Assembly: GCF_002837275.1 (NCBI RefSeq)
Contig: NZ_NXIF01000017.1
Span: 1 to 56,932, forward strand
Reading direction: 5' to 3'
Source: Malaciobacter halophilus
GTDB lineage: Bacteria; Campylobacterota; Campylobacteria; Campylobacterales; Arcobacteraceae
Length of the DNA: 56,932 nt
Shown: positions 1 to 56,932 of the stretch, in pieces
How positions within the stretch are numbered: the first letter of the stretch is position 1
Layout of the letters: every line of letters begins with the position of its first letter
Notes under the pieces: generated by a model
The model's input: only the letters and a program-made list of their open reading frames with translations
What the model was told of the DNA's origin: nothing
Databases searched by the model: none
Program-made: the position numbers and the translations under genes

Positions 1-155
1 TAATTATAAACTTTATATATGTAACAAATAATATTATTATATGAATATGTATGTAAAAATATAGAAATTAAGAATCGTTTTAAATGATATTTTATATTAC
101 TTTATATGTAATAAATAGTTCTTAGAAGTTAAAAAATAAAAAGAGTTTTATAAAA
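1..155. other. Window edge, non-coding
   Basis: Very AT-rich DNA with stop codons in every frame. Apart from the terminator of mltC at its right end I see no gene or recognisable RNA here. Confidence 0.5.
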
Positions 156-178
156 TTAAAGATTTACAAACTCTTTTT
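138..178 (-). terminator. Rho-independent terminator of mltC
   Basis: Inverted repeat with 11-bp arms (138-148 and 168-178, AAAAAGAGTTT / AAACTCTTTTT) and a 19-nt loop, followed on the minus strand by a T-rich run. The mltC stop codon at 156-158 lies inside the loop, so the stem closes directly around the end of the gene. Confidence 0.75.
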
Positions 179-1334
179 TATTTTTTACAACTTTTTGTAA
201 ATATCTTCTAGTCTCTTTATATGGTAGATTTTTGATTAATTTATTATAAACTTCAGAAGCACTACTTTTATTTATAATATTTTTAGCTTTTACTCTATTT
301 GAATTAAATGTTTTTAAAACATTCCCACTTCCAGTATTATAAGCGCTTATTACACAATACTCTTTTGAAATAGGATTGTATAAACCTTTTAAATATCTTT
401 CATTTAATATTTTTAAATATACTACTCCAAGCTTTATATTATTGTTTGCATTAAATAGATATTTCTTACTTGGAGTATAAGTTTTATTTGTTAAGTATTT
501 ATAAGCATCTCTTCCTGCTGTTGTTGGAACAATTTGCATTAATCCAATTGCACCTGCACCACTAATTGCGAACTGATTAAAATTACTCTCAGTTTTTATA
601 ATTGCATAAACAAGATTTCTACTTATTTTATACTTTTTTGAATATTTTTCAACAAAAGGCTTAAATTTTGAAACTCTAATTGATGCATGGTCTTTTACCA
701 TTGGTATTTGTACATATGCAACTTTAATATTCTTATTATCTTTTTTTATCGATTTATATTTTATATTTTTTGTAACTATTTTTGCAAATCTATTTGCTCT
801 CCATGAATATCTAATATTTTTATTTTGGTCATCTTTAACCTCTCCTAATAAATAAGGAGTTTTACCTAATTTCACTTTTTTTGCATTGAATAAATCAGCA
901 GCTTGAGGGTCATCTGGCAATAAAAGTGTAGTAACAACTGCATTATGTAAACTCTTTTTGGTATTTTTTTCATCAATAGTTTCAACTGTTACAATACCTT
1001 TATCAAAATCTATTAATGCCCTACTTTTATAGTTTTGCATATATTTAACATACTCTTTTTTCTTGGGTATTTTTACATTTTTTTCACCCCATTTACTTCC
1101 AATTGCTTTTATAAAAGCAAACAAGTATTTTTCAAGATTTTTATCAAGAGAGTTTATATCATTTTCTAATTGTTTAGGGTTTGTAGCATATGAGATTGTT
1201 TTTGATTTTGCAAGGGTTTTAAAAGCACTACTTGGGTCATTACTAATTGCTGCTCTTGTAAGATTATAAATATCACTAGTACTACAACCAACTAACATAA
1301 ATACTAATATAAATGTAAAGACAAATTTTTTCAT
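156..1334 (-). CDS. mltC: Membrane-bound lytic murein transglycosylase (MltC type)
   Basis: Cleaves the MurNAc-GlcNAc bond of peptidoglycan at the periplasmic side, releasing 1,6-anhydromuropeptides. The 392-aa product starts with a lipoprotein signal (hydrophobic residues 4-16, lipobox LVGC with Cys17). An N-terminal DUF3393-like region (about 40-210) is followed by an SLT lysozyme-like domain (about 230-380) with the catalytic Glu near 249 in KTESNF, the GAIGLMQI segment and a SAYNTGSGNV motif. This order and length fit MltC rather than MltA or MltD. It is a single gene, divergent from the MoxR operon, with its own terminator. Function is assigned from motifs only. Confidence 0.85.
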   Translation of the reverse strand: MKKFVFTFILVFMLVGCSTSDIYNLTRAAISNDPSSAFKTLAKSKTISYATNPKQLENDINSLDKNLEKYLFAFIKAIGSKWGEKNVKIPKKKEYVKYMQNYKSRALIDFDKGIVTVETIDEKNTKKSLHNAVVTTLLLPDDPQAADLFNAKKVKLGKTPYLLGEVKDDQNKNIRYSWRANRFAKIVTKNIKYKSIKKDNKNIKVAYVQIPMVKDHASIRVSKFKPFVEKYSKKYKISRNLVYAIIKTESNFNQFAISGAGAIGLMQIVPTTAGRDAYKYLTNKTYTPSKKYLFNANNNIKLGVVYLKILNERYLKGLYNPISKEYCVISAYNTGSGNVLKTFNSNRVKAKNIINKSSASEVYNKLIKNLPYKETRRYLQKVVKNKKEFVNL

Positions 1335-1442
1335 AATTTTATTTTATCAAAAGTAATATACATTAAGCTTGAATAATAAACTATACTTTAAACTGCATTT
1401 ATCTCTATTTTGATAAAATTGTGTATTAAAAAAAAGGTAAAA

Positions 1443-1454
1443 ATGTTTAAATGA
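1443..1454 (+). other. Three-codon upstream ORF overlapping the moxR start
   Basis: The best Shine-Dalgarno (AAGG, 1434-1437) is spaced for the ATG at 1443, which opens a three-codon frame (Met-Phe-Lys) whose TGA overlaps the moxR ATG at 1451 as ATGA. The same AAGG is 13 nt from the moxR ATG, longer than usual. It may be chance, or a minimal reading frame that delivers ribosomes to moxR by termination-reinitiation. Confidence 0.25.
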
Positions 1455-2404
1455 ATAGTTTTGAAGTTATATCACAAATAAAAAAAGAGTTATCAAAAAA
1501 GATTATCGGTCAAGAAGAGATGATAGATGCACTCTTAATTGGTCTTTTAACAAATGGGCATATTTTGTTAGAAGGAGTTCCTGGTTTAGCAAAAACTACA
1601 ACAGTAAATGCTTTAGCAAAAGTAATTGACTTACACTTTAAAAGGGTACAATTTACACCAGACTTACTACCAAGTGATATTATTGGTGCACAAATTTATG
1701 ATATGAAAACAGGAGAGTTTAAAATAAAAAAAGGCCCTATATTTACAAATCTTTTATTAGCAGATGAGATTAATAGAGCCCCTGCAAAAGTTCAATCAGC
1801 TTTGCTTGAAGTAATGCAAGAAAGACAAGTAACAATTGCAGAAGATAGTTTTAAAATTGAAAAACCTTTTTTAGTTTTAGCAACTCAAAACCCAATTGAG
1901 CAAGAAGGTGCATACACACTTCCAGAAGCTCAACTAGATAGATTTATGTTTAAAATTGTAGTTTCATATAATACAAAAGAACAAGAGTATGAAATAGCTA
2001 AAATGGCCTCAAGTAATACTAAAATAACCCTTGATAAAGTTATTACAAAAGAGCAATTATTTAAACTAAAAGATGAAGTTTTAAGTATACATATAGATAA
2101 ACAACTTGAAGAGTATATAATTGATATTGTATGTGCAACAAGAGAGCCTAAAAAATACGGCTTAGAAGAACTTGAAAACAAAATAGAGTTTGGAGCAAGT
2201 CCAAGAGCAACAATTGATATGTTTAAAGCAGTTAAAGCGCAAGCTTATATTAGAGGAAATGATTATGTAAATCCTATTGATATTGCATTAGTTGTAAAAA
2301 ATATATTAAGACATAGAATTATTTTAAGTTATGAAGCACAAGCTGAAGATGTTAATGTTGATGATGTAATTGAGAAAATAGTAGAAAAAATAGATATTCC
2401 ATAA
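1451..2404 (+). CDS. MoxR-family AAA+ ATPase
   Basis: Predicted cytoplasmic AAA+ chaperone-like ATPase of the MoxR class (317 aa), thought to help assemble or activate partner vWA proteins. Seen: Walker A GVPGLAKTT (about 42-50), Walker B with LLADEINRAP (about 107-116), sensor-1 region VLATQNPIEQEG and the MoxR C-terminal lid domain. It is the first gene of a five-gene operon with DUF58 and vWA proteins, the standard MoxR neighbourhood. Its TAA overlaps the next ATG (TAATG), implying translational coupling. Start chosen at 1451 because it aligns with the usual MoxR N-terminus. The substrate of this system is not known. Confidence 0.9.
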   Translation: MNSFEVISQIKKELSKKIIGQEEMIDALLIGLLTNGHILLEGVPGLAKTTTVNALAKVIDLHFKRVQFTPDLLPSDIIGAQIYDMKTGEFKIKKGPIFTNLLLADEINRAPAKVQSALLEVMQERQVTIAEDSFKIEKPFLVLATQNPIEQEGAYTLPEAQLDRFMFKIVVSYNTKEQEYEIAKMASSNTKITLDKVITKEQLFKLKDEVLSIHIDKQLEEYIIDIVCATREPKKYGLEELENKIEFGASPRATIDMFKAVKAQAYIRGNDYVNPIDIALVVKNILRHRIILSYEAQAEDVNVDDVIEKIVEKIDIP

Positions 2405-3237
2405 TGAATACAAAATTAAAAAAAATTCTAATAAAAAGTAAAAAAGAAGTTTTTAGTGAAATCATAGGAAATAATAGCTCAAAACTAAAGGGTGAAGGGT
2501 ACGATTTTTTAGAGCTAAAAGAGTATGAATATGCAGAAGATGTCAAAAATATTGATTGGGTTATTAGTGCAAAACTACAAAAACCATATGTAAAAATTTT
2601 TCATGCACAAAAAGAACTAAATATTAATCTTATTGCATTATTAAATGGAAGTGTGCATTTTGGTACAAATAAATTCAAACAAGAACTTATTTGTGAAATT
2701 TGTTCGATTTTAGCTTTTAGTACAATTAAACAAGGTGATAGTTTTAGTTCTTATATTGCAAATGAAAAGCTTACACTTTGTACAAAAAAAAGCAAAAAAA
2801 GTTTTAGTGTTGAAAAAATGGCAAAAGATATTTTTGAATATAACAGTATAGGAAAAAAGTTATCTTATAAAACAGTTACAAACTCTATTTTTTCTCATTT
2901 AAAAAGGCGCTCATTAATATTTTTAATAGGTGACTTTTTCAATATTGAAGAGTTAGATTTAAAACTTTTAAGTAAAAAGCATGAGCTAGTAGTTATTATA
3001 ATAAGAGATAGATTCGAAGAAAACTTAACAAGTTTAGGAAATATAAATATAAAAGATTTAGAAGATGGATTGGAACATAAAGGTTTTATAAGTAATAACA
3101 CATTAGAAAGTTATAAAAAACATATAAAAAAGAGTGATTACCTCTTATATGAACACTTAAGAAAATGTAATGCAAATTTTATCAAAATATATACAGATGA
3201 AAATCCAATTTCAAAATTAACAAGGTTAATGAAGTAA
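2404..3237 (+). CDS. DUF58 domain protein of the MoxR operon
   Basis: 277-aa protein carrying the DUF58 signature: a glycine-rich LKGEGYDFLELKEYEYAED stretch near residues 23-42, followed by KNIDWVISAKLQKPYVKIF. DUF58 proteins are partners of MoxR ATPases and contain a degenerate vWA-like fold; here the metal-site segment reads LLNGSVHFG instead of the DxSxSM form, so metal binding through that motif is unlikely. Coupled to both neighbours by TAATG overlaps. Probably acts at the cytoplasmic face with the vWA protein encoded two genes on. Precise role unknown. Confidence 0.8.
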   Translation: MNTKLKKILIKSKKEVFSEIIGNNSSKLKGEGYDFLELKEYEYAEDVKNIDWVISAKLQKPYVKIFHAQKELNINLIALLNGSVHFGTNKFKQELICEICSILAFSTIKQGDSFSSYIANEKLTLCTKKSKKSFSVEKMAKDIFEYNSIGKKLSYKTVTNSIFSHLKRRSLIFLIGDFFNIEELDLKLLSKKHELVVIIIRDRFEENLTSLGNINIKDLEDGLEHKGFISNNTLESYKKHIKKSDYLLYEHLRKCNANFIKIYTDENPISKLTRLMK

Positions 3238-3623
3238 TGAATGATTTAAAAATCAATGATATAAAAGGTTTAGTTACAATTCCAGATTATTCGTTTTTTA
3301 TTTATACTTTTTTGATTGTTGTATTTTTTTGTATTTTTATTATTTTAATATTTTTAATGGTAAAGAGTTTTTTAAATAGAAAAAAAACAAAAGAACAAAT
3401 AGCATTTGAGGTTTTAAAAAATTTAGATTTAAAAAATAGTAAAGAGTGCGCTTATAAAATCACAAAATATGGAAGAGTTGTAATAACAGACAATAGAACT
3501 AAAAAACTTTTTTTAGAACTTGAAGAAGAGCTAGAAAAATATAAATACAAAAAAAATGTAGATAATTTTAATAAAAATATCATTCATCAGTTTGATAGAT
3601 TTATGGATGCTGTAGATGTTTAA
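3237..3623 (+). CDS. Small membrane protein of the MoxR operon (DUF4381-like position)
   Basis: 128-aa protein with one clear membrane segment (about residues 20-44, rich in Phe/Ile/Val) flanked by a short N-terminal segment and a charged C-terminal domain of about 80 residues. In other MoxR operons a DUF4381 protein takes this place, and the topology matches, but I cannot confirm the family by eye. It starts inside the upstream stop (TAATG) and overlaps the vWA gene by 8 bp, so all three are translated as a unit. Confidence 0.6.
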   Translation: MNDLKINDIKGLVTIPDYSFFIYTFLIVVFFCIFIILIFLMVKSFLNRKKTKEQIAFEVLKNLDLKNSKECAYKITKYGRVVITDNRTKKLFLELEEELEKYKYKKNVDNFNKNIIHQFDRFMDAVDV

Positions 3624-4518
3624 TTTTACTTTTGAGTATCCATATATACTTTTATTAATTATCCCTTTTATATTGTGTTTTATCTATTGTAAAGCTAAAG
3701 AACCAAGCTATTTTATGCCTCACTTACAATTACTAAAACAGTCATCAAAAAAAAGCTCTTTAATTATAGAACTTTTAAAATATTTAGTAGCTATTTTAGC
3801 AATAATTGCACTTGCATCTCCTGTAAAAATAAAAAATACCCAATACATAAATAGTGATGGTATAGATATAGTTTTAAATCTTGATACAAGTGATTCAATG
3901 AGACAACAAGGTTTTAATAAATTTGATTTAAAACAGAATAGATTTGATGTTGTAAAAGAGCTTGCATCTGATTTTATAACTAAAAGAATAAATGATAATA
4001 TTGCATTAGTTGTATTTGGTAATAAATCCTTAATTGCTTCAACTTTAAGCTTTGATAAAGAGGCTCAAAAAGAGATATTAAACTATTTAGACATTGGTAT
4101 AATTGGGCCTAAAACAGCACTAATTGATTCTTTAGTTAGTAGTGTAAAAATACTTAAAAACTCCACATCAAAAAGCAAAGTAATTATTTTACTTAGTGAT
4201 GGAGAGGATACTTCTAGCCAAATACCATTAAGTGTAGCTTTAAAGCTTCTTAAAAAATATAGTATAAAAGTTTATACTATTGCAATTAATAGTCAAAATA
4301 GATATGTTTTAAATGAGATAGCAAAACAGACTAAGGGTAAATATTTTAACGCAAATAGTAAAAATGACTTACGTAACGTTTATGAACAGATTAACACTTT
4401 AGAAAAGAGTAAAGTAAAAAACAATAAAGTTAATCTAAAAGAGTACTATTACTTTTATCCTCTGTTTATAGCTACAATTATATTAATTTTGTTAATATAT
4501 CTAAAAAATAAAGAGTAA
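3616..4518 (+). CDS. vWA-domain membrane protein (BatA-like)
   Basis: 300-aa protein with two N-terminal membrane segments (about 8-26 and 55-72), a von Willebrand A domain and a C-terminal membrane helix (about 275-296). A complete MIDAS metal site is visible: DTSDS after VLNL (near 92-96), a Thr in GPKTALIDSL, and LLSDGED. This is the arrangement of BatA/BatB-type proteins that lie in the inner membrane with the vWA domain exposed to one side. As the only protein of the operon with an intact MIDAS, it is the likely target of the MoxR ATPase. Confidence 0.85.
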   Translation: MFNFTFEYPYILLLIIPFILCFIYCKAKEPSYFMPHLQLLKQSSKKSSLIIELLKYLVAILAIIALASPVKIKNTQYINSDGIDIVLNLDTSDSMRQQGFNKFDLKQNRFDVVKELASDFITKRINDNIALVVFGNKSLIASTLSFDKEAQKEILNYLDIGIIGPKTALIDSLVSSVKILKNSTSKSKVIILLSDGEDTSSQIPLSVALKLLKKYSIKVYTIAINSQNRYVLNEIAKQTKGKYFNANSKNDLRNVYEQINTLEKSKVKNNKVNLKEYYYFYPLFIATIILILLIYLKNKE

Positions 4519-4531
4519 AAGGTTTAAAAAT

Positions 4532-5308
4532 ATGCTAGAAAGCAAAAGTGAAGAGCTAAAAAAAGCTTTAGAAAAGAGTATGTCAAAAGAGAATATTCAA
4601 GAAAAACTAATGCAAGAAAAGCTTAAACAAGACCAACTAAATAAAGAAAGAGAGAAACAAAAAAGAATCTTTTATGTATTAATAACAGTTTTTATTTTGA
4701 TTATTATTGCATTAAGTGCATACTTATTAATGACAAATGAAAATAGTAAAATAGCAAAAAATAAAGAGTTTGAAAGTTCAAAAATTAATCCAAAAGAAGA
4801 ATCTACAATTGAAAAAAAAGTTCAAATTGATACAAATAGAAATGATAAACAAAAAAAACAGACTTCCCAAAAGATTAAAGAAAAAATAGTAACAAAAGAA
4901 GTTATTGTACAAAAGGAAGTTTTTGTCTCAAAGGATAATTTTAAAGAGATTTTTAATACTAAAAACTTCAATCTTGTAAAGTGCTACTCTTATGGTGTAT
5001 TTGAATATATGCCAACAAATGCTTGTAAAAAAAGTTTAACAAAGTTTTTAGAAGATAATAAAAAAGCAATTAGATTAGAACTAATTGGAGTAGTTGGAAT
5101 AGATGACATAAAAAAAGCAAATTCATTAGCAAAAGATGAAAAAATACAAGAGTATATTATAAGAGGTATAGCAAGAGATAGAGTTATTGAAGCTTCATGG
5201 TTTATAAAAGAGCTACTTAAAGATAAGAATGCAGTAATAACACCAGTTAATTACTATATAAAGTCTAAGAAAAATAACAAAGGTTTAGTACTTAGAGCAT
5301 ATAACTAA
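4532..5308 (+). CDS. Membrane-anchored coiled-coil protein, last gene of MoxR operon
   Basis: 258 aa. An N-terminal charged heptad-like helix (about 1-45, rich in Lys, Glu, Gln) is followed by one membrane helix (about 46-68), a Lys/Glu-rich linker, and a C-terminal globular part (about 130-258). That last part has an IRLELIGVVG strand and a later IARDRVIEA segment, vaguely like an OmpA-type peptidoglycan-binding fold, but key residues are not clear and I do not assign it. Thirteen bp downstream of the vWA gene, so co-transcribed. Its TAA overlaps the TAG of the convergent murE. Confidence 0.6.
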   Translation: MLESKSEELKKALEKSMSKENIQEKLMQEKLKQDQLNKEREKQKRIFYVLITVFILIIIALSAYLLMTNENSKIAKNKEFESSKINPKEESTIEKKVQIDTNRNDKQKKQTSQKIKEKIVTKEVIVQKEVFVSKDNFKEIFNTKNFNLVKCYSYGVFEYMPTNACKKSLTKFLEDNKKAIRLELIGVVGIDDIKKANSLAKDEKIQEYIIRGIARDRVIEASWFIKELLKDKNAVITPVNYYIKSKKNNKGLVLRAYN

Positions 5309-6588
5309 ATATGCTTAAGTACTTCATCTTTATCTAATAAAGGAAACTTTTTATCATAAATTATTTGATAAGGTTCATCACCTTTTCCAAGTATTAATAA
5401 AACAGAATTTTCATTCTTTTTTGCTAAATCTATACCTTTTTTTATAGCCTCTTTTCTATTTACTTCAATAGTTAAGTTTTGTTTATTTGGTATTGCTTTA
5501 CAAATATCTTCAATAATTAAATCAGGGTCTTCAAATCTTGGGTTATCAGAAGTTACAATAATATGTTTTGCAAAATTTGCTGCAAGTTTTCCCATAAGTG
5601 GTCTTTTGTCTTTATCTCTATCCCCACCTGCACCAAAAACTGTTATAATATCTTTATGATTAAAACTTTCATAAACCTCTTTCATTCCATCAGGAGTATG
5701 TGCAAAATCAATTATAATAAGTGGCTCAACACTTACAATTTCCATTCTTCCACTAACTCCAGCAAAGTTTTCAACTACTTGGCAAATATTATCTAAGCTT
5801 TTGTTTGTTGTTAAGTGAACACTTGCAATTGCAGCCATTAGATTATAAATATTAAATATACCCATCATAGATGATGAAAAAGAGTGCATTTTTTCGATAT
5901 TTGAAAACATTACATGCATTCCATTTTTAAAAGAGTATGCTGTAACTTTATAAGTTGAAGGATTTTCTAAAGAGTATGTATATGCATTTTTTGTATTAAA
6001 TTTAACGACTTTATCATCTTTATTTATTAATTTTTTAGTATCATCATCAAAAAATGAGTTTTTAACATTTATATACTCTTGTATAGTTTTATGATAATCT
6101 AAATGGTCTCTTGTAATATTAGTATGAACTTTTAATTCAAACTTTAAACCTTCAACTCTTTTTTGTTCAATTGCATGGGAACTTACTTCAGTTACAAAAA
6201 AATCACATCCATTATCAATAGCTTTTTGAATATGTGCAAAATTTGCAAGTTGTACAGGAGTTGTCAAAGTATAATCTTCAACTTTTTCATCATTTATAAA
6301 AAAACCTCTTGTACCTTGCAATGCAACTTTATATCCTAAATCTAAAAGTATTGAGTAAATTGCAGCTGCTGTTGTTGTTTTTCCATTTGTTCCTGTTATT
6401 CCAATAATTTTTATTGAAGAAAAATCAACATAATCTTTTAATTTTGTTGAAGGTATCAACTCCGTACAACCATTTGCTTTTGCATCGTCACAAAATTTCT
6501 CATTTTGTGATGAATAAACAAAAACTACTTCACTGTTTGCCTCTTTTGAATTATCTGTAAATTTTTTATTATTTATGGTTATTAGCAA
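5305..6588 (-). CDS. murE: UDP-MurNAc-tripeptide synthetase (meso-DAP adding)
   Basis: Cytoplasmic ATP-dependent ligase that adds meso-diaminopimelate to UDP-MurNAc-L-Ala-D-Glu in peptidoglycan precursor synthesis. Seen: Mur ligase P-loop GITGTNGKTTT (about 63-73), the TTPVQL and THTNITRDHLDYH segments typical of MurE, and DNPR near residue 347, the signature of DAP rather than lysine addition. At 427 aa it is shorter than the E. coli enzyme at the N-terminus, as in other Campylobacterota. It overlaps the upstream TPR gene by 20 bp and converges on the MoxR operon with overlapping stop codons. Confidence 0.93.
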   Translation of the reverse strand: MLITINNKKFTDNSKEANSEVVFVYSSQNEKFCDDAKANGCTELIPSTKLKDYVDFSSIKIIGITGTNGKTTTAAAIYSILLDLGYKVALQGTRGFFINDEKVEDYTLTTPVQLANFAHIQKAIDNGCDFFVTEVSSHAIEQKRVEGLKFELKVHTNITRDHLDYHKTIQEYINVKNSFFDDDTKKLINKDDKVVKFNTKNAYTYSLENPSTYKVTAYSFKNGMHVMFSNIEKMHSFSSSMMGIFNIYNLMAAIASVHLTTNKSLDNICQVVENFAGVSGRMEIVSVEPLIIIDFAHTPDGMKEVYESFNHKDIITVFGAGGDRDKDKRPLMGKLAANFAKHIIVTSDNPRFEDPDLIIEDICKAIPNKQNLTIEVNRKEAIKKGIDLAKKNENSVLLILGKGDEPYQIIYDKKFPLLDKDEVLKHI

Positions 6589-7162
6589 TTTTTTTCTCTT
6601 CTAATTTTTTATATAGTTCTTCAATTTGTTTATCATATGTAAAATATTCATTAAAGCCATCTAAGTAGCTATATGCAGTAGTATTAAATCCATTATCTAT
6701 TAATTTTGAAACAAAATCAAAAAAATCCTCTTTTGATTCAATTGCAACTTTTGTAGAAAACATAATATCTTCAAAAGCTATTCTAAAAGAGCCCCTTGAC
6801 TCTACAAGTTTTTTAAAATCTTCATATTTTATAGCATCTAGTGAATCAACACCTGTTTCAGTAATATCTTTAAGCATATCCATCATCTTATCAATATCAC
6901 CATCATAAGCATTTACAACCTCTTCTACATAAGAGATTGCTGCTTCCATATCGTCTAAAGACGCAGCAGAGAAATAGTCGTATAAAGATAGTGCTTTTTG
7001 CTCATCTTCACTAGCAATATCACAAAAAATAGCATATACTTTATACTCCCTTTTTGTAGGAAATAAAGATGAAAGTTGAGAATATAAAAATAGAGCTTTA
7101 TCATACTCTTTATTCAAAAAATATGAGTTTGCTTCATTTAATAATCTTTTTTCATTTATCAT
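6569..7162 (-). CDS. TPR-like protein conserved beside murE
   Basis: 197-aa, probably soluble, acidic helical protein. The N-terminus (NEANSYFLNKEYDKALFLYSQLSSLFP) reads as a tetratricopeptide repeat, and the rest is predicted helical without a recognisable catalytic motif. It lies between a NifU-like gene and murE, with TAATG coupling to the former and a 20-bp overlap with the latter. From memory the same order exists in Campylobacter jejuni (Cj1639-Cj1641), which suggests a conserved but unassigned role. Confidence 0.65.
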   Translation of the reverse strand: MINEKRLLNEANSYFLNKEYDKALFLYSQLSSLFPTKREYKVYAIFCDIASEDEQKALSLYDYFSAASLDDMEAAISYVEEVVNAYDGDIDKMMDMLKDITETGVDSLDAIKYEDFKKLVESRGSFRIAFEDIMFSTKVAIESKEDFFDFVSKLIDNGFNTTAYSYLDGFNEYFTYDKQIEELYKKLEEKKIANNHK

Positions 7163-7440
7163 TAAAGTTCCTCTAAACTATTTTCCATACCTTGTGGTAC
7201 ATTTACAATCTCTAATTCTGGGTGAATTGCTGCTCTTAACTCTTTTTCAACAACATATTTTAAAGTACTTCCACTTGCACTACATCCAACACAAGCTCCT
7301 TGTAATTGCACAAATACTCTTCCATTTTTAATATCAAGTAGTGATATAGCACCACCATCTTGTGCTAACATTGGAGCTACTTTGTTTTCAATAATTGTAC
7401 TTACTGGAAGTTTTAAGTCTTCATCTGAAAACGGCATCAT
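7162..7440 (-). CDS. NifU C-terminal-like Fe-S scaffold protein
   Basis: 92-aa protein consisting only of the NifU C-terminal (Nfu) domain, which binds a transient Fe-S cluster through a CxxC motif and passes it to target proteins. Seen: GACVGCSASGSTLKYVVEKEL with the CVGC pair near residues 50-53, preceded by APMLAQDGGAISL. Stand-alone Nfu proteins of this size are usual in Campylobacterota. Its TAA overlaps the ATG of the next gene. The first possible start gives MMPFSDED; the second Met could equally be used. Confidence 0.85.
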   Translation of the reverse strand: MMPFSDEDLKLPVSTIIENKVAPMLAQDGGAISLLDIKNGRVFVQLQGACVGCSASGSTLKYVVEKELRAAIHPELEIVNVPQGMENSLEEL

Positions 7441-7443
7441 AAT

Positions 7444-7554
7444 CTATTTACCTCTTTTATTTTTATTTACGTAAACTATTCCAATAGCAGTAATTGCAAT
7501 AATTACTGCTACTGTTTTTAATATAAAAGATAGTGTAACTGGCTCTTCAAACAT
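7444..7554 (-). CDS. 36-aa single-pass membrane peptide downstream of ileS
   Basis: Short reading frame of 36 codons starting at an ATG that overlaps the ileS stop (TAATG at 7556-7552), so translation can be coupled to ileS. The peptide begins MFEEPVTL, has one hydrophobic helix (about 9-28, rich in Ile, Val, Ala) and ends in a positively charged tail (NKNKRGK), the pattern of a bona fide small membrane protein with the tail in the cytoplasm. It fills almost the whole gap between ileS and the NifU-like gene. No function is recognised. Confidence 0.6.
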   Translation of the reverse strand: MFEEPVTLSFILKTVAVIIAITAIGIVYVNKNKRGK

Positions 7555-10280
7555 TAAGCTAATACACTTTCACATCTTTTACATAAAGTATCTTCACTAT
7601 GTGATTTAAATTTCCAACATCTAGGACATTTTTCATCACTAACTTTACAAACATCAAATTTTTCTGAGTCAATTTCAAATGATACTAAAACCTTACCTTT
7701 TGCCTCTTTGCTTACACTACTTACTAAGAATAAGTCTTCTGCTTCAACATCTGGTAAAGATAGTATATCTTTACAATTTGTAACTAACTCTAACTCTAAA
7801 GTTGACTTAATTATTTTATCTTTTTTTAGTGTATCAATAGCTTCAGAAAATTTCTCTTTAGCTTTTAATAAAAGTTCTTCGTTAAGATTAGTTTCAACTT
7901 CAGGTAATTTCTCATCTTCAATATCAAAAATATCTGTTGCATCACCTTTAATAAACTCTGGTGCATACTCTAATAACTCATCCATAGTGTAAGTTAAAAT
8001 GCAAGCTAAAGAAGAGATAAGTTTTTTAGTAATTAAAGCCATAGCACTTTGAGAACTTCTTCTATGAATATCATTTTTATCATCACAATACAATCTATCT
8101 TTACAAACGTCTAAATAAATACCTGATAAATCAACAACTAAAAAGTTATTTAATTTATTTAATCCTTTAGAGAACTCATAAATTGCAAATGAATTTTCAA
8201 TCTCTGTAAATACTTTTTTAGCTTTTGCTAATATCCATTTATCAAGTTCACCCATTTTATCAATAGATACAACTTCATCTAAATCATCTATATTTGCAAG
8301 TAAAAATCTCGCTGTATTTCTAATTTTTCTATAAAGTTCTGCATTTTGCTTTAAAATATTATCTGAGATTTTTAAATCACTTTGATAATCACTCATAGCA
8401 ACCCACATTCTTAAAATTTCACTTCCATACTGTTTCATTACTTTATCAGGAGCAACTACATTTCCTTTTGACTTAGACATTTTTTCACCTTTTTCATCAA
8501 CAGTGAATCCATGAGTCAAAATAGATTTATAAGGAGCAACTTCATTTGAAGCTAATGTAGTTAAAAGTGAAGATTGGAACCAACCTCTGTGTTGGTCACT
8601 TCCTTCTAAATACATATCAGCTGGGAATGTTCCTGCATCATAATTTCTACTTCTTAATACTGCATTTTGAGTAGAACCACTATCAAACCATACATCTAAG
8701 ATATCCATAGTTTTTTCTAAATCATCTGGATTTAATCCACTTCCTGGGTATAGTAACTCTTCAATTGATAAGTCATACCAAGCATCACAACCTTTTTGCT
8801 CAAAAATCATAGCTGTATAGTTTAAAACTTTTTCATCAAAAATAATCTCATCAGTTTTTTTATTTCTAAAAAATGCAATTGGAACACCCCAATCTCTTTG
8901 TCTTGAAATACACCAATCAGGTCTACCTTCTAACATAGAACGTAATCTATTTCTACCCCATTCTGGATAAAACTTGATATTCTCTACTACATTTAAAGCA
9001 TTTTGTCTTAAAGTTTTATTCTCTTTTCCATACTCATCATCAATTGAAATAAACCATTGTTTAGTTGCCCTAAAAATAATCGGTTTATGCGTTCTCCAAC
9101 AATGTGGATAAGAGTGTCTAATATCAATTCTACTTAATAAAGCATCACCTAACTCTTCTAAAATTAACTCATTTGCTTTAAATACATGTACACCTAAATA
9201 TTTATCTGTATCTTTAAAAAGCTTTTCTCTTACAATTGTTTCATCATATTTTCCATATGCATCAACTGGCATTAAAACTTCAAGACCATATTTTAATCCA
9301 ACTTTATAGTCATCTTCCCCATGACCTGGAGCTGTATGTACAGCACCTGTACCTGCATCCATTTCAACATGGTCTGCTAAAATAATCTTAGAAGTTCTAC
9401 CATTTAAAGGATTGATTGCATTTGTATTTTCAAGCTCTTTAGGGCATACATTTTTTACAATTTCACCTTTTATTACTTCATTTTCAATTAATGAGTTATA
9501 AAGTTTTTTTGCAACAATAAATTTATCACTAGTTATTACATACTCTTCTTCAGCATTTAATGCAATTCCTGTATTAGATGGAAGTGTCCAAGGAGTTGTT
9601 GTCCAAATAACTAAACTTGCATCAATTGATTCATGCTTAAATGCAACATAAATTGAAGGTGAAGTTTTATCTTCATACTCAACTTCTGCTTCAGCTAATG
9701 CAGTTTGTGCTGCCCAAGACCAATAAACAGGTTTTGAACGTTGAACTAATAAACCTTGTTTTGCAATTGCACAAAGTTCTCTATAAATATTCGCTTCAAA
9801 TTTAAAATCCATAGTTAAATATGGATTTTCCCAATCTGCAATTACTCCAAGTTTTTTAAACTCATCTCTTTGAATATCTATAAATCTTGAAGCATGAGCT
9901 CTACATAACTCTCTAATTTTAGATTTTGGTAACTCTTTTTTCTTTGTATTACCAATTTTTTCTTCTACTTTTTGCTCAATTGGTAAACCATGACAGTCCC
10001 AACCTGGAACATATCTAACAGATTTTCCATCAAAATAGTGATATTTAATAATAATATCTTTAAGTACTTTATTTAATGCATGACCTATGTGAATATGCCC
10101 ATTAGCATATGGTGGTCCATCATGTAGAGTAAAACTTTCTCGTCCTTGTCTATTCTTTTTCATTTTCTCATAAACATTTTTCTCATCCCAAGCTTTGTAT
10201 CTCTTAGGCTCATTTTGCGGTAAATTTCCTCTCATTGGAAACTTTGTTTTTGGAAGCAATAAACTATCTTTATAATCCAT
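7554..10280 (-). CDS. ileS: Isoleucyl-tRNA synthetase
   Basis: Charges tRNA-Ile with isoleucine in the cytoplasm. The 908-aa class I synthetase shows the HIGH signature as [11 protein letters not shown] (about 61-71), the CP1 editing domain with [11 protein letters not shown], the KMSKS loop (KMSKSKGN near 604) and a C-terminal zinc finger (CPRCWKF, then CKRC). Length and zinc finger match the bacterial eubacterial-type enzyme. It is followed by a coupled 36-aa peptide and a NifU-like gene on the same strand. Upstream lies a 384-bp gap shared with the divergent mqo. Confidence 0.97.
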
Positions 10281-10664
10281 ATCTGTACTACCTTCAATAT
10301 ATTAAGTATTTGTTCTATTTCATTAAATCGTAGATTATAACTAAGATTTAGTAAAATTTGATTTAATCACTTACTAAGCTTTATAATATTAAATTAACCT
10401 AAATTGAGTAATTTAATGTTATTTTTATAAGTTAATCTTATAATCTAGTTTAAATACAAAATTTTTACTCACTTACCACAGAAGTAACCATTATAAAACA
10501 TAATGTACAATTATTGTACATATGAAATACTAAGTTTTCTGTTATAATGTTACGAAAGAGGATATATTGTAACAATCATGTACAGTTTTTTTTATTTTTA
10601 TACCAAAAATGATTTAAATATGATAGTATCCTTTATATTTTAAAACTTGATGGGGATTATTAAT
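10281..10664. other. Divergent control region between ileS and mqo
   Basis: 384 bp without a gene. It holds a perfect 19-bp palindrome (10503-10521), a TATAAT for mqo at 10543-10548 and a second CATGTACAG element at 10577-10585. The mqo leader after that -10 is long (over 100 nt) with a T-run around 10586-10593. I see no known RNA family and no convincing open reading frame. Confidence 0.5.
10503..10521. promoter_or_regulatory. Perfect palindrome at the mqo promoter
   Basis: ATGTACAATTATTGTACAT, two 9-bp arms around a central T. Its right edge touches the -35 position of the mqo -10 box TATAAT (10543-10548), so a dimeric regulator bound here would act on mqo. The regulator is unknown. Confidence 0.5.
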
Positions 10665-12014
10665 ATGAACGAGAAACATTATGAAGTAGTTATTGTCGGT
10701 GGAGGTATTTCTGGTGCAGCTTTATACTACGAGCTTGCAAAATATACAAATGTAAAAAGCATCTGTATGTTAGAAAAATATGAAGATCTCGCTACTTTAA
10801 ACACTAAAGGTACAAGTAACTCACAAACAATTCACGTAGGTGATATTGAAACAAACTACACATTAGAAAAAGCAAAAATCACAAAAAGAACAGCAAAAAT
10901 GATTGAAAAGTTTTGCCTTCAATATAATCTACAAGATAAAGTTATGTTCAAACATCAAAAGATGGCACTTGGTGTTGGGGAAAAAGAAGTTGAATTTATA
11001 AAAAATAGATATGAAGAGTTTAAAACTATATTTCCTTACTTAGAGTTATGGGATAAAGAAGATTTAAAACAATTAGAACCAAAACTAGTATATTTAGATA
11101 ATGGTCAAGAAAGACCAGAACCTATTTTAGCAATGGGTGCAAAAGACCAATATACAACAGTTGAATATGGTCAAATGACTAAAGAGCTTGCAAAAGCAGC
11201 ACAAGCGTGTGAAAATGTTGTTACTGATATATTCTATAACTCTGAAGTAGACGAAATAGAGCAAGTAGGTGAAAAATATAAAATCACTACAACTGCAGGT
11301 ACTGTGTTTACTGCTGATTTTGTTGTTGTAAATGCTGGTGCACACTCACTATATTTAGCACATAAAATGGGTTATGGGAAACATATGGGTTGTCTTCCAA
11401 TGGCAGGAAGTTTTTATATAACAGGTGGAGAGTTCTTAAATGGTAAAGTTTATATGGTACAAAATGACAAACTACCATTTGCAGCACTTCATGGTGATCC
11501 AGATATTTTAGCTGATGGAAAAACAAGATTTGGTCCAACTGCACTTATGCTTCCAAAACTAGAAAGATATAAGCCTGGTACTTATTTAGATTTCTTTAAA
11601 ACTTTAAATTTAGATGGTAATATTATTAAAATATTTTGGGATTTATTAAAAGATAGTGATATTAGAAACTATGTATTAAGAAACTTCTTATTTGAAGTTC
11701 CAGGATTAAATAAAAAACTATTTGTTAAAGATGCAAGAAAAATTGTTCCATCATTAAAAGAAGAAGATATTGAATATGCAAAAGGATTTGGAGGAGTAAG
11801 ACCACAAGTTCTTAATAAAGAAGAGCAAAAACTAATGTTAGGTGAAGCTTCAATTAATCCAGGAACAGGAATTATATTTAATATGACTCCAAGTCCAGGT
11901 GCTACATCTTGTTTAGGAAATGCAGAAAGAGATATTCAAACAATAGCAGAATATTTAAATCTTGAGTTTGATAGAAAACAGTTTTTATCTGATTTAACAG
12001 AAGATGAAGAGTAA
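10665..12014 (+). CDS. mqo: Malate:quinone oxidoreductase
   Basis: Membrane-associated FAD enzyme that oxidises malate to oxaloacetate and reduces the quinone pool, replacing NAD malate dehydrogenase in the TCA cycle. Seen: FAD-binding VVIVGGGISGAALYYEL at the N-terminus, the family segment NTKGTSNSQTIHVGDIETNY, and C-terminal GGVRPQVLN and TPSPGATSC motifs. The ATG at 10665 (449 aa) is preferred because TGGGGA at 10651-10656 is well spaced; an in-frame TTG/ATG at 10647/10650 would place that ribosome site inside the gene. It fits the Helicobacter-type enzyme in length. Ends in a long perfect hairpin terminator. Confidence 0.9.
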   Translation: MNEKHYEVVIVGGGISGAALYYELAKYTNVKSICMLEKYEDLATLNTKGTSNSQTIHVGDIETNYTLEKAKITKRTAKMIEKFCLQYNLQDKVMFKHQKMALGVGEKEVEFIKNRYEEFKTIFPYLELWDKEDLKQLEPKLVYLDNGQERPEPILAMGAKDQYTTVEYGQMTKELAKAAQACENVVTDIFYNSEVDEIEQVGEKYKITTTAGTVFTADFVVVNAGAHSLYLAHKMGYGKHMGCLPMAGSFYITGGEFLNGKVYMVQNDKLPFAALHGDPDILADGKTRFGPTALMLPKLERYKPGTYLDFFKTLNLDGNIIKIFWDLLKDSDIRNYVLRNFLFEVPGLNKKLFVKDARKIVPSLKEEDIEYAKGFGGVRPQVLNKEEQKLMLGEASINPGTGIIFNMTPSPGATSCLGNAERDIQTIAEYLNLEFDRKQFLSDLTEDEE

Positions 12015-12025
12015 AAACTTCTACT

Positions 12026-12060
12026 TAAATATATAGTATGAACTTCATACTATATATTTA
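12026..12060. terminator. Long hairpin terminator after mqo
   Basis: Perfect 35-nt inverted repeat with 17-bp arms around a single C (12043), starting 11 bp after the mqo stop. AT-rich, with a TTTA right flank. Probably terminates mqo. Confidence 0.7.
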
Positions 12061-12134
12061 ATACTCTTATTAACCTTTTATTTAACCAAAATTACTATAA
12101 TCATATATATAAATAGATACTCAAAGGATAAAAA

Positions 12135-12653
12135 GTGTTCAATAATATATTTGATGAAAATAAAATGCAAGAGTTACAAATTTTATTAAGAGAAAATAAA
12201 AAAACAGTAACTTGTGCAGAGAGTTGTACCGGTGGATTATTAGCTTCTATGATTACAGAACTTTCTGGTTCCTCTGATATATTTAATGGTTCAATTGTTT
12301 CTTATTCCAATGAAATTAAAAATAAAAAACTAAATGTAAAAATAAAGAATTTAGAAGAATTTGGTGCAGTTAGTACACAAGTAGTTGAAGATATGATTGA
12401 TGGTTCAATACAGATGTTTGATGCTGATTTTGCCCTTGCTACAAGTGGTATTGCTGGACCAACAGGAGCAACAAAAAATAAGCCAGTAGGTACGGTTGTA
12501 ATAGGTGTAGGAGCCAAAAATGGCGATAAAATCGTTGATGTATATCACTTTGATGGTAACCGAAAAGAAGTTCAGATACAAGCTGCAAAAACAACTTTTA
12601 AAATTTTTTTAAAATTTTTTCAAAAAACCCTTGACAAACAAAAAATTTTTTAA
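12135..12653 (+). CDS. CinA C-terminal family nicotinamide-nucleotide amidase
   Basis: 172-aa stand-alone CinA C-terminal domain (PncC/YgaD type), which hydrolyses nicotinamide mononucleotide to nicotinate mononucleotide in NAD recycling. Seen: TCAESCTGGLLASMITELSGSS near residues 24-45 and ALATSGIAGPTGATKNKPVGTV. No N-terminal molybdopterin-like domain is present, so it is the short form. The start is GTG at 12135, supported by AAAGGA at 12123-12128. The last codons contain the promoter of the tRNA array that follows. Confidence 0.85.
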   Translation: MFNNIFDENKMQELQILLRENKKTVTCAESCTGGLLASMITELSGSSDIFNGSIVSYSNEIKNKKLNVKIKNLEEFGAVSTQVVEDMIDGSIQMFDADFALATSGIAGPTGATKNKPVGTVVIGVGAKNGDKIVDVYHFDGNRKEVQIQAAKTTFKIFLKFFQKTLDKQKIF

Positions 12654-12659
12654 TATAAT
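12631..12659 (+). promoter_or_regulatory. Consensus sigma70 promoter of the tRNA array
   Basis: TTGACA at 12631-12636, exactly 17 bp, then TATAAT at 12654-12659. The -35 and most of the spacer lie inside the last codons of the upstream amidase gene, whose TAA (12651-12653) abuts the -10. Transcription would start about 15 nt before tRNA-Lys. Confidence 0.85.
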
Positions 12660-12681
12660 TCCACTCCATTTTAAGAAAGAC

Positions 12682-12757
12682 GACCCGTTAGCTCAGCTGG
12701 TAGAGCATCTCCCTTTTAAGGAGGTGGCCGAAGGTTCGAATCCTTCACGGGTCACCA
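12682..12757 (+). tRNA. tRNA-Lys (anticodon TTT)
   Basis: 76-nt cloverleaf with acceptor arms GACCCGT / ACGGGTC, D-arm GCTCAGCTGGTAGAGC, anticodon loop CTTTTAA and T-arm GGTTCGAATCC, with CCA encoded. First gene of a four-tRNA array. Confidence 0.97.
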
Positions 12758-12778
12758 CTTAAAATGTTTATCAAATTT

Positions 12779-12853
12779 GGCCCCTTCATCTAGCGGTTAG
12801 GATTCATGGTTTTCATCCATGCCACAGGAGTTCGAGTCTCCTAGGGGTCACCA
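12779..12853 (+). tRNA. tRNA-Glu (anticodon TTC)
   Basis: 75-nt cloverleaf. Acceptor GGCCCCT / AGGGGTC (one G-U pair), anticodon loop TTTTCAT, T-arm with GTTCGAGTC, CCA encoded. Second gene of the array. Confidence 0.96.
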
Positions 12854-12871
12854 AATCATAATAATCTTTTC

Positions 12872-12947
12872 GGTCGATTAGCTCAGTTGGTAGAGCGCTA
12901 CCCTTACAAGGTAGATGCCAGTGGTTCGAGTCCACTATCGACCACCA
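12872..12947 (+). tRNA. tRNA-Val (anticodon TAC)
   Basis: 76-nt cloverleaf. Acceptor GGTCGAT / ATCGACC, D-arm GCTCAGTTGGTAGAGC, anticodon loop CTTACAA, T-arm GGTTCGAGTCC, CCA encoded. Third gene of the array. Confidence 0.97.
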
Positions 12948-12960
12948 CTTTTTTATTGTT

Positions 12961-13038
12961 GCGGCTGTAGTTTAGTTTGGTTAGAATGCCTGCCTGTCAC
13001 GCAGGAGGTCGCGAGTTCGAGTCTCGTCAGCCGCGCCA
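12961..13038 (+). tRNA. tRNA-Asp (anticodon GTC)
   Basis: 78-nt cloverleaf. Acceptor GCGGCTG / CAGCCGC, discriminator G, anticodon loop CTGTCAC in a CCTGC/GCAGG stem, T-arm with GTTCGAGTC, CCA encoded. Last gene of the array. I see no clear terminator before the histidine kinase gene 111 bp downstream. Confidence 0.97.
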
Positions 13039-13149
13039 CTTTGAAACACTTTATAAATTTTTTCATTTCATTTTAATATTCATACAAGTTTTTAATCAAA
13101 AATAAGATATATTTATATACATAAGCTTTACATATTTAAAGGATAGCAT

Positions 13150-14727
13150 TTGATTAGAGCTAAATCACTCTATCAACTTATTGTATATAGTATCATTTTT
13201 ATTATAATTTTAATCTCATCTTTTACCCTTATAATTATTGACAACACATTTGAAGAGTTTCAAGAAAAAATTAGAATTATAAAAGAAAACTACACAAGTA
13301 AGCAAAAAGACTTAATAAAACAAGATATTGCAAACACGATAAAATTTATACATTTTTATCATACAAAGTATAAAGACAAAAAGCCTGAAATACAAATTAA
13401 AAAAGAGATTATTCAAGCAATAGAAACTATGAAAAATCAAAAAGATATAAATGATTATACTTTTGTTTATGATTTTAATGGAACTTCAATATATTATCCA
13501 ATAGGAAAAGCAGGAAGAAATCTATATGAATTCACAGATAAAAATGGTACAAAAGTAATTAAAGATCTTATTGAAATTTCTAAGCTGCCTCAAGGTGGTT
13601 TTGTTCAATATCTTTGGTATAAACCTGAACTAAAAAGAAATGCAAACAAAATATCATTTGCAATGTCATATAAACCATGGAACTGGACAATAGGTAAAGG
13701 TGTATATTTAGATAAAATAAAAAAATTAGTAAATGAAAAAGAGAATGAATATGACCAAAAAATTTCAAACTCTACTTTACAAATCACATCTTTAACAATT
13801 ATGCTTGTTTTATACTCTATTTTTATATATAAAAATGCAACTATTTTAATTGCAAAAGAAGTAAGAGAAATAGGAAAATTTTTTAAAAAATCACAAGATG
13901 ATGATAACCCAATAAATCATGATAAAATTCTTTTTACTGAATTTAGAACTATTGTTAATTATGCAAATGAAGCTTTAACAAGCATAAAATATAAAAAACA
14001 TCTTTTAGAAGATATAAACAAGAACTTAGAGGCTAAAGTTGAAGAAAAAACGAAAGAGTTAACTAATTTAGTTGACTCGCAAAAACAGTTTTTAAAAAAT
14101 TCGGTTCATGAAATCAATACACCTTTAGCAATTATACAAACAAATATTGATTTATTAAAAAGAAAAATTCCTCAAAACTCATATATTACAAATATTGAAT
14201 CAGGAGCAAAAATCATACAGTATATTTATGATGATTTATCTTTTATGATAAAAAAAGATAGAATAGAGTATAAAAAAGAGTATTTAAACTTCTCCGAAGT
14301 ACTACTATCTAGAATTGAGTTTTTTGAAGAGATTGCAAAATCAAACTCTTTATTTTTTATCTCTAATATTGAAGAAGATATATATATAAAATTTAATAAA
14401 ACAGAACTTCAAAGAATTATTGATAATAATTTATCTAATGCAATAAAATACTCTTATGCAAAATCTCCAATATATATAAAACTAATATATATTGATGATA
14501 TTCATGTAAAATTTGAAGTTAAAACTGCATCACAAAAAATTGATAGTAAAAATAAAATTTTTAATGATTTTTATAGAGAAAATAATGCACGAGGCGGATT
14601 TGGACTTGGCTTAAGAATTGTAAAAGAGATATGTGATAAGAACTTTGTTACAATCAAGTTAGATTCAAATGAACAAGAAACAAAATTTACATATAGGTTT
14701 AATATAAATGAAAATACTACTTCTTGA
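13150..14727 (+). CDS. Cache-domain sensor histidine kinase
   Basis: Inner-membrane sensor kinase of 525 aa: membrane helix (about 11-31), periplasmic single-Cache-type domain (about 35-205) with the SYKPWNWTIGKGVYLDKI ending typical of Cache_2, second membrane helix (about 212-230), coiled linker, HisKA domain with His320 in NSVHEINTPL, and HATPase with N-box NNLSNAIKYS and G2 box GGFGLGLRIVKEI. The usual DxGxG G1 box is not evident (the segment reads VKTASQKID). TTG start at 13150, with AAAGGA 6 nt upstream. Overlaps its response regulator by 20 bp. Located just before two symporter operons, so a carboxylate such as acetate is a possible ligand (inference). Confidence 0.85.
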   Translation: MIRAKSLYQLIVYSIIFIIILISSFTLIIIDNTFEEFQEKIRIIKENYTSKQKDLIKQDIANTIKFIHFYHTKYKDKKPEIQIKKEIIQAIETMKNQKDINDYTFVYDFNGTSIYYPIGKAGRNLYEFTDKNGTKVIKDLIEISKLPQGGFVQYLWYKPELKRNANKISFAMSYKPWNWTIGKGVYLDKIKKLVNEKENEYDQKISNSTLQITSLTIMLVLYSIFIYKNATILIAKEVREIGKFFKKSQDDDNPINHDKILFTEFRTIVNYANEALTSIKYKKHLLEDINKNLEAKVEEKTKELTNLVDSQKQFLKNSVHEINTPLAIIQTNIDLLKRKIPQNSYITNIESGAKIIQYIYDDLSFMIKKDRIEYKKEYLNFSEVLLSRIEFFEEIAKSNSLFFISNIEEDIYIKFNKTELQRIIDNNLSNAIKYSYAKSPIYIKLIYIDDIHVKFEVKTASQKIDSKNKIFNDFYRENNARGGFGLGLRIVKEICDKNFVTIKLDSNEQETKFTYRFNINENTTS

Positions 14728-15370
14728 AGATGAATTAATGTTAAATAATGCAATAAGTGAATATCTTAAAAATATTGGGCATATGGTTGACAGTTTTACT
14801 GATGGACAACAAGTTGTTGAGAATATAAACTCATCTTATGATTTACTTATTTTAGATATTAATGTACCTAAAAAAGATGGTTTTGAGATACTTGATGAGT
14901 TAAATCAAAAAAAGATTTATATTCCAACTATTTTTATTAGTGCTTTAGTTGATATTGAAGATATTACAAAAGCTTACGATTTAGGTTGTAGAGAGTATAT
15001 TAAAAAACCTTTTCATTTAGGAGAATTAGGAATAAAAATAAATCAAATTTTAAAAAAAGACCAAAAAAATACTTCTCATATTAGATTTAGTGAACACTAC
15101 TCTTATGCAAAAGATACACAAACACTATATTTTGATGGAGAACCACAAACACTTACTAAAAAACAATCAGAAATCATTCATATACTTGCACTAAATATTA
15201 ATATGATTGTTGACTTTGAAAGATTTAGAATTGATATTTGGGGAGGAGAAAATATAGACAATCCTACAATTAGAGCAGAAATTTCTAGGTTAAAAAAAGC
15301 ATTAAAAGAGGATTTCATAAAAAATATTAGAGGTTTAGGCTATAAAATAGATAGATTTTACTCTGTATAA
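14708..15370 (+). CDS. OmpR-family response regulator
   Basis: 220-aa two-component regulator paired with the overlapping histidine kinase. Receiver domain (about 1-118) with the acidic pair EDE (7-9), phospho-acceptor Asp50 in LLILDINVPKKDG and Lys100 in EYIKKPF; C-terminal winged-helix domain (about 125-218) with TIRAEISRLKKAL recognition helix and IRGLGYKI wing. OmpR-class regulators bind as tandem dimers to direct repeats about 10-11 bp apart; TGCTA repeats at 11-bp spacing occur before the next two symporter operons and before pta, so these are its candidate targets (inference). Confidence 0.9.
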   Translation: MKILLLEDELMLNNAISEYLKNIGHMVDSFTDGQQVVENINSSYDLLILDINVPKKDGFEILDELNQKKIYIPTIFISALVDIEDITKAYDLGCREYIKKPFHLGELGIKINQILKKDQKNTSHIRFSEHYSYAKDTQTLYFDGEPQTLTKKQSEIIHILALNINMIVDFERFRIDIWGGENIDNPTIRAEISRLKKALKEDFIKNIRGLGYKIDRFYSV

Positions 15371-15442
15371 AACTACCAACTTTAGGGCTTTTATGCCCTA
15401 CTCTCAATTTTTTTCAAACATTTTTTTACATTTTAGTTAAAT

Positions 15443-15475
15443 TGCTACCCTTTTGCTATATACAGCTATTATACT
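15443..15475 (+). promoter_or_regulatory. Direct repeats TGCTA, 11 bp apart, with -10 box (DUF4212 promoter)
   Basis: TGCTA at 15443-15447 and 15454-15458 (11-bp period), then a weaker AGCTA at 15464. A -10-like TATACT stands at 15470-15475, so the second repeat begins 16 bp before it and covers the -35 position, as expected for an OmpR/PhoB-type activator. The pta promoter shows the same geometry. Confidence 0.5.
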
Positions 15476-15533
15476 TTCAATGTTGGATGACTAAACAATT
15501 TATTTGTTAGTATAAATTTATGAAGGAGAGAAC

Positions 15534-15788
15534 ATGAGTCCAGAAAAAGCTCAAGCTTATTGGAAAGAAAATATAACTACTATTTTAAAACTTTTAGTAG
15601 TTTGGTTTATCGTTTCTTTTGGTTGTGGAATCATTTTTATAAATGAACTTAATGCAATCGAAATAAGTGGTGTTAAGTTAGGATTTTGGTTCGCACAACA
15701 AGGTGCAATTTATGTATTTGTTATCTTAATTTTTGTTTATGTAAAAGCAATGACAAAAATTGATGAGAAATATGGTGTAGATGAGTAG
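15534..15788 (+). CDS. DUF4212 small subunit of a sodium:solute symporter
   Basis: 84-aa membrane protein of the DUF4212 family: [10 protein letters not shown] at the N-terminus, then two membrane helices (about 18-38 and 50-72). DUF4212 proteins are always encoded just before a VC_2705-type sodium:solute symporter and are thought to be its small subunit. Here the partner starts 11 bp downstream. AAGGAGAG at 15523-15530 gives a strong ribosome site. The gene itself is intact although its partner carries a nonsense codon. Confidence 0.85.
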
Positions 15789-15799
15789 GAGATAAGAAA

Positions 15800-17695
15800 A
15801 TGGAATTACAATCACTAATTTACCTATTTGTAGGTATATCTTTTGCTATCTATATAGGTATTGCACTATGGGCAAAAGCGGGTTCAACTAAAGACTTTTA
15901 TGTTGCTGGTGGAGGGGTTCACCCAGTAGCAAATGGTATGGCAACTGCGGCAGACTGGATGAGTGCTGCTTCATTTATCTCAATGGCAGGTATCATTGCA
16001 TTTATTGGTAGTGATGCTAGTGCATATTTAATGGGATGGACAGGTGGATATGTTCTACTAGCTATGTTATTAGCTCCATACTTAAGAAAATTTGGTAAAT
16101 TTACTGTTCCTGATTTCGTGGGTGATAGATACTACTCAGACATCGCTAGAACAGTTGCAGTTATCTCTGTAATATTTGTTTCTTTTACATACGTTGCTGG
16201 TCAAATGAGAGGGGTTGGTATCGTATTTTCAAGATTTTTACAAGTAGATGTTAACACAGGTGTTATAATTGGTATGGTTATTGTATTCTTCTACTCTGTA
16301 CTTGGAGGGATGAAAGGTATTACTTATACACAAGTTGCACAATATGTTGTAATGATTTTTGCATATACAATTCCTGCAATTTTCTTATCATTATAAGTTA
16401 CAGACACATTTTTACCTCAATTAGGTATTTTTGGACAAACAACATTTGCATTTGATGATGGAGTTAAAGTTATTCCTGAAGGGACATACTTACTACATGC
16501 CCTTGATAATGCAATTACTGATTTAGGATTTACAGCTTATACTGAGCCAGGTAACTTATGGAATATGTTTATGCTAACAACTGCATTAATGTTAGGTACT
16601 GCGGGTTTACCTCACGTTATTGTAAGATTCTTTACAGTTCCAACAGTAAAAGATGCTAGAGTATCTGCAGGATGGGCTTTAGTGTTTATTGCAATTATGT
16701 ATACATCAGCTTCTGCTGTTGCAGCATTTTCAAGAGTAAACTTAATTAAAAATGTTCAAAATGTTGAGTATAAAGCATTTGTAAATGGTGAGTTATCACA
16801 TGCAGATGGAACTAAAAATGATGGTAATTGGTTTAAAACTTGGGAACAAGGTGGACTTCTTGCTTGGACAGATAGAAACGGTGATGGAAAAATTCAATAT
16901 GCTAAAGGTGCAGCTTTTGATGGACCAAAAGGTAAACCTGTATTTGATGGTGATAAAAAGGCTGAAGATGGTCATAGAATCACTACAAATGGTAAAGGAA
17001 TGCCAACTCAAGAAGAGTTAAACAAAAATAATGGTGTACATAATGAATTATATGTAGATAGAGATATTATGGTTCTTGCAAACCCAGAAATTGCAAATTT
17101 ACCAAATTGGGTAATTGCATTTATCGCAGCTGGGGGTCTTGCAGCAGCACTATCTACAGCAGCAGGTTTATTACTTGTTATTGCATCTGCAATATCTCAT
17201 GATTTAATGGGACAAGTAATATTTAAAGACAAAGAGACTGGAAAATCTAAACTTACTGAGAAATCAGAGTTAATGTGGGCAAGAATTGCTGCAGTTGCTG
17301 CAATTTGCGTCGCTGGATATCTAGGAATTAATCCTCCAGGATTTGTTGCACAAGTTGTTGCGTTTGCGTTTGGTTTAGCAGCTGCAGCATTCTTCCCAAC
17401 AATTATTCTTGGAATTTTTGATAAAAGAATGAACAAAGAGGGTGCAATTGCTGGTATTTTAACTGGTTTAATTTTCACTTTTGGATATATTATCTACTTT
17501 GTATTCTTAGGTGGAGACAAAGCAGACTATTTCTTAGGAATAGCTCCAACTGGTATTGGTACTGTTGGTACTGTGTTACACTTAATTGTAGCAGTAATTG
17601 TATCAAGAATGACTCCAGAACCACCTGCGCATGTACAAGAAATTGTAGAAAACATCAGAATTCCTTCAGGAGCTGGTGCAGCGCATGACCACTAA
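15800..17695 (+). pseudogene. Sodium:solute symporter large subunit, interrupted by an in-frame TAA
   Basis: VC_2705-type member of the solute:sodium symporter family, probably for acetate or another short carboxylate. The frame is open from 15800 and from 16397 to 17695 with one TAA at 16394-16396 between them; both halves are in the same frame and would form a single 631-codon gene. The first half ends [11 protein letters not shown] and the second continues VTDTFLPQLG, where relatives have a Gln, so a CAA-to-TAA change is likely. An ATG at 16565 could start a 376-aa C-terminal piece. The second half contains a long hydrophilic insert (about 16745-17080) with TDRNGDGKI resembling a calcium loop. 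Without readthrough the transporter should be non-functional. Confidence 0.85.
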
Positions 17696-17700
17696 AACTA

Positions 17701-17729
17701 ATAAAAAGTCGGAAGTTCCGACTTTTTAT
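17701..17729. terminator. Strong bidirectional terminator after the symporter
   Basis: Perfect hairpin: AAAAAGTCGGAA, single G loop, TTCCGACTTTTT, with an A-tract and T-tract on both sides. It separates the symporter operon from the DUF294 gene. Confidence 0.9.
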
Positions 17730-17790
17730 AGTATTTCTTAATACTAATATTTTTGAATTGGTATTAAAAAGTGCTATAAAAGGATAATAA

Positions 17791-19605
17791 ATGAGCCTTC
17801 GTGACCAACAAGCATTTTTATCAAAGATTCATCCCTTTGAAGTTTTAAATCAAGAACAAATGGATATTTGCATAAATCATATGGATATTGCTTATTATCC
17901 AAAAGATACTACACTAATAAACCCAGAAAAAATTCCCAACTGTTTTTTTATTATTATAAAAGGAACTGTTCATGAGTATAGGGATGACCAGCTAATAATG
18001 GATTATCATCATGAAGATTCATTTGATGCTAATTCGCTTATTTATTCAAAAACTAAGAGTACTTTTAAAGTAAAAGAGGATTTAATCTGCTATGAACTTG
18101 AGAAAAATACTTTTCTAAATTTAATAGAAAGAAATAGTGAATTTAAAGATTTTTTCTTAAATAATTTAGTAAATAAAATTCAAACTTTAAAAAACAAAGA
18201 ATACACATCTGAATTATCATCTTTTATGATTGCAAGAGTAGAAGATACACTAATTCATGAAGCATGTATAGTTCAGAAAAATACAACTTTAACAGATGCA
18301 ATTGCAAAATCAATAGAGTATAAAACCTCAACAATTATAGTACAAAAAGACAATGAATATGGAATAATTACAGACTCATTACTTAAAATGCAAGTTTTAT
18401 TAAAAGGAAGAGATTTAACCATTCCTGTTGAAGATATTGCTATATTCCCATTACTTACAGTATTTAATGATGACTATTTATTTGAAGCCCTAACTTTACT
18501 AATAAAAAAAGGGATTAAAAGAGTTGGAGTAATAAATAGTAAAAATGAATTAATTGGAATACTTGAACAATTAGATGTACTTTCTCATTTTGCAAATCAC
18601 AGCTTTGTTGTTGATACACAAATAAAGAAAGCTAAAACTATTGAAGATTTGAAAAATGCAAGTAGTGATTTAATGAATATAATTAAAGCTTTACAAGCAA
18701 AAGGTGTAAAAGTTAATCATATTTCAAACTTGATTGGACAATTAAATACTAAAGTTTATAAAAAACTTTATCAATTAATTGTTCCACCAAATCTTCAAAA
18801 TGATGCTTGTTTTATGGTTATGGGAAGTGAAGGAAGAAATGAGCAAATTGTAAAAACAGATCAAGATAATGCCTTAATTGTTAGAGATGGTGTAGATGTT
18901 GAACAATACAAAGAGTATATGAATAAGATGACTAAAACATTAATTGATTTTGGTTATCCACCGTGTGAAGGTAATATTATGGTTTCAAATCCTTTTTGGT
19001 GCAAAAATGTAAAAGATTATGAGAAAGAGACAAAAAGATGGATAGAAGCTCCTGATATGCAAAACTATATGGATTTAGCAATATTTTTTGATTCTTTTGC
19101 AGTAGCAGGAGATAAAAAGCTATTAATTAAATTAAAAGATGATTTATTTGATAAACTTCATGATAAAGATGTATTTTTAGCCTATTTTGCAAAAGCTACA
19201 CTTACTTTTGATACTCCAAGTACAGTTGCAAATTTTATGACAAAAACACACCACATAGATATAAAAAAAACTGGTGTTTTCCCAATTGTACAAGGAGTTA
19301 GAAGTTTAGCCTTAAGAGAAAGAATTAGAGAAACAACAACAGTAAAAAGAATTAAAATTTTACAAGATAAAAAAGTTCTTGAAAATGAGCTTGCAAATGA
19401 ACTAATTGAAGCTTTTGAGGTATTAAGTACACTAAGACTTAAGTCTCAAATAGAACAAAATAACAATAAAAGAAAAATAAATAATGAAATTGACACTCAT
19501 ACACTTGGAAAGATTGAACGTGACTTATTAAAAGACAGTTTTAAAATTGTAATTGCTTTTAAGAAATTTATTATATACTCATTTAAAATAGATAAGATTT
19601 TATAA
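17791..19605 (+). CDS. cNMP-binding/CBS/DUF294 nucleotidyltransferase-like protein, copy 1
   Basis: 604-aa cytoplasmic signalling protein: cyclic-nucleotide-binding-like domain (about 10-135), two CBS motifs (about 150-275), a DUF294 nucleotidyltransferase-like domain with GSEGRNEQIVKTDQDNAL near residue 345, and a DUF294 C-terminal helical domain (about 470-600). The GSxGRxEQxxxTDxDN motif is shared with the GlnD uridylyltransferase superfamily. In other bacteria such genes sit beside acetate symporters and a DnaQ-like exonuclease, as here (exonuclease ATG overlaps its TAA). The molecular function is not established. A second copy is at 22618. Confidence 0.85.
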   Translation: MSLRDQQAFLSKIHPFEVLNQEQMDICINHMDIAYYPKDTTLINPEKIPNCFFIIIKGTVHEYRDDQLIMDYHHEDSFDANSLIYSKTKSTFKVKEDLICYELEKNTFLNLIERNSEFKDFFLNNLVNKIQTLKNKEYTSELSSFMIARVEDTLIHEACIVQKNTTLTDAIAKSIEYKTSTIIVQKDNEYGIITDSLLKMQVLLKGRDLTIPVEDIAIFPLLTVFNDDYLFEALTLLIKKGIKRVGVINSKNELIGILEQLDVLSHFANHSFVVDTQIKKAKTIEDLKNASSDLMNIIKALQAKGVKVNHISNLIGQLNTKVYKKLYQLIVPPNLQNDACFMVMGSEGRNEQIVKTDQDNALIVRDGVDVEQYKEYMNKMTKTLIDFGYPPCEGNIMVSNPFWCKNVKDYEKETKRWIEAPDMQNYMDLAIFFDSFAVAGDKKLLIKLKDDLFDKLHDKDVFLAYFAKATLTFDTPSTVANFMTKTHHIDIKKTGVFPIVQGVRSLALRERIRETTTVKRIKILQDKKVLENELANELIEAFEVLSTLRLKSQIEQNNNKRKINNEIDTHTLGKIERDLLKDSFKIVIAFKKFIIYSFKIDKIL

Positions 19606-20237
19606 TGATAAGAAATATAATAAGAAGTTTTCAAAAAAAAGCTTTAAAAGATAAAAGCTTTTTATACCTTTTTGATGAAGCACCAAAAGGTGAATATATA
19701 TGTTTAGATTGTGAAACAACAGGACTAAAACCAAATAAAGATGAAATATTATCAATTGGTGCTGTAATGATTAAAGATAATAAAGTTATATTTAGAAAAA
19801 ACTTTAATATTTTTTTAAAACCCTCTAGTAGTGTAAATGCTGAATCTATTAAAATACATCAAATAAGACCAATAGATTTACAAAATGCAAGTAATCCTAA
19901 AGATGCAATTTTAAAACTTTTAGAGTTTATTGGTCCTAGACCAATTATTGGGTATTATATCAAATTTGATATTACCATGATATCTAAATATACAAAAAAA
20001 TATATTGGTATAAAACTACCAAATGAAAGCATTGAAGTATCTTCTATGTATTATAGAACAAAAAAGCGTTCAAGTGAATATGAGTTTGTTGATTTAAAGT
20101 TTGATACTATTATGAAAGAGCTAGATATTCCAGAGTTAGGAAAACATGATGCATTAAATGATGCAATTATGACAGCCATGATATTTTTGAAATTAAAAGA
20201 CAAAACGCCAGCTAAAACTACATTTTATACAAACTAA
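19605..20237 (+). CDS. DEDDh 3'-5' exonuclease (DnaQ-like), copy 1
   Basis: 210-aa exonuclease-fold protein. ExoI motif CLDCETTGLKP with the DxE pair (residues about 29-31), ExoII region IGYYIKFDITMISKY and ExoIII GKHDALNDAIMTA with the His/Asp of the DEDDh class. All expected catalytic residues appear present. It is coupled to the DUF294 gene by TAATG and this pair is repeated at 22618-25078. Such genes are often annotated as DNA polymerase III epsilon, but the core polymerase proofreading role is not supported by this context. Confidence 0.85.
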   Translation: MIRNIIRSFQKKALKDKSFLYLFDEAPKGEYICLDCETTGLKPNKDEILSIGAVMIKDNKVIFRKNFNIFLKPSSSVNAESIKIHQIRPIDLQNASNPKDAILKLLEFIGPRPIIGYYIKFDITMISKYTKKYIGIKLPNESIEVSSMYYRTKKRSSEYEFVDLKFDTIMKELDIPELGKHDALNDAIMTAMIFLKLKDKTPAKTTFYTN

Positions 20238-20383
20238 ACTAAATTGACTTTTTTACACAATTAATACATTTTTGTTACTTATAGTTACTTTACATAGTTC
20301 ACACATTTAAATTCCACTTAAACTACCAGTCATTTCTAGCACAAAACATTAATAATATGTATAATCGATTACTAGATAGCCAA

Positions 20384-20399
20384 TGCTATTTTATTGCTA
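20384..20399 (+). promoter_or_regulatory. Direct repeats TGCTA, 11 bp apart (DUF485/actP upstream region)
   Basis: TGCTA at 20384-20388 and 20395-20399, identical in spacing to the copies before 15534 and pta. Here no -10 box stands 16 bp after the second repeat. A TATAAT lies upstream at 20360-20365 and a TATAAA downstream at 20451-20456, so the promoter geometry differs or the site acts at a distance. Confidence 0.4.
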
Positions 20400-20484
20400 C
20401 GAAGTCTATTTTTAGGTACTTCTAGTAGTTTTAAAAGCAATGCTAATTAGTATAAAATTATTCACTAAACTTAGGAGGAAGAGT

Positions 20485-20799
20485 ATGAATGATGAGTTAG
20501 TTGAACAGATAAAATCTAATCCTAAATATCAAGAATTAGTTTCAAAAAGAACTAGTTTTGCACTAAAGTTAGGAATCTTAGTTTTAGTAATGTTTTATGC
20601 ATATATTTTAACAATTGCATTTAATCCATCAATTATGGGTATTAAAACAGGAGATGGTGTTATGACAATAGGTTATCCTATTGGAGGAGCTATTATTATA
20701 ATTAGTTTCATTACAACTTTAATCTATGTAAAAAGAGCCAATGGCGAATTTGAAGATTTAACAAATCAAATAAAAGAAGATGTAAAGGATAAATTATAA
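20485..20799 (+). CDS. DUF485 small membrane protein of the acetate symporter
   Basis: 104-aa DUF485-family protein (YjcH type): short cytoplasmic N-terminus with [14 protein letters not shown], two membrane helices (about 25-45 and 58-80), charged tail. DUF485 genes precede actP in many bacteria and are co-expressed with it. The ATG at 20485 is chosen because AGGAGG at 20473-20478 is ideally spaced; an upstream in-frame start at 20440 would add 15 residues and put this site inside the gene. Its TAA overlaps the actP-like ATG. Confidence 0.85.
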
Positions 20800-22451
20800 T
20801 GAATAGAATTTTAATATTATTAACAACACTATTTGCAGTTTCACTTTTTGCTGCGGGAGATGCAAGCTTTGAGGCTACTAAAAGAGAGTTAAATATTCCA
20901 GCTATTATTATGTTTTTTGTATTTGTTGCTGGTACATTAGGAATTACATATTGGGCAGCAAGAAGAACAAAATCAGCAAGTGATTTTTATACAGCTGGTG
21001 GAGGAATTAGCGGATTCCAAAATGGTATGGCAATTGCAGGTGACTATATGTCTGCAGCATCATTTTTAGGTATTTCAGGGCTTGTTTACTTAAGTGGTTA
21101 TGATGGTTTAATTTATGCAGTAGGTTTCTTAGTAGGTTGGCCTGTAATTTTATTTTTAATGGCTGAAAAATTAAGAAACTTAGGTAAATTTACATTTGCA
21201 GATATTGCTGCTTATAGATTAGGACAAAAAGAGATTAGAACTCTTGCAGCTTTTGGTTCACTAGCAGTTGTAACACTATATTTAATTGCACAAATGGTAG
21301 GTTCAGGAAAACTTATTCAAGTACTATTTGGGCTTGAGTATGAATATGCTGTAATTTTAGTTGGTGTAATGATGATAATTTATGTTACATTTGGTGGTAT
21401 GCTTGCAACTACTTGGGTTCAAATTATAAAAGCAATTTTATTACTATCAGGTGTTTCTTTTATGGGATTTATGGTATTAAGTCATTTTGGTTTTAGTTTT
21501 GAAGCCCTAGCAACAAAAGCTGTTGAGACGCATACAAAAGGACAAGCTATTATGGCTCCAGGTGGATTTATAACTGATCCAATATCAGCTATTTCTCTTG
21601 GTATGGCACTTATGTTAGGAACTGCTGGACTTCCTCATGTACTAATGAGATTTTTTACTGTGGGAAATGCCAAAGAGGCTAGAAAATCTGTTGTTTATGC
21701 AACAGGATTCATTGGATATTTCTATTTAGTAATTGCAGTAATTGGTCTTGGTGCTATTGTTTTCTTAAATTCTGATGCGGGTGCTCAATATTTTGTTGAT
21801 GGAAAACTATTTGGTGGAAACAATATGGCTGCAATTCATTTATCTCATATTGTTGGTGGTAATGTATTTTTAGGATTTATTTCAGCTGTTGCATTTGCTA
21901 CAATTTTAGCAGTTGTATCTGGACTTACTTTAGCAGGTGCATCAGCTATTTCACATGATATATATGCATCAGTAATTAATCCAAATGCAACAGAAGAGCA
22001 AGAGATTAGAATCTCTAAAATTGCTGTTATTACAATTGGTATAATAGGAGTAATATTAGGAATTGCTTTTGAGCAACAAAATATTGCATTTATGGTTGGA
22101 CTTGCATTTGCTATTGCTGCATCTGCAAACTTCCCAATTCTATTTTTATCAATTTATTGGAAAAAACTTACAACAAGAGGTGCAGTTATGGGAGGATTTA
22201 TTGGACTATTAACTGCTGTTATTCTAGTTATTTTAGGGCCAACTGTATGGGTACAAATTTTAGGAAACGATGAAGCAATTTTTCCTTATAAATACCCTGC
22301 TTTATTCTCTGTAACAGTAGCGTTTATTGCTATTTGGTTCTTCTCAATTACAGATAACTCTCAAAGAGCAAAAGATGAACAAAAAGCATTTGAAGCTCAA
22401 AATATAAGAGCAGAAACTGGATTTGGTGCAGAAGGAGCAGTTGACCACTAA
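20799..22451 (+). CDS. Cation/acetate symporter (ActP-like)
   Basis: 550-aa solute:sodium symporter with a cleavable-looking N-terminal signal ([20 protein letters not shown]) and about 13 further membrane helices, as in ActP. Family motifs: [45 protein letters not shown] and the ISHDIYA segment. It should take up acetate and related monocarboxylates with sodium or protons. Intact, unlike the paralogue at 15800, so it is probably the working acetate importer. Coupled to the DUF485 gene by TAATG and followed by a 13-bp-stem hairpin. Confidence 0.88.
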
Positions 22452-22458
22452 TTATTTA

Positions 22459-22486
22459 TTACAAAGAAGCATGTGCTTCTTTGTAA
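22459..22486. terminator. Hairpin after the actP-like gene
   Basis: Inverted repeat with 13-bp arms (core ACAAAGAAGCA / TGCTTCTTTGT, loop TG) eight bp after the stop codon. No T-run follows on the plus strand, so termination efficiency is uncertain. Confidence 0.6.
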
Positions 22487-22617
22487 CACTTTACCAAAAG
22501 AAACACTTATAAACTTAACAATTACACTTTCATTTATAAAGATTATTCTCAGTCAATTATGATTTTTTATATGTTAATCTTAAATAATTTATACATAATT
22601 TAATAAAAGAAGAGAAT

Positions 22618-24459
22618 ATGGGAACACAAGAACAGATTAATTTTCTAAAAACCATCTACCCTTTTGACCAATTGAGTAAAATAGAGATGCTAGAGTTTAG
22701 TGAAAACCTAGATATATTGTATTTTAAAAAAAATGAAATTATACAAGAAGAAGGTAAAGAGCCATCTAATTTATACTTAATAATTAAAGGTATTGTTCAA
22801 GAAAAAAATAGTGAAGAAGTTTTATCAATATATTCAGAAAATGAGTTTTTTGACCCAATATCTTTAATTGAAAATTTTTGTAAGCATACTTTTATTACAG
22901 CACAAGAGACAATTTGTTATGCACTTCCAAGAGATATATTTTTAAAAATTCTACATGGAAATCAAAAACTTGAAAGATATTTTTTTCAATCAATCTCAGA
23001 AAAACTAAATAATAATACTCTACACGAAAAAAATAAAGAGTTAGCAAATATGATGGTTGCAAAAGTAAAAGATGCCAAAGTTCATGCTGCCGTAATTGTA
23101 CCTTTTAATACATCAATTTATGAAGCTGCAAAAACAATAAAAGAAAAAAGAGTACCAACTTTACTATTAAAAGATGAAAAAAATGAGATTCACATTGTAA
23201 CAGATTCAGATTTTAGAGAAAAAGTAATTTTAAACAGAATGAGTTTTGATGATAGCGTTGGAAAAATATCTAGTTCAGGTCTTGTTTTTGTAGATGAAAA
23301 TGATTTTTTATTTAATGCACAACTTATTATGTCAAAACATGGATTAAAAAGATTAGTTGTTAAAAATTATAAAGAGGAAATTGTAGGAATTATTGACCAA
23401 ATATCTTTATCATCTTTTTTTGCAACTCATACTTTCTCTGTATCAAATGAAATTGATAAAGCTCAAAGTTTAGAGGAGCTAAAAGATACATCAAAAGCTT
23501 TTTTAAAGATTATAAAATCTTTATATGCAAAAGGTGTGAAAATTACATTTATTGCAAAATTAGTTAATCAATTAAATAGAAAATTGATTGATAAAATATT
23601 TGAAATTTTAGCACCCAAAGAGCTAATTGGAAACTCTTCACTTATTGTAATGGGAAGTGAAGGAAGAGCAGAACAAGTATTAAAAACTGACCAAGATAAT
23701 GCATTAATTATTGCAGATGATTGTACTTTACAAGATGATGAAATTCATAAATTTGCCACAAAATTTACTGAAACTTTAGTAGAGTTTGGTTTTCCTAGAT
23801 GTGAAGGGAATATAATGCTTTCAAACCCTTATTGGTGCAGAAGATTTAGTGATTTTAAAGAGTTAATTTATAGTTGGATTATGGGTAAAACTGGTGATGA
23901 TTTTATGAATCTTGCAATTTTTTATGATGCAATTTGTGCTAGTGGAAATAGACAACTTTTAATAGAACTAAAACAATATTTATTTAAATTAGGCTCAAAT
24001 TCTCAAAGCTTTTATATGAATTTTGCAAAAGTAATTACAAGTTTTGACGTACCTCTTGGTTTTTTTGATGGTTTTGTATTTAATAGTGAAGATAAAAAAC
24101 ATAAAAATGAAATTGATATAAAAAGAGGTGGAATTTTTATATTAGTACAAAGTATAAGAACATTGAGCTTAGAGAATAAGCTTTTTAGAACAAATACAAT
24201 AAAAAGAATCAAAGAATTAAATAAATTAAATGTAATTGATGATGAATTTGCCAAAGAGTTAGAAGAGGCTTTTAATTTTTTAACAAGTATAAAATTAAAA
24301 TCAAACTTGGAAAAATTAGAATCAGGTAAAGAGGTAAATAACTATATAAATCCAGAAGATTTAAATACTATGGAAAAAGATTTATTAAAAGATAGTTTTA
24401 AAATTGTTAATAAATTAAAGAAAAAATTAGAATACCATTATAAGTTAAGCTATGTATAA
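22618..24459 (+). CDS. cNMP-binding/CBS/DUF294 nucleotidyltransferase-like protein, copy 2
   Basis: 613-aa paralogue of the protein at 17791 with the same order of domains: cNMP-like (about 10-135), CBS pair (about 148-275), nucleotidyltransferase-like motif GSEGRAEQVLKTDQDNAL near residue 345, and DUF294 C-terminal domain. The two are clearly homologous but well diverged, so the duplication is not recent. It directly follows the ActP-like symporter, as copy 1 follows the DUF4212 symporter. Overlaps the next exonuclease gene by 8 bp. Likely a regulator of its transporter or of carbon uptake; this is inference. Confidence 0.85.
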   Translation: MGTQEQINFLKTIYPFDQLSKIEMLEFSENLDILYFKKNEIIQEEGKEPSNLYLIIKGIVQEKNSEEVLSIYSENEFFDPISLIENFCKHTFITAQETICYALPRDIFLKILHGNQKLERYFFQSISEKLNNNTLHEKNKELANMMVAKVKDAKVHAAVIVPFNTSIYEAAKTIKEKRVPTLLLKDEKNEIHIVTDSDFREKVILNRMSFDDSVGKISSSGLVFVDENDFLFNAQLIMSKHGLKRLVVKNYKEEIVGIIDQISLSSFFATHTFSVSNEIDKAQSLEELKDTSKAFLKIIKSLYAKGVKITFIAKLVNQLNRKLIDKIFEILAPKELIGNSSLIVMGSEGRAEQVLKTDQDNALIIADDCTLQDDEIHKFATKFTETLVEFGFPRCEGNIMLSNPYWCRRFSDFKELIYSWIMGKTGDDFMNLAIFYDAICASGNRQLLIELKQYLFKLGSNSQSFYMNFAKVITSFDVPLGFFDGFVFNSEDKKHKNEIDIKRGGIFILVQSIRTLSLENKLFRTNTIKRIKELNKLNVIDDEFAKELEEAFNFLTSIKLKSNLEKLESGKEVNNYINPEDLNTMEKDLLKDSFKIVNKLKKKLEYHYKLSYV

Positions 24460-25078
24460 TCTAATAAAAAACTATTTAAATAAAAGAAATTTAAAAGATA
24501 AGAGATATTTATATCTATTTGATAAACCAATTGAGGATGAGTATGTTTGCTTTGATTGTGAAACTACTGGGTTAAATCCCAAAGTTGACGATATTATATC
24601 TATTGGTGCAGTTATAATCAAAGATAATATGATAGTAGCAAGTAAAAAATTTGTTAAATATGTTAAGCCCAAAACAAAACTTCAAGAAGATGCTATAAAA
24701 GTACATTACATAAGAGAGTGTGATTTAGAGGATGCAGAAGATATAAATAGTGTTATTGAAGAGTTTTTACAATTTATTGGAAATAGAAAACTTGTTGGTT
24801 ACTACTTAGAGTTTGATATTGCTATGATTAATAAATATATAAAACATACATTAGGAATAAAGCTTCCAAATAAAGCTTTAGAAGTTTCTGCAATATATTA
24901 TGATTGGAAAATTGAGACTATCCCACAAGGTCATATTGATTTAAGATTTGATACTTTAATAAAAGAGCTTAATATTCCTTCATTAGGAAAACATGACGCT
25001 TACAACGATGCTATCATGACTGCGATGATGTTTCTAAAATTAAAAAACCAACCAAAAATAAAAAAGCTTACACAATAA
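24452..25078 (+). CDS. DEDDh 3'-5' exonuclease (DnaQ-like), copy 2
   Basis: 208-aa paralogue of the exonuclease at 19605. ExoI CFDCETTGLNP, ExoII region VGYYLEFDIAMINKY and ExoIII GKHDAYNDAIMTAMMFLKL are all present, so the DEDDh active site looks complete. The N-terminus (NYLNKRNLKDKRYLYLFD) matches copy 1. It starts inside the DUF294 gene and ends 63 bp before ackA. The pairing of this nuclease with DUF294 proteins is recurrent but its substrate is unknown. Confidence 0.85.
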   Translation: MYNLIKNYLNKRNLKDKRYLYLFDKPIEDEYVCFDCETTGLNPKVDDIISIGAVIIKDNMIVASKKFVKYVKPKTKLQEDAIKVHYIRECDLEDAEDINSVIEEFLQFIGNRKLVGYYLEFDIAMINKYIKHTLGIKLPNKALEVSAIYYDWKIETIPQGHIDLRFDTLIKELNIPSLGKHDAYNDAIMTAMMFLKLKNQPKIKKLTQ

Positions 25079-25105
25079 TTACATTACTTTTACATAACCT
25101 TTAGA

Positions 25106-25111
25106 TATAAT
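25106..25111 (+). promoter_or_regulatory. -10 box of ackA copy 1
   Basis: TATAAT at 25106-25111, 31 bp before the ackA ATG, with an AAAGG ribosome site at 25129-25133. No good -35 is visible. A single TTGCTAC lies just after it at 25114. Confidence 0.5.
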
Positions 25112-25141
25112 CTTTGCTACTTCACAAGAAAGGTATTATGT

Positions 25142-26335
25142 ATGTTAGTTTTAATTTTAAATGCTGGGAGCTCATCACTTAAATTCCAACTTATGAATCA
25201 TGCTACTCACGATGTTTTTGCATCAGGGGTTGCAGAAAGAATTGGAATTGATGGAAGACTAGTAGTTGAATCAAATGGAACTAAAACTAAAAAAGAAGTA
25301 GAACTTCCTACACATAAAGAGGCAATAGAATTAGTTTTAGAGTCATTAGTAACAAAGCCTAATAAAGTTATAGATTCAGTAGAAAAAGATATAGACGCGA
25401 TTGGGCATAGAGTTGTTCATGGAGGAGAATATTTTTCTAAATCTGTAATTGTAGATGAGAATGTTATTACAAAATTAGAAAGGCTTATTCCTTTAGCACC
25501 TTTACATAATCCTGCTCATATTATGGGAATAAAGATATGTAGAGAATTAATGCCAGAAAAACCAAATGTCGCAGTATTTGATACAGCTTTTCATCAAACG
25601 ATGCAAGAGAGTAGCTATATGTATGCTGTACCATATGAAGACTACAAAGAGTATGGATTAAGGAAATATGGTTTTCATGGAACTTCACATCATTATGTTT
25701 CCCATGAAGCTAGTAAATTACTAAATAACAAAGATGCTAAAGTGGTGGTTTGTCATTTAGGTAATGGTTCATCTATTTGTGCTGTAAAAGGTGGAAAGTC
25801 AGTTGAAACATCAATGGGGCTTACTCCATTAGAAGGTTTAGTAATGGGTACAAGAAGTGGTGACCTTGACCCTGCTGTAATATCTTTTTTAATGGATAAA
25901 AAACAAATGACTGCACAAGAAGTAGTTGATTATTTAAATAAAAAGTCTGGTTTACTGGGTGTTTCTGGAATTAGCTCAGATTTAAGAGAGATAATTGATG
26001 CTAGCGAAAAAGGCGATGAAAGAGCTACTTTAGCTATTGATATTAAATGTAATAGAATCAAAAAGTATATTTGTGCATATGCTGGTATACTTGGTGGTTT
26101 AGATGCAATTTGTTTCACTGCGGGTGTGGGAGAAAATGCAAGTTTAATTAGAGAAAAAGTTTGTACTGGATTAGACTTCTTAGGTTTAGAGTTAGATAAA
26201 CAAAGAAATAACAAAAAACAATCAGGTAAAAGAGAGATAAATACTGAAACTTCAAAAGGAAAAATCTTTGTTATTCCTACAAATGAAGAGTATGTTATTG
26301 CAAACGATACTTATAATTTAGTAAAAGATTTATAA
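25142..26335 (+). CDS. ackA: Acetate kinase, copy 1
   Basis: 397-aa acetate kinase, interconverting acetate + ATP and acetyl phosphate. Seen: N-terminal LILNAGSSSLKFQLM, GHRVVHGGEYF, VFDTAFHQTM, GFHGTSHHYV, CHLGNGSSI, and the C-terminal FTAGVGENA motif, that is, all phosphate- and nucleotide-binding segments of the ASKHA fold. It stands alone between the exonuclease and pta, with its own -10 box and a following hairpin. A second full-length ackA follows pta, so this genome region encodes two kinases around one Pta. Confidence 0.95.
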   Translation: MLVLILNAGSSSLKFQLMNHATHDVFASGVAERIGIDGRLVVESNGTKTKKEVELPTHKEAIELVLESLVTKPNKVIDSVEKDIDAIGHRVVHGGEYFSKSVIVDENVITKLERLIPLAPLHNPAHIMGIKICRELMPEKPNVAVFDTAFHQTMQESSYMYAVPYEDYKEYGLRKYGFHGTSHHYVSHEASKLLNNKDAKVVVCHLGNGSSICAVKGGKSVETSMGLTPLEGLVMGTRSGDLDPAVISFLMDKKQMTAQEVVDYLNKKSGLLGVSGISSDLREIIDASEKGDERATLAIDIKCNRIKKYICAYAGILGGLDAICFTAGVGENASLIREKVCTGLDFLGLELDKQRNNKKQSGKREINTETSKGKIFVIPTNEEYVIANDTYNLVKDL

Positions 26336-26344
26336 AATAACTAT

Positions 26345-26374
26345 CTCAGCAAGAATAGCTTTATTTTTGCTGAG
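26345..26374. terminator. Hairpin after ackA copy 1
   Basis: CTCAGCAA / TTGCTGAG arms (26345-26352 and 26367-26374) with a 14-nt loop, nine bp after the stop codon. Weak T-tract. Confidence 0.5.
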
Positions 26375-26486
26375 AAAATTATAATTTTTTCTAATCTTCC
26401 AATCCCACACAAAATTTATACTTTTTAGGTAACCATGTACAGAAATTATACAATTGTATTTTAAATGTATAGATTTTTTTTTCAAA

Positions 26487-26530
26487 TGCTACGCTATTGC
26501 TATTTTAATGCTACACTCTTCCTTTATAAT
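26487..26530 (+). promoter_or_regulatory. Three direct repeats TGCTA at 11-bp spacing with -10 box (pta promoter)
   Basis: TGCTA at 26487, 26498 and 26509, exactly 11 bp apart, then TATAAT at 26525-26530. The last repeat begins 16 bp before the -10 box, the same distance as at the DUF4212 promoter. This is the most complete copy and looks like an OmpR/PhoB-type activator box replacing a -35. Confidence 0.6.
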
Positions 26531-26561
26531 TTTCTATGAATCATAAATAAAGGATATATAA

Positions 26562-27560
26562 ATGAGTCTAATAAATAGTATTAAAAATAATGCTAGAGAA
26601 AAGCTTAGAACTATTGTTCTTCCTGAATCAGAAGATGAAAGAGTTTTACAAGCTGCACAACAAGTTTTAGAAGATAAAACTGCAAATATTATCCTAATAG
26701 GTAATGAAGAGACTATAAAAGCAGATGCACAAAAGTGTAATGCCAATATAGATGGTGCAAAGATTATTGATCCTAAAAACTTTGAAAATATAGATACTTA
26801 TATTAATGAATTAGTAGAATTAAGAAAAGCTAAGGGATTAACAAAAGAGGAAGCTACGCAAATCATGACAACAGAACCAAGATTTTTCGGTTGTATGATG
26901 GTAAGACTTAAAGATGCTGATGGTTTAGTAGCTGGTTCAAACTCGCCTACTGCTGATGTTTTAAGAGCTGCTATTCAAGTTATTAAAACTGCTCCTGGGA
27001 TAAATACTGTCTCTTCTACTTTTGTAATGGAAACAAAAGATGGACAGTTTGGAGATAATGGATTAATTCTTTTTGCAGACTGTGCTGTTTTACCAGACCC
27101 AAATGCAGAACAGTTAGCTGATATTGCTGCAAGTACAGCTGCTACTGCTAAAAATGTTGTGGGATTAGACCCAAAAGTTGCAATGCTTTCTTTTTCTACA
27201 ATGGGAAGTGCAAAGCATCCACTTGTATCTAAAGTTCAAGATGCAGTATCGATTTTAAAAGAAAGAAATGTTGATTTTAAATTTGATGGAGAGATGCAAG
27301 CAGATGCAGCTATTATACCTTCAATTGGTGCTAAAAAAGCTCCACAAAGTAGTGTTGCAGGAAATGCAAATGTATTAGTATTCCCTGATTTACAATCTGG
27401 AAACATTGGATACAAACTTGTTCAAAGGTTTGCAAATGCATCAGCTCATGGACCAATTGTTCAAGGTTTAGCAAAGCCTGTAAATGACCTTTCTAGAGGT
27501 TGTTCTGTTGATGATATTGCAAATTTAGTTGCAATTACTGCTACACAAGTAGAAGATTAA
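26562..27560 (+). CDS. pta: Phosphate acetyltransferase (short form)
   Basis: 332-aa phosphotransacetylase consisting only of the PTA/PTB catalytic domain; it converts acetyl-CoA + phosphate to acetyl phosphate + CoA. Motifs: RTIVLPESEDERVLQAA, GLVAGSNSPTADVLRAA, TMGSAKHPLVSKVQDAV and the C-terminal GPIVQGLAKPVNDLSRGC. No N-terminal DRTGG domain, so it is the compact class. Followed 28 bp later by ackA copy 2, giving a pta-ackA operon with a strong AGGGAGAGAG ribosome site. Preceded by the TGCTA repeats. Confidence 0.95.
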   Translation: MSLINSIKNNAREKLRTIVLPESEDERVLQAAQQVLEDKTANIILIGNEETIKADAQKCNANIDGAKIIDPKNFENIDTYINELVELRKAKGLTKEEATQIMTTEPRFFGCMMVRLKDADGLVAGSNSPTADVLRAAIQVIKTAPGINTVSSTFVMETKDGQFGDNGLILFADCAVLPDPNAEQLADIAASTAATAKNVVGLDPKVAMLSFSTMGSAKHPLVSKVQDAVSILKERNVDFKFDGEMQADAAIIPSIGAKKAPQSSVAGNANVLVFPDLQSGNIGYKLVQRFANASAHGPIVQGLAKPVNDLSRGCSVDDIANLVAITATQVED

Positions 27561-27588
27561 AAATAAAATATATGAGGGAGAGAGATAT

Positions 27589-28791
27589 ATGAATGTATTT
27601 ATTTTAAACGCGGGAAGTTCATCATTAAAATATCAGTTAATGAACCCAGTAACAAAAAATGTTTTAGCTGTTGGTATTTGTGAAAGAATTGGAATTGATG
27701 GTGTATTAAAACATGAATTTGGAGATGGGCAAGAATTAAAAATTGATGTTTCAATGCCTACACATAAAGAGGCTATTGAACTAGTTTTAAGAACATTAAC
27801 TGATGGTGAAGGTAAAGTAATAGATTCTATTGATGATATTGAAGCTATTGGACACAGAGCAGTTCATGGTGGAGAAGAGTTTGCTTCTTCTGTTATGGTT
27901 ACAGAAAAAGTTATTGAAACTATGAAAAAACTAATTCCACTTGCTCCTTTACATAATCCAGCAAATATTATGGGAATGGAAATTTGTCAAGAGCTAATGC
28001 CAGGAAAACCAAATGTAGCTGTATTTGATACTGCATTTCATCAAACTATGCCTGATTATGCGTATATGTATGCTTTACCATATGACCAATATACAAAACA
28101 TGGAATTAGAAAATATGGTTTCCATGGAACTTCTCACTTCTTTGTTTCTAATGAAGCAAGAGGAATGTTAGATAAAAAACATAATACTAGAATTATTGTA
28201 TGTCACTTAGGTAATGGTTCTTCAGTAAGTGCTGTATTAAATGGCAAATGTATTGACACTTCAATGGGGCTTACTCCTGTTCAAGGTCTTATGATGGGAA
28301 CAAGAGCCGGTGATGTTGGTGCAGGTGCAATCTCATTTATGATGAGTCAAGAGGGAATGACTATAAATGAAACACTTGATTTAATGAATAAAAAATCTGG
28401 TATTTTAGGTATCTCTGGAAAATCATCAGACTTAAGAGAAGTTCTTGATGGAATGCAAGAAGGTGATGATAGATGTAGATTAGCAGTTGATATGGTTGCT
28501 TATAACATTAAAAAATATGTAGGTTCATATGTTGCAGCACTTGATGGTGTAGATGCTCTATGTTTTACAGGTGGAATTGGGGAGAATTCTGCTTTAATTA
28601 GAGAAATTGTTTGTGCTGGACTTGATGGAATGGGATTAAATATTGACCCAACTAAAAATAATAAAAGATCAAATAAAGCAAGAGATATTGCAACTAATAG
28701 CTCTGCTGCTAGAATCTTTGTTATTCCAACAAATGAAGAGTATGTTATTGCAAGTGATACATACAAAATCGTTTCTGGACTTGAAAAATAA
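27589..28791 (+). CDS. ackA: Acetate kinase, copy 2
   Basis: 400-aa acetate kinase downstream of pta, with the full motif set (FILNAGSSSLKYQLM, GHRAVHGGEEF, VFDTAFHQTMP, GFHGTSHFFV, CHLGNGSSV, FTGGIGEN). It resembles copy 1 along its whole length but differs at many positions, so both are old copies under selection rather than a fresh duplication. Together with pta it completes reversible acetate activation. A strong terminator follows. Confidence 0.95.
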   Translation: MNVFILNAGSSSLKYQLMNPVTKNVLAVGICERIGIDGVLKHEFGDGQELKIDVSMPTHKEAIELVLRTLTDGEGKVIDSIDDIEAIGHRAVHGGEEFASSVMVTEKVIETMKKLIPLAPLHNPANIMGMEICQELMPGKPNVAVFDTAFHQTMPDYAYMYALPYDQYTKHGIRKYGFHGTSHFFVSNEARGMLDKKHNTRIIVCHLGNGSSVSAVLNGKCIDTSMGLTPVQGLMMGTRAGDVGAGAISFMMSQEGMTINETLDLMNKKSGILGISGKSSDLREVLDGMQEGDDRCRLAVDMVAYNIKKYVGSYVAALDGVDALCFTGGIGENSALIREIVCAGLDGMGLNIDPTKNNKRSNKARDIATNSSAARIFVIPTNEEYVIASDTYKIVSGLEK

Positions 28792-28808
28792 AACAAATAT
28801 ACTTCACA

Positions 28809-28845
28809 AAAAAAGGGGGAAAGTAAAATACTTTCCCCCTTTTTT
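28809..28845. terminator. Strong bidirectional terminator between ackA and sppA
   Basis: Hairpin with GGGGGAAAGTA / TACTTTCCCCC arms, an A-tract before and a T-tract after, lying between convergent genes. Serves both strands. Confidence 0.92.
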
Positions 28846-28862
28846 AATAGTTTTATAAATGG

Positions 28863-29750
28863 TTAATAGGCTTTTAATCCATCCATAAATTTAATAGAAA
28901 AATTAGTGACTGCTTCGTTTATTACTCTATCAATAAATTTATCAAATTTATCTTGTTTTTTCCAAATTGGATTTGAAACTTCTGATAGTTTTATAATCTC
29001 ATCTTGTGCAAAAGATAGTGTAGCCACCTCATCAACTAATTTAACAGCTTTAGCTTGTCTTGCTGTAAAAATATGAGCATCCGCAAACTCTTTATGATTT
29101 GCTTTTTTAAGCCCTCTTGCATTACTTACATCTGTTATAAATATATCATATGTATCGTTTATAACTTTTTCAAGCTCTTCTTTTTCATACTTTTCCCAAG
29201 TTCTTGTAGGAGTTCCTGCTTCTTTGTATTTACCACTTTTAATAGTTTGTGTTTTAATACCAACTTTTTGCATTAACTCTTGTACATTTGCTCCTTGGAA
29301 AATCACTCCAATAGAACCTACCATACTACCAGGATTTGCAATAATTTTATTAGCCCAAATTGAAGCATAATAACTTCCACTTGCCATAACTCCACTGGCA
29401 TATGCAACAACAGGCTTTTTATCTTTTAACTCTTTAATAGCATAAGCAATTTCAACAGAAGGAGCAACAGCACCTCCTGGTGAGTTTACAACAAAAAGAA
29501 CACCTTTTATATTGTCATCTTTTTTTGCTTGATTAATCTGTTCTAAAACTTTTGATGAATCCATAATTGGACCACTTAATTCAATTTTTTGTAAATTTGG
29601 ACTTTGCATATTACTCATTGTTGCATCATTTGAATCAAATACAACAAAATACATAATTGTTAAAAAAACAACTGTTTTAAAGTATTTAGTAATAAAGTCT
29701 AATATAGCAATTATAGGCGAAAACATAAACCTAAAAAAATTACGCATCAA
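28863..29750 (-). CDS. sppA: Signal peptide peptidase SppA (S49 family)
   Basis: 295-aa membrane-anchored serine protease that degrades leftover signal peptides. One membrane helix (about 21-43), then an S49 domain with the nucleophile Ser in GVMASGSYYAS and the general-base Lys in IKSGKYKEAGTPTR. It is the short SppA form, half the length of the E. coli enzyme. Last gene of a minus-strand operon aroQ / amidohydrolase / sppA and overlaps the amidohydrolase gene by 11 bp; the same order is known from Campylobacter. Confidence 0.92.
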   Translation of the reverse strand: MMRNFFRFMFSPIIAILDFITKYFKTVVFLTIMYFVVFDSNDATMSNMQSPNLQKIELSGPIMDSSKVLEQINQAKKDDNIKGVLFVVNSPGGAVAPSVEIAYAIKELKDKKPVVAYASGVMASGSYYASIWANKIIANPGSMVGSIGVIFQGANVQELMQKVGIKTQTIKSGKYKEAGTPTRTWEKYEKEELEKVINDTYDIFITDVSNARGLKKANHKEFADAHIFTARQAKAVKLVDEVATLSFAQDEIIKLSEVSNPIWKKQDKFDKFIDRVINEAVTNFSIKFMDGLKAY

Positions 29751-30963
29751 CTCCTCCTATTATTGTTCTTTTTACATACTTTGTATGTAAAATTATATGA
29801 GTTGCAATATCTTCTTTATGCTTAATTGCATCAGGAAGTTTTATCGCAATTATATCTGAATCTTTATTTTTTGCTAAAACACCTTTATTTAAGCCCAATG
29901 CTTTAGCTGCATTATTAGTCGCAGCTTTTAAAATCTTTTTAGCAAAACTATTTATTTCAAACTCAGTATGCATCATCAATACATTTCTTAATTCATCAAA
30001 CATAGATAATGAGTTATTTGAACTTAAGCCATCAGTTCCTATAGCAAAATCTATTCCATCAAGTCTTGATAAATCAAGTTTTGTGTTATTTAAAATTCTA
30101 TTTGAAGTAACACAGTGGTTTATAGTTGCATTTAACTCTTTTATTTTATTTAAATCATTATCACTTGCTTCAACACAATGAGTAAATGAAAGGCTATTTA
30201 ATCCATTAAACTGTTCTAAAAATCTCATAGGTTTTGTAACAGCTTTTTCTTCACCTAAAAAGTTTTTAAAAAACTCTAAAAATCCACCTTCATCTTTATG
30301 TAACCAATCATACTCTTCAATTGATTCTAAAAAATGTGCACTTACAGGAAGATTCTCTTGTTTTGCTATATTTAGTGTTTCTCTTACTAAAAATGGATGT
30401 ACAGAATAAGGTGAATGAATAGCAATAGCTGGAAAAAACTTTTCACTTTTATTATCTTTAGATTTTTGAAGTCTGGCTTTAAAGTCAGTAAATAAAGTAT
30501 CTATCATATCAGCTTTACTTCCAATTACTTCATTAAAAAATACTGTATTTATAGGTGAGTTTAAACAAGCTTCTAATTCAAATCCATACGAAGAGATTGC
30601 ACCAATTGTAGTAGTACCACTCTTTTTCATTTTATCCAGTTTTTTAGTAATTAATTTTGTTGTAGCTTTTTGAATTAGTTCATCTCTTGAACCAATAACA
30701 GAATTTAGCCATAACATAAAATTACCATACTTTAATGTTGTAGTATTAGAACTAAACTCTAAATGAACATGAGTATTTATAAGTCCTGGCATTAAAACAC
30801 TATTATCTTCTAATTTTTGGATTTCTTGATTTGGATATTTTTTTGAGATATTTTCTAATGTATCAATCTCATCTATTTTTTTATCATAAACAATAGCACC
30901 ATCTTCTATGATACTATTGTTTTCATCGCAAGTAACTATCCACTTTGCAGCTATTATTTTCAT
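29740..30963 (-). CDS. Amidohydrolase, probable 6-aminodeoxyfutalosine deaminase
   Basis: 407-aa member of the COG0402 amidohydrolase superfamily. Metal and catalytic residues visible: NTHVHLEFS (HxH), AHFLES, THCVEA and GTDGLSSNNSLSMFDELR. In Campylobacterota, proteins of this type have been linked to deamination of 6-aminodeoxyfutalosine in the futalosine route to menaquinone, which fits an organism relying on menaquinone. Chlorohydrolase or S-adenosylhomocysteine deaminase annotations are alternatives from the same family. Encoded 5 bp after aroQ. Confidence 0.7.
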   Translation of the reverse strand: MKIIAAKWIVTCDENNSIIEDGAIVYDKKIDEIDTLENISKKYPNQEIQKLEDNSVLMPGLINTHVHLEFSSNTTTLKYGNFMLWLNSVIGSRDELIQKATTKLITKKLDKMKKSGTTTIGAISSYGFELEACLNSPINTVFFNEVIGSKADMIDTLFTDFKARLQKSKDNKSEKFFPAIAIHSPYSVHPFLVRETLNIAKQENLPVSAHFLESIEEYDWLHKDEGGFLEFFKNFLGEEKAVTKPMRFLEQFNGLNSLSFTHCVEASDNDLNKIKELNATINHCVTSNRILNNTKLDLSRLDGIDFAIGTDGLSSNNSLSMFDELRNVLMMHTEFEINSFAKKILKAATNNAAKALGLNKGVLAKNKDSDIIAIKLPDAIKHKEDIATHIILHTKYVKRTIIGGVDA

Positions 30964-30968
30964 AATAA

Positions 30969-31442
30969 TTATTGTTCACTAGCGTCGTTTGCTTCTTGAA
31001 CTGCTTTTACTTCTGAAATAATTTGCATTAAAGAGATTAATGCTAAATGATATCCAAATGGACCAAATCCAGAAATAACACCAGTTGATGCACCAGCTGT
31101 TACTGATTTTTGTCTAAACTCTTCTCTTTTATAAATATTTGAAATGTGTACTTCTACTACTGGTAAATTTACTGCACTTAGTGCATCTTTAATTGCAATT
31201 GAAGTATGAGAATATGCTGCTGGATTTATAATAATTCCATCAACCTCACCTAAAGACTCTTGGATTCTATCAACAATCTCACCTTCTAAGTTTGATTGGA
31301 AAAACTCTAATTCTACATTATTTTGTTGTGCACTAGCTTTCATTTGCTCGTGAATTTGCTCTAAAGTCATAGGACCATAAATATGCTGTTCTCTTACACC
31401 TAACATATTTAAATTTGGTCCTTGAATTACTGCAATTTTCAT
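30969..31442 (-). CDS. aroQ: Type II 3-dehydroquinate dehydratase
   Basis: 157-aa dodecameric dehydroquinase of the shikimate pathway, converting 3-dehydroquinate to 3-dehydroshikimate. Seen: [16 protein letters not shown] with the catalytic Arg and Tyr, [28 protein letters not shown] and [11 protein letters not shown]. Length is typical for AroQ. First gene of the aroQ / amidohydrolase / sppA operon, divergent from the M24 peptidase across 66 bp. Confidence 0.95.
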
Positions 31443-31508
31443 ATTATATTTCCTTTTATAAAATTTTGATAAGATTATATTAAAATTTACGTTAATGAAA
31501 GATGAGTT

Positions 31509-32534
31509 ATGAAGAATTATATATTAAGAGATGAAAATGCAGTCTATTACGAATGCGGGTTTTCATGCGACAATGTGATATTTATAAGTCTAGGAAGTGA
31601 AAAGTTTTTTCTAACAGATGCTAGATATGTACTTGAAGCAAAAGAGTATGCGTATGATTGCACAGTAATTGAATCAAGAGATTTGTTACAAACTGCAAAA
31701 GAGCTTTTAAAAGATAGCAAAATTAAAAAGCTAACTTTTGACCCAAATGATTTTACTTTTTATAGTTATTCACAACTTGTAAAAGATTTAGATATAGAGT
31801 TTATAGAGGAATTAAACTTTTCAAAACTTAAAAGAATCATTAAAACAGATGATGAAATTGCTATTTTAAGTAAAGCTGCAAAATTAGGAAGAGAAGGTTT
31901 TAAAAGTTTAGCTAAATATATTAGAAAAAATGGATATAAACAAAAAGAGCAATTTCTATTTTTTAAAGCATTTGAAAAAATGAGTCAAACAGGAAAATAT
32001 GACTTAAGTTTTGAACCAATAGTTGCAATAAATGAAAATGCAGCAAAGCCACACGCACTTCCTACAAAAAAGAGATTAAGATTAAATGATTTACTTTTAG
32101 TAGATGCTGGAATAAAATATAAAAGGTACTGTTCTGATAGGACTTGTACTTCACATGTAGATTTTGAAACATTTAACTTTAAAAGAGAACAGAAATTTAA
32201 AAATAAAAAACATCAAAAAATCTATGATTTAGTATATAAAGCTCAACTAACTGCAATTAAAAATGCAAAATCTGGAATGAAAGCTTCTCAAATAGATGCT
32301 TTAGCAAGAGATATTATTACAAAAGCTGGATATGGAAAATATTTTGTTCATAGTACTGGTCATGGTGTAGGTCTTGATATTCATGAATTTCCAATGATTA
32401 CTTCAAAATCAGACACTATAATTGAAGATAATATGGTTTTTACTATTGAACCTGGAATATACCTTCCAAACGAATTTGGTGTTAGAATTGAAGATACCGT
32501 TGCTATGATAGATGGAAAAGCAGTAGTTTTATAA
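31509..32534 (+). CDS. M24 family metallopeptidase (Xaa-Pro aminopeptidase type)
   Basis: 341-aa two-domain peptidase: creatinase-like N-terminal domain (about 1-120) and a pita-bread M24 domain. Metal ligands are visible as [32 protein letters not shown] and GVRIEDT. Such enzymes remove an N-terminal residue preceding proline. Start at 31509 gives [12 protein letters not shown]. It heads a plus-strand group with folK and the mnmA genes. Followed by an 11-bp inverted repeat. Confidence 0.88.
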
Positions 32535-32541
32535 AGCTAAT

Positions 32542-32590
32542 TTTAGTCAAGTATATAATTATTTTTTATAAAAATTTTAACTTGACTAAA
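32542..32590. repeat. Inverted repeat between the M24 peptidase and folK genes
   Basis: TTTAGTCAAGT (32542-32552) and ACTTGACTAAA (32580-32590) enclose a 27-nt AT-rich loop that contains a TATAAT (32554-32559). It may be a weak terminator or enclose the folK promoter. Confidence 0.4.
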
Positions 32591-32616
32591 TCACTTAACT
32601 TTACTTTAGGAGAAAA

Positions 32617-33123
32617 ATGCAAAAAAAAATAAATGATGATTTAACACTGTATTTTACCAATAACTTTCCATTTGTTTCAAAGTTTAAATCGGACAAAAAA
32701 TATCATGTAACAATAGGAATTGGGGGAAATATAGGTAATGTAAAAAAAAGATTTGATAAGTTATTGTTATATTTAAAAGCTGATACTAGATTTGATATAA
32801 TTATGACAAGTCCTTTACTTTTAAATCCACCATTTGGTTTTTTGGAACAAAATAACTTTTTAAATGGTATAATTGTTCTTAAAACTAATCTAGCAGCTAA
32901 TGAATTTTTAAAAAATATGCAAAGGTTAGAGAAAAGATTGGGAAGAAAGCGATCCTTTCAAGATGCGCCTAGAACCTTGGATATTGATATTATTTTTTTT
33001 GATAACAAAACAATTAATACAAAAAAACTTATTGTTCCTCACAAAGACTGGGCAAACAGAGAATCAGTGATTATTCCTTTAAAATATATGAAAATAAATA
33101 GAGCAACTTGTTGTTCACTTTAG
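32617..33123 (+). CDS. folK: HPPK, dihydropteridine pyrophosphokinase
   Basis: 168-aa 2-amino-4-hydroxy-6-hydroxymethyldihydropteridine diphosphokinase of folate synthesis. Seen: IGIGGNIGNVKKRF (like the LGSNxG motif), PLLLNPPFG and the signature KRSFQDAPRTLDIDIIFF with the Mg-binding Asp pair. The ribosome site AGGAG (32609-32613) supports ATG at 32617. The C-terminal tail after IIPLKYMK is unusual (KINRATCCSL), and a decayed second copy of the 3' third of this gene lies 1.3 kb downstream. Confidence 0.9.
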   Translation: MQKKINDDLTLYFTNNFPFVSKFKSDKKYHVTIGIGGNIGNVKKRFDKLLLYLKADTRFDIIMTSPLLLNPPFGFLEQNNFLNGIIVLKTNLAANEFLKNMQRLEKRLGRKRSFQDAPRTLDIDIIFFDNKTINTKKLIVPHKDWANRESVIIPLKYMKINRATCCSL

Positions 33124-33153
33124 AATTTAGTTCTAAAAAATTATTAAATACAT

Positions 33154-33177
33154 GTTTCTTTTAAAAGAAACTTTTTT
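33154..33177 (+). terminator. Terminator-like hairpin directly before mnmA copy 1
   Basis: GTTTCTTTT (33154-33162) pairs with AAAAGAAAC (33163-33171), followed by six T. The T-run abuts the AAGG ribosome site (33178-33181) of mnmA copy 1, so read-through or a separate event is needed to express that gene from the folK side. Confidence 0.6.
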
Positions 33178-33187
33178 AAGGAAAAAA

Positions 33188-34285
33188 ATGAAAAAAAAAG
33201 TAGTTGTAGGAATGTCTGGTGGTGTTGATTCATCAGTTACAGCTTTACTGTTAAAAAAGCAAGGATATGAAGTACAAGGCCTATTTATGCGTAATTGGGA
33301 GTATGGAATCAAAGGTAGCCAATGCCCTAATCGTATAGAGTTTGAAGATGCTAAAAAAGTAGGAGAACTAATAGGTATTGAAGTTAAGGGGAAAGATTTT
33401 GTTCAAGAGTATAAAACTAAAGTATTTGATGTATTCTTAGAAGGCTTAAAAAAAGGTCTTACCCCAAATCCAGATATATTATGTAACCGTGAGATTAAGT
33501 TTAATGTATTTTTAAATGAAGCAAAAAAAATGGGTGCAGATTTTATAGCAACTGGACACTATGCTAAAATAGCTAAATATAAAGACCACTTTGTTCTTGA
33601 TACTCCAAAGGACAACTCTAAAGACCAAAGCTATTTCTTACATGCACTTTCAAGTGAACAGTTATCACAAGCTATGTTTCCCCTTGCTGATTTAACAAAA
33701 TCAGAAGTTAGAGAAATAGCAAAAGAGCATAACTTACCAGTTAGTAATAAAAAAGATAGTACAGGTATTTGTTTTATTGGAAATCAAAGATTCGATGAGT
33801 TTATTACACAACATTTAAAAGCAATTCCTGGTGATATTATTGATGAAAATGGGAATATAATAGGTAAGCATAAGGGTCTTATTTGTTATACATTAGGACA
33901 AAGAAAAGGTATTGGTATTGGAGGTATTAAACAAACTCAATTAGATAACAATATTCATAAACCTTGGTATGTAGCTAAAAAAGATATAAGAAATAATACT
34001 TTAACAATCGTACAAGATACAAATCATCCTTTACTTATGAGTAAAAATGTCGAAGCTAGTCATATGCATTGGGTACTTGAAGTTGCTCCAAAAGTTGGAG
34101 ATAAACTTATGGCACAAATTCGTTATCGTCAAAAAAAGCAAGCTTGCACAGTAACACAAGTTGATAATGATAAAGTAGTTGTTGAATTTGATAAACCTCA
34201 AAGAGCTGTAACTTTAGGACAAAGTCTTGTTTTATATGATGGTAATTACTGCTTAGGTGGTGGATTTATAAGCAATTACAATTAA
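33188..34285 (+). CDS. mnmA: tRNA 2-thiouridylase MnmA, copy 1 (gammaproteobacterial-like)
   Basis: 365-aa enzyme that thiolates U34 of tRNA-Lys, -Glu and -Gln. PP-loop SGGVDSS (10-16), catalytic Cys99 in NPDILCNREIKF and Cys195 in STGICFIG. Its motifs (LFMRNWE, GLICYTLGQRKGIGIGG, LHWV-like MHWV, CLGGG) closely follow the E. coli-type enzyme and are unlike copy 2. ATG at 33188 is chosen for the AAGG site; an in-frame ATG at 33152 would translate the terminator-like hairpin. Probably acquired, given the foreign motif set and the folK scar after it (inference). Confidence 0.9.
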   Translation: MKKKVVVGMSGGVDSSVTALLLKKQGYEVQGLFMRNWEYGIKGSQCPNRIEFEDAKKVGELIGIEVKGKDFVQEYKTKVFDVFLEGLKKGLTPNPDILCNREIKFNVFLNEAKKMGADFIATGHYAKIAKYKDHFVLDTPKDNSKDQSYFLHALSSEQLSQAMFPLADLTKSEVREIAKEHNLPVSNKKDSTGICFIGNQRFDEFITQHLKAIPGDIIDENGNIIGKHKGLICYTLGQRKGIGIGGIKQTQLDNNIHKPWYVAKKDIRNNTLTIVQDTNHPLLMSKNVEASHMHWVLEVAPKVGDKLMAQIRYRQKKQACTVTQVDNDKVVVEFDKPQRAVTLGQSLVLYDGNYCLGGGFISNYN

Positions 34286-34361
34286 TATGCTATAATCTTA
34301 GTTTTAAAATCTTTGCAAGATTAATTTTATTAAATTCATGTAAAGATTAAAACTTATGTAT
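34283..34361 (+). promoter_or_regulatory. Extended -10 promoter and hairpin before mnmA copy 2
   Basis: TGCTATAAT (TG at 34288, TATAAT 34291-34296) is an extended -10 starting just after the mnmA copy 1 stop. The following leader can form a long imperfect hairpin (arms about 34299-34315 and 34340-34355). Confidence 0.45.
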
Positions 34362-34490
34362 GGAAGAAAGCTATCCTTTCAAGATACGCCTAAACCAAAA
34401 TTAAATATCTCAATTAATTATGAATAAAAGAGGTTTTAACCCTTATAAAATTAGGCACCTAAGAATCAGTGATTATTCCTTTATTAAATT
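34362..34490 (+). pseudogene. Decayed fragment of the folK 3' end
   Basis: The stretch from 34362 reads GGAAGAAAGC then ATCCTTTCAAGAT, matching folK at 32941 onward (about 27 of the first 30 bases), and 34462-34483 is identical over 22 bases to folK 33060-33081. Between these anchors the fragment is 19 bases shorter than folK (101 against 120), which shifts the frame, and the middle part has drifted. It is thus a broken duplicate of the last third of folK lying between the two mnmA genes. Confidence 0.8.
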
Positions 34491-34524
34491 ATAGTTTCAA
34501 AATAGAAGTTTTTAAAGGTAAAAT

Positions 34525-35559
34525 ATGAAAAAAGTTATGGTTGGAATGAGTGGTGGAATTGATTCATCAGTTACAGCTTATATGTTAAAAAAACAGGGCT
34601 ATGAAGTAGAAGGTGTTTATCTCAAACTTCACAATAGAACAGATGGATACCATGAATCAAATATCAAACATATACAAAATGTTACAAATTTTCTTGGTAT
34701 AAAATACCATGTTTTAGATATTGCTGATGATTTTACAAAAGAAGTATATGATTATTTTGTTAACTCTTATTTAGAAGGAACTACACCTAATCCATGTGTT
34801 AAGTGCAATAGACAAATAAAATTTGGAAAAATGTTAGAGTTTGCTAAAGAGCATAAAGCTTCATACTTAGCAACAGGTCACTATGCAAAAACTGATGGTG
34901 AGTTTATTTATGAAGCAGAAGATAAATCAAAAGACCAAAGCTATTTTCTTTCACAAGTTGAAAAAGAAGCCTTACCATATATGATGTTTCCTATGAGTAA
35001 TTATAAAAAAGAAGATATTGTTAAACTTGGTGAGAAATTAGATAATGTATATAAAAAAATTGCCCAAAAAAATGAATCTCAAGAGATTTGTTTTGTTGAT
35101 ACAGTTTACACTGATGTTGTAAAAAGACATGCAAATATTGATATACCTGGAAAAGTACTTGATGAGAAAGGAAATGAAATAGGTACACATAAAGGTTATA
35201 TGCACTATACAATTGGTAAAAGAAGAGGATTTAGAGTTCATGGTGCACAAGAACCACACTTTGTAAAATCTTTAAATCCAAAAAATAATACTATTGTTGT
35301 TGGGAAAAAAGAGTCTTTAGAAGTAAATAGTGTAGAAGCAAATAATTTAAATATGTATATTGATACTACTAATTTTAAGTGCGGTGTAAAATTAAGATAT
35401 CGAAGTGTACTACTTCCTTGTGAAGTAACTATTAAAAATGATATTGCACATATCAAACTTGATAAATCTGCATTTGGTGTTGCAGCTGGTCAGCTAGCAG
35501 TATTTTATCTGGATGAAAAAGTCATAGGAAGTGGTTGGATTACTAAAACTTCTAAATAA
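34525..35559 (+). CDS. mnmA: tRNA 2-thiouridylase MnmA, copy 2 (Campylobacterota type)
   Basis: 344-aa MnmA with PP-loop SGGIDSS (about 9-15), catalytic Cys94 in CVKCNRQIKF and Cys189 in SQEICFVD. It is shorter than copy 1 and lacks the RNWE and GIGIGG features; the overall form matches the MnmA usual in Campylobacterota, so this is likely the ancestral gene. Both copies keep all catalytic residues. The ribosome site AAAGG (34514-34518) fits the ATG at 34525. Only the folK remnant separates it from copy 1. Confidence 0.9.
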   Translation: MKKVMVGMSGGIDSSVTAYMLKKQGYEVEGVYLKLHNRTDGYHESNIKHIQNVTNFLGIKYHVLDIADDFTKEVYDYFVNSYLEGTTPNPCVKCNRQIKFGKMLEFAKEHKASYLATGHYAKTDGEFIYEAEDKSKDQSYFLSQVEKEALPYMMFPMSNYKKEDIVKLGEKLDNVYKKIAQKNESQEICFVDTVYTDVVKRHANIDIPGKVLDEKGNEIGTHKGYMHYTIGKRRGFRVHGAQEPHFVKSLNPKNNTIVVGKKESLEVNSVEANNLNMYIDTTNFKCGVKLRYRSVLLPCEVTIKNDIAHIKLDKSAFGVAAGQLAVFYLDEKVIGSGWITKTSK

Positions 35560-35666
35560 CAAAATAGAGTCTAAGAGAGTAGGAGGAGAGACTCTCTTAA
35601 ACTATTGCTTTTAAAAGCTCTTGTTAACAAAATGACTAGATATACAAATGTATATATAATCTTTTT

Positions 35667-35811
35667 AGGTGCTGTACACTTTAGCACTTTTTATTACATT
35701 GATTAATGTAATACCAACTTTTAGTAAGTTCTGCACTCTTACAAAAAGTAACTAATTTTAAACCTCGTGTGTGCAAATAGATACTTTAAATCTATTTGTC
35801 TTTTTGTTTTT
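35667..35811 (+). ncRNA. Candidate structured small RNA
   Basis: A promoter-like ATGACT (35632-35637), 17-bp spacer and TATAAT (35655-35660) precede about 140 nt with no reading frame. This stretch folds into three local hairpins (35669-35687; 35692-35713 with 9-bp arms; 35718-35748) and ends in a terminator with CAAATAGAT / ATCTATTTG arms (35774-35798) plus a T-run to 35811. I cannot match it to 6S, SRP or tmRNA by eye. It could instead be the leader of prs or a series of terminators. Confidence 0.35.
35774..35811 (+). terminator. Rho-independent terminator upstream of prs
   Basis: Nine-bp perfect stem (35774-35782 / 35790-35798), 7-nt loop, then TCTTTTTGTTTTT. A textbook intrinsic terminator with no annotated gene right before it. 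Confidence 0.8.
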
Positions 35812-35979
35812 AGAAAACATTAAAATTATAACACTTAAATATCTCTTTTTTTATATTTTTACTGTATAATTTTTATTCATTTTTATTATATACTTTTTAT
35901 TTCTTTACATATAAATTCAATATAAGTACTATTTAGATAAAATCGCAATAATAAATACTCAACACAAGGAAAGAAAATA

Positions 35980-36912
35980 ATGTCATGTTTTAAACTTTTT
36001 AGTGGTTCTGCTAATCCTGAATTTGCCAAAAAGGTTGGAGAATATCTAAATGAGCCAATTGGTGAAGCTAAATTGAATAAATTTAGTGATGGAGAAATCT
36101 CTGTTCAAGTTACTGAAAGTGTAAGAGGACAAGATGTATTCATTATCCAACCAACATGTGCTCCTACAAATGATAATCTAATGGAACTATTAATTATGAT
36201 TGATGCATTAAAAAGATCAAGTGCAAAATCAATCTCTGCTGTAATCCCATATTATGGTTATGCAAGGCAAGATAGAAAAGCTGCTCCAAGAGTTCCAATT
36301 TCGGCTAAATTAGTTGCTGACTTATTAGAAAAAGCTGGTATTCACAGAGTGATTACTATTGACTTACACGCTGCTCAGATTCAAGGTTTTTTTAATGTTC
36401 CAGTAGATAACTTATTTGGTTCAATTATGTTTGTTGACTATATTAGATCTAAAAAATTAGCAAACCCTATTATTGCTAGTCCAGATATTGGTGGAGTTGC
36501 AAGAGCTAGAAGTTATGCTAATAAATTAGATTATGATTTAGTAATTGTAGATAAAAAAAGAGAAAAAGCAAATGTTGCAGAAGTTATGAATATCATTGGT
36601 GATGTAAATGGTAAAGATGTAATTTTAGTTGATGATATGGTTGATACGGCTGGAACATTAGTTAAGGCTGCAGAAGTTCTTAAGAAAAGAGGAGCAACAT
36701 CTGTAATGGCTTGTTGTACTCATGGTGTATTAAGTGGTCCTGCTTATGAAAGAATTGAAAATGGTGTTTTAGATGAATTAGTGATTTCTGATACAATTCC
36801 TGCAAAACAAAAATCTGAAAAAATTACAGTTTTAACGGCTTCTGGTATTATAGGAGAGACGATTAAAAGAATTCACAATAATGAGTCAGTTAACTCAATT
36901 TTCAAGTATTAA
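35980..36912 (+). CDS. prs: Ribose-phosphate pyrophosphokinase
   Basis: 310-aa PRPP synthetase, making phosphoribosyl pyrophosphate from ribose 5-phosphate and ATP for nucleotide, His and Trp synthesis. Seen: FSDGEISVQ, PYYGYARQDRKAAPRVPISAKLVADLL, the DLHAAQIQGFF loop and the PRPP-binding VDDMVDTAGTL. Length and motifs are fully typical of the class I bacterial enzyme. A ribosome site AAGGAAAG precedes the ATG. Monocistronic, followed by a weak hairpin (36918-36944). Confidence 0.97.
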   Translation: MSCFKLFSGSANPEFAKKVGEYLNEPIGEAKLNKFSDGEISVQVTESVRGQDVFIIQPTCAPTNDNLMELLIMIDALKRSSAKSISAVIPYYGYARQDRKAAPRVPISAKLVADLLEKAGIHRVITIDLHAAQIQGFFNVPVDNLFGSIMFVDYIRSKKLANPIIASPDIGGVARARSYANKLDYDLVIVDKKREKANVAEVMNIIGDVNGKDVILVDDMVDTAGTLVKAAEVLKKRGATSVMACCTHGVLSGPAYERIENGVLDELVISDTIPAKQKSEKITVLTASGIIGETIKRIHNNESVNSIFKY

Positions 36913-36987
36913 ATTAGTTTTGTTATTTAAAACATTTAACAAAAGGTTTTAGATATATTAAATAAAACATAAAAACAAGGAAAATTT

Positions 36988-38019
36988 ATGAAAAAGGTAC
37001 TATTATCAACAGTATTATGTGCAAGTTTAATGTTTGCAGCAGATAGTTCTTACAAATATGAAATAACTCCATTAGTAGGTGGTGTTGTAACTGAAGGGAA
37101 TACTGACCTTGATAGCCACTATGGAGTTGGTGGTTTAAGTTTAGGATTTAACCTTGATGAGAGTATGTTTGACCAAATTGAATTAGGTTTCTTAAGAAGT
37201 TTAGGTGATGTAGATTATGATAAAGGTGGAGATACTTCTATTTCAAGAATCTTTACAAATGTTATAAAAAATTATGAACTTACAAATAATACATCATTAT
37301 ATGCTTTAGTAGGTGCAGGTGTTGAAGTTTTTGGACATGAAGCATATGATAATGAAAGTGGTGTATTTGGAAACTATGGTGTTGGGTTAAGATATAATAT
37401 AAGTGATGATTTGATATTTAAAACAGATGTAAGACATCTAATTGAAACAGACCATGGCGATAATAATTTACTTTATACTTTTGGGCTAGCTATTCCATTT
37501 GGAAAAAAAGCGACAAATGTAACAAAACAAGAGCCAGTTAAACAAGAAGTTAAACCAGAACCTGTTAAACAAGTTGAGCCTAAAAAAGTAGTTCTTGATA
37601 CTGATGGAGATGGTGTAATTGATTCAAAAGATGAGTGTGCAAATACACCAAAAGGTGATTTTGTAGATGAAAAAGGTTGTTCATTAAAAACTGATTTAAA
37701 TATTAATTTTGCTTTTGATAGTTCAAAAATTAATAATTCATATGAATCAAAAATCAAAAAATTTGCAGAGTTTATGAAGGCTTTCCCTTCAACAAAAGCA
37801 AAAATTGAAGCACATACAGACTCAATTGGTACAGAAAAGTATAATCAAAAACTTTCTGAAAGAAGAGCTGCTTCTACAGTTGAAGCACTTAAAGCTTATA
37901 AAATTGATGCCAAAAGATTAAAATGGCATGGATATGGAGAATCAAAACCTCTTGCAACTAATGCTACAAAAGAGGGAAGAGCTAAAAATAGAAGAGTTGA
38001 AGCTACAATAGTAAAATAA
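36988..38019 (+). CDS. OmpA-family outer membrane protein
   Basis: 343 aa: signal peptide (about 1-18, MKKVLLSTVLCASLMFA), an eight-strand beta-barrel-like N-terminal domain (about 20-175), a Pro/Lys/Val-rich linker (about 176-205), a thrombospondin type 3-like calcium motif DTDGDGVIDSKDEC with a Cys pair, and a C-terminal OmpA domain (about 235-343) with AHTDSIGTEKYNQKLSERRA and RRVEATI, which binds peptidoglycan. It links outer membrane to cell wall, like CadF or OmpA of related species. Monocistronic with its own terminator. Confidence 0.88.
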   Translation: MKKVLLSTVLCASLMFAADSSYKYEITPLVGGVVTEGNTDLDSHYGVGGLSLGFNLDESMFDQIELGFLRSLGDVDYDKGGDTSISRIFTNVIKNYELTNNTSLYALVGAGVEVFGHEAYDNESGVFGNYGVGLRYNISDDLIFKTDVRHLIETDHGDNNLLYTFGLAIPFGKKATNVTKQEPVKQEVKPEPVKQVEPKKVVLDTDGDGVIDSKDECANTPKGDFVDEKGCSLKTDLNINFAFDSSKINNSYESKIKKFAEFMKAFPSTKAKIEAHTDSIGTEKYNQKLSERRAASTVEALKAYKIDAKRLKWHGYGESKPLATNATKEGRAKNRRVEATIVK

Positions 38020-38035
38020 TATTTTACTAAAAATT

Positions 38036-38064
38036 TAAAAGATAGGAAAAACTCCTATCTTTTA
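38036..38064 (+). terminator. Terminator after the OmpA-like gene
   Basis: TAAAAGATAGGA / TCCTATCTTTTA, 12-bp perfect arms and a 5-nt loop. Confidence 0.8.
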
Positions 38065-38142
38065 ACAACTACAATAACTTAATAACTACATAACATTATT
38101 TTAGATATAATCGCGTAAAATATAATAAAATAGGATACTACT

Positions 38143-39930
38143 TTGCAAAAAAACATTAGAAATTTTAGTATTATTGCACATATTGATCATGGAAAATCAA
38201 CATTAGCAGATAGAATTATTCAAGAGTGTGGAGCAGTTTCAAATAGAGAACTTTCAGCACAAATGATGGATACTATGGATATTGAGCAAGAAAGAGGAAT
38301 TACTATTAAAGCTCAAAGTGTTAGATTAAACTATGAAAAAGATGGACAAAAGTATATTCTTAACCTAATAGACACTCCAGGTCACGTTGACTTTTCATAT
38401 GAAGTTAGTAGAAGTTTAGCTTCTTCTGAAGGAGCTTTACTTATTGTTGATTCAACTCAAGGGGTTGAAGCACAAACAATTGCAAATGTTTATATTGCAC
38501 TTGAAAATGATTTAGAATTACTTCCAGTAGTAAATAAAATCGACCTACCTTCAGCAGACCCTGATAGAGTTTTAGAAGAGACAGAAGAGGCAATTGGGTT
38601 AGATTGTACTGAACATAATTTAATTAGTGCTAAAACTGGTTTAGGAGTAAAAGAGCTAATTGATTCAATTGTACAAAGAGTTCCAGCACCAAACGGAGAT
38701 GAAAATGCTCCAACTAAAGCTTTAATCTATGACTCATGGTTTGATAACTACCTTGGAGCATTAGCACTTGTAAGAGTTTATGATGGAAGTATAAAAAAAG
38801 GTCAAGTTCTTAAGATGATGAATACAAAAGTTGAACATCCAGTACTTGATTTAATGTATCCTCATCCAATAAAAAGAGAAAAAACAAAAGAGATTAAAAC
38901 AGGAGAGATTGGAATTGTTGTACTAGGATTAAAAACACTAGATGGAATTGCTGTTGGGGATACAATGACTGATGCAAAAAATCCAACACAAAAACCAATT
39001 GGTGGATTTGAACCTGCAAAACCATTTGTATTTGCTGGACTTTATCCAATAGAAACAGATAAGTTTGAAGATTTAAGAGAGGCTCTTGTAAAGCTTCAAT
39101 TAAATGACTCTTCAATCTCTTTTGAACCTGAAAGTTCAGCAGCACTTGGAAGTGGTTTTAGGACAGGTTTTCTTGGTATGCTTCATATGGAAGTTATAAA
39201 AGAGAGACTTGAAAGAGAGTTTGGCTTAGATTTAATTGCAACAGCACCAACTGTTGTATATGAAGTAGAAAAAAAAGATGGTGAAAGAATTGAGATTCAA
39301 AACCCTTCTGAATTACCTGAACCAAACTATATAGAAACAATTTATGAACCATATGTAAAAGCTACAATTTTAGTTCCAGATGAGTTTTTAGGAAATGTAA
39401 TTAAGCTTTTAAATGAAAAAAGAGGAATTCAAATCAAAATGGATTACTTAGGGAAAAGGGTTTTATTAGAGTATGATATTCCTATGAATGAAATAGTAAT
39501 GGATTTTTATGATAAATTAAAATCAACTACTAAAGGTTATGCATCATTTGATTATGAGCCTATAGGATTTAGACCAGGTGAACTTAAAAAACTTGATATT
39601 AGAGTTGCTGGTGATATTGTTGATGCTCTTTCAATTATTGTTCCGGAAGATAAAGCTGTTTCAAGGGGAAGAGAGTTCATTAAAGCACTTAAAGAGTTAA
39701 TTCCAAGACAGCTATTTGAAGTTGCAGTTCAAGCAAGTATTGGTACTACAATTATTGCAAGAGAGACTGTAAAATCAATGGGTAAAAATGTTACTGCAAA
39801 ATGTTATGGTGGGGATATTACAAGAAAAAGAAAACTATTAGAGAAACAAAAAGCTGGTAAAAAAAGAATGAAAGCTATTGGTAAAGTAAATGTACCACAA
39901 GAAGCTTTTATGGCTGTACTTAAAATATAA
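38143..39930 (+). CDS. lepA: Elongation factor 4 (back-translocating GTPase LepA)
   Basis: 595-aa translational GTPase. G1 [15 protein letters not shown]3 DTPGHVDF and G4 NKIDLPSA are clear, followed by EF-G-like domains and the LepA-specific C-terminal domain (ending [22 protein letters not shown]). The start is TTG at 38143, supported by AGGA at 38133-38136; the reading begins [18 protein letters not shown] as in other LepA proteins. Converges on the yceI-type gene through a shared terminator. Confidence 0.97.
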
Positions 39931-39944
39931 TAAATCTTTAATAT

Positions 39945-39972
39945 TAACAAGCAGTATAAATACTGCTTGTTA
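39945..39972. terminator. Shared terminator between lepA and the YceI gene
   Basis: TAACAAGCAGTA / TACTGCTTGTTA, 12-bp perfect arms with a 4-nt loop, lying between convergent genes 2 bp from the minus-strand stop codon. Confidence 0.8.
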
Positions 39973-39974
39973 TA

Positions 39975-40526
39975 CTACTTTTTAAAAGGTAATTCAAAAG
40001 ATATAGTCACTTCTGAAAATGTTTTTCCTTTATGTAAATCAAAACACTCTTTAGCAAACTTTGAAAATGATTCACTCATACTATAATCTAAAATATCAAT
40101 CACACCAGTTGCAATTACTTTTTTATCTTCTACGTGATATTTCATAGGTACTTGTTTTAGAACTTTATTCATTTCTAAATCCAATAAGATTATATTTTTT
40201 TCTAAATTAACCTCTTTTATTGAAGCTACAACTTTTTGTGAACTTTTTAAAGAAAAAAGTGTATTTATCATACTTTTATTTCTAACTTCTAAACCAGACT
40301 CTAAACTTAAAGAGTCTATTTTAACTTTAGCACTTTTTAAAAACTTTACAAAATCTTCACTTTTTTTTATCTGCAAATCAATTTTTTTAAATGTACCTGA
40401 TACACCAATTTTTTCTTCTGTTTTATAGCCTGTCCACCCTACTTTTAAATTACCATTTAACTCATATGCATTTAAGCCTATTGATGCAAATAAAAAAATG
40501 ATTCCAATAATTAGTCTATTTTTCAT
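39975..40526 (-). CDS. YceI-family periplasmic protein
   Basis: 183 aa with a cleavable signal peptide (about 1-20, ending GLNAYE) and a YceI lipocalin-like domain. Family features are the N-terminal LKVGWTGYK strand, a VSGTFKKIDLQI segment and the ending EVTISFELPFKK. YceI proteins bind isoprenoid lipids such as polyisoprenols or quinones in the periplasm; the ligand here is unknown. Monocistronic, divergent from the comF-like gene. Sequence divergence from textbook YceI makes the assignment moderately firm. Confidence 0.75.
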   Translation of the reverse strand: MKNRLIIGIIFLFASIGLNAYELNGNLKVGWTGYKTEEKIGVSGTFKKIDLQIKKSEDFVKFLKSAKVKIDSLSLESGLEVRNKSMINTLFSLKSSQKVVASIKEVNLEKNIILLDLEMNKVLKQVPMKYHVEDKKVIATGVIDILDYSMSESFSKFAKECFDLHKGKTFSEVTISFELPFKK

Positions 40527-40624
40527 AACAACTCCTTTCTTTTCATCTTATATAATTTAATATTTAATTAAGATAATATTAATAAATTAACTACTTTTTT
40601 AAATAACTTATAATATTATTTTAT

Positions 40625-41197
40625 ATGCGTTGTATATCATGTGAAAAACTATCATTTGAAATTATTTGTAAAAGTTGTCAAAAAAAATATTTACAGCCCT
40701 CTTTGCATAAAAGAGAGATTGAACAAGACTTTTTTAATTACTCATTTTATGCATTAAGTGATATAGAAGAGCTAATAAACTCCAAATACTATTTTTATGG
40801 AGATAGAGTATTTAATATTTTAGCAAAACTATCTTTTCAAACATTTGCTAAAAATTTTAATTTTAAAGAAAATATTTATGCAATCCCAATTGATGACCAT
40901 ACAAGGCGTGAATTTTCTCATACTGCAATTCTTGTAAAGTATCTAAACTCAAAATACATAAGACCTAAAACAAACTGTTTAAAAGCAAAAAATAGAGTAA
41001 AATATGCAGGTAAAGATTTAAAATTTAGGCAAAATAATCCAAGGAATTTCAAACTATCAAATTTATATAATAAAACAACAATTTTATGTGATGATTTAAT
41101 CACTACAGGTGCTACAATATTAGAAGGTAAAAAAGTTTTAGAGAAAAAAAAGAATAATGTTCTTTTTTCTTTAACCCTAGCTGATGCAAAAATTTAG
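40625..41197 (+). CDS. ComF-type phosphoribosyltransferase-like protein
   Basis: 190-aa protein with an N-terminal zinc-binding pattern (MRCISCEKL...CKSCQKKY, two CxxC pairs) and a C-terminal phosphoribosyltransferase fold with the PRPP loop TILCDDLITTGATILEG. This is the ComFC/GntX class, needed for DNA uptake in competent bacteria; Arcobacter-type hosts may be competent, but other competence genes are not in the window. No ribosome site is visible and a TATAAT (40609-40614) is only 11 bp from the ATG, so the mRNA may be leaderless. It lies 30 bp before hisH. Confidence 0.8.
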   Translation: MRCISCEKLSFEIICKSCQKKYLQPSLHKREIEQDFFNYSFYALSDIEELINSKYYFYGDRVFNILAKLSFQTFAKNFNFKENIYAIPIDDHTRREFSHTAILVKYLNSKYIRPKTNCLKAKNRVKYAGKDLKFRQNNPRNFKLSNLYNKTTILCDDLITTGATILEGKKVLEKKKNNVLFSLTLADAKI

Positions 41198-41226
41198 TAT
41201 AATCATTTTATTTAGAGGGCGAAATT

Positions 41227-41832
41227 GTGATAGGAATTATTGATTATAATATGGGAAATCTAGCAAGTGTATATAATGCTTGCCATCTTTTAGATACAAA
41301 AGCATCAATTGTAAAAGACCCAGAAGAGTTAAAACAGTTTGACAGAATAATTTTACCAGGAGTTGGGGCTTTTGCTGATGCAATGCAACATTTAAACACA
41401 ACTGGTATGAAAGAGGCTGTATTGGAGTTTTCAAAAAGTGGAAAACCTATGATTGGAATTTGTCTTGGGATGCAACTACTTTTTGAAAGTTCAGAAGAGT
41501 TTGGACATACTAAAGGTTTAGGCTTAATCAAAGGAAAAATTGAAAAGTTTGATAAATCTAAAATGCATGAAGATTTCAAAATTCCACATATGGGATGGAA
41601 CACTATTGAAAATAAACAACATAAACTCTTTGAGGGATTAAATAACCCTTATTTATATTTTGTACATTCATACCATGCAGTTACTGATGAAAATAATATC
41701 ATAGGTAAAACAACGTATGGATATGAGTTTGCAAGTGCTGTTAATAAAGATAATATCTTTGGTTTTCAACCACACCCTGAAAAATCTCATGATAATGGAT
41801 TAAAAATTCTTGAAAACTTTATGAAATTATAA
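41227..41832 (+). CDS. hisH: Imidazole glycerol phosphate synthase, glutaminase subunit
   Basis: 201-aa class I glutamine amidotransferase that supplies ammonia to HisF in histidine synthesis. Catalytic Cys in GICLGMQLLFE and the His/Glu pair in GFQPHPEKSHDNGL are visible, as are the N-terminal IIDYNMGNLASV and GVGAFADAM. The start is GTG at 41227, preceded by AGGGCGA. HisA follows after one SDR gene, but hisF is not in the window. Confidence 0.95.
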   Translation: MIGIIDYNMGNLASVYNACHLLDTKASIVKDPEELKQFDRIILPGVGAFADAMQHLNTTGMKEAVLEFSKSGKPMIGICLGMQLLFESSEEFGHTKGLGLIKGKIEKFDKSKMHEDFKIPHMGWNTIENKQHKLFEGLNNPYLYFVHSYHAVTDENNIIGKTTYGYEFASAVNKDNIFGFQPHPEKSHDNGLKILENFMKL

Positions 41833-41847
41833 AATAAAGGAGAGATT

Positions 41848-42687
41848 ATGAATACTATAGCAATAACGGGAGCAAGTGGTTTTGTAGGAACTTCTCTTAG
41901 AAATTTCTTTGAAAAATATGGATATAAAGTAGTTTCTATAAAAAGAGAGATTTTAGATGATAAAATTGAACTTCAAAATATAGTATCCTCAAGTCAAATA
42001 GTTATAAATTTAGCAGGTGCAAATATTATTAATAGATGGACAAAAGAGTACAAAGAGTTACTTTATTCAAGTAGAATAGATACTACTTCTAAATTAGTAG
42101 AGGCTATAAATAGCGTAGAAACAAAACCAAAACTACTTATTTCTACTTCTGCTGTTGGGATTTATGATAATAAAGACACTTATACAGAAGATGGAAAATT
42201 TGCAGATGATTTTTTATCAAAACTTTGTCAAAGATGGGAAGAAGAAGCAAAAAAAGCACAAACAAAAGTTTCAATTTTTAGATTTGGTATAGTTTTAGGG
42301 AAAAATGGAGGAGCTCTTGCAAAAATGATAACTCCTTTTAAACTTGGTCTTGGAGGAGTGATTGGAAGTGGTAATCAAGCTTTTTCTTTTATCCATATAG
42401 ATGACTTATTAAATGCTTACAAATTTGTAATTGATAACAATTTAGCAGATACGTTTAATTTAACTGCACCAAAACCTACAACAAATTTAGGATTAACTAG
42501 AGCCTTAGGGAAAGCACTAAAAAAACCAACTATCTTTCCTGTTCCTGAATTTGTTTTAAAGCTTATTTTTAGTGAAGGGGCAAAAGTATTAACAGATGGG
42601 CAAGATGTTGTTCCAAAAAAACTCTTAGATTTGGGATTTGAGTTTAAACATAAAGATATTCAAGAGACTGTAAATAGTTTAGTTTAA
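41848..42687 (+). CDS. TIGR01777-type NAD(P)-dependent epimerase
   Basis: 279-aa extended SDR protein related to YfcH. N-terminal nucleotide-binding ITGASGFVGTSLRNFF, the NLAGANIINRWTKEYKELLYSSRI family segment, STSAVGIYD active-site region with YxxxE variant, and a C-terminal DUF1731-like part (PKKLLDLGFEFKHKDIQETV). The substrate is not known. It sits between hisH and hisA with 15- and 21-bp gaps, so it is co-transcribed with histidine genes without an obvious link. Confidence 0.85.
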   Translation: MNTIAITGASGFVGTSLRNFFEKYGYKVVSIKREILDDKIELQNIVSSSQIVINLAGANIINRWTKEYKELLYSSRIDTTSKLVEAINSVETKPKLLISTSAVGIYDNKDTYTEDGKFADDFLSKLCQRWEEEAKKAQTKVSIFRFGIVLGKNGGALAKMITPFKLGLGGVIGSGNQAFSFIHIDDLLNAYKFVIDNNLADTFNLTAPKPTTNLGLTRALGKALKKPTIFPVPEFVLKLIFSEGAKVLTDGQDVVPKKLLDLGFEFKHKDIQETVNSLV

Positions 42688-42708
42688 AAAGGGAGATTAA
42701 TAATTAAC

Positions 42709-43416
42709 ATGGATATATTACCAGCAATAGATTTAAAAGATGGCAAAGCTGTAAGATTAAGTAAGGGATTAATGAATAGTGCAAAAATCTATTCAGATGA
42801 ACCTTGGCAAGTTGCAAAAAGATTTGAAGAACTTGGAAGCAAATGGGTTCATATTGTTGATTTAAATGGAGCCTTTGCAGGAAAACCTGCCAATTTAGAG
42901 CAGATTAAAAAAATCAGAGAAAACTGTAATTTAAAGATTGAACTTGGCGGTGGAATCAGAGATGAAGAAACAATAAAAATGTATGTTGAACTTGGTGTTG
43001 ACAGATTAATACTAGGTTCAATTGCAGTAAAAAATCCACAATTTGTTAAAGAAATGGCTTCTAAATATCCAATTGCTGTTGGAATAGATGCAAAAGATGG
43101 AATGGTTGCAGTAGAAGGCTGGGCAGAAGTATCTAATATGAAAGCAACAACTTTAGCAAAAGAGTTTGCAAGTGCTGGAGTAGAAGCTATTATTTGTACT
43201 GATATTTCAAAAGATGGAATGCTTTGTGGAGTAAATGTAGAGTTTACAAAAGATATTGCTCTTGCTAGTAAAGTAGATACTATTGCAAGTGGTGGAGTAA
43301 AAGATATTTCTGATATTGTAAATTGTAAAAACAATGGAAATATTGCTGGAGTTATTGTAGGGAAAGCTTTTTATGAAGGCACTTTAGATTTAGAAGAGGC
43401 TTTTAAAATATTATAA
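42709..43416 (+). CDS. hisA: ProFAR isomerase
   Basis: 235-aa TIM-barrel isomerase of histidine synthesis. Seen: N-terminal [18 protein letters not shown] with the catalytic Asp, [50 protein letters not shown] with the second catalytic Asp, and [10 protein letters not shown]. The ATG at 42709 is preceded by AGGGAGA about 15 nt upstream. Followed by a coupled small membrane peptide. Confidence 0.95.
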
Positions 43417-43417
43417 T

Positions 43418-43567
43418 ATGTGCTTGATTATATCCCTAGTATTTTATGCTTTAGCCTACACTTTTTATGAAGATTCTAATTTTCAAGGCTTTTATATAAA
43501 TCTAGGGATTGCACTACTTTTTTCTATTTTATTAATAAAAAATTTTATAAAATCAAAAAGGCAATAG
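43418..43567 (+). CDS. 49-aa membrane peptide between hisA and the MFS gene
   Basis: A 49-codon frame starting one base after the hisA stop and ending one base before the TTG start of the transporter gene, so it exactly fills the gap. The peptide starts MCLIISLVFYALAYTF, has a second hydrophobic stretch (about 27-41, INLGIALLFSILLIK) and ends in a basic tail (KSKRQ), compatible with two membrane helices. No clear ribosome site, so translation probably depends on coupling to hisA. No function recognised. Confidence 0.55.
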   Translation: MCLIISLVFYALAYTFYEDSNFQGFYINLGIALLFSILLIKNFIKSKRQ

Positions 43568-43568
43568 T

Positions 43569-44879
43569 TTGAAAAAAAAGATTGATAATTTATACTCAAA
43601 ACTTGTAAATGAAGAGGATGCTAGAGTTTGTAAAGCTATTGATGAAAATGCTTGTAAAGTAGTTCCAGGTAATTTCTTTCTTACAATAATTAGTTACTTT
43701 TTTAATAAACTTGCTGATTCAGTTGCTAATACAAAAGTTATACTTCCTTGGATTATGCAAAGTTTAAATGTGCCTTTATTTCTTATTAGTTTTTTAGTTC
43801 CTATTAAAGAATCAGGCTCTTTAATTCCTCAACTATTTATTGCTGCATACATAAGAAGACTTCCAATTAGAAAATGGATTTGGTCTATAGGAACACTTTT
43901 ACAAGCTTTATGCATGTTTGGTATTGCAACTGTGGCTTGGAATATGCAAGGTTTAAATGCGGGACTTGCAATCATTGCTTTACTTATTGCTATGAGTTTA
44001 GCAAGGGGTTTGTGCTCTGTTGCTGCAAAAGATGTAGTAGGAAAGACTATTCCCAAAACAAGACGTGGAGCACTAAATGGTCTATCTGCTATGCTTGCAG
44101 GTTTATTAGTTGTCGTACTTGGAGTTTATTTTTTATTAAATGGTGAAAAACCATTTTCAGCACAAAACTTTGGAATACTACTTTCACTTGCAGGATTTTT
44201 TTGGATACTAGCTTCTATTACTTATGCTCAAATAAAAGAGTACGAAGGAGAAACTGATGGTGGAGGAAATGCTTTTAGTGTAGCTATTTCTAAACTAGGT
44301 ATTTTAAAAACTGATAAACCTTTTAGATTATTTGTTATAACAAGAGCTTTATTTCTTTGTTCTGTTTTATCTGCACCTTTTTTTGTAATTATAGCTCAAC
44401 AAAACTCTGAATCAAACTCTTATTTATTAGGACTTTTTATTCTTTCTAGTGGATTAGCTGATTTATTATCTGCAAACTTTTGGGGTAAATTTTCAGATGT
44501 TTCAAGTAAACAAGTTATGATTATTGGAGCAACGATTGCAACAACTGTTGGCTTTGTTGTATTTTTTATAGACTTTTTTTATAAAGAGTTATTTTCTATT
44601 ATTTGGATTATGCCTATTATCTATTTTATTTTAAGTATTGGGTATCAAGGTATTAGAATAGGAAGAAAAACTTATATTGTTGATTTAGCACAAGGAAATA
44701 AAAGAACTGATTATGTAGCTGTAAGCAATACTTTAATAGGCTTTCTTTTGCTTTTAAGTGGATTAATTGGAACATTAAGTTCACTTATTGGTGTTGGTGG
44801 AATTATTCTTGTATTATCCCTTGTTGGGGTATTAGCTATTTACTTAGCAAAACAACTACCTGAAGTTCAAGATGATTAG
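43569..44879 (+). CDS. Major facilitator superfamily transporter
   Basis: 436-aa membrane protein with about 12 helices and a short cytoplasmic N-terminus. The first part (VPGNFFLTIISYFFNKLADSVANTKVILPWIM) and central loop with QIKEYEGETDGGGN are characteristic enough to suggest a conserved subfamily, but the substrate cannot be read. TTG start at 43569, backed by AAAAGG at 43556-43561; the next in-frame ATG would remove the first helix. Terminates one base before the -35 of the tetR promoter. Confidence 0.8.
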   Translation: MKKKIDNLYSKLVNEEDARVCKAIDENACKVVPGNFFLTIISYFFNKLADSVANTKVILPWIMQSLNVPLFLISFLVPIKESGSLIPQLFIAAYIRRLPIRKWIWSIGTLLQALCMFGIATVAWNMQGLNAGLAIIALLIAMSLARGLCSVAAKDVVGKTIPKTRRGALNGLSAMLAGLLVVVLGVYFLLNGEKPFSAQNFGILLSLAGFFWILASITYAQIKEYEGETDGGGNAFSVAISKLGILKTDKPFRLFVITRALFLCSVLSAPFFVIIAQQNSESNSYLLGLFILSSGLADLLSANFWGKFSDVSSKQVMIIGATIATTVGFVVFFIDFFYKELFSIIWIMPIIYFILSIGYQGIRIGRKTYIVDLAQGNKRTDYVAVSNTLIGFLLLLSGLIGTLSSLIGVGGIILVLSLVGVLAIYLAKQLPEVQDD

Positions 44880-44880
44880 C

Positions 44881-44909
44881 TTGACATTCAAACTAAAAAT
44901 TGATACAAT
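44881..44909 (+). promoter_or_regulatory. Promoter of the TetR gene
   Basis: TTGACA (44881-44886), exactly 17 bp, TACAAT (44904-44909). The near-palindromic operator follows 4 bp later and would cover the transcription start. Confidence 0.85.
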
Positions 44910-44913
44910 TTTA

Positions 44914-44929
44914 CCAAACAATCGTTTGG
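44914..44929. promoter_or_regulatory. TetR-type operator 1
   Basis: CCAAACAATCGTTTGG, a 16-bp near-perfect palindrome placed over the start of transcription and before the tetR ATG (44937). The same sequence recurs before the HPP gene. Confidence 0.7.
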
Positions 44930-44936
44930 AAAAAAT

Positions 44937-45488
44937 ATGGCAATAAAAAAAACATCTAAAGAAGAGATACTAAACAAAGCAATTATGCTTTTTAAAACTC
45001 AAGGTTTTTCTAATACTTCAATGGCAAACATTGCAGATGAATGTGGATTGATAAAAGGAAGTATTTATCATCATTTTAAAAATAAATATGAGATAGGACT
45101 TGAAGCACTTAAATATATAAGTGAATACTTTGACAAAAATATTTTTTCAATAAAAGATGAAACTCTTTTGACAAAAGAAAAACTAGAAAAAATAGTTAAA
45201 AAAACTGACGAGTACTTTTTAAATAGTACTGGTGGTTGTTTATTAGCAAATTTAGCAACTGAAGTCTCTAATCAAAATGAAGAGTACAAAGCTGTTATAG
45301 TTAAGTACTTTAAAACTTGGGAAGAGTGTTTAACTAAAATTTTACAAGAGAAATACACTAAAAAAGAAGCACAAAATTTAGCATATGAATATATTTGTAC
45401 TTTACAAGGTTCTATTATTATGTTCAATCTTACAAATGATAAAGCTAAGCTTTTAATAGTAGGAAAAAACCTATTATCTAAGGTTTAA
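44937..45488 (+). CDS. TetR/AcrR-family transcriptional repressor
   Basis: 183-aa one-component repressor: N-terminal helix-turn-helix (about 10-55) with TSMANIADECGLIKGSIYHHFKNKYEI, then an all-helical ligand-binding and dimer domain. A 16-bp operator lies between its promoter and its start codon, and a near-identical one stands before the following HPP gene, so it most likely represses itself and HPP. The ligand is unknown. The GGA that serves as ribosome site is part of the operator. Confidence 0.88.
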   Translation: MAIKKTSKEEILNKAIMLFKTQGFSNTSMANIADECGLIKGSIYHHFKNKYEIGLEALKYISEYFDKNIFSIKDETLLTKEKLEKIVKKTDEYFLNSTGGCLLANLATEVSNQNEEYKAVIVKYFKTWEECLTKILQEKYTKKEAQNLAYEYICTLQGSIIMFNLTNDKAKLLIVGKNLLSKV

Positions 45489-45498
45489 TTTTTTTGCC

Positions 45499-45521
45499 TA
45501 TTTTACCAAACAATCGTTTGT
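45499..45521. promoter_or_regulatory. -10 box and TetR-type operator 2 (HPP promoter)
   Basis: TATTTT (45499-45504) followed by CCAAACAATCGTTTGT (45506-45521), identical to operator 1 at 15 of 16 positions. A shared ttttA precedes both. Confidence 0.7.
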
Positions 45522-45538
45522 TTGATTAAGGAGAAATT

Positions 45539-46048
45539 ATGAATTATATAAAAAAACTAAAAGGAAATAAAGCAAAGCTTCCACCAAAAGCAAATGCTAT
45601 TGAAGTTGCTTTTGCTTTTATTGGTGCATTTATTGCAATATCTGTTGTTGCTTATCTTACTAATAGTTATGAAAATATCTTTATTATGGGCTCATTTGGA
45701 GCAACTTGTGTTTTACTGTTTGGATTTAGTAATAGTCCCTTTTCACAACCAAGAAATATCTTTTTTGGACATACAATATCTACATTTATGGGACTATTCT
45801 TTTTTCATTTTGTAGGTGATTATTGGTGGAGTTTAGCTCTTGCTTTAGCTTTAGCAATTGCAGTAATGTTATTAACAAGAACAGTTCATCCCCCAGCAGG
45901 TTCAAATCCTGTAATTGTATTTATCATGGGTTCATCTTGGAATTTTCTATTTTTTCCAACTGCTTTAGGAGCTATTATTATAATATTAATTGGAGTTTTT
46001 TATAATAATTTACATAAAAAAAGAGTTTATCCAAACTATTGGATATAA
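45539..46048 (+). CDS. HPP-family membrane protein
   Basis: 169-aa integral membrane protein with four helices and the signature TRTVHPPAGSNPVI around residue 115-128, which names the HPP family. A plant chloroplast member has been reported to carry nitrite; bacterial roles are open. AGGAGA at 45529-45534 is a good ribosome site. It is controlled together with the TetR gene by a duplicated operator. The terminator starts on its stop codon. Confidence 0.85.
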   Translation: MNYIKKLKGNKAKLPPKANAIEVAFAFIGAFIAISVVAYLTNSYENIFIMGSFGATCVLLFGFSNSPFSQPRNIFFGHTISTFMGLFFFHFVGDYWWSLALALALAIAVMLLTRTVHPPAGSNPVIVFIMGSSWNFLFFPTALGAIIIILIGVFYNNLHKKRVYPNYWI

Positions 46049-46074
46049 AGAGTAAAGTTTAAAACTTTACTCTT
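46048..46074. terminator. Shared terminator of HPP and mutS7 genes
   Basis: AAGAGTAAAGTTT / AAACTTTACTCTT around a central A, overlapping both convergent stop codons; the last codons of the minus-strand mutS gene form one arm. Confidence 0.75.
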
Positions 46075-49021
46075 CTAAATAAGTATAGTGTAATTCTAAA
46101 CCATTTGAAGTAGCAACAAATCCATTTATATTTATTTTGCCTTCATGAACTAATTTATGGTGCTCTTTGCATAAAGGAATTAAATTATATTTATGATTTG
46201 CATTCATATGACCTATAAAGCCATCTTTATTTGCTCTTGCTTGCTCTTTTATATGATGAACATCATCACAAGCTTTTCCACATATTACACAAGTTGAAGC
46301 AAAGACATCTTTATTATATTTTGAAGTTTTTTTCTGTGTAAGTCTTTCTATTTTATCATAATCATCAGTTAAACGTTTTCTAATATCATTTGCAACACTT
46401 AAAAACTCTTTATCCATATGAAGTGATTTTGCATACTCTAATCCATACATAGAAGAACCACTCCCAAAGGCTAATTTTCTATCAAAAATAAGCTTATCTT
46501 CTTTATCTTCATACATAACAGATAGATGTAAAGAGATAATATTTCTTAGTTTTTCTATCTCTTTTATCTCTGGCAATTGATGCAAATGTGTTGCAAATAC
46601 AAAAATTGATTCTAATTTTGCAAGCTTTAATATAGCACTTGCAACAATACTTAAACCACTCATAGTTTCAGTACTATGAGAAATTTCATCACCTAAAATC
46701 AATGATTTTTTTGTCGCTCTATTAAAAATATTTTTAAGTTCAAGCATTTCAACGGCAAATGAAGATAAACCTTTTGCAATATTATCAGCTCCACTAATTC
46801 GTGTATAAACTGCATCAAATACAGAAAATCTCATAGATTTTGCTGGTACATAAAAACCTGCTTGAGCTAAAATAACAGCAATACCAATTGATTTCATAAG
46901 TGAAGATTTACCAGAAGAGTTTATACCATAAAGTAAAACTCCATGCATCTTATTATCTGTTACATTTAAAGGATTAGAATTTTTAACAATCACATTATTT
47001 TTTTGTTCTTTTGAGGCATAACTTAATTCACCTAAAACCACATCATTTGGAACATAAATACCTTGTTCTTCATTTGCTTCAATAATAGGATGTCTAAGTT
47101 CAACTAACTCTAAAAAATTTTCATTATCTTTTGTTTTTACAATTTTAGGACAAGTATAGTTGTACTTTTTAGCTGTTTTGATATTTGATACAGTTAAATC
47201 AATCTCTGCAATAAATTGTACTAACTCTTCAAGTAATACGGCAAACTTTTTTTCAAACTCAACAAGTTTTTCCTTAAATACAAGTTTATTTAACTCTATT
47301 ATTTTTCTTAAATTATGTACAAATTTATCTGAAATTGTTTCTGTTAAACTGCACGATATTTTTACATTTGTAGTTTGTACTTTAATTTTAAAATCTTTTA
47401 CAAGTAAAAGTTCATCATCAATAATTATATGTGAATTTAGTAATTCATCTTTTATTAAGTTGTATCTATTTTTTGTAAGACCTAAATAAAACCCTTCTTT
47501 ATCAAGTCTATTTATACTTACTTGATTTTTATCTTCACTTTTTAAGTATGTTAAAATATGTGATTTAAGAAGTTCAAGTTTTGAATAAAGTTCTTCATTT
47601 TGTCTATTTAATTCATCAATTTGAACATTTATTCCTTCACAAATCATATTTGACTCTACATCTTTTAACATAAACTTACCAGATACACTTAAATCAAAAG
47701 TAGAATCAATAGAATCAATAAATAGCTGTAACTCTTTTGAGCTACAAGGAGGTGTAAAAAACTTATAGTTTTCCATAAACTTTACAACCTCTTTTATGCT
47801 AAGTAAAGAGTCATACAAATAGTTTAATTCAAAAGGGTGCAATCTTGTAAGCTTTATTCTTCTAGTTAGTCTTTCAATATCATAAATATTTGCTAATTCA
47901 TTTTCAATTGGACCATGATAATCAAAAAGTTCTTTTGAAAGATTAAATCTTCTTAATATCTCTTTTGTATCTTTTACAGGATGAGTAAGTCTTTCTTTTA
48001 AAAGTCTTTTACCCATAGCAGTAGAAGTATTATTAATAAGCTTTATTAAACTTGGGTTATGTGAAGTTTCTATTATATTCAATTGTTCTAAAGCATTATT
48101 TCCTAAATAGATATATTTTGAAATATCTAATTTTACTGGAAATGAAAGTTTTTGCACTATATTTGAATCATGACCTATAACAAAATCAATTAATATAGCT
48201 AAGCTTTCACTACTTAAAGGAACTCTTTCCATATCAAGATGTTCAATAGAAGTTAAAAGAGATTGAATATTAAAAACATTTTTAAATAACTCATTTTGAT
48301 AATTAATTTTTGGCCTAAAACTTCCTATATGAAAAGTTTTTAGTTTTAACTCTAAATAATCTATAACCTCTTTTTGATTAATATTTTTATCTGCAAAAGT
48401 TACAACAACTTCATTTGTTTTATGCATATTCATATAATTAAAAGCTTCATCAAGTGCATAAAATTTATCTTCACTTGTTCCATGAACTTCATTGTAGTAG
48501 CATTTACCTGTTGTAACATCAATTGCACTATAACCTACAAGATATATTCCTTTTACTTGGTCAATTACTAAAGAAGTAATATTATTTTCATCTTGGTCAA
48601 CTACAAAATCAAAATTTGTTCCTGGACTTATAACTGTATCTAAATATCTTGAAACTTTTGGAGGTATTCCTCTTTGTCTAATAACAACAATTGTATATTT
48701 TTGCTCATTTATTATTCTTGCAAGGTGTTTATCAAAAGATATTGCAGGAACACCCGCCATAATTGGATTTTCAGCAGAGTTTTCTAAAATTGATTTATTT
48801 TTTCTAGTTAATTGTATATTTAAAAGTTCTGCAATCTCTTTTGCTTTACCTACTTGTTCTTTATCATTATTTATTTCATAAACTTCAAAAAATGTTCCTA
48901 TTTCCATAAGAACTATAGTATTTTTACCATATTTACTTTCAAAAAGCCTTTGAAGTTTAAAATAAGTATAAGTAAGTAGTGTTTTTTTATCGTCTAATAA
49001 CTCTTGAACCTCTTGTCTCAA
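46067..49021 (-). CDS. MutS-family ATPase fused to HNH endonuclease (MutS7 type)
   Basis: 984-aa DNA mismatch-binding ATPase with an added nuclease. The N-terminal domain keeps the mismatch-reading F-x-E motif (IGTFFEVYE, about 40-48). The core (about 230-680) has MutS lever and clamp regions. The ATPase shows GINSSGKSS (near 700), LGDEISHSTET and FATHLHQLPE. After a short linker comes an HNH domain (about 908-965): CVICG, VHHIKEQ, NHKYNLIPLCKEHHKLVH. This layout is known as MutS7, found in Campylobacterota, marine bacteria, giant viruses and octocoral mitochondria. It could bind and cut mismatched DNA without MutL/MutH (inference). Starts one base after the haem-binding gene. Confidence 0.9.
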   Translation of the reverse strand: MRQEVQELLDDKKTLLTYTYFKLQRLFESKYGKNTIVLMEIGTFFEVYEINNDKEQVGKAKEIAELLNIQLTRKNKSILENSAENPIMAGVPAISFDKHLARIINEQKYTIVVIRQRGIPPKVSRYLDTVISPGTNFDFVVDQDENNITSLVIDQVKGIYLVGYSAIDVTTGKCYYNEVHGTSEDKFYALDEAFNYMNMHKTNEVVVTFADKNINQKEVIDYLELKLKTFHIGSFRPKINYQNELFKNVFNIQSLLTSIEHLDMERVPLSSESLAILIDFVIGHDSNIVQKLSFPVKLDISKYIYLGNNALEQLNIIETSHNPSLIKLINNTSTAMGKRLLKERLTHPVKDTKEILRRFNLSKELFDYHGPIENELANIYDIERLTRRIKLTRLHPFELNYLYDSLLSIKEVVKFMENYKFFTPPCSSKELQLFIDSIDSTFDLSVSGKFMLKDVESNMICEGINVQIDELNRQNEELYSKLELLKSHILTYLKSEDKNQVSINRLDKEGFYLGLTKNRYNLIKDELLNSHIIIDDELLLVKDFKIKVQTTNVKISCSLTETISDKFVHNLRKIIELNKLVFKEKLVEFEKKFAVLLEELVQFIAEIDLTVSNIKTAKKYNYTCPKIVKTKDNENFLELVELRHPIIEANEEQGIYVPNDVVLGELSYASKEQKNNVIVKNSNPLNVTDNKMHGVLLYGINSSGKSSLMKSIGIAVILAQAGFYVPAKSMRFSVFDAVYTRISGADNIAKGLSSFAVEMLELKNIFNRATKKSLILGDEISHSTETMSGLSIVASAILKLAKLESIFVFATHLHQLPEIKEIEKLRNIISLHLSVMYEDKEDKLIFDRKLAFGSGSSMYGLEYAKSLHMDKEFLSVANDIRKRLTDDYDKIERLTQKKTSKYNKDVFASTCVICGKACDDVHHIKEQARANKDGFIGHMNANHKYNLIPLCKEHHKLVHEGKININGFVATSNGLELHYTYLEE

Positions 49022-49022
49022 T

Positions 49023-49442
49023 TTATCTTCTCACTCCAGTCCAATCTCTAATCATTTCTCTTTGCTCTTTTGTTAATTTTGCTTCATCATGAAATCTTGT
49101 ATAACTTTTTAAAGGCATAGCTGCATAGATTTTTTTATAAATAGCTTTTAATTTATCTTTTTGTTTTTGCTCATCATACTCTTTCCATAAATTAAAATTT
49201 AAAGCTTTTCTTCCATCCTCTACATGAGAAGAGATAATCCATGAAAATGGTGCAACTTGGGAATACCATGGCCATTTTGTTTTATTTGAATGACAATCGT
49301 AACAAGAAGTTTTAAATATTTTCATAATCTCAGGTTTTGCTTCTATTTCTAACTCATTTACTACTTTTGCATTTTGCTGTGTAGGTCGGATAAACTGCAT
49401 TGCAACAAAAACAAGAAAAAAAATAAGAAGTGCTTTTTTCAT
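49023..49442 (-). CDS. Haem-binding domain protein with CxxCH
   Basis: 139-aa protein with an N-terminal signal or anchor helix (about 1-19) and a periplasmic haem_bd-type domain: TSCYDCHSNKTKWPWYSQVAP with one CxxCH c-type haem site, then ISSHVEDGRKALNFNLW. Such small proteins are widespread in bacteria with rich cytochrome c content; the electron partner is unknown. It lies between a thioredoxin gene (21-bp gap) and the mutS7 gene (1-bp gap) in one operon. Confidence 0.85.
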   Translation of the reverse strand: MKKALLIFFLVFVAMQFIRPTQQNAKVVNELEIEAKPEIMKIFKTSCYDCHSNKTKWPWYSQVAPFSWIISSHVEDGRKALNFNLWKEYDEQKQKDKLKAIYKKIYAAMPLKSYTRFHDEAKLTKEQREMIRDWTGVRR

Positions 49443-49463
49443 ATAAAATCCTAAATTAATAAA

Positions 49464-49790
49464 TTAAATAAATAGATTGTATGGTCTTTCAAGCTCTTTT
49501 ATAAATAAAGAAACACTTATATTTCTTCCTTCTCTTTTAAACTCTTTTTTGTCAAAAAAGACCAATATTGTTGGTATAGAAAATACCGTAAAATGGCTTG
49601 CTATTTGTTTATATAAATCTGCTTTAACTTCAAACATCTCTATTTTAGGAAAATTTTTAGATACCTCTTTTTCTATTTTTGGTTTTAAAGCAGTACAAAC
49701 GGAGCAAGATTCTGCACTAAAATAGATTAACACAGGGTTTCTTGTGTTAATCTTTGAAGTTATAAACTCAATTGTTTTTACTTGTGTCAT
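49464..49790 (-). CDS. Thioredoxin-fold protein
   Basis: 108-aa thioredoxin-like protein with the redox pair CSVC (about residues 31-34) in YFSAESCSVCTALKP and the cis-proline in FSIPTILVF. No signal peptide, so cytoplasmic. The CSVC dipeptide is unlike CGPC of housekeeping thioredoxin. It starts inside the DUF1538 gene (23-bp overlap), which couples their translation, and is followed by the haem-binding gene. Confidence 0.85.
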   Translation of the reverse strand: MTQVKTIEFITSKINTRNPVLIYFSAESCSVCTALKPKIEKEVSKNFPKIEMFEVKADLYKQIASHFTVFSIPTILVFFDKKEFKREGRNISVSLFIKELERPYNLFI

Positions 49791-51798
49791 TGTGTAACTC
49801 TTTTTCTAACTCTTCATTAAATTTCTCTTCTGCTTCTTTTATATTATCAGGATTATTTTCAGGATTTTTATGGTCTTTTCTATGAGTAAAAATATCATGT
49901 CTACTTAAACTAATTCCTTTCATATGAGTTAAAGGAAAAGCAAAAGCTATACCTTTACCAATTGTTGTAATATGTAAAGAGTGTATAATTGCTTTTATTA
50001 CACTATTAACCATTCCACTAGGTAATAAGAAAAGTAAAAGAACATCATTTGCTTCAAAAGAGTTTCTATAAAAATTACTAATTCCTTCAAGTCCAATTCC
50101 ATCAGCTCTTAATACAGTTGCTCCACTTGCACCTGCTTTACTTGCAGCTTCTATGGCATCTAACTTCTTATCAGCTGGAACTATTACAACAACTGCACTA
50201 AAATCCATTGGTAAAGAGTGTCTTCTATCACTTCCATCAATATTTACAGTTGCCAAATCCATATTTTCTGCATCAATTAATGTATCTTTTAAGATATTTG
50301 CAGCTTCAATTTCAGTATCTGATTTAACTCCAAGTTTTTCAATAACTATTCCATAAAGCATTACAGTTATCATAGGAAATAAAGAAGCAAAAGCAATAAG
50401 ACCAAATCCATCAATTAAAGCACTTCTTCCTTCAATATTCGTAGCAAGACCTATACCAAGAGCTGCTACTAAAGGAACTGTTACAGTTGAAGTTGTTACT
50501 CCTCCACTATCATAAGCAATTGGAATAATATATTTAGGTGAAAGAAAAGTTAAAATAATTACTACTATATATCCAACTATTATATAATAATGAATATGTC
50601 CACCATCAACAATTCTAAAAGCACCTAATGCAATACCTATAGCAACACCTAAAGCTACAAAAAATCTTAGGGCAAAATCATTTATTTTTCCATCACTTAT
50701 CTCTTTTGCTTTTTTAGCAATTGCCATTAAAGAAGGTTCTGCCATTGTTGTAGAAAAACCAATAGCAAAAGCAAAAGAGTATATTACAAGTACAGAGTTT
50801 CCTTTTGTAAGTTGAAATGCCATTGTCTCTCCAAGAGAGAATAACCCCATTTCAAGACCAAGAATAAATGCATAAAGACCAATAATTACAAGTGCAAAAC
50901 CTAAAAATACTGTTTTAAGATTTTGTATCTTTTTCTTTAAAACTATATACTGAAAGAATAGAATAATAACTAAAATAGGAGCTACATCTTTTGTAACAGA
51001 AATAATACCTGTTAATATACTTTTTATATTAATAGTTGCCACATCTGAAGCAGTAGCTTGAATAACAACATTAGTAACATCTTTAGCATCTACAAGATTA
51101 TATACAGCAATCCCATAAACTTGTACAAATATCATAGGTGTTAAAGAAGCAAAAGCAATAAGACCAAATCCATCTATTACAGGATTTCTTCCCTTAATTG
51201 AAGTTGCAAGTCCAATACCAAGAGCTGCTACTAAAGGAACCGTTACAGTTGATGTTGTTACTCCACCTAAATCGTAAGCTAAACCTATTATCTCTTTTGG
51301 TGCAAAAAATGTAACACCAACAACTAAAACATATCCTACTATTATATAATAGTGAATTGGATGCCCTTTTATAATCCTAAAAACACCCAATAAAATTGCA
51401 AAACCAACAGAACCTGCAACAACAAGTCTTAAAATTGTTGCATCAATTCTTCCACTTGAAATAGAAGCAGCTTTATCTGCAATCACTGCTAAAGCAGGTT
51501 CGGCTATGGTTGTACCAAAACCAATTAAAAATCCAAAAAATAGAATCCATGCAATTGTTCCATTTTTTGCAAAATCCCTTGCTAAACCTTCACCAACAGG
51601 AAATATACCTATTTCTAAACCTTGTAAAAAGATTGCAAGACCAAAACCAACAATTGTTAAACCTATTGCTGTTGAAAGCCAATTATCTGGTACAGCTTGT
51701 ATAATTGCAAGCTGAAAAAACAAAATTACAACAATAATAGGAAGTAAATCTCTAAAAGACTCTCTTAAAAGTTTAAGAAAAAAATTAAACTGCGTCAT
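49768..51798 (-). CDS. DUF1538 membrane protein with C-terminal PII-like domain
   Basis: 676-aa membrane protein made of two homologous DUF1538 halves (about 10-260 and 265-500). Each half repeats LEIGIFPVGE / LEMGLFSLGE and GGVTTSTVTVPLVAALGIGLAT. The C-terminal part (about 530-640: AVVVIVPADKKLDAIEAASKAGASGATVLRADG) resembles a nitrogen-regulatory PII-like domain, then a charged tail. It is probably a transporter with a cytoplasmic sensor domain; substrate unknown. First gene of the operon with thioredoxin, haem protein and mutS7. Confidence 0.8.
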   Translation of the reverse strand: MTQFNFFLKLLRESFRDLLPIIVVILFFQLAIIQAVPDNWLSTAIGLTIVGFGLAIFLQGLEIGIFPVGEGLARDFAKNGTIAWILFFGFLIGFGTTIAEPALAVIADKAASISSGRIDATILRLVVAGSVGFAILLGVFRIIKGHPIHYYIIVGYVLVVGVTFFAPKEIIGLAYDLGGVTTSTVTVPLVAALGIGLATSIKGRNPVIDGFGLIAFASLTPMIFVQVYGIAVYNLVDAKDVTNVVIQATASDVATINIKSILTGIISVTKDVAPILVIILFFQYIVLKKKIQNLKTVFLGFALVIIGLYAFILGLEMGLFSLGETMAFQLTKGNSVLVIYSFAFAIGFSTTMAEPSLMAIAKKAKEISDGKINDFALRFFVALGVAIGIALGAFRIVDGGHIHYYIIVGYIVVIILTFLSPKYIIPIAYDSGGVTTSTVTVPLVAALGIGLATNIEGRSALIDGFGLIAFASLFPMITVMLYGIVIEKLGVKSDTEIEAANILKDTLIDAENMDLATVNIDGSDRRHSLPMDFSAVVVIVPADKKLDAIEAASKAGASGATVLRADGIGLEGISNFYRNSFEANDVLLLFLLPSGMVNSVIKAIIHSLHITTIGKGIAFAFPLTHMKGISLSRHDIFTHRKDHKNPENNPDNIKEAEEKFNEELEKELHNDTSKNN

Positions 51799-51886
51799 AA
51801 AAACTACTTCTTAAACTTAATATTAAATAATACTCAAACTCCAAAACTCTTCTTTTCAAATTAAACCCCTTCCCTTGTGTCTAGTG

Positions 51887-53488
51887 CTATTTTTTCATAA
51901 TTAAATCAGTAATACTTCTACTTGTAATACTATTTTCTATTAAAATATTAGATATATTAAACTCTTCAATAATATCAAACTCTTTTTTTGTATGAATTTT
52001 TACAATAATTTTATCTGTTGATACAACTTGTTGAATTGTATCACATACTTGAAATAGTTTTTTTGGATTATCAATTGCAACTATTACATATTTTGCCTCT
52101 TTTAAATTAACACTTCTTAAAAGATCTTTATTTGTTGCATTCCCAAATACTACATTATATCCGCTATTAAGAGATTTATAAAAACTTTCAATATTATTTT
52201 CAACAGCAATATAAGATTCACCATTTGCACTTAAATCATCTGCAATATTTCTTCCAAATTCACCTAAACCAAGTATAATTGTATGGTTTGATAACTCTGA
52301 ACTATTTATATCTTGTGCAATGTTTGGTTCCTCTTCTTTACTAAATTTATCTGTAAGAAAAGTAAGATTTTTTAAGATTATTGGAGTAATAATCATAGAT
52401 AAAACAATTGTTACAATCATTATTTGTCCATATGGAGAAGGTACTAAACCTCCAGTTCTTGCTAGTTCTAATAAAGCAAGAGAGAATTCACCAATTTGAA
52501 CTAAACTAAGTGCAGTTTTCATACTAACTCGTTTGTTCTCATTTATTCTAATAATTGAATAAATAATTACAAATTTTAAAATCATTATTGAAACTAATAG
52601 TGATAAAATAATATGTATATATGAAGCTACAATATCAAATTTTAATTGCATCCCCACTGTGATAAAAAAGATTCCTAATAATAAATCTCTAAAAGGAACT
52701 AAATCTGCTTCAGCTTGATGCTTATATCTTGTTTCAGCAATTAACATACCTGCTATAAAAGCTCCAAGAGAGTAAGAAAATCCTAATTCATGAGCTAATA
52801 GTGAAGCTCCAATAGCTAAAAATAGTATTGTACCAACAAAAAGTTCATCTGAGTTTGTTTTTGTTATTGCTTTAAAAAATGGTTCAAGTAAATACTTTCC
52901 AATAATAACCATAAGAGCTAATAAAATTGCCGCGTGTAATACCATCTCTCCTAAAACATCAGAAACAGAACTACTTGAAGCATTACTCATAAATCCAATT
53001 GTCAATAAAATAGGTATAACTGCAATATCTTGCATTATTAAAATACCTAAACTTCTTTGTCCATATCTTCTATTTATTTCACCTGTTTCATTAAATGTTT
53101 TTAAAACTATAGCTGTTGAAGATAAAGCAATTGCTAAAGATAGTACAAATGACACATTTTTTTCAATATCAAATAAAAAATAACTAACAAGAAAAACGAT
53201 TATTGCAGTAATAGATATTTGCAGTGTTCCTGCAACAAAAACCTCATTTTTCATCTTTTTTAAATGACTAAGAGAAAATTCTAGTCCTATTGTAAACATT
53301 AAAAAAACTACACCAAATTCGGCAATCTCTTTTAATGTATGATTGTTTACCGCATCATGTAGATTAAAGCCATATGCGATAATTGTACCTGTAAAAATAT
53401 ATCCAATAATTGTAGGTAGATTAACTTTTTTCAAAACTATATTTATAGTTAAAGCTAAAAAAAGAGAAGTCACTATTATTGTCAGCAT
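51887..53488 (-). CDS. Kef-type cation:proton antiporter (CPA2) with TrkA-N domain
   Basis: 533-aa inner-membrane antiporter, likely K+ or Na+ for H+. N-terminal CPA2 domain of about 12 helices (about 1-380) with GYIFTGTIIAYG, EFGVVFLMFTIGLEFS and ALSSTAIVLKTF, then a cytoplasmic RCK/TrkA-N domain (about 405-530) with the NAD site ILGLGEFGRNIADDL. The C-terminal RCK domain is lacking, which is normal for this subfamily. Monocistronic between leuA and the DUF1538 operon. Confidence 0.88.
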   Translation of the reverse strand: MLTIIVTSLFLALTINIVLKKVNLPTIIGYIFTGTIIAYGFNLHDAVNNHTLKEIAEFGVVFLMFTIGLEFSLSHLKKMKNEVFVAGTLQISITAIIVFLVSYFLFDIEKNVSFVLSLAIALSSTAIVLKTFNETGEINRRYGQRSLGILIMQDIAVIPILLTIGFMSNASSSSVSDVLGEMVLHAAILLALMVIIGKYLLEPFFKAITKTNSDELFVGTILFLAIGASLLAHELGFSYSLGAFIAGMLIAETRYKHQAEADLVPFRDLLLGIFFITVGMQLKFDIVASYIHIILSLLVSIMILKFVIIYSIIRINENKRVSMKTALSLVQIGEFSLALLELARTGGLVPSPYGQIMIVTIVLSMIITPIILKNLTFLTDKFSKEEEPNIAQDINSSELSNHTIILGLGEFGRNIADDLSANGESYIAVENNIESFYKSLNSGYNVVFGNATNKDLLRSVNLKEAKYVIVAIDNPKKLFQVCDTIQQVVSTDKIIVKIHTKKEFDIIEEFNISNILIENSITSRSITDLIMKK

Positions 53489-53557
53489 CAGAATCCTTAC
53501 TAAATTAAAATGTAAAGATTATATCAAATAATTTTTTTCAAACAGATAAATAACTTA

Positions 53558-53582
53558 ATAAAGTAGTTTAAAACTACTTTAT
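53558..53582 (-). terminator. Hairpin after leuA
   Basis: AAAGTAGTTT / AAACTACTTT arms around a central A (53560-53580), two more flanking pairs, five bp past the leuA stop. T-tract is poor on the minus strand. Confidence 0.6.
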
Positions 53583-53586
53583 TATT

Positions 53587-55140
53587 TTATACTTGATGCT
53601 CTGTTTTTTTGGCTAATCTCTCTTTTTGAGACAAGTAAGAATTCAATGCACTAACATATGCATTTGCAGTTGCTAGCATAGTGTCAACACTTAAACCATG
53701 TCCCACAAAAGATGGTGAAGTTTCATCAAATACAACTCTTGTAGTAACTTTTGCTAAAGCATCTTTTCCTTCTGTAACTGATGTAACATTATAACTTTGT
53801 AATTCACCATTATACCCTGTAAGTCTATCAATAGTTTTAAAAATTGCATCCATTGTACCATTACCAATATTTGCATCTGTCATAGTTCCATCATTATGTT
53901 TAATAGATACAGCTGCTGTTGGAACTCCATTTGAACAATCAGATATTTGTAAACCAACTAACTCAAATATTTTATCTTGATTTAAAGACTCATCTGTAAT
54001 CAACATTCTAATATCATCATCTGTTACTTCTTTTTTCTTATCTGCTAAGATTTTAAATTTTTCAAAAGCTGAATTTAACTCTTCATTACTTACTGAATCA
54101 AAACCTAAAGTTGTAATCTTATCTCTAAAAGCTGCACGTCCTGAGTGTTTTCCTAATATTAAAGTTGAATCTTTAATAACACCAACATCTTCAGGTTTCA
54201 TAATTTCATATGTTTCTTGGTGTTTTAAAACACCATCTTGATGTATTCCACTTTCATGAGCAAACGCATTTTTACCAACAATTGCTTTATTTTGTTGTGG
54301 TTCAACTCCTGTAATAGTTGCAACTAATCTTGAAGTAGCATAAATCTCTTTAGTATTTATATCAGTATAAACACCACCAAAAGCATCACCTCTTGTTTTT
54401 ATAGCCATAACAGACTCTTCTAAAGCTGAATTTCCTGCTCTTTCTCCTAATCCATTTATAGTAACCTCAATCTGTCTTGCACCATTAGCAACTGCACTTA
54501 AAGTATTTGCAGTTGCTAAGCCTAAATCATTGTGATTATGAACAGAAATAATTGCTCTATTATTAGCAAAATCAGTTAATTCTTTTACCATTGCTCCTAA
54601 CTCTGTTGGTAATCTATAACCAACAGTATCAGGTAAATTAATAGTTGTAGCTCCAGCAGAAATTACAGCATCCATAACCTCTTTCATAAAAGAGATTTCA
54701 CTTCTTCCTGCATCTTCTAAAGAAAACTCCACATCATCAACAAAAGTTTTTGCATACTCCACAGCATGAATTGCTCTTTTAATAACCTCTTCCTCACTCA
54801 TTTTCAATTTATATTTCATATGAATAGGACTAGTTGCAATAAATGTATGAATTCTATGCATTTTTGCTTTTTGAACAGCTAAAGCAGCTTGTTTAATGTC
54901 ATTTTCAACTGCTCTACTTAAAGAACAGATTGAAGATTTTTCAACTTGTTCAGCAATTCTACTAACAGCATCAAAATCACCTGGACTAGCTGCAGCAAAA
55001 CCTGCTTCAATAACATCAACTCCCAATTTTTCTAATTGCTTAGCAACTTTTATCTTCTCTTCTGTGTTCATTGAACACCCAGGACTTTGCTCCCCATCCC
55101 TTAATGTCGTATCAAATACAACGATTTTATTATTATCCAT
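53587..55140 (-). CDS. leuA: 2-isopropylmalate synthase
   Basis: 517-aa first enzyme of leucine synthesis, condensing acetyl-CoA with 2-ketoisovalerate. Seen: [17 protein letters not shown], the metal-binding [25 protein letters not shown] and a C-terminal LeuA dimer/allosteric domain (about 395-510) with [16 protein letters not shown] and [10 protein letters not shown], needed for leucine feedback. AAGAGG at 55154-55149 precedes the ATG. Its mRNA carries a leucine-rich leader peptide, so control by both feedback and leader translation is likely. leuBCD are not in the window. Confidence 0.96.
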
Positions 55141-55236
55141 GATTTTTACCTCTTAAAAAGTATAATTATTATATCAATTTTTCTTTAAAGAAAAAAACTT
55201 AATTCGTGATTTTATGATTTTATATATGTGTAATTA

Positions 55237-55314
55237 TTAGAGTGATTTTGAAAGCAGAAGAAGAGTGTTAACACTTTTGATGAATTGATTATTATAAAAA
55301 TCGAATATTTTCAT
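55237..55314 (-). CDS. leu leader peptide
   Basis: 25-aa frame (starts MKIFDFYNNQFI, ends SVNTLLLLSKSL) preceded by a strong AAGGGAGAG ribosome site and a consensus promoter. Four consecutive leucine codons at 18-21 use CTT, CTT, CTG, CTT, which are uncommon beside TTA in the flanking genes. A palindrome AGTGTTAACACT (55264-55275) lies just before them. The position 97 bp ahead of leuA fits a leucine attenuation leader. I find no classic terminator between it and leuA, so the exact mechanism (transcriptional, translational or Rho-dependent) is open. Confidence 0.7.
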   Translation of the reverse strand: MKIFDFYNNQFIKSVNTLLLLSKSL

Positions 55315-55338
55315 TGTACTCTCCCTTAAATTTGCCAA

Positions 55339-55367
55339 ATTATATTTTAAAAAACTTTTTTTGTCAA
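55339..55367 (-). promoter_or_regulatory. Promoter of the leu leader and leuA
   Basis: On the minus strand TTGACA (55367-55362), exactly 17 bp, TATAAT (55344-55339). The -35 begins 4 bp after the stop codon of the GGDEF gene. A second TATAAT without a -35 stands nearer leuA (55173-55168). Confidence 0.88.
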
Positions 55368-55370
55368 GAG

Positions 55371-56639
55371 TTATTTTGACTTTTCTGACAAAACAACTCT
55401 ATTTTTTCCACTATGTTTTGCTTTATATAAAGCATCATCAGAATACTTATAAATTTTTTCTTCATCTTCAAAATACATATAATTTAAAGTTATTAATCCT
55501 GCTGATACTGTTATTCTTTTTGTAGTTTCATTACCTAAATGTTCTATATTTTCATCAAATATTTTTCTTATAAGTAAATTTGAAAACTCTAAAGACTCAT
55601 TGATATTTAAATTAGAAAAAATTACACCAAACTCTTCTCCACCCAACCTAAAAACATAATCTGATGCCCTTAAAGTTGACTCTTTTAACACTTTTGCTAC
55701 ACTTTTTAAAGCACTATCTCCTTTTAAGTGTCCATACATATCATTATACTTTTTAAAATAGTCAATATCTAAAGTTAAAAGACTAAAATAACCCTTTTCT
55801 CTTTTTACTCTTTGTAACTCATTAGTTATAATTTTATTAAAATATCTTCTATTATAAAGCCTTGTTAAATCATCTTCAATTGTTAGTTGTTCAAGTCTTT
55901 TTTTATCTGTAATATCTTGTCTAATTGTAGTATAACTTACAATCTTTTCATCTTTAAATGAAGGAGTAATAGTTGTAATACAAATAAACTCTTCTGCGTT
56001 TTTTTTCTTAAATTTCATCTCTTCTTGAAAAACTTTCCCTGAATTTATTGTATTCCAAAGTCGTTCATAGACACTTTCTTCAGTATCTTCATGTTTTAAT
56101 ATTTCATAACTTTTCCCAATAAAATCTTCTTTATTATAACCAGTAAACTCATAAAAAGCACTACTTGCATCCATATAAATGCCATTTGCATCAGTAATTG
56201 AGACAAGAACATTTTCATTTATTATTTTAAGAAGGTTATCTTTTTCAAAAAATCTTTCTTGTAAATTATTTTTTATAATACACTCTTGAATAGCTTTTAC
56301 AAGTTCTATTAAGTCTATTGGTTTTATTATAAACTTATTTACATTTAGCTCAATTGCTGTAAGAAAATATTCTAAATCAGAGTATGCAGTAGTTATAATA
56401 ACAGGAACATTACTATTTATTTGTTTTATCATCTCAAGGCCATTTAATTTTGGCATTTGTATATCTGTTATAATTATATCTGGGTTTATTTTATAAAAAA
56501 GCTCTTTACCTTCTTCTCCATTTGTTGCAGTATAAAACCCTTTTATATATTTTTTTAGATGATAACTTACCTCTTGTGCAATTTGTGGTTCATCTTCAAC
56601 ATACAATACAACAATATTTTGTAACAACTCTTTATTCAT
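55371..56639 (-). CDS. Response regulator with PAS and GGDEF domains
   Basis: 422-aa cytoplasmic diguanylate cyclase-type protein: receiver domain (about 8-122) with phospho-acceptor Asp59 in IIITDIQMPKLNG and Lys in NKFIIKPID; PAS domain (about 145-255); GGDEF domain (about 262-420) with active site GGEEF near 334. RASD five residues before it is a c-di-GMP inhibitory I-site. It should make c-di-GMP when phosphorylated. Its ATG lies inside the end of the upstream histidine kinase gene, which is its likely partner. Confidence 0.9.
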   Translation of the reverse strand: MNKELLQNIVVLYVEDEPQIAQEVSYHLKKYIKGFYTATNGEEGKELFYKINPDIIITDIQMPKLNGLEMIKQINSNVPVIITTAYSDLEYFLTAIELNVNKFIIKPIDLIELVKAIQECIIKNNLQERFFEKDNLLKIINENVLVSITDANGIYMDASSAFYEFTGYNKEDFIGKSYEILKHEDTEESVYERLWNTINSGKVFQEEMKFKKKNAEEFICITTITPSFKDEKIVSYTTIRQDITDKKRLEQLTIEDDLTRLYNRRYFNKIITNELQRVKREKGYFSLLTLDIDYFKKYNDMYGHLKGDSALKSVAKVLKESTLRASDYVFRLGGEEFGVIFSNLNINESLEFSNLLIRKIFDENIEHLGNETTKRITVSAGLITLNYMYFEDEEKIYKYSDDALYKAKHSGKNRVVLSEKSK

Positions 56640-56932
56640 TTTTATCCTTTATTACAAGAGGAACAGAAATAATAAAACAAGCACCATCATTACAATTTTT
56701 CATGCTAATTTTACCACCCATATTGTTTTCAATAATAGTCTTTGTCATATATAATCCTATTCCTGTTCCTTTACCTTCCTCTTTTGTTGTAAAATATGGC
56801 TCAAATATCTTATCTTTTATCTTTTCACTTATCCCTTTTGCATTATCTTCTATTTGTACTATTGCATTCTCTTTTTGTTTATATACTCTTATTTTTACTT
56901 TTGCTTCTTCTATCTTTTTCTCTATTAAGGCA
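56632..56932 (-). CDS. Histidine kinase, C-terminal part (cut by window edge)
   Basis: Last 99 residues of a sensor kinase, running beyond 56932. HATPase motifs are seen: VQIEDNAKGIS (G1 box, with Ala in place of the usual Gly), IFEPYFTTKEEGKGTGIGLYMTKTIIE (F and G2 boxes, the key Lys and Gly residues intact), then NMGGKI. Its TAA (56634-56632) overlaps the ATG of the REC-PAS-GGDEF gene by 8 bp, so the two form a two-component pair. Sensor domain unknown. Confidence 0.85.
   Translation of the reverse strand, partial: ALIEKKIEEAKVKIRVYKQKENAIVQIEDNAKGISEKIKDKIFEPYFTTKEEGKGTGIGLYMTKTIIENNMGGKISMKNCNDGACFIISVPLVIKDKNE

Follow-up and report, generated by a model that had tools for sequence, protein, structure and literature searches.

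A conserved nucleic-acid element in the 3' end of folK and a putative leader of the tandem mnmA genes of Arcobacteraceae

MnmA acts on U34 of tRNA-Glu, tRNA-Lys and tRNA-Gln, whose anticodons are UUC, UUU and UUG. The E. coli thrS operator mimics a tRNA anticodon arm and is bound by its own enzyme. The element that we describe here resembles this operator in that one of its two conserved blocks (block 1) can be drawn as an anticodon arm, MnmA being an enzyme that modifies a tRNA with a UUC anticodon. It differs in that the stem of block 1 is not thermodynamically favoured and has thin covariation. With translational riboswitches and protein-bound leaders it has in common a promoter-like site, a leader of predicted structure, a highly conserved core and a complement to the Shine-Dalgarno sequence, all before the gene. 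Unlike these, it has no match in Rfam, and one of its copies lies inside the coding end of another gene.

The D-type and C-type classes of MnmA of Shigi are reviewed in PMC11784392, where the D-type is placed mainly in Proteobacteria and a C-type variant in Campylobacter and Helicobacter. At our locus one gene (mnmA1) encodes a DxxC protein as in the E. coli-like D-type and the other (mnmA2) a CxxC protein as in the Campylobacter/Helicobacter C-type; the difference from the reviewed classes is that here both types occur in tandem within one genome and that either may be lost. In the literature that we searched, neither an mnmA leader nor the Arcobacter tandem had been described.

The locus, the two MnmA types and the folK-derived remnant

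The window, by which we mean the whole stretch of 56,932 nucleotides that was analysed, makes up contig 33 of a genome of 2.75 Mb whose closest named relatives are Arcobacter, Aliarcobacter and Poseidonibacter. Its gene order is folK, mnmA1, a gap of 239 bp, mnmA2 and prs.

32617..33123, + strand: folK (HPPK), intact, with the first copy of the element in its 3' part (TIGR01498, 118 bits; PF01288, 90 bits)
33188..34285, + strand: mnmA1, D-type MnmA (NPDILC, TGICFIG), the inserted gene (NF001138, 440 bits; tree and motif)
34525..35559, + strand: mnmA2, C-type MnmA (NPCVKC), the native gene (NF001138, 369 bits; in the tree with Campylobacterota MnmA)

The open reading frame of mnmA1 spans 33152-34285, and 33188 is the likelier start. 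An earlier reading, made from the letters of the window without database searches (the sequence-only reading), had called the two MnmA copies unlike in type, and both motifs and phylogeny bear this out. MnmA1 has the DxxC motif NPDILC, the catalytic-cysteine motif TGICFIG and an NF001138 score of 440 bits against a cut-off of 284; MnmA2 has the CxxC motif NPCVKC together with QEICFVD and scores 369 bits. In a tree of 60 proteins, a comparison that the same reading had proposed, the copies do not group together and are separated by a branch with full support, MnmA1 with gammaproteobacterial and Bacillota MnmA (support 100/98) and MnmA2 with other Campylobacterota MnmA (100/99). Among a sample of 249 genomes of the phylum, strong matches to mnmA1 (E <= 1e-70) occur only in this family, the Arcobacteraceae. 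More distant D-type relatives are seen in a genome of another family (G043, locus L025; 63%) and on a short contig of 3.5 kb (G028 contig 151, locus L027; 48-49%), which may be contamination or a separate transfer. One further genome (G016) has two mnmA2-like genes on different contigs (L042 and L043), 63% and 66% identical to mnmA2 of the window, and no folK was found beside either.

The gap between the two mnmA genes had been said to hold a frame-shifted remnant of the folK 3' end. The remnant is real and far above chance: local alignment by software gives folK and the gap a score of 58, while 1000 dinucleotide shuffles averaged 25 and never exceeded 41. The frame is lost, and stops are present. 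The 22 identical bases that had been noted agree at 22 of 22 positions (33060-33081 and 34462-34483) and occur nowhere else within the window. A second match, put at about 27 of 30 near 34362, proved slightly better, with 29 of 31 bases shared between 32941-32971 and 34362-34392; the matched sequence is GGAAGAAAGC[G/T]ATCCTTTCAAGAT[G/A]CGCCTA. As to extent, the identification with the folK end holds and the start given for it does not: related remnants begin further upstream, between folK codons 49 and about 98, and the promoter-like site (folK codons 83-86) is retained in remnants too.

For comparison we used 104 genomes of the family; these are related, and the counts given here are therefore not independent. 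A remnant lies between both mnmA genes in 19 of them, from six genera. In the window it contains the following features.

34288..34296, + strand: promoter-like site TGCTATAAT that opens the remnant (TGnTATAAT in 17/19 remnants)
34300..34354, + strand: hairpin P0 (RNAfold -13.2 kcal/mol; similar hairpins in most other remnants)
34362..34396, + strand: block 1 (mean identity to the genome's own folK 92%, 19 genomes)
34451..34483, + strand: block 2 (mean identity to the genome's own folK 91%, 19 genomes)
34476..34518, + strand: predicted pairing of TTCCTTTA (34476-34483) with the complementary Shine-Dalgarno sequence TAAAGG of mnmA2 (34513-34518)

Constraint on the element in remnants and in intact folK

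According to the sequence-only reading the remnant had been left to decay. Our comparisons do not support this: both blocks are kept in 19/19 remnants, and both are constrained at synonymous sites in intact folK. Relative to the folK of the same genome, block 1 (GGAAGAAAGCGATCCTTTCAAGATGCGCCTAGAACC) is still 92% identical and block 2 (TGGGCAAATAGAGAATCAGTGATTATTCCTTTA) 91%, and the stretches between the blocks and upstream of them only 60-63%. A value of 60-63% is about the level that gapped alignment of A+T-rich DNA reaches anyway. The even loss of similarity expected of a decaying pseudogene is thus not seen, the blocks standing at 91-92% against about 60% elsewhere.

Since the n of TGnTATAAT is free while the rest of the motif is kept, the site is promoter-like, unlike a codon. 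The three bases that follow it are 71-88% G+C on average (CTT in the window's own remnant). After the site most remnants have a hairpin, P0, whose arms change together (AATCTTTACA/TGTAAAGATT, AATCTCTACA/TGTAGAGATT, AATCTCTTC/GAAGAGATT); it is absent or replaced in G005, G027, G076 and G087. Judged by these patterns, the remnant is better read as a retained, putative promoter and leader element.

The same parts are found, in the same order, within the intact gene.

32865..32873, + strand: extended -10-like site TGGTATAAT, folK codons 83-86, putative promoter (near-invariant in 70 folK)
32885..32929, + strand: hairpin P0 inside folK, arms 32885-32891 and 32923-32929 (pairing across 67 distinct folK)
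32941..32976, + strand: block 1, folK codons 109-120, GGAAGAAAGCGATCCTTTCAAGATGCGCCTAGAACC (conserved rare codons, 2.46 bits/codon)
33049..33081, + strand: block 2, TGGGCAAACAGAGAATCAGTGATTATTCCTTTA (highest synonymous-identity windows of folK)

Codons 109-120 read GGA AGA AAG CGR TCC TTT CAA GAT GCG CCT AGA ACC in 70 genes almost without exception. Measured against the codon usage of four neighbouring genes, they carry 2.46 bits/codon; the folK median is 0.47, and the top windows of mnmA1 and mnmA2 reach 0.74 and 0.59. The codon TCC is present in 69/70 folK although it makes up 1.3% of the Ser codons in the neighbouring genes; GCG (2.9%), CGA/CGG, AAG and ACC are further rare codons conserved in block 1. 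Block 2 (codons 148-156) and the -10-like site (codons 83-86) are likewise fixed, with GTG at V151 in 61/70 genes although it accounts for 3.6% of Val codons, and ATA at I85 in 70/70. Codons 121-146, in between, vary normally at synonymous sites. We rejected a recent horizontal sweep as the source of the conservation, because these codons vary at synonymous sites and the blocks do not, and also rare-codon translational pausing in folK as a sufficient cause, because untranslated remnants keep the blocks. With up to two mismatches allowed, a 24-mer of block 1 is found in 71/104 family genomes, its reversed control in 0. For P0 in folK, 74% of cells are paired across the 67 distinct genes, whereas slid registers do not exceed 47%, and one pair shows a UA/AU exchange. 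The margin is smaller when the arms are permuted without change of their composition, which yields up to 73% against the observed 74%.

In our view this clearly exemplifies purifying selection on a nucleic-acid element in a protein-coding end, its blocks being hidden also in the intact folK of about 70 related species. Nature has supplied the control, as the gene-free copies have lost the protein and kept the element. The case also warns that a "pseudogene scar" at a gene junction can be retained regulatory sequence. A separate hairpin resembling AACAAC-TNG-GTTGTT (window 33099-33122) is found in many genomes directly behind the folK stop, and G036 and G111 have it in their long remnants too (L011 and L155); it is possibly a terminator or a further part of the leader.

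A covariance model built from 18 remnant gaps, the window's own included, scores 134 bits on the folK copy of the window (32937-33084) and 109 bits on the remnant copy (34358-34486). Across the family its matches of 90-143 bits number two per genome with a remnant and one per element-bearing genome without. Elsewhere in the family genomes or in the phylum sample no match exceeds 57 bits, which leaves a gap between 90 and 57 bits, and the blocks were not found outside the family; we take weak matches of 37-57 bits there as folK coding similarity. The element is hence confined to the folK-mnmA locus and always lies upstream of an mnmA gene, as a cis-acting leader should, and in the loci that we read each mnmA is preceded either by the element or by an adjoining upstream mnmA. 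Rfam gave no relevant match up to E 5 for the window region or up to E 3 for six relatives, and none at a gathering score. With its about 90 copies the element is a candidate for a new family of leader RNAs, whose putative target, a tRNA 2-thiouridine enzyme, is amenable to testing.

Origin and distribution of the tandem

Most of the element-bearing genomes have the order folK-mnmA1-mnmA2, so the insertion is not peculiar to the genome of the window. Comparison of folK-mnmA junctions in relatives that lack mnmA1, suggested by the sequence-only reading, shows folK directly before mnmA2; 14 of the element-bearing genomes are of this kind. Conversely, mnmA1 is alone, with mnmA2 lost or in pieces, in G019, G021, G115, G119 and, by family search, G123. 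Several lineages with mnmA1 have a lost or broken mnmA2, and others have mnmA2 and no mnmA1, so that one enzyme of either type seems to be enough. The family offers a natural gene-replacement series, from C-type only through both to D-type only, for asking if the two mechanistic classes of MnmA are interchangeable. In G015 an insert of about 2.6 kb (L054, 5057-7641) splits mnmA2 after residue 221, and the upstream mnmA1 is intact; the insert has two open reading frames on the opposite strand (512 and 248 aa) that by eye resemble an IstA/IstB pair of the IS21 type.

The origin of the remnant is best seen in G060, G076 and G087, which belong to another genus than the window. In these and other genomes the remnant ends with PLKRM-stop right before mnmA2, like folK of genomes without mnmA1. 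In the three it is closer to the folK end of congeners lacking mnmA1 than to the folK of its own genome (for example 303 bits against 220; in G060 about 300 against 220), which makes it the native 3' end of folK, still adjoining the native mnmA2, as had been proposed. The folK of G060 itself has a 3' part nearest to another genus and a 5' part nearest to its own. Judged by these matches, the newcomers, at least in G060, G076 and G087, are the 3' part of folK and mnmA1; for the window's own genus we infer the same history of insertion from the shared layout. The MnmA types, the junctions without mnmA1 and the remnant matches together support the proposal of a foreign mnmA inserted at the folK end with partial duplication of folK. 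Of what had been offered as the simplest reading of the scar, foreign insertion and native origin stand, while decay fails on the blocks kept in the 19 remnants.

The nearest neighbour of mnmA1 lies outside the genus in 21% of cases, compared with 2-6% for pepP, the 5' part of folK and mnmA2, which points to exchange of mnmA1 between genera. Remnants differ in length, and since many genomes with both mnmA genes have lost theirs, it is dispensable once mnmA2 stands directly behind mnmA1. In such genomes mnmA2 usually starts about 10-100 bases from mnmA1 and can share its transcript. Some Arcobacteraceae carry mnmA2 without the element, among them G001, of the same genus as the window. G001, G008 and G026 have neither the element nor mnmA1 and are nested within the element-bearing group, which suggests that the folK 3' end and mnmA1 were also lost or replaced together.

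A putative cis-acting leader and its alternatives

Taken as a whole, the observations are probably best explained by a conserved nucleic-acid element, a cis-acting mnmA leader RNA that resides in the folK end and survives as a gene-free copy. In the ancestral state folK would have stood directly before the C-type mnmA2, its 3' end doubling as promoter and leader of that gene, in the order TGnTATAAT, hairpin, block 1, block 2 and Shine-Dalgarno sequence. A foreign D-type mnmA would then have entered between the two, bringing a second folK 3' end. Both mnmA genes would now have the element upstream, mnmA1 the copy in intact folK and mnmA2 the gene-free native copy. The start of transcription, the RNA and the regulation of mnmA by it are predictions from sequence. 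If they are correct, the element is part of a transcript and controls the expression of mnmA in cis, probably at translation, where its UUCCUUUA end can cover the Shine-Dalgarno sequence. One may speculate that the GGAA with which block 1 opens could instead pair with UUCC of block 2, thereby freeing the Shine-Dalgarno sequence. In G000 the Shine-Dalgarno sequence has a predicted probability of 0.90 of pairing with the end of block 2. Its predicted pairing as such averages 0.79 over the remnants, while 17 control genes of the window average 0.61 (p = 0.02), a modest excess that lends weak support to its covering by the 3' end of block 2 (UUCCUUUA). In the case of mnmA1 the element is often far from the start codon. 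RNAalifold gives only 8 pairs, and blocks 1 and 2 vary too little for covariation to inform on internal structure.

Other explanations can be considered. If the remnant were an ordinary decaying scar whose blocks survive by chance or recency, its lost frame, stops, partial deletion, unequal length and absence from many genomes would all be accounted for. Such a scar should not keep just two blocks in 19 remnants of six genera with everything else lost, nor would those blocks be constrained at synonymous sites in folK of genomes that have no remnant, and we give it little credence. Gene conversion between folK and remnant, which are about 1.4 kb apart in the same orientation, might keep the blocks alike. 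It is barely credible, as the genome's own folK is the best match of the remnant in just 1/19, a within-genus near-tie, and the blocks are equally conserved in single-copy genomes.

Extreme conservation of the blocks and the average G+C-rich stretch after the -10 site, as upstream of the tRNA-Lys gene of the window, would also suit a trans-acting small RNA with its own promoter, whose place near mnmA is historical. Yet the element never leaves the locus, it has been duplicated so that each mnmA keeps a copy before it, and the remnants read have no clear terminator after block 2; we think this explanation unlikely. The blocks could instead be a DNA site, either for integration or recombination of an mnmA1 cassette or for binding of a protein, given that direct copies flank mnmA1 and that its nearest neighbours are so often outside the genus (21% against 2-6%). 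Against this, the duplicated stretch starts far upstream of block 1 (folK codon 49 to 98, depending on the genome), the blocks are variably spaced, the genes have no recombinase gene between them, and 14 genomes without mnmA1 retain the site. A DNA site is, in our opinion, quite improbable.

Several smaller candidates were tried. We rejected a small protein from block 1 (MEESDPFKxRL...), which has neither start nor frame conserved, with ACG in several remnants and a stop in G035. A 4-bp hairpin in block 2 (AAUC-AGU-GAUU) is broken in several copies, and we make no claim for it. A possible GAAAG/CUUUC hairpin of block 1 has its outer pair broken without compensation in several remnants.

As an extension of the cis-acting leader, we mention a rather doubtful possibility, that the element is an autoregulatory tRNA mimic. 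MnmA would bind or thiolate a UUC loop of block 1 in its own mRNA, and the capacity for 2-thiouridine would feed back on mnmA translation; the operator, written in the folK end and then copied, would place the acquired D-type and the native C-type under shared control. Drawn as GCGAUC[CUUUCAA]GAU-R-CGC, block 1 has a loop of seven bases that places UUC where the anticodon would be. Such a stem is drawable in each of the 67 distinct folK genes, with 99% of cells paired; its thermodynamic probability is low and its covariation thin. The block 1 loop CUUUCAA compares with UUUUCAU in the tRNA-Glu and CUUUUAA in the tRNA-Lys of the window. The window has a tRNA cluster at 12600-13038, comprising tRNA-Lys(TTT), tRNA-Glu(TTC), tRNA-Val and tRNA-Asp, and the sequence TATAATTCCACTCC upstream of it resembles the -10 site and G+C-rich downstream stretch of many mnmA leaders.
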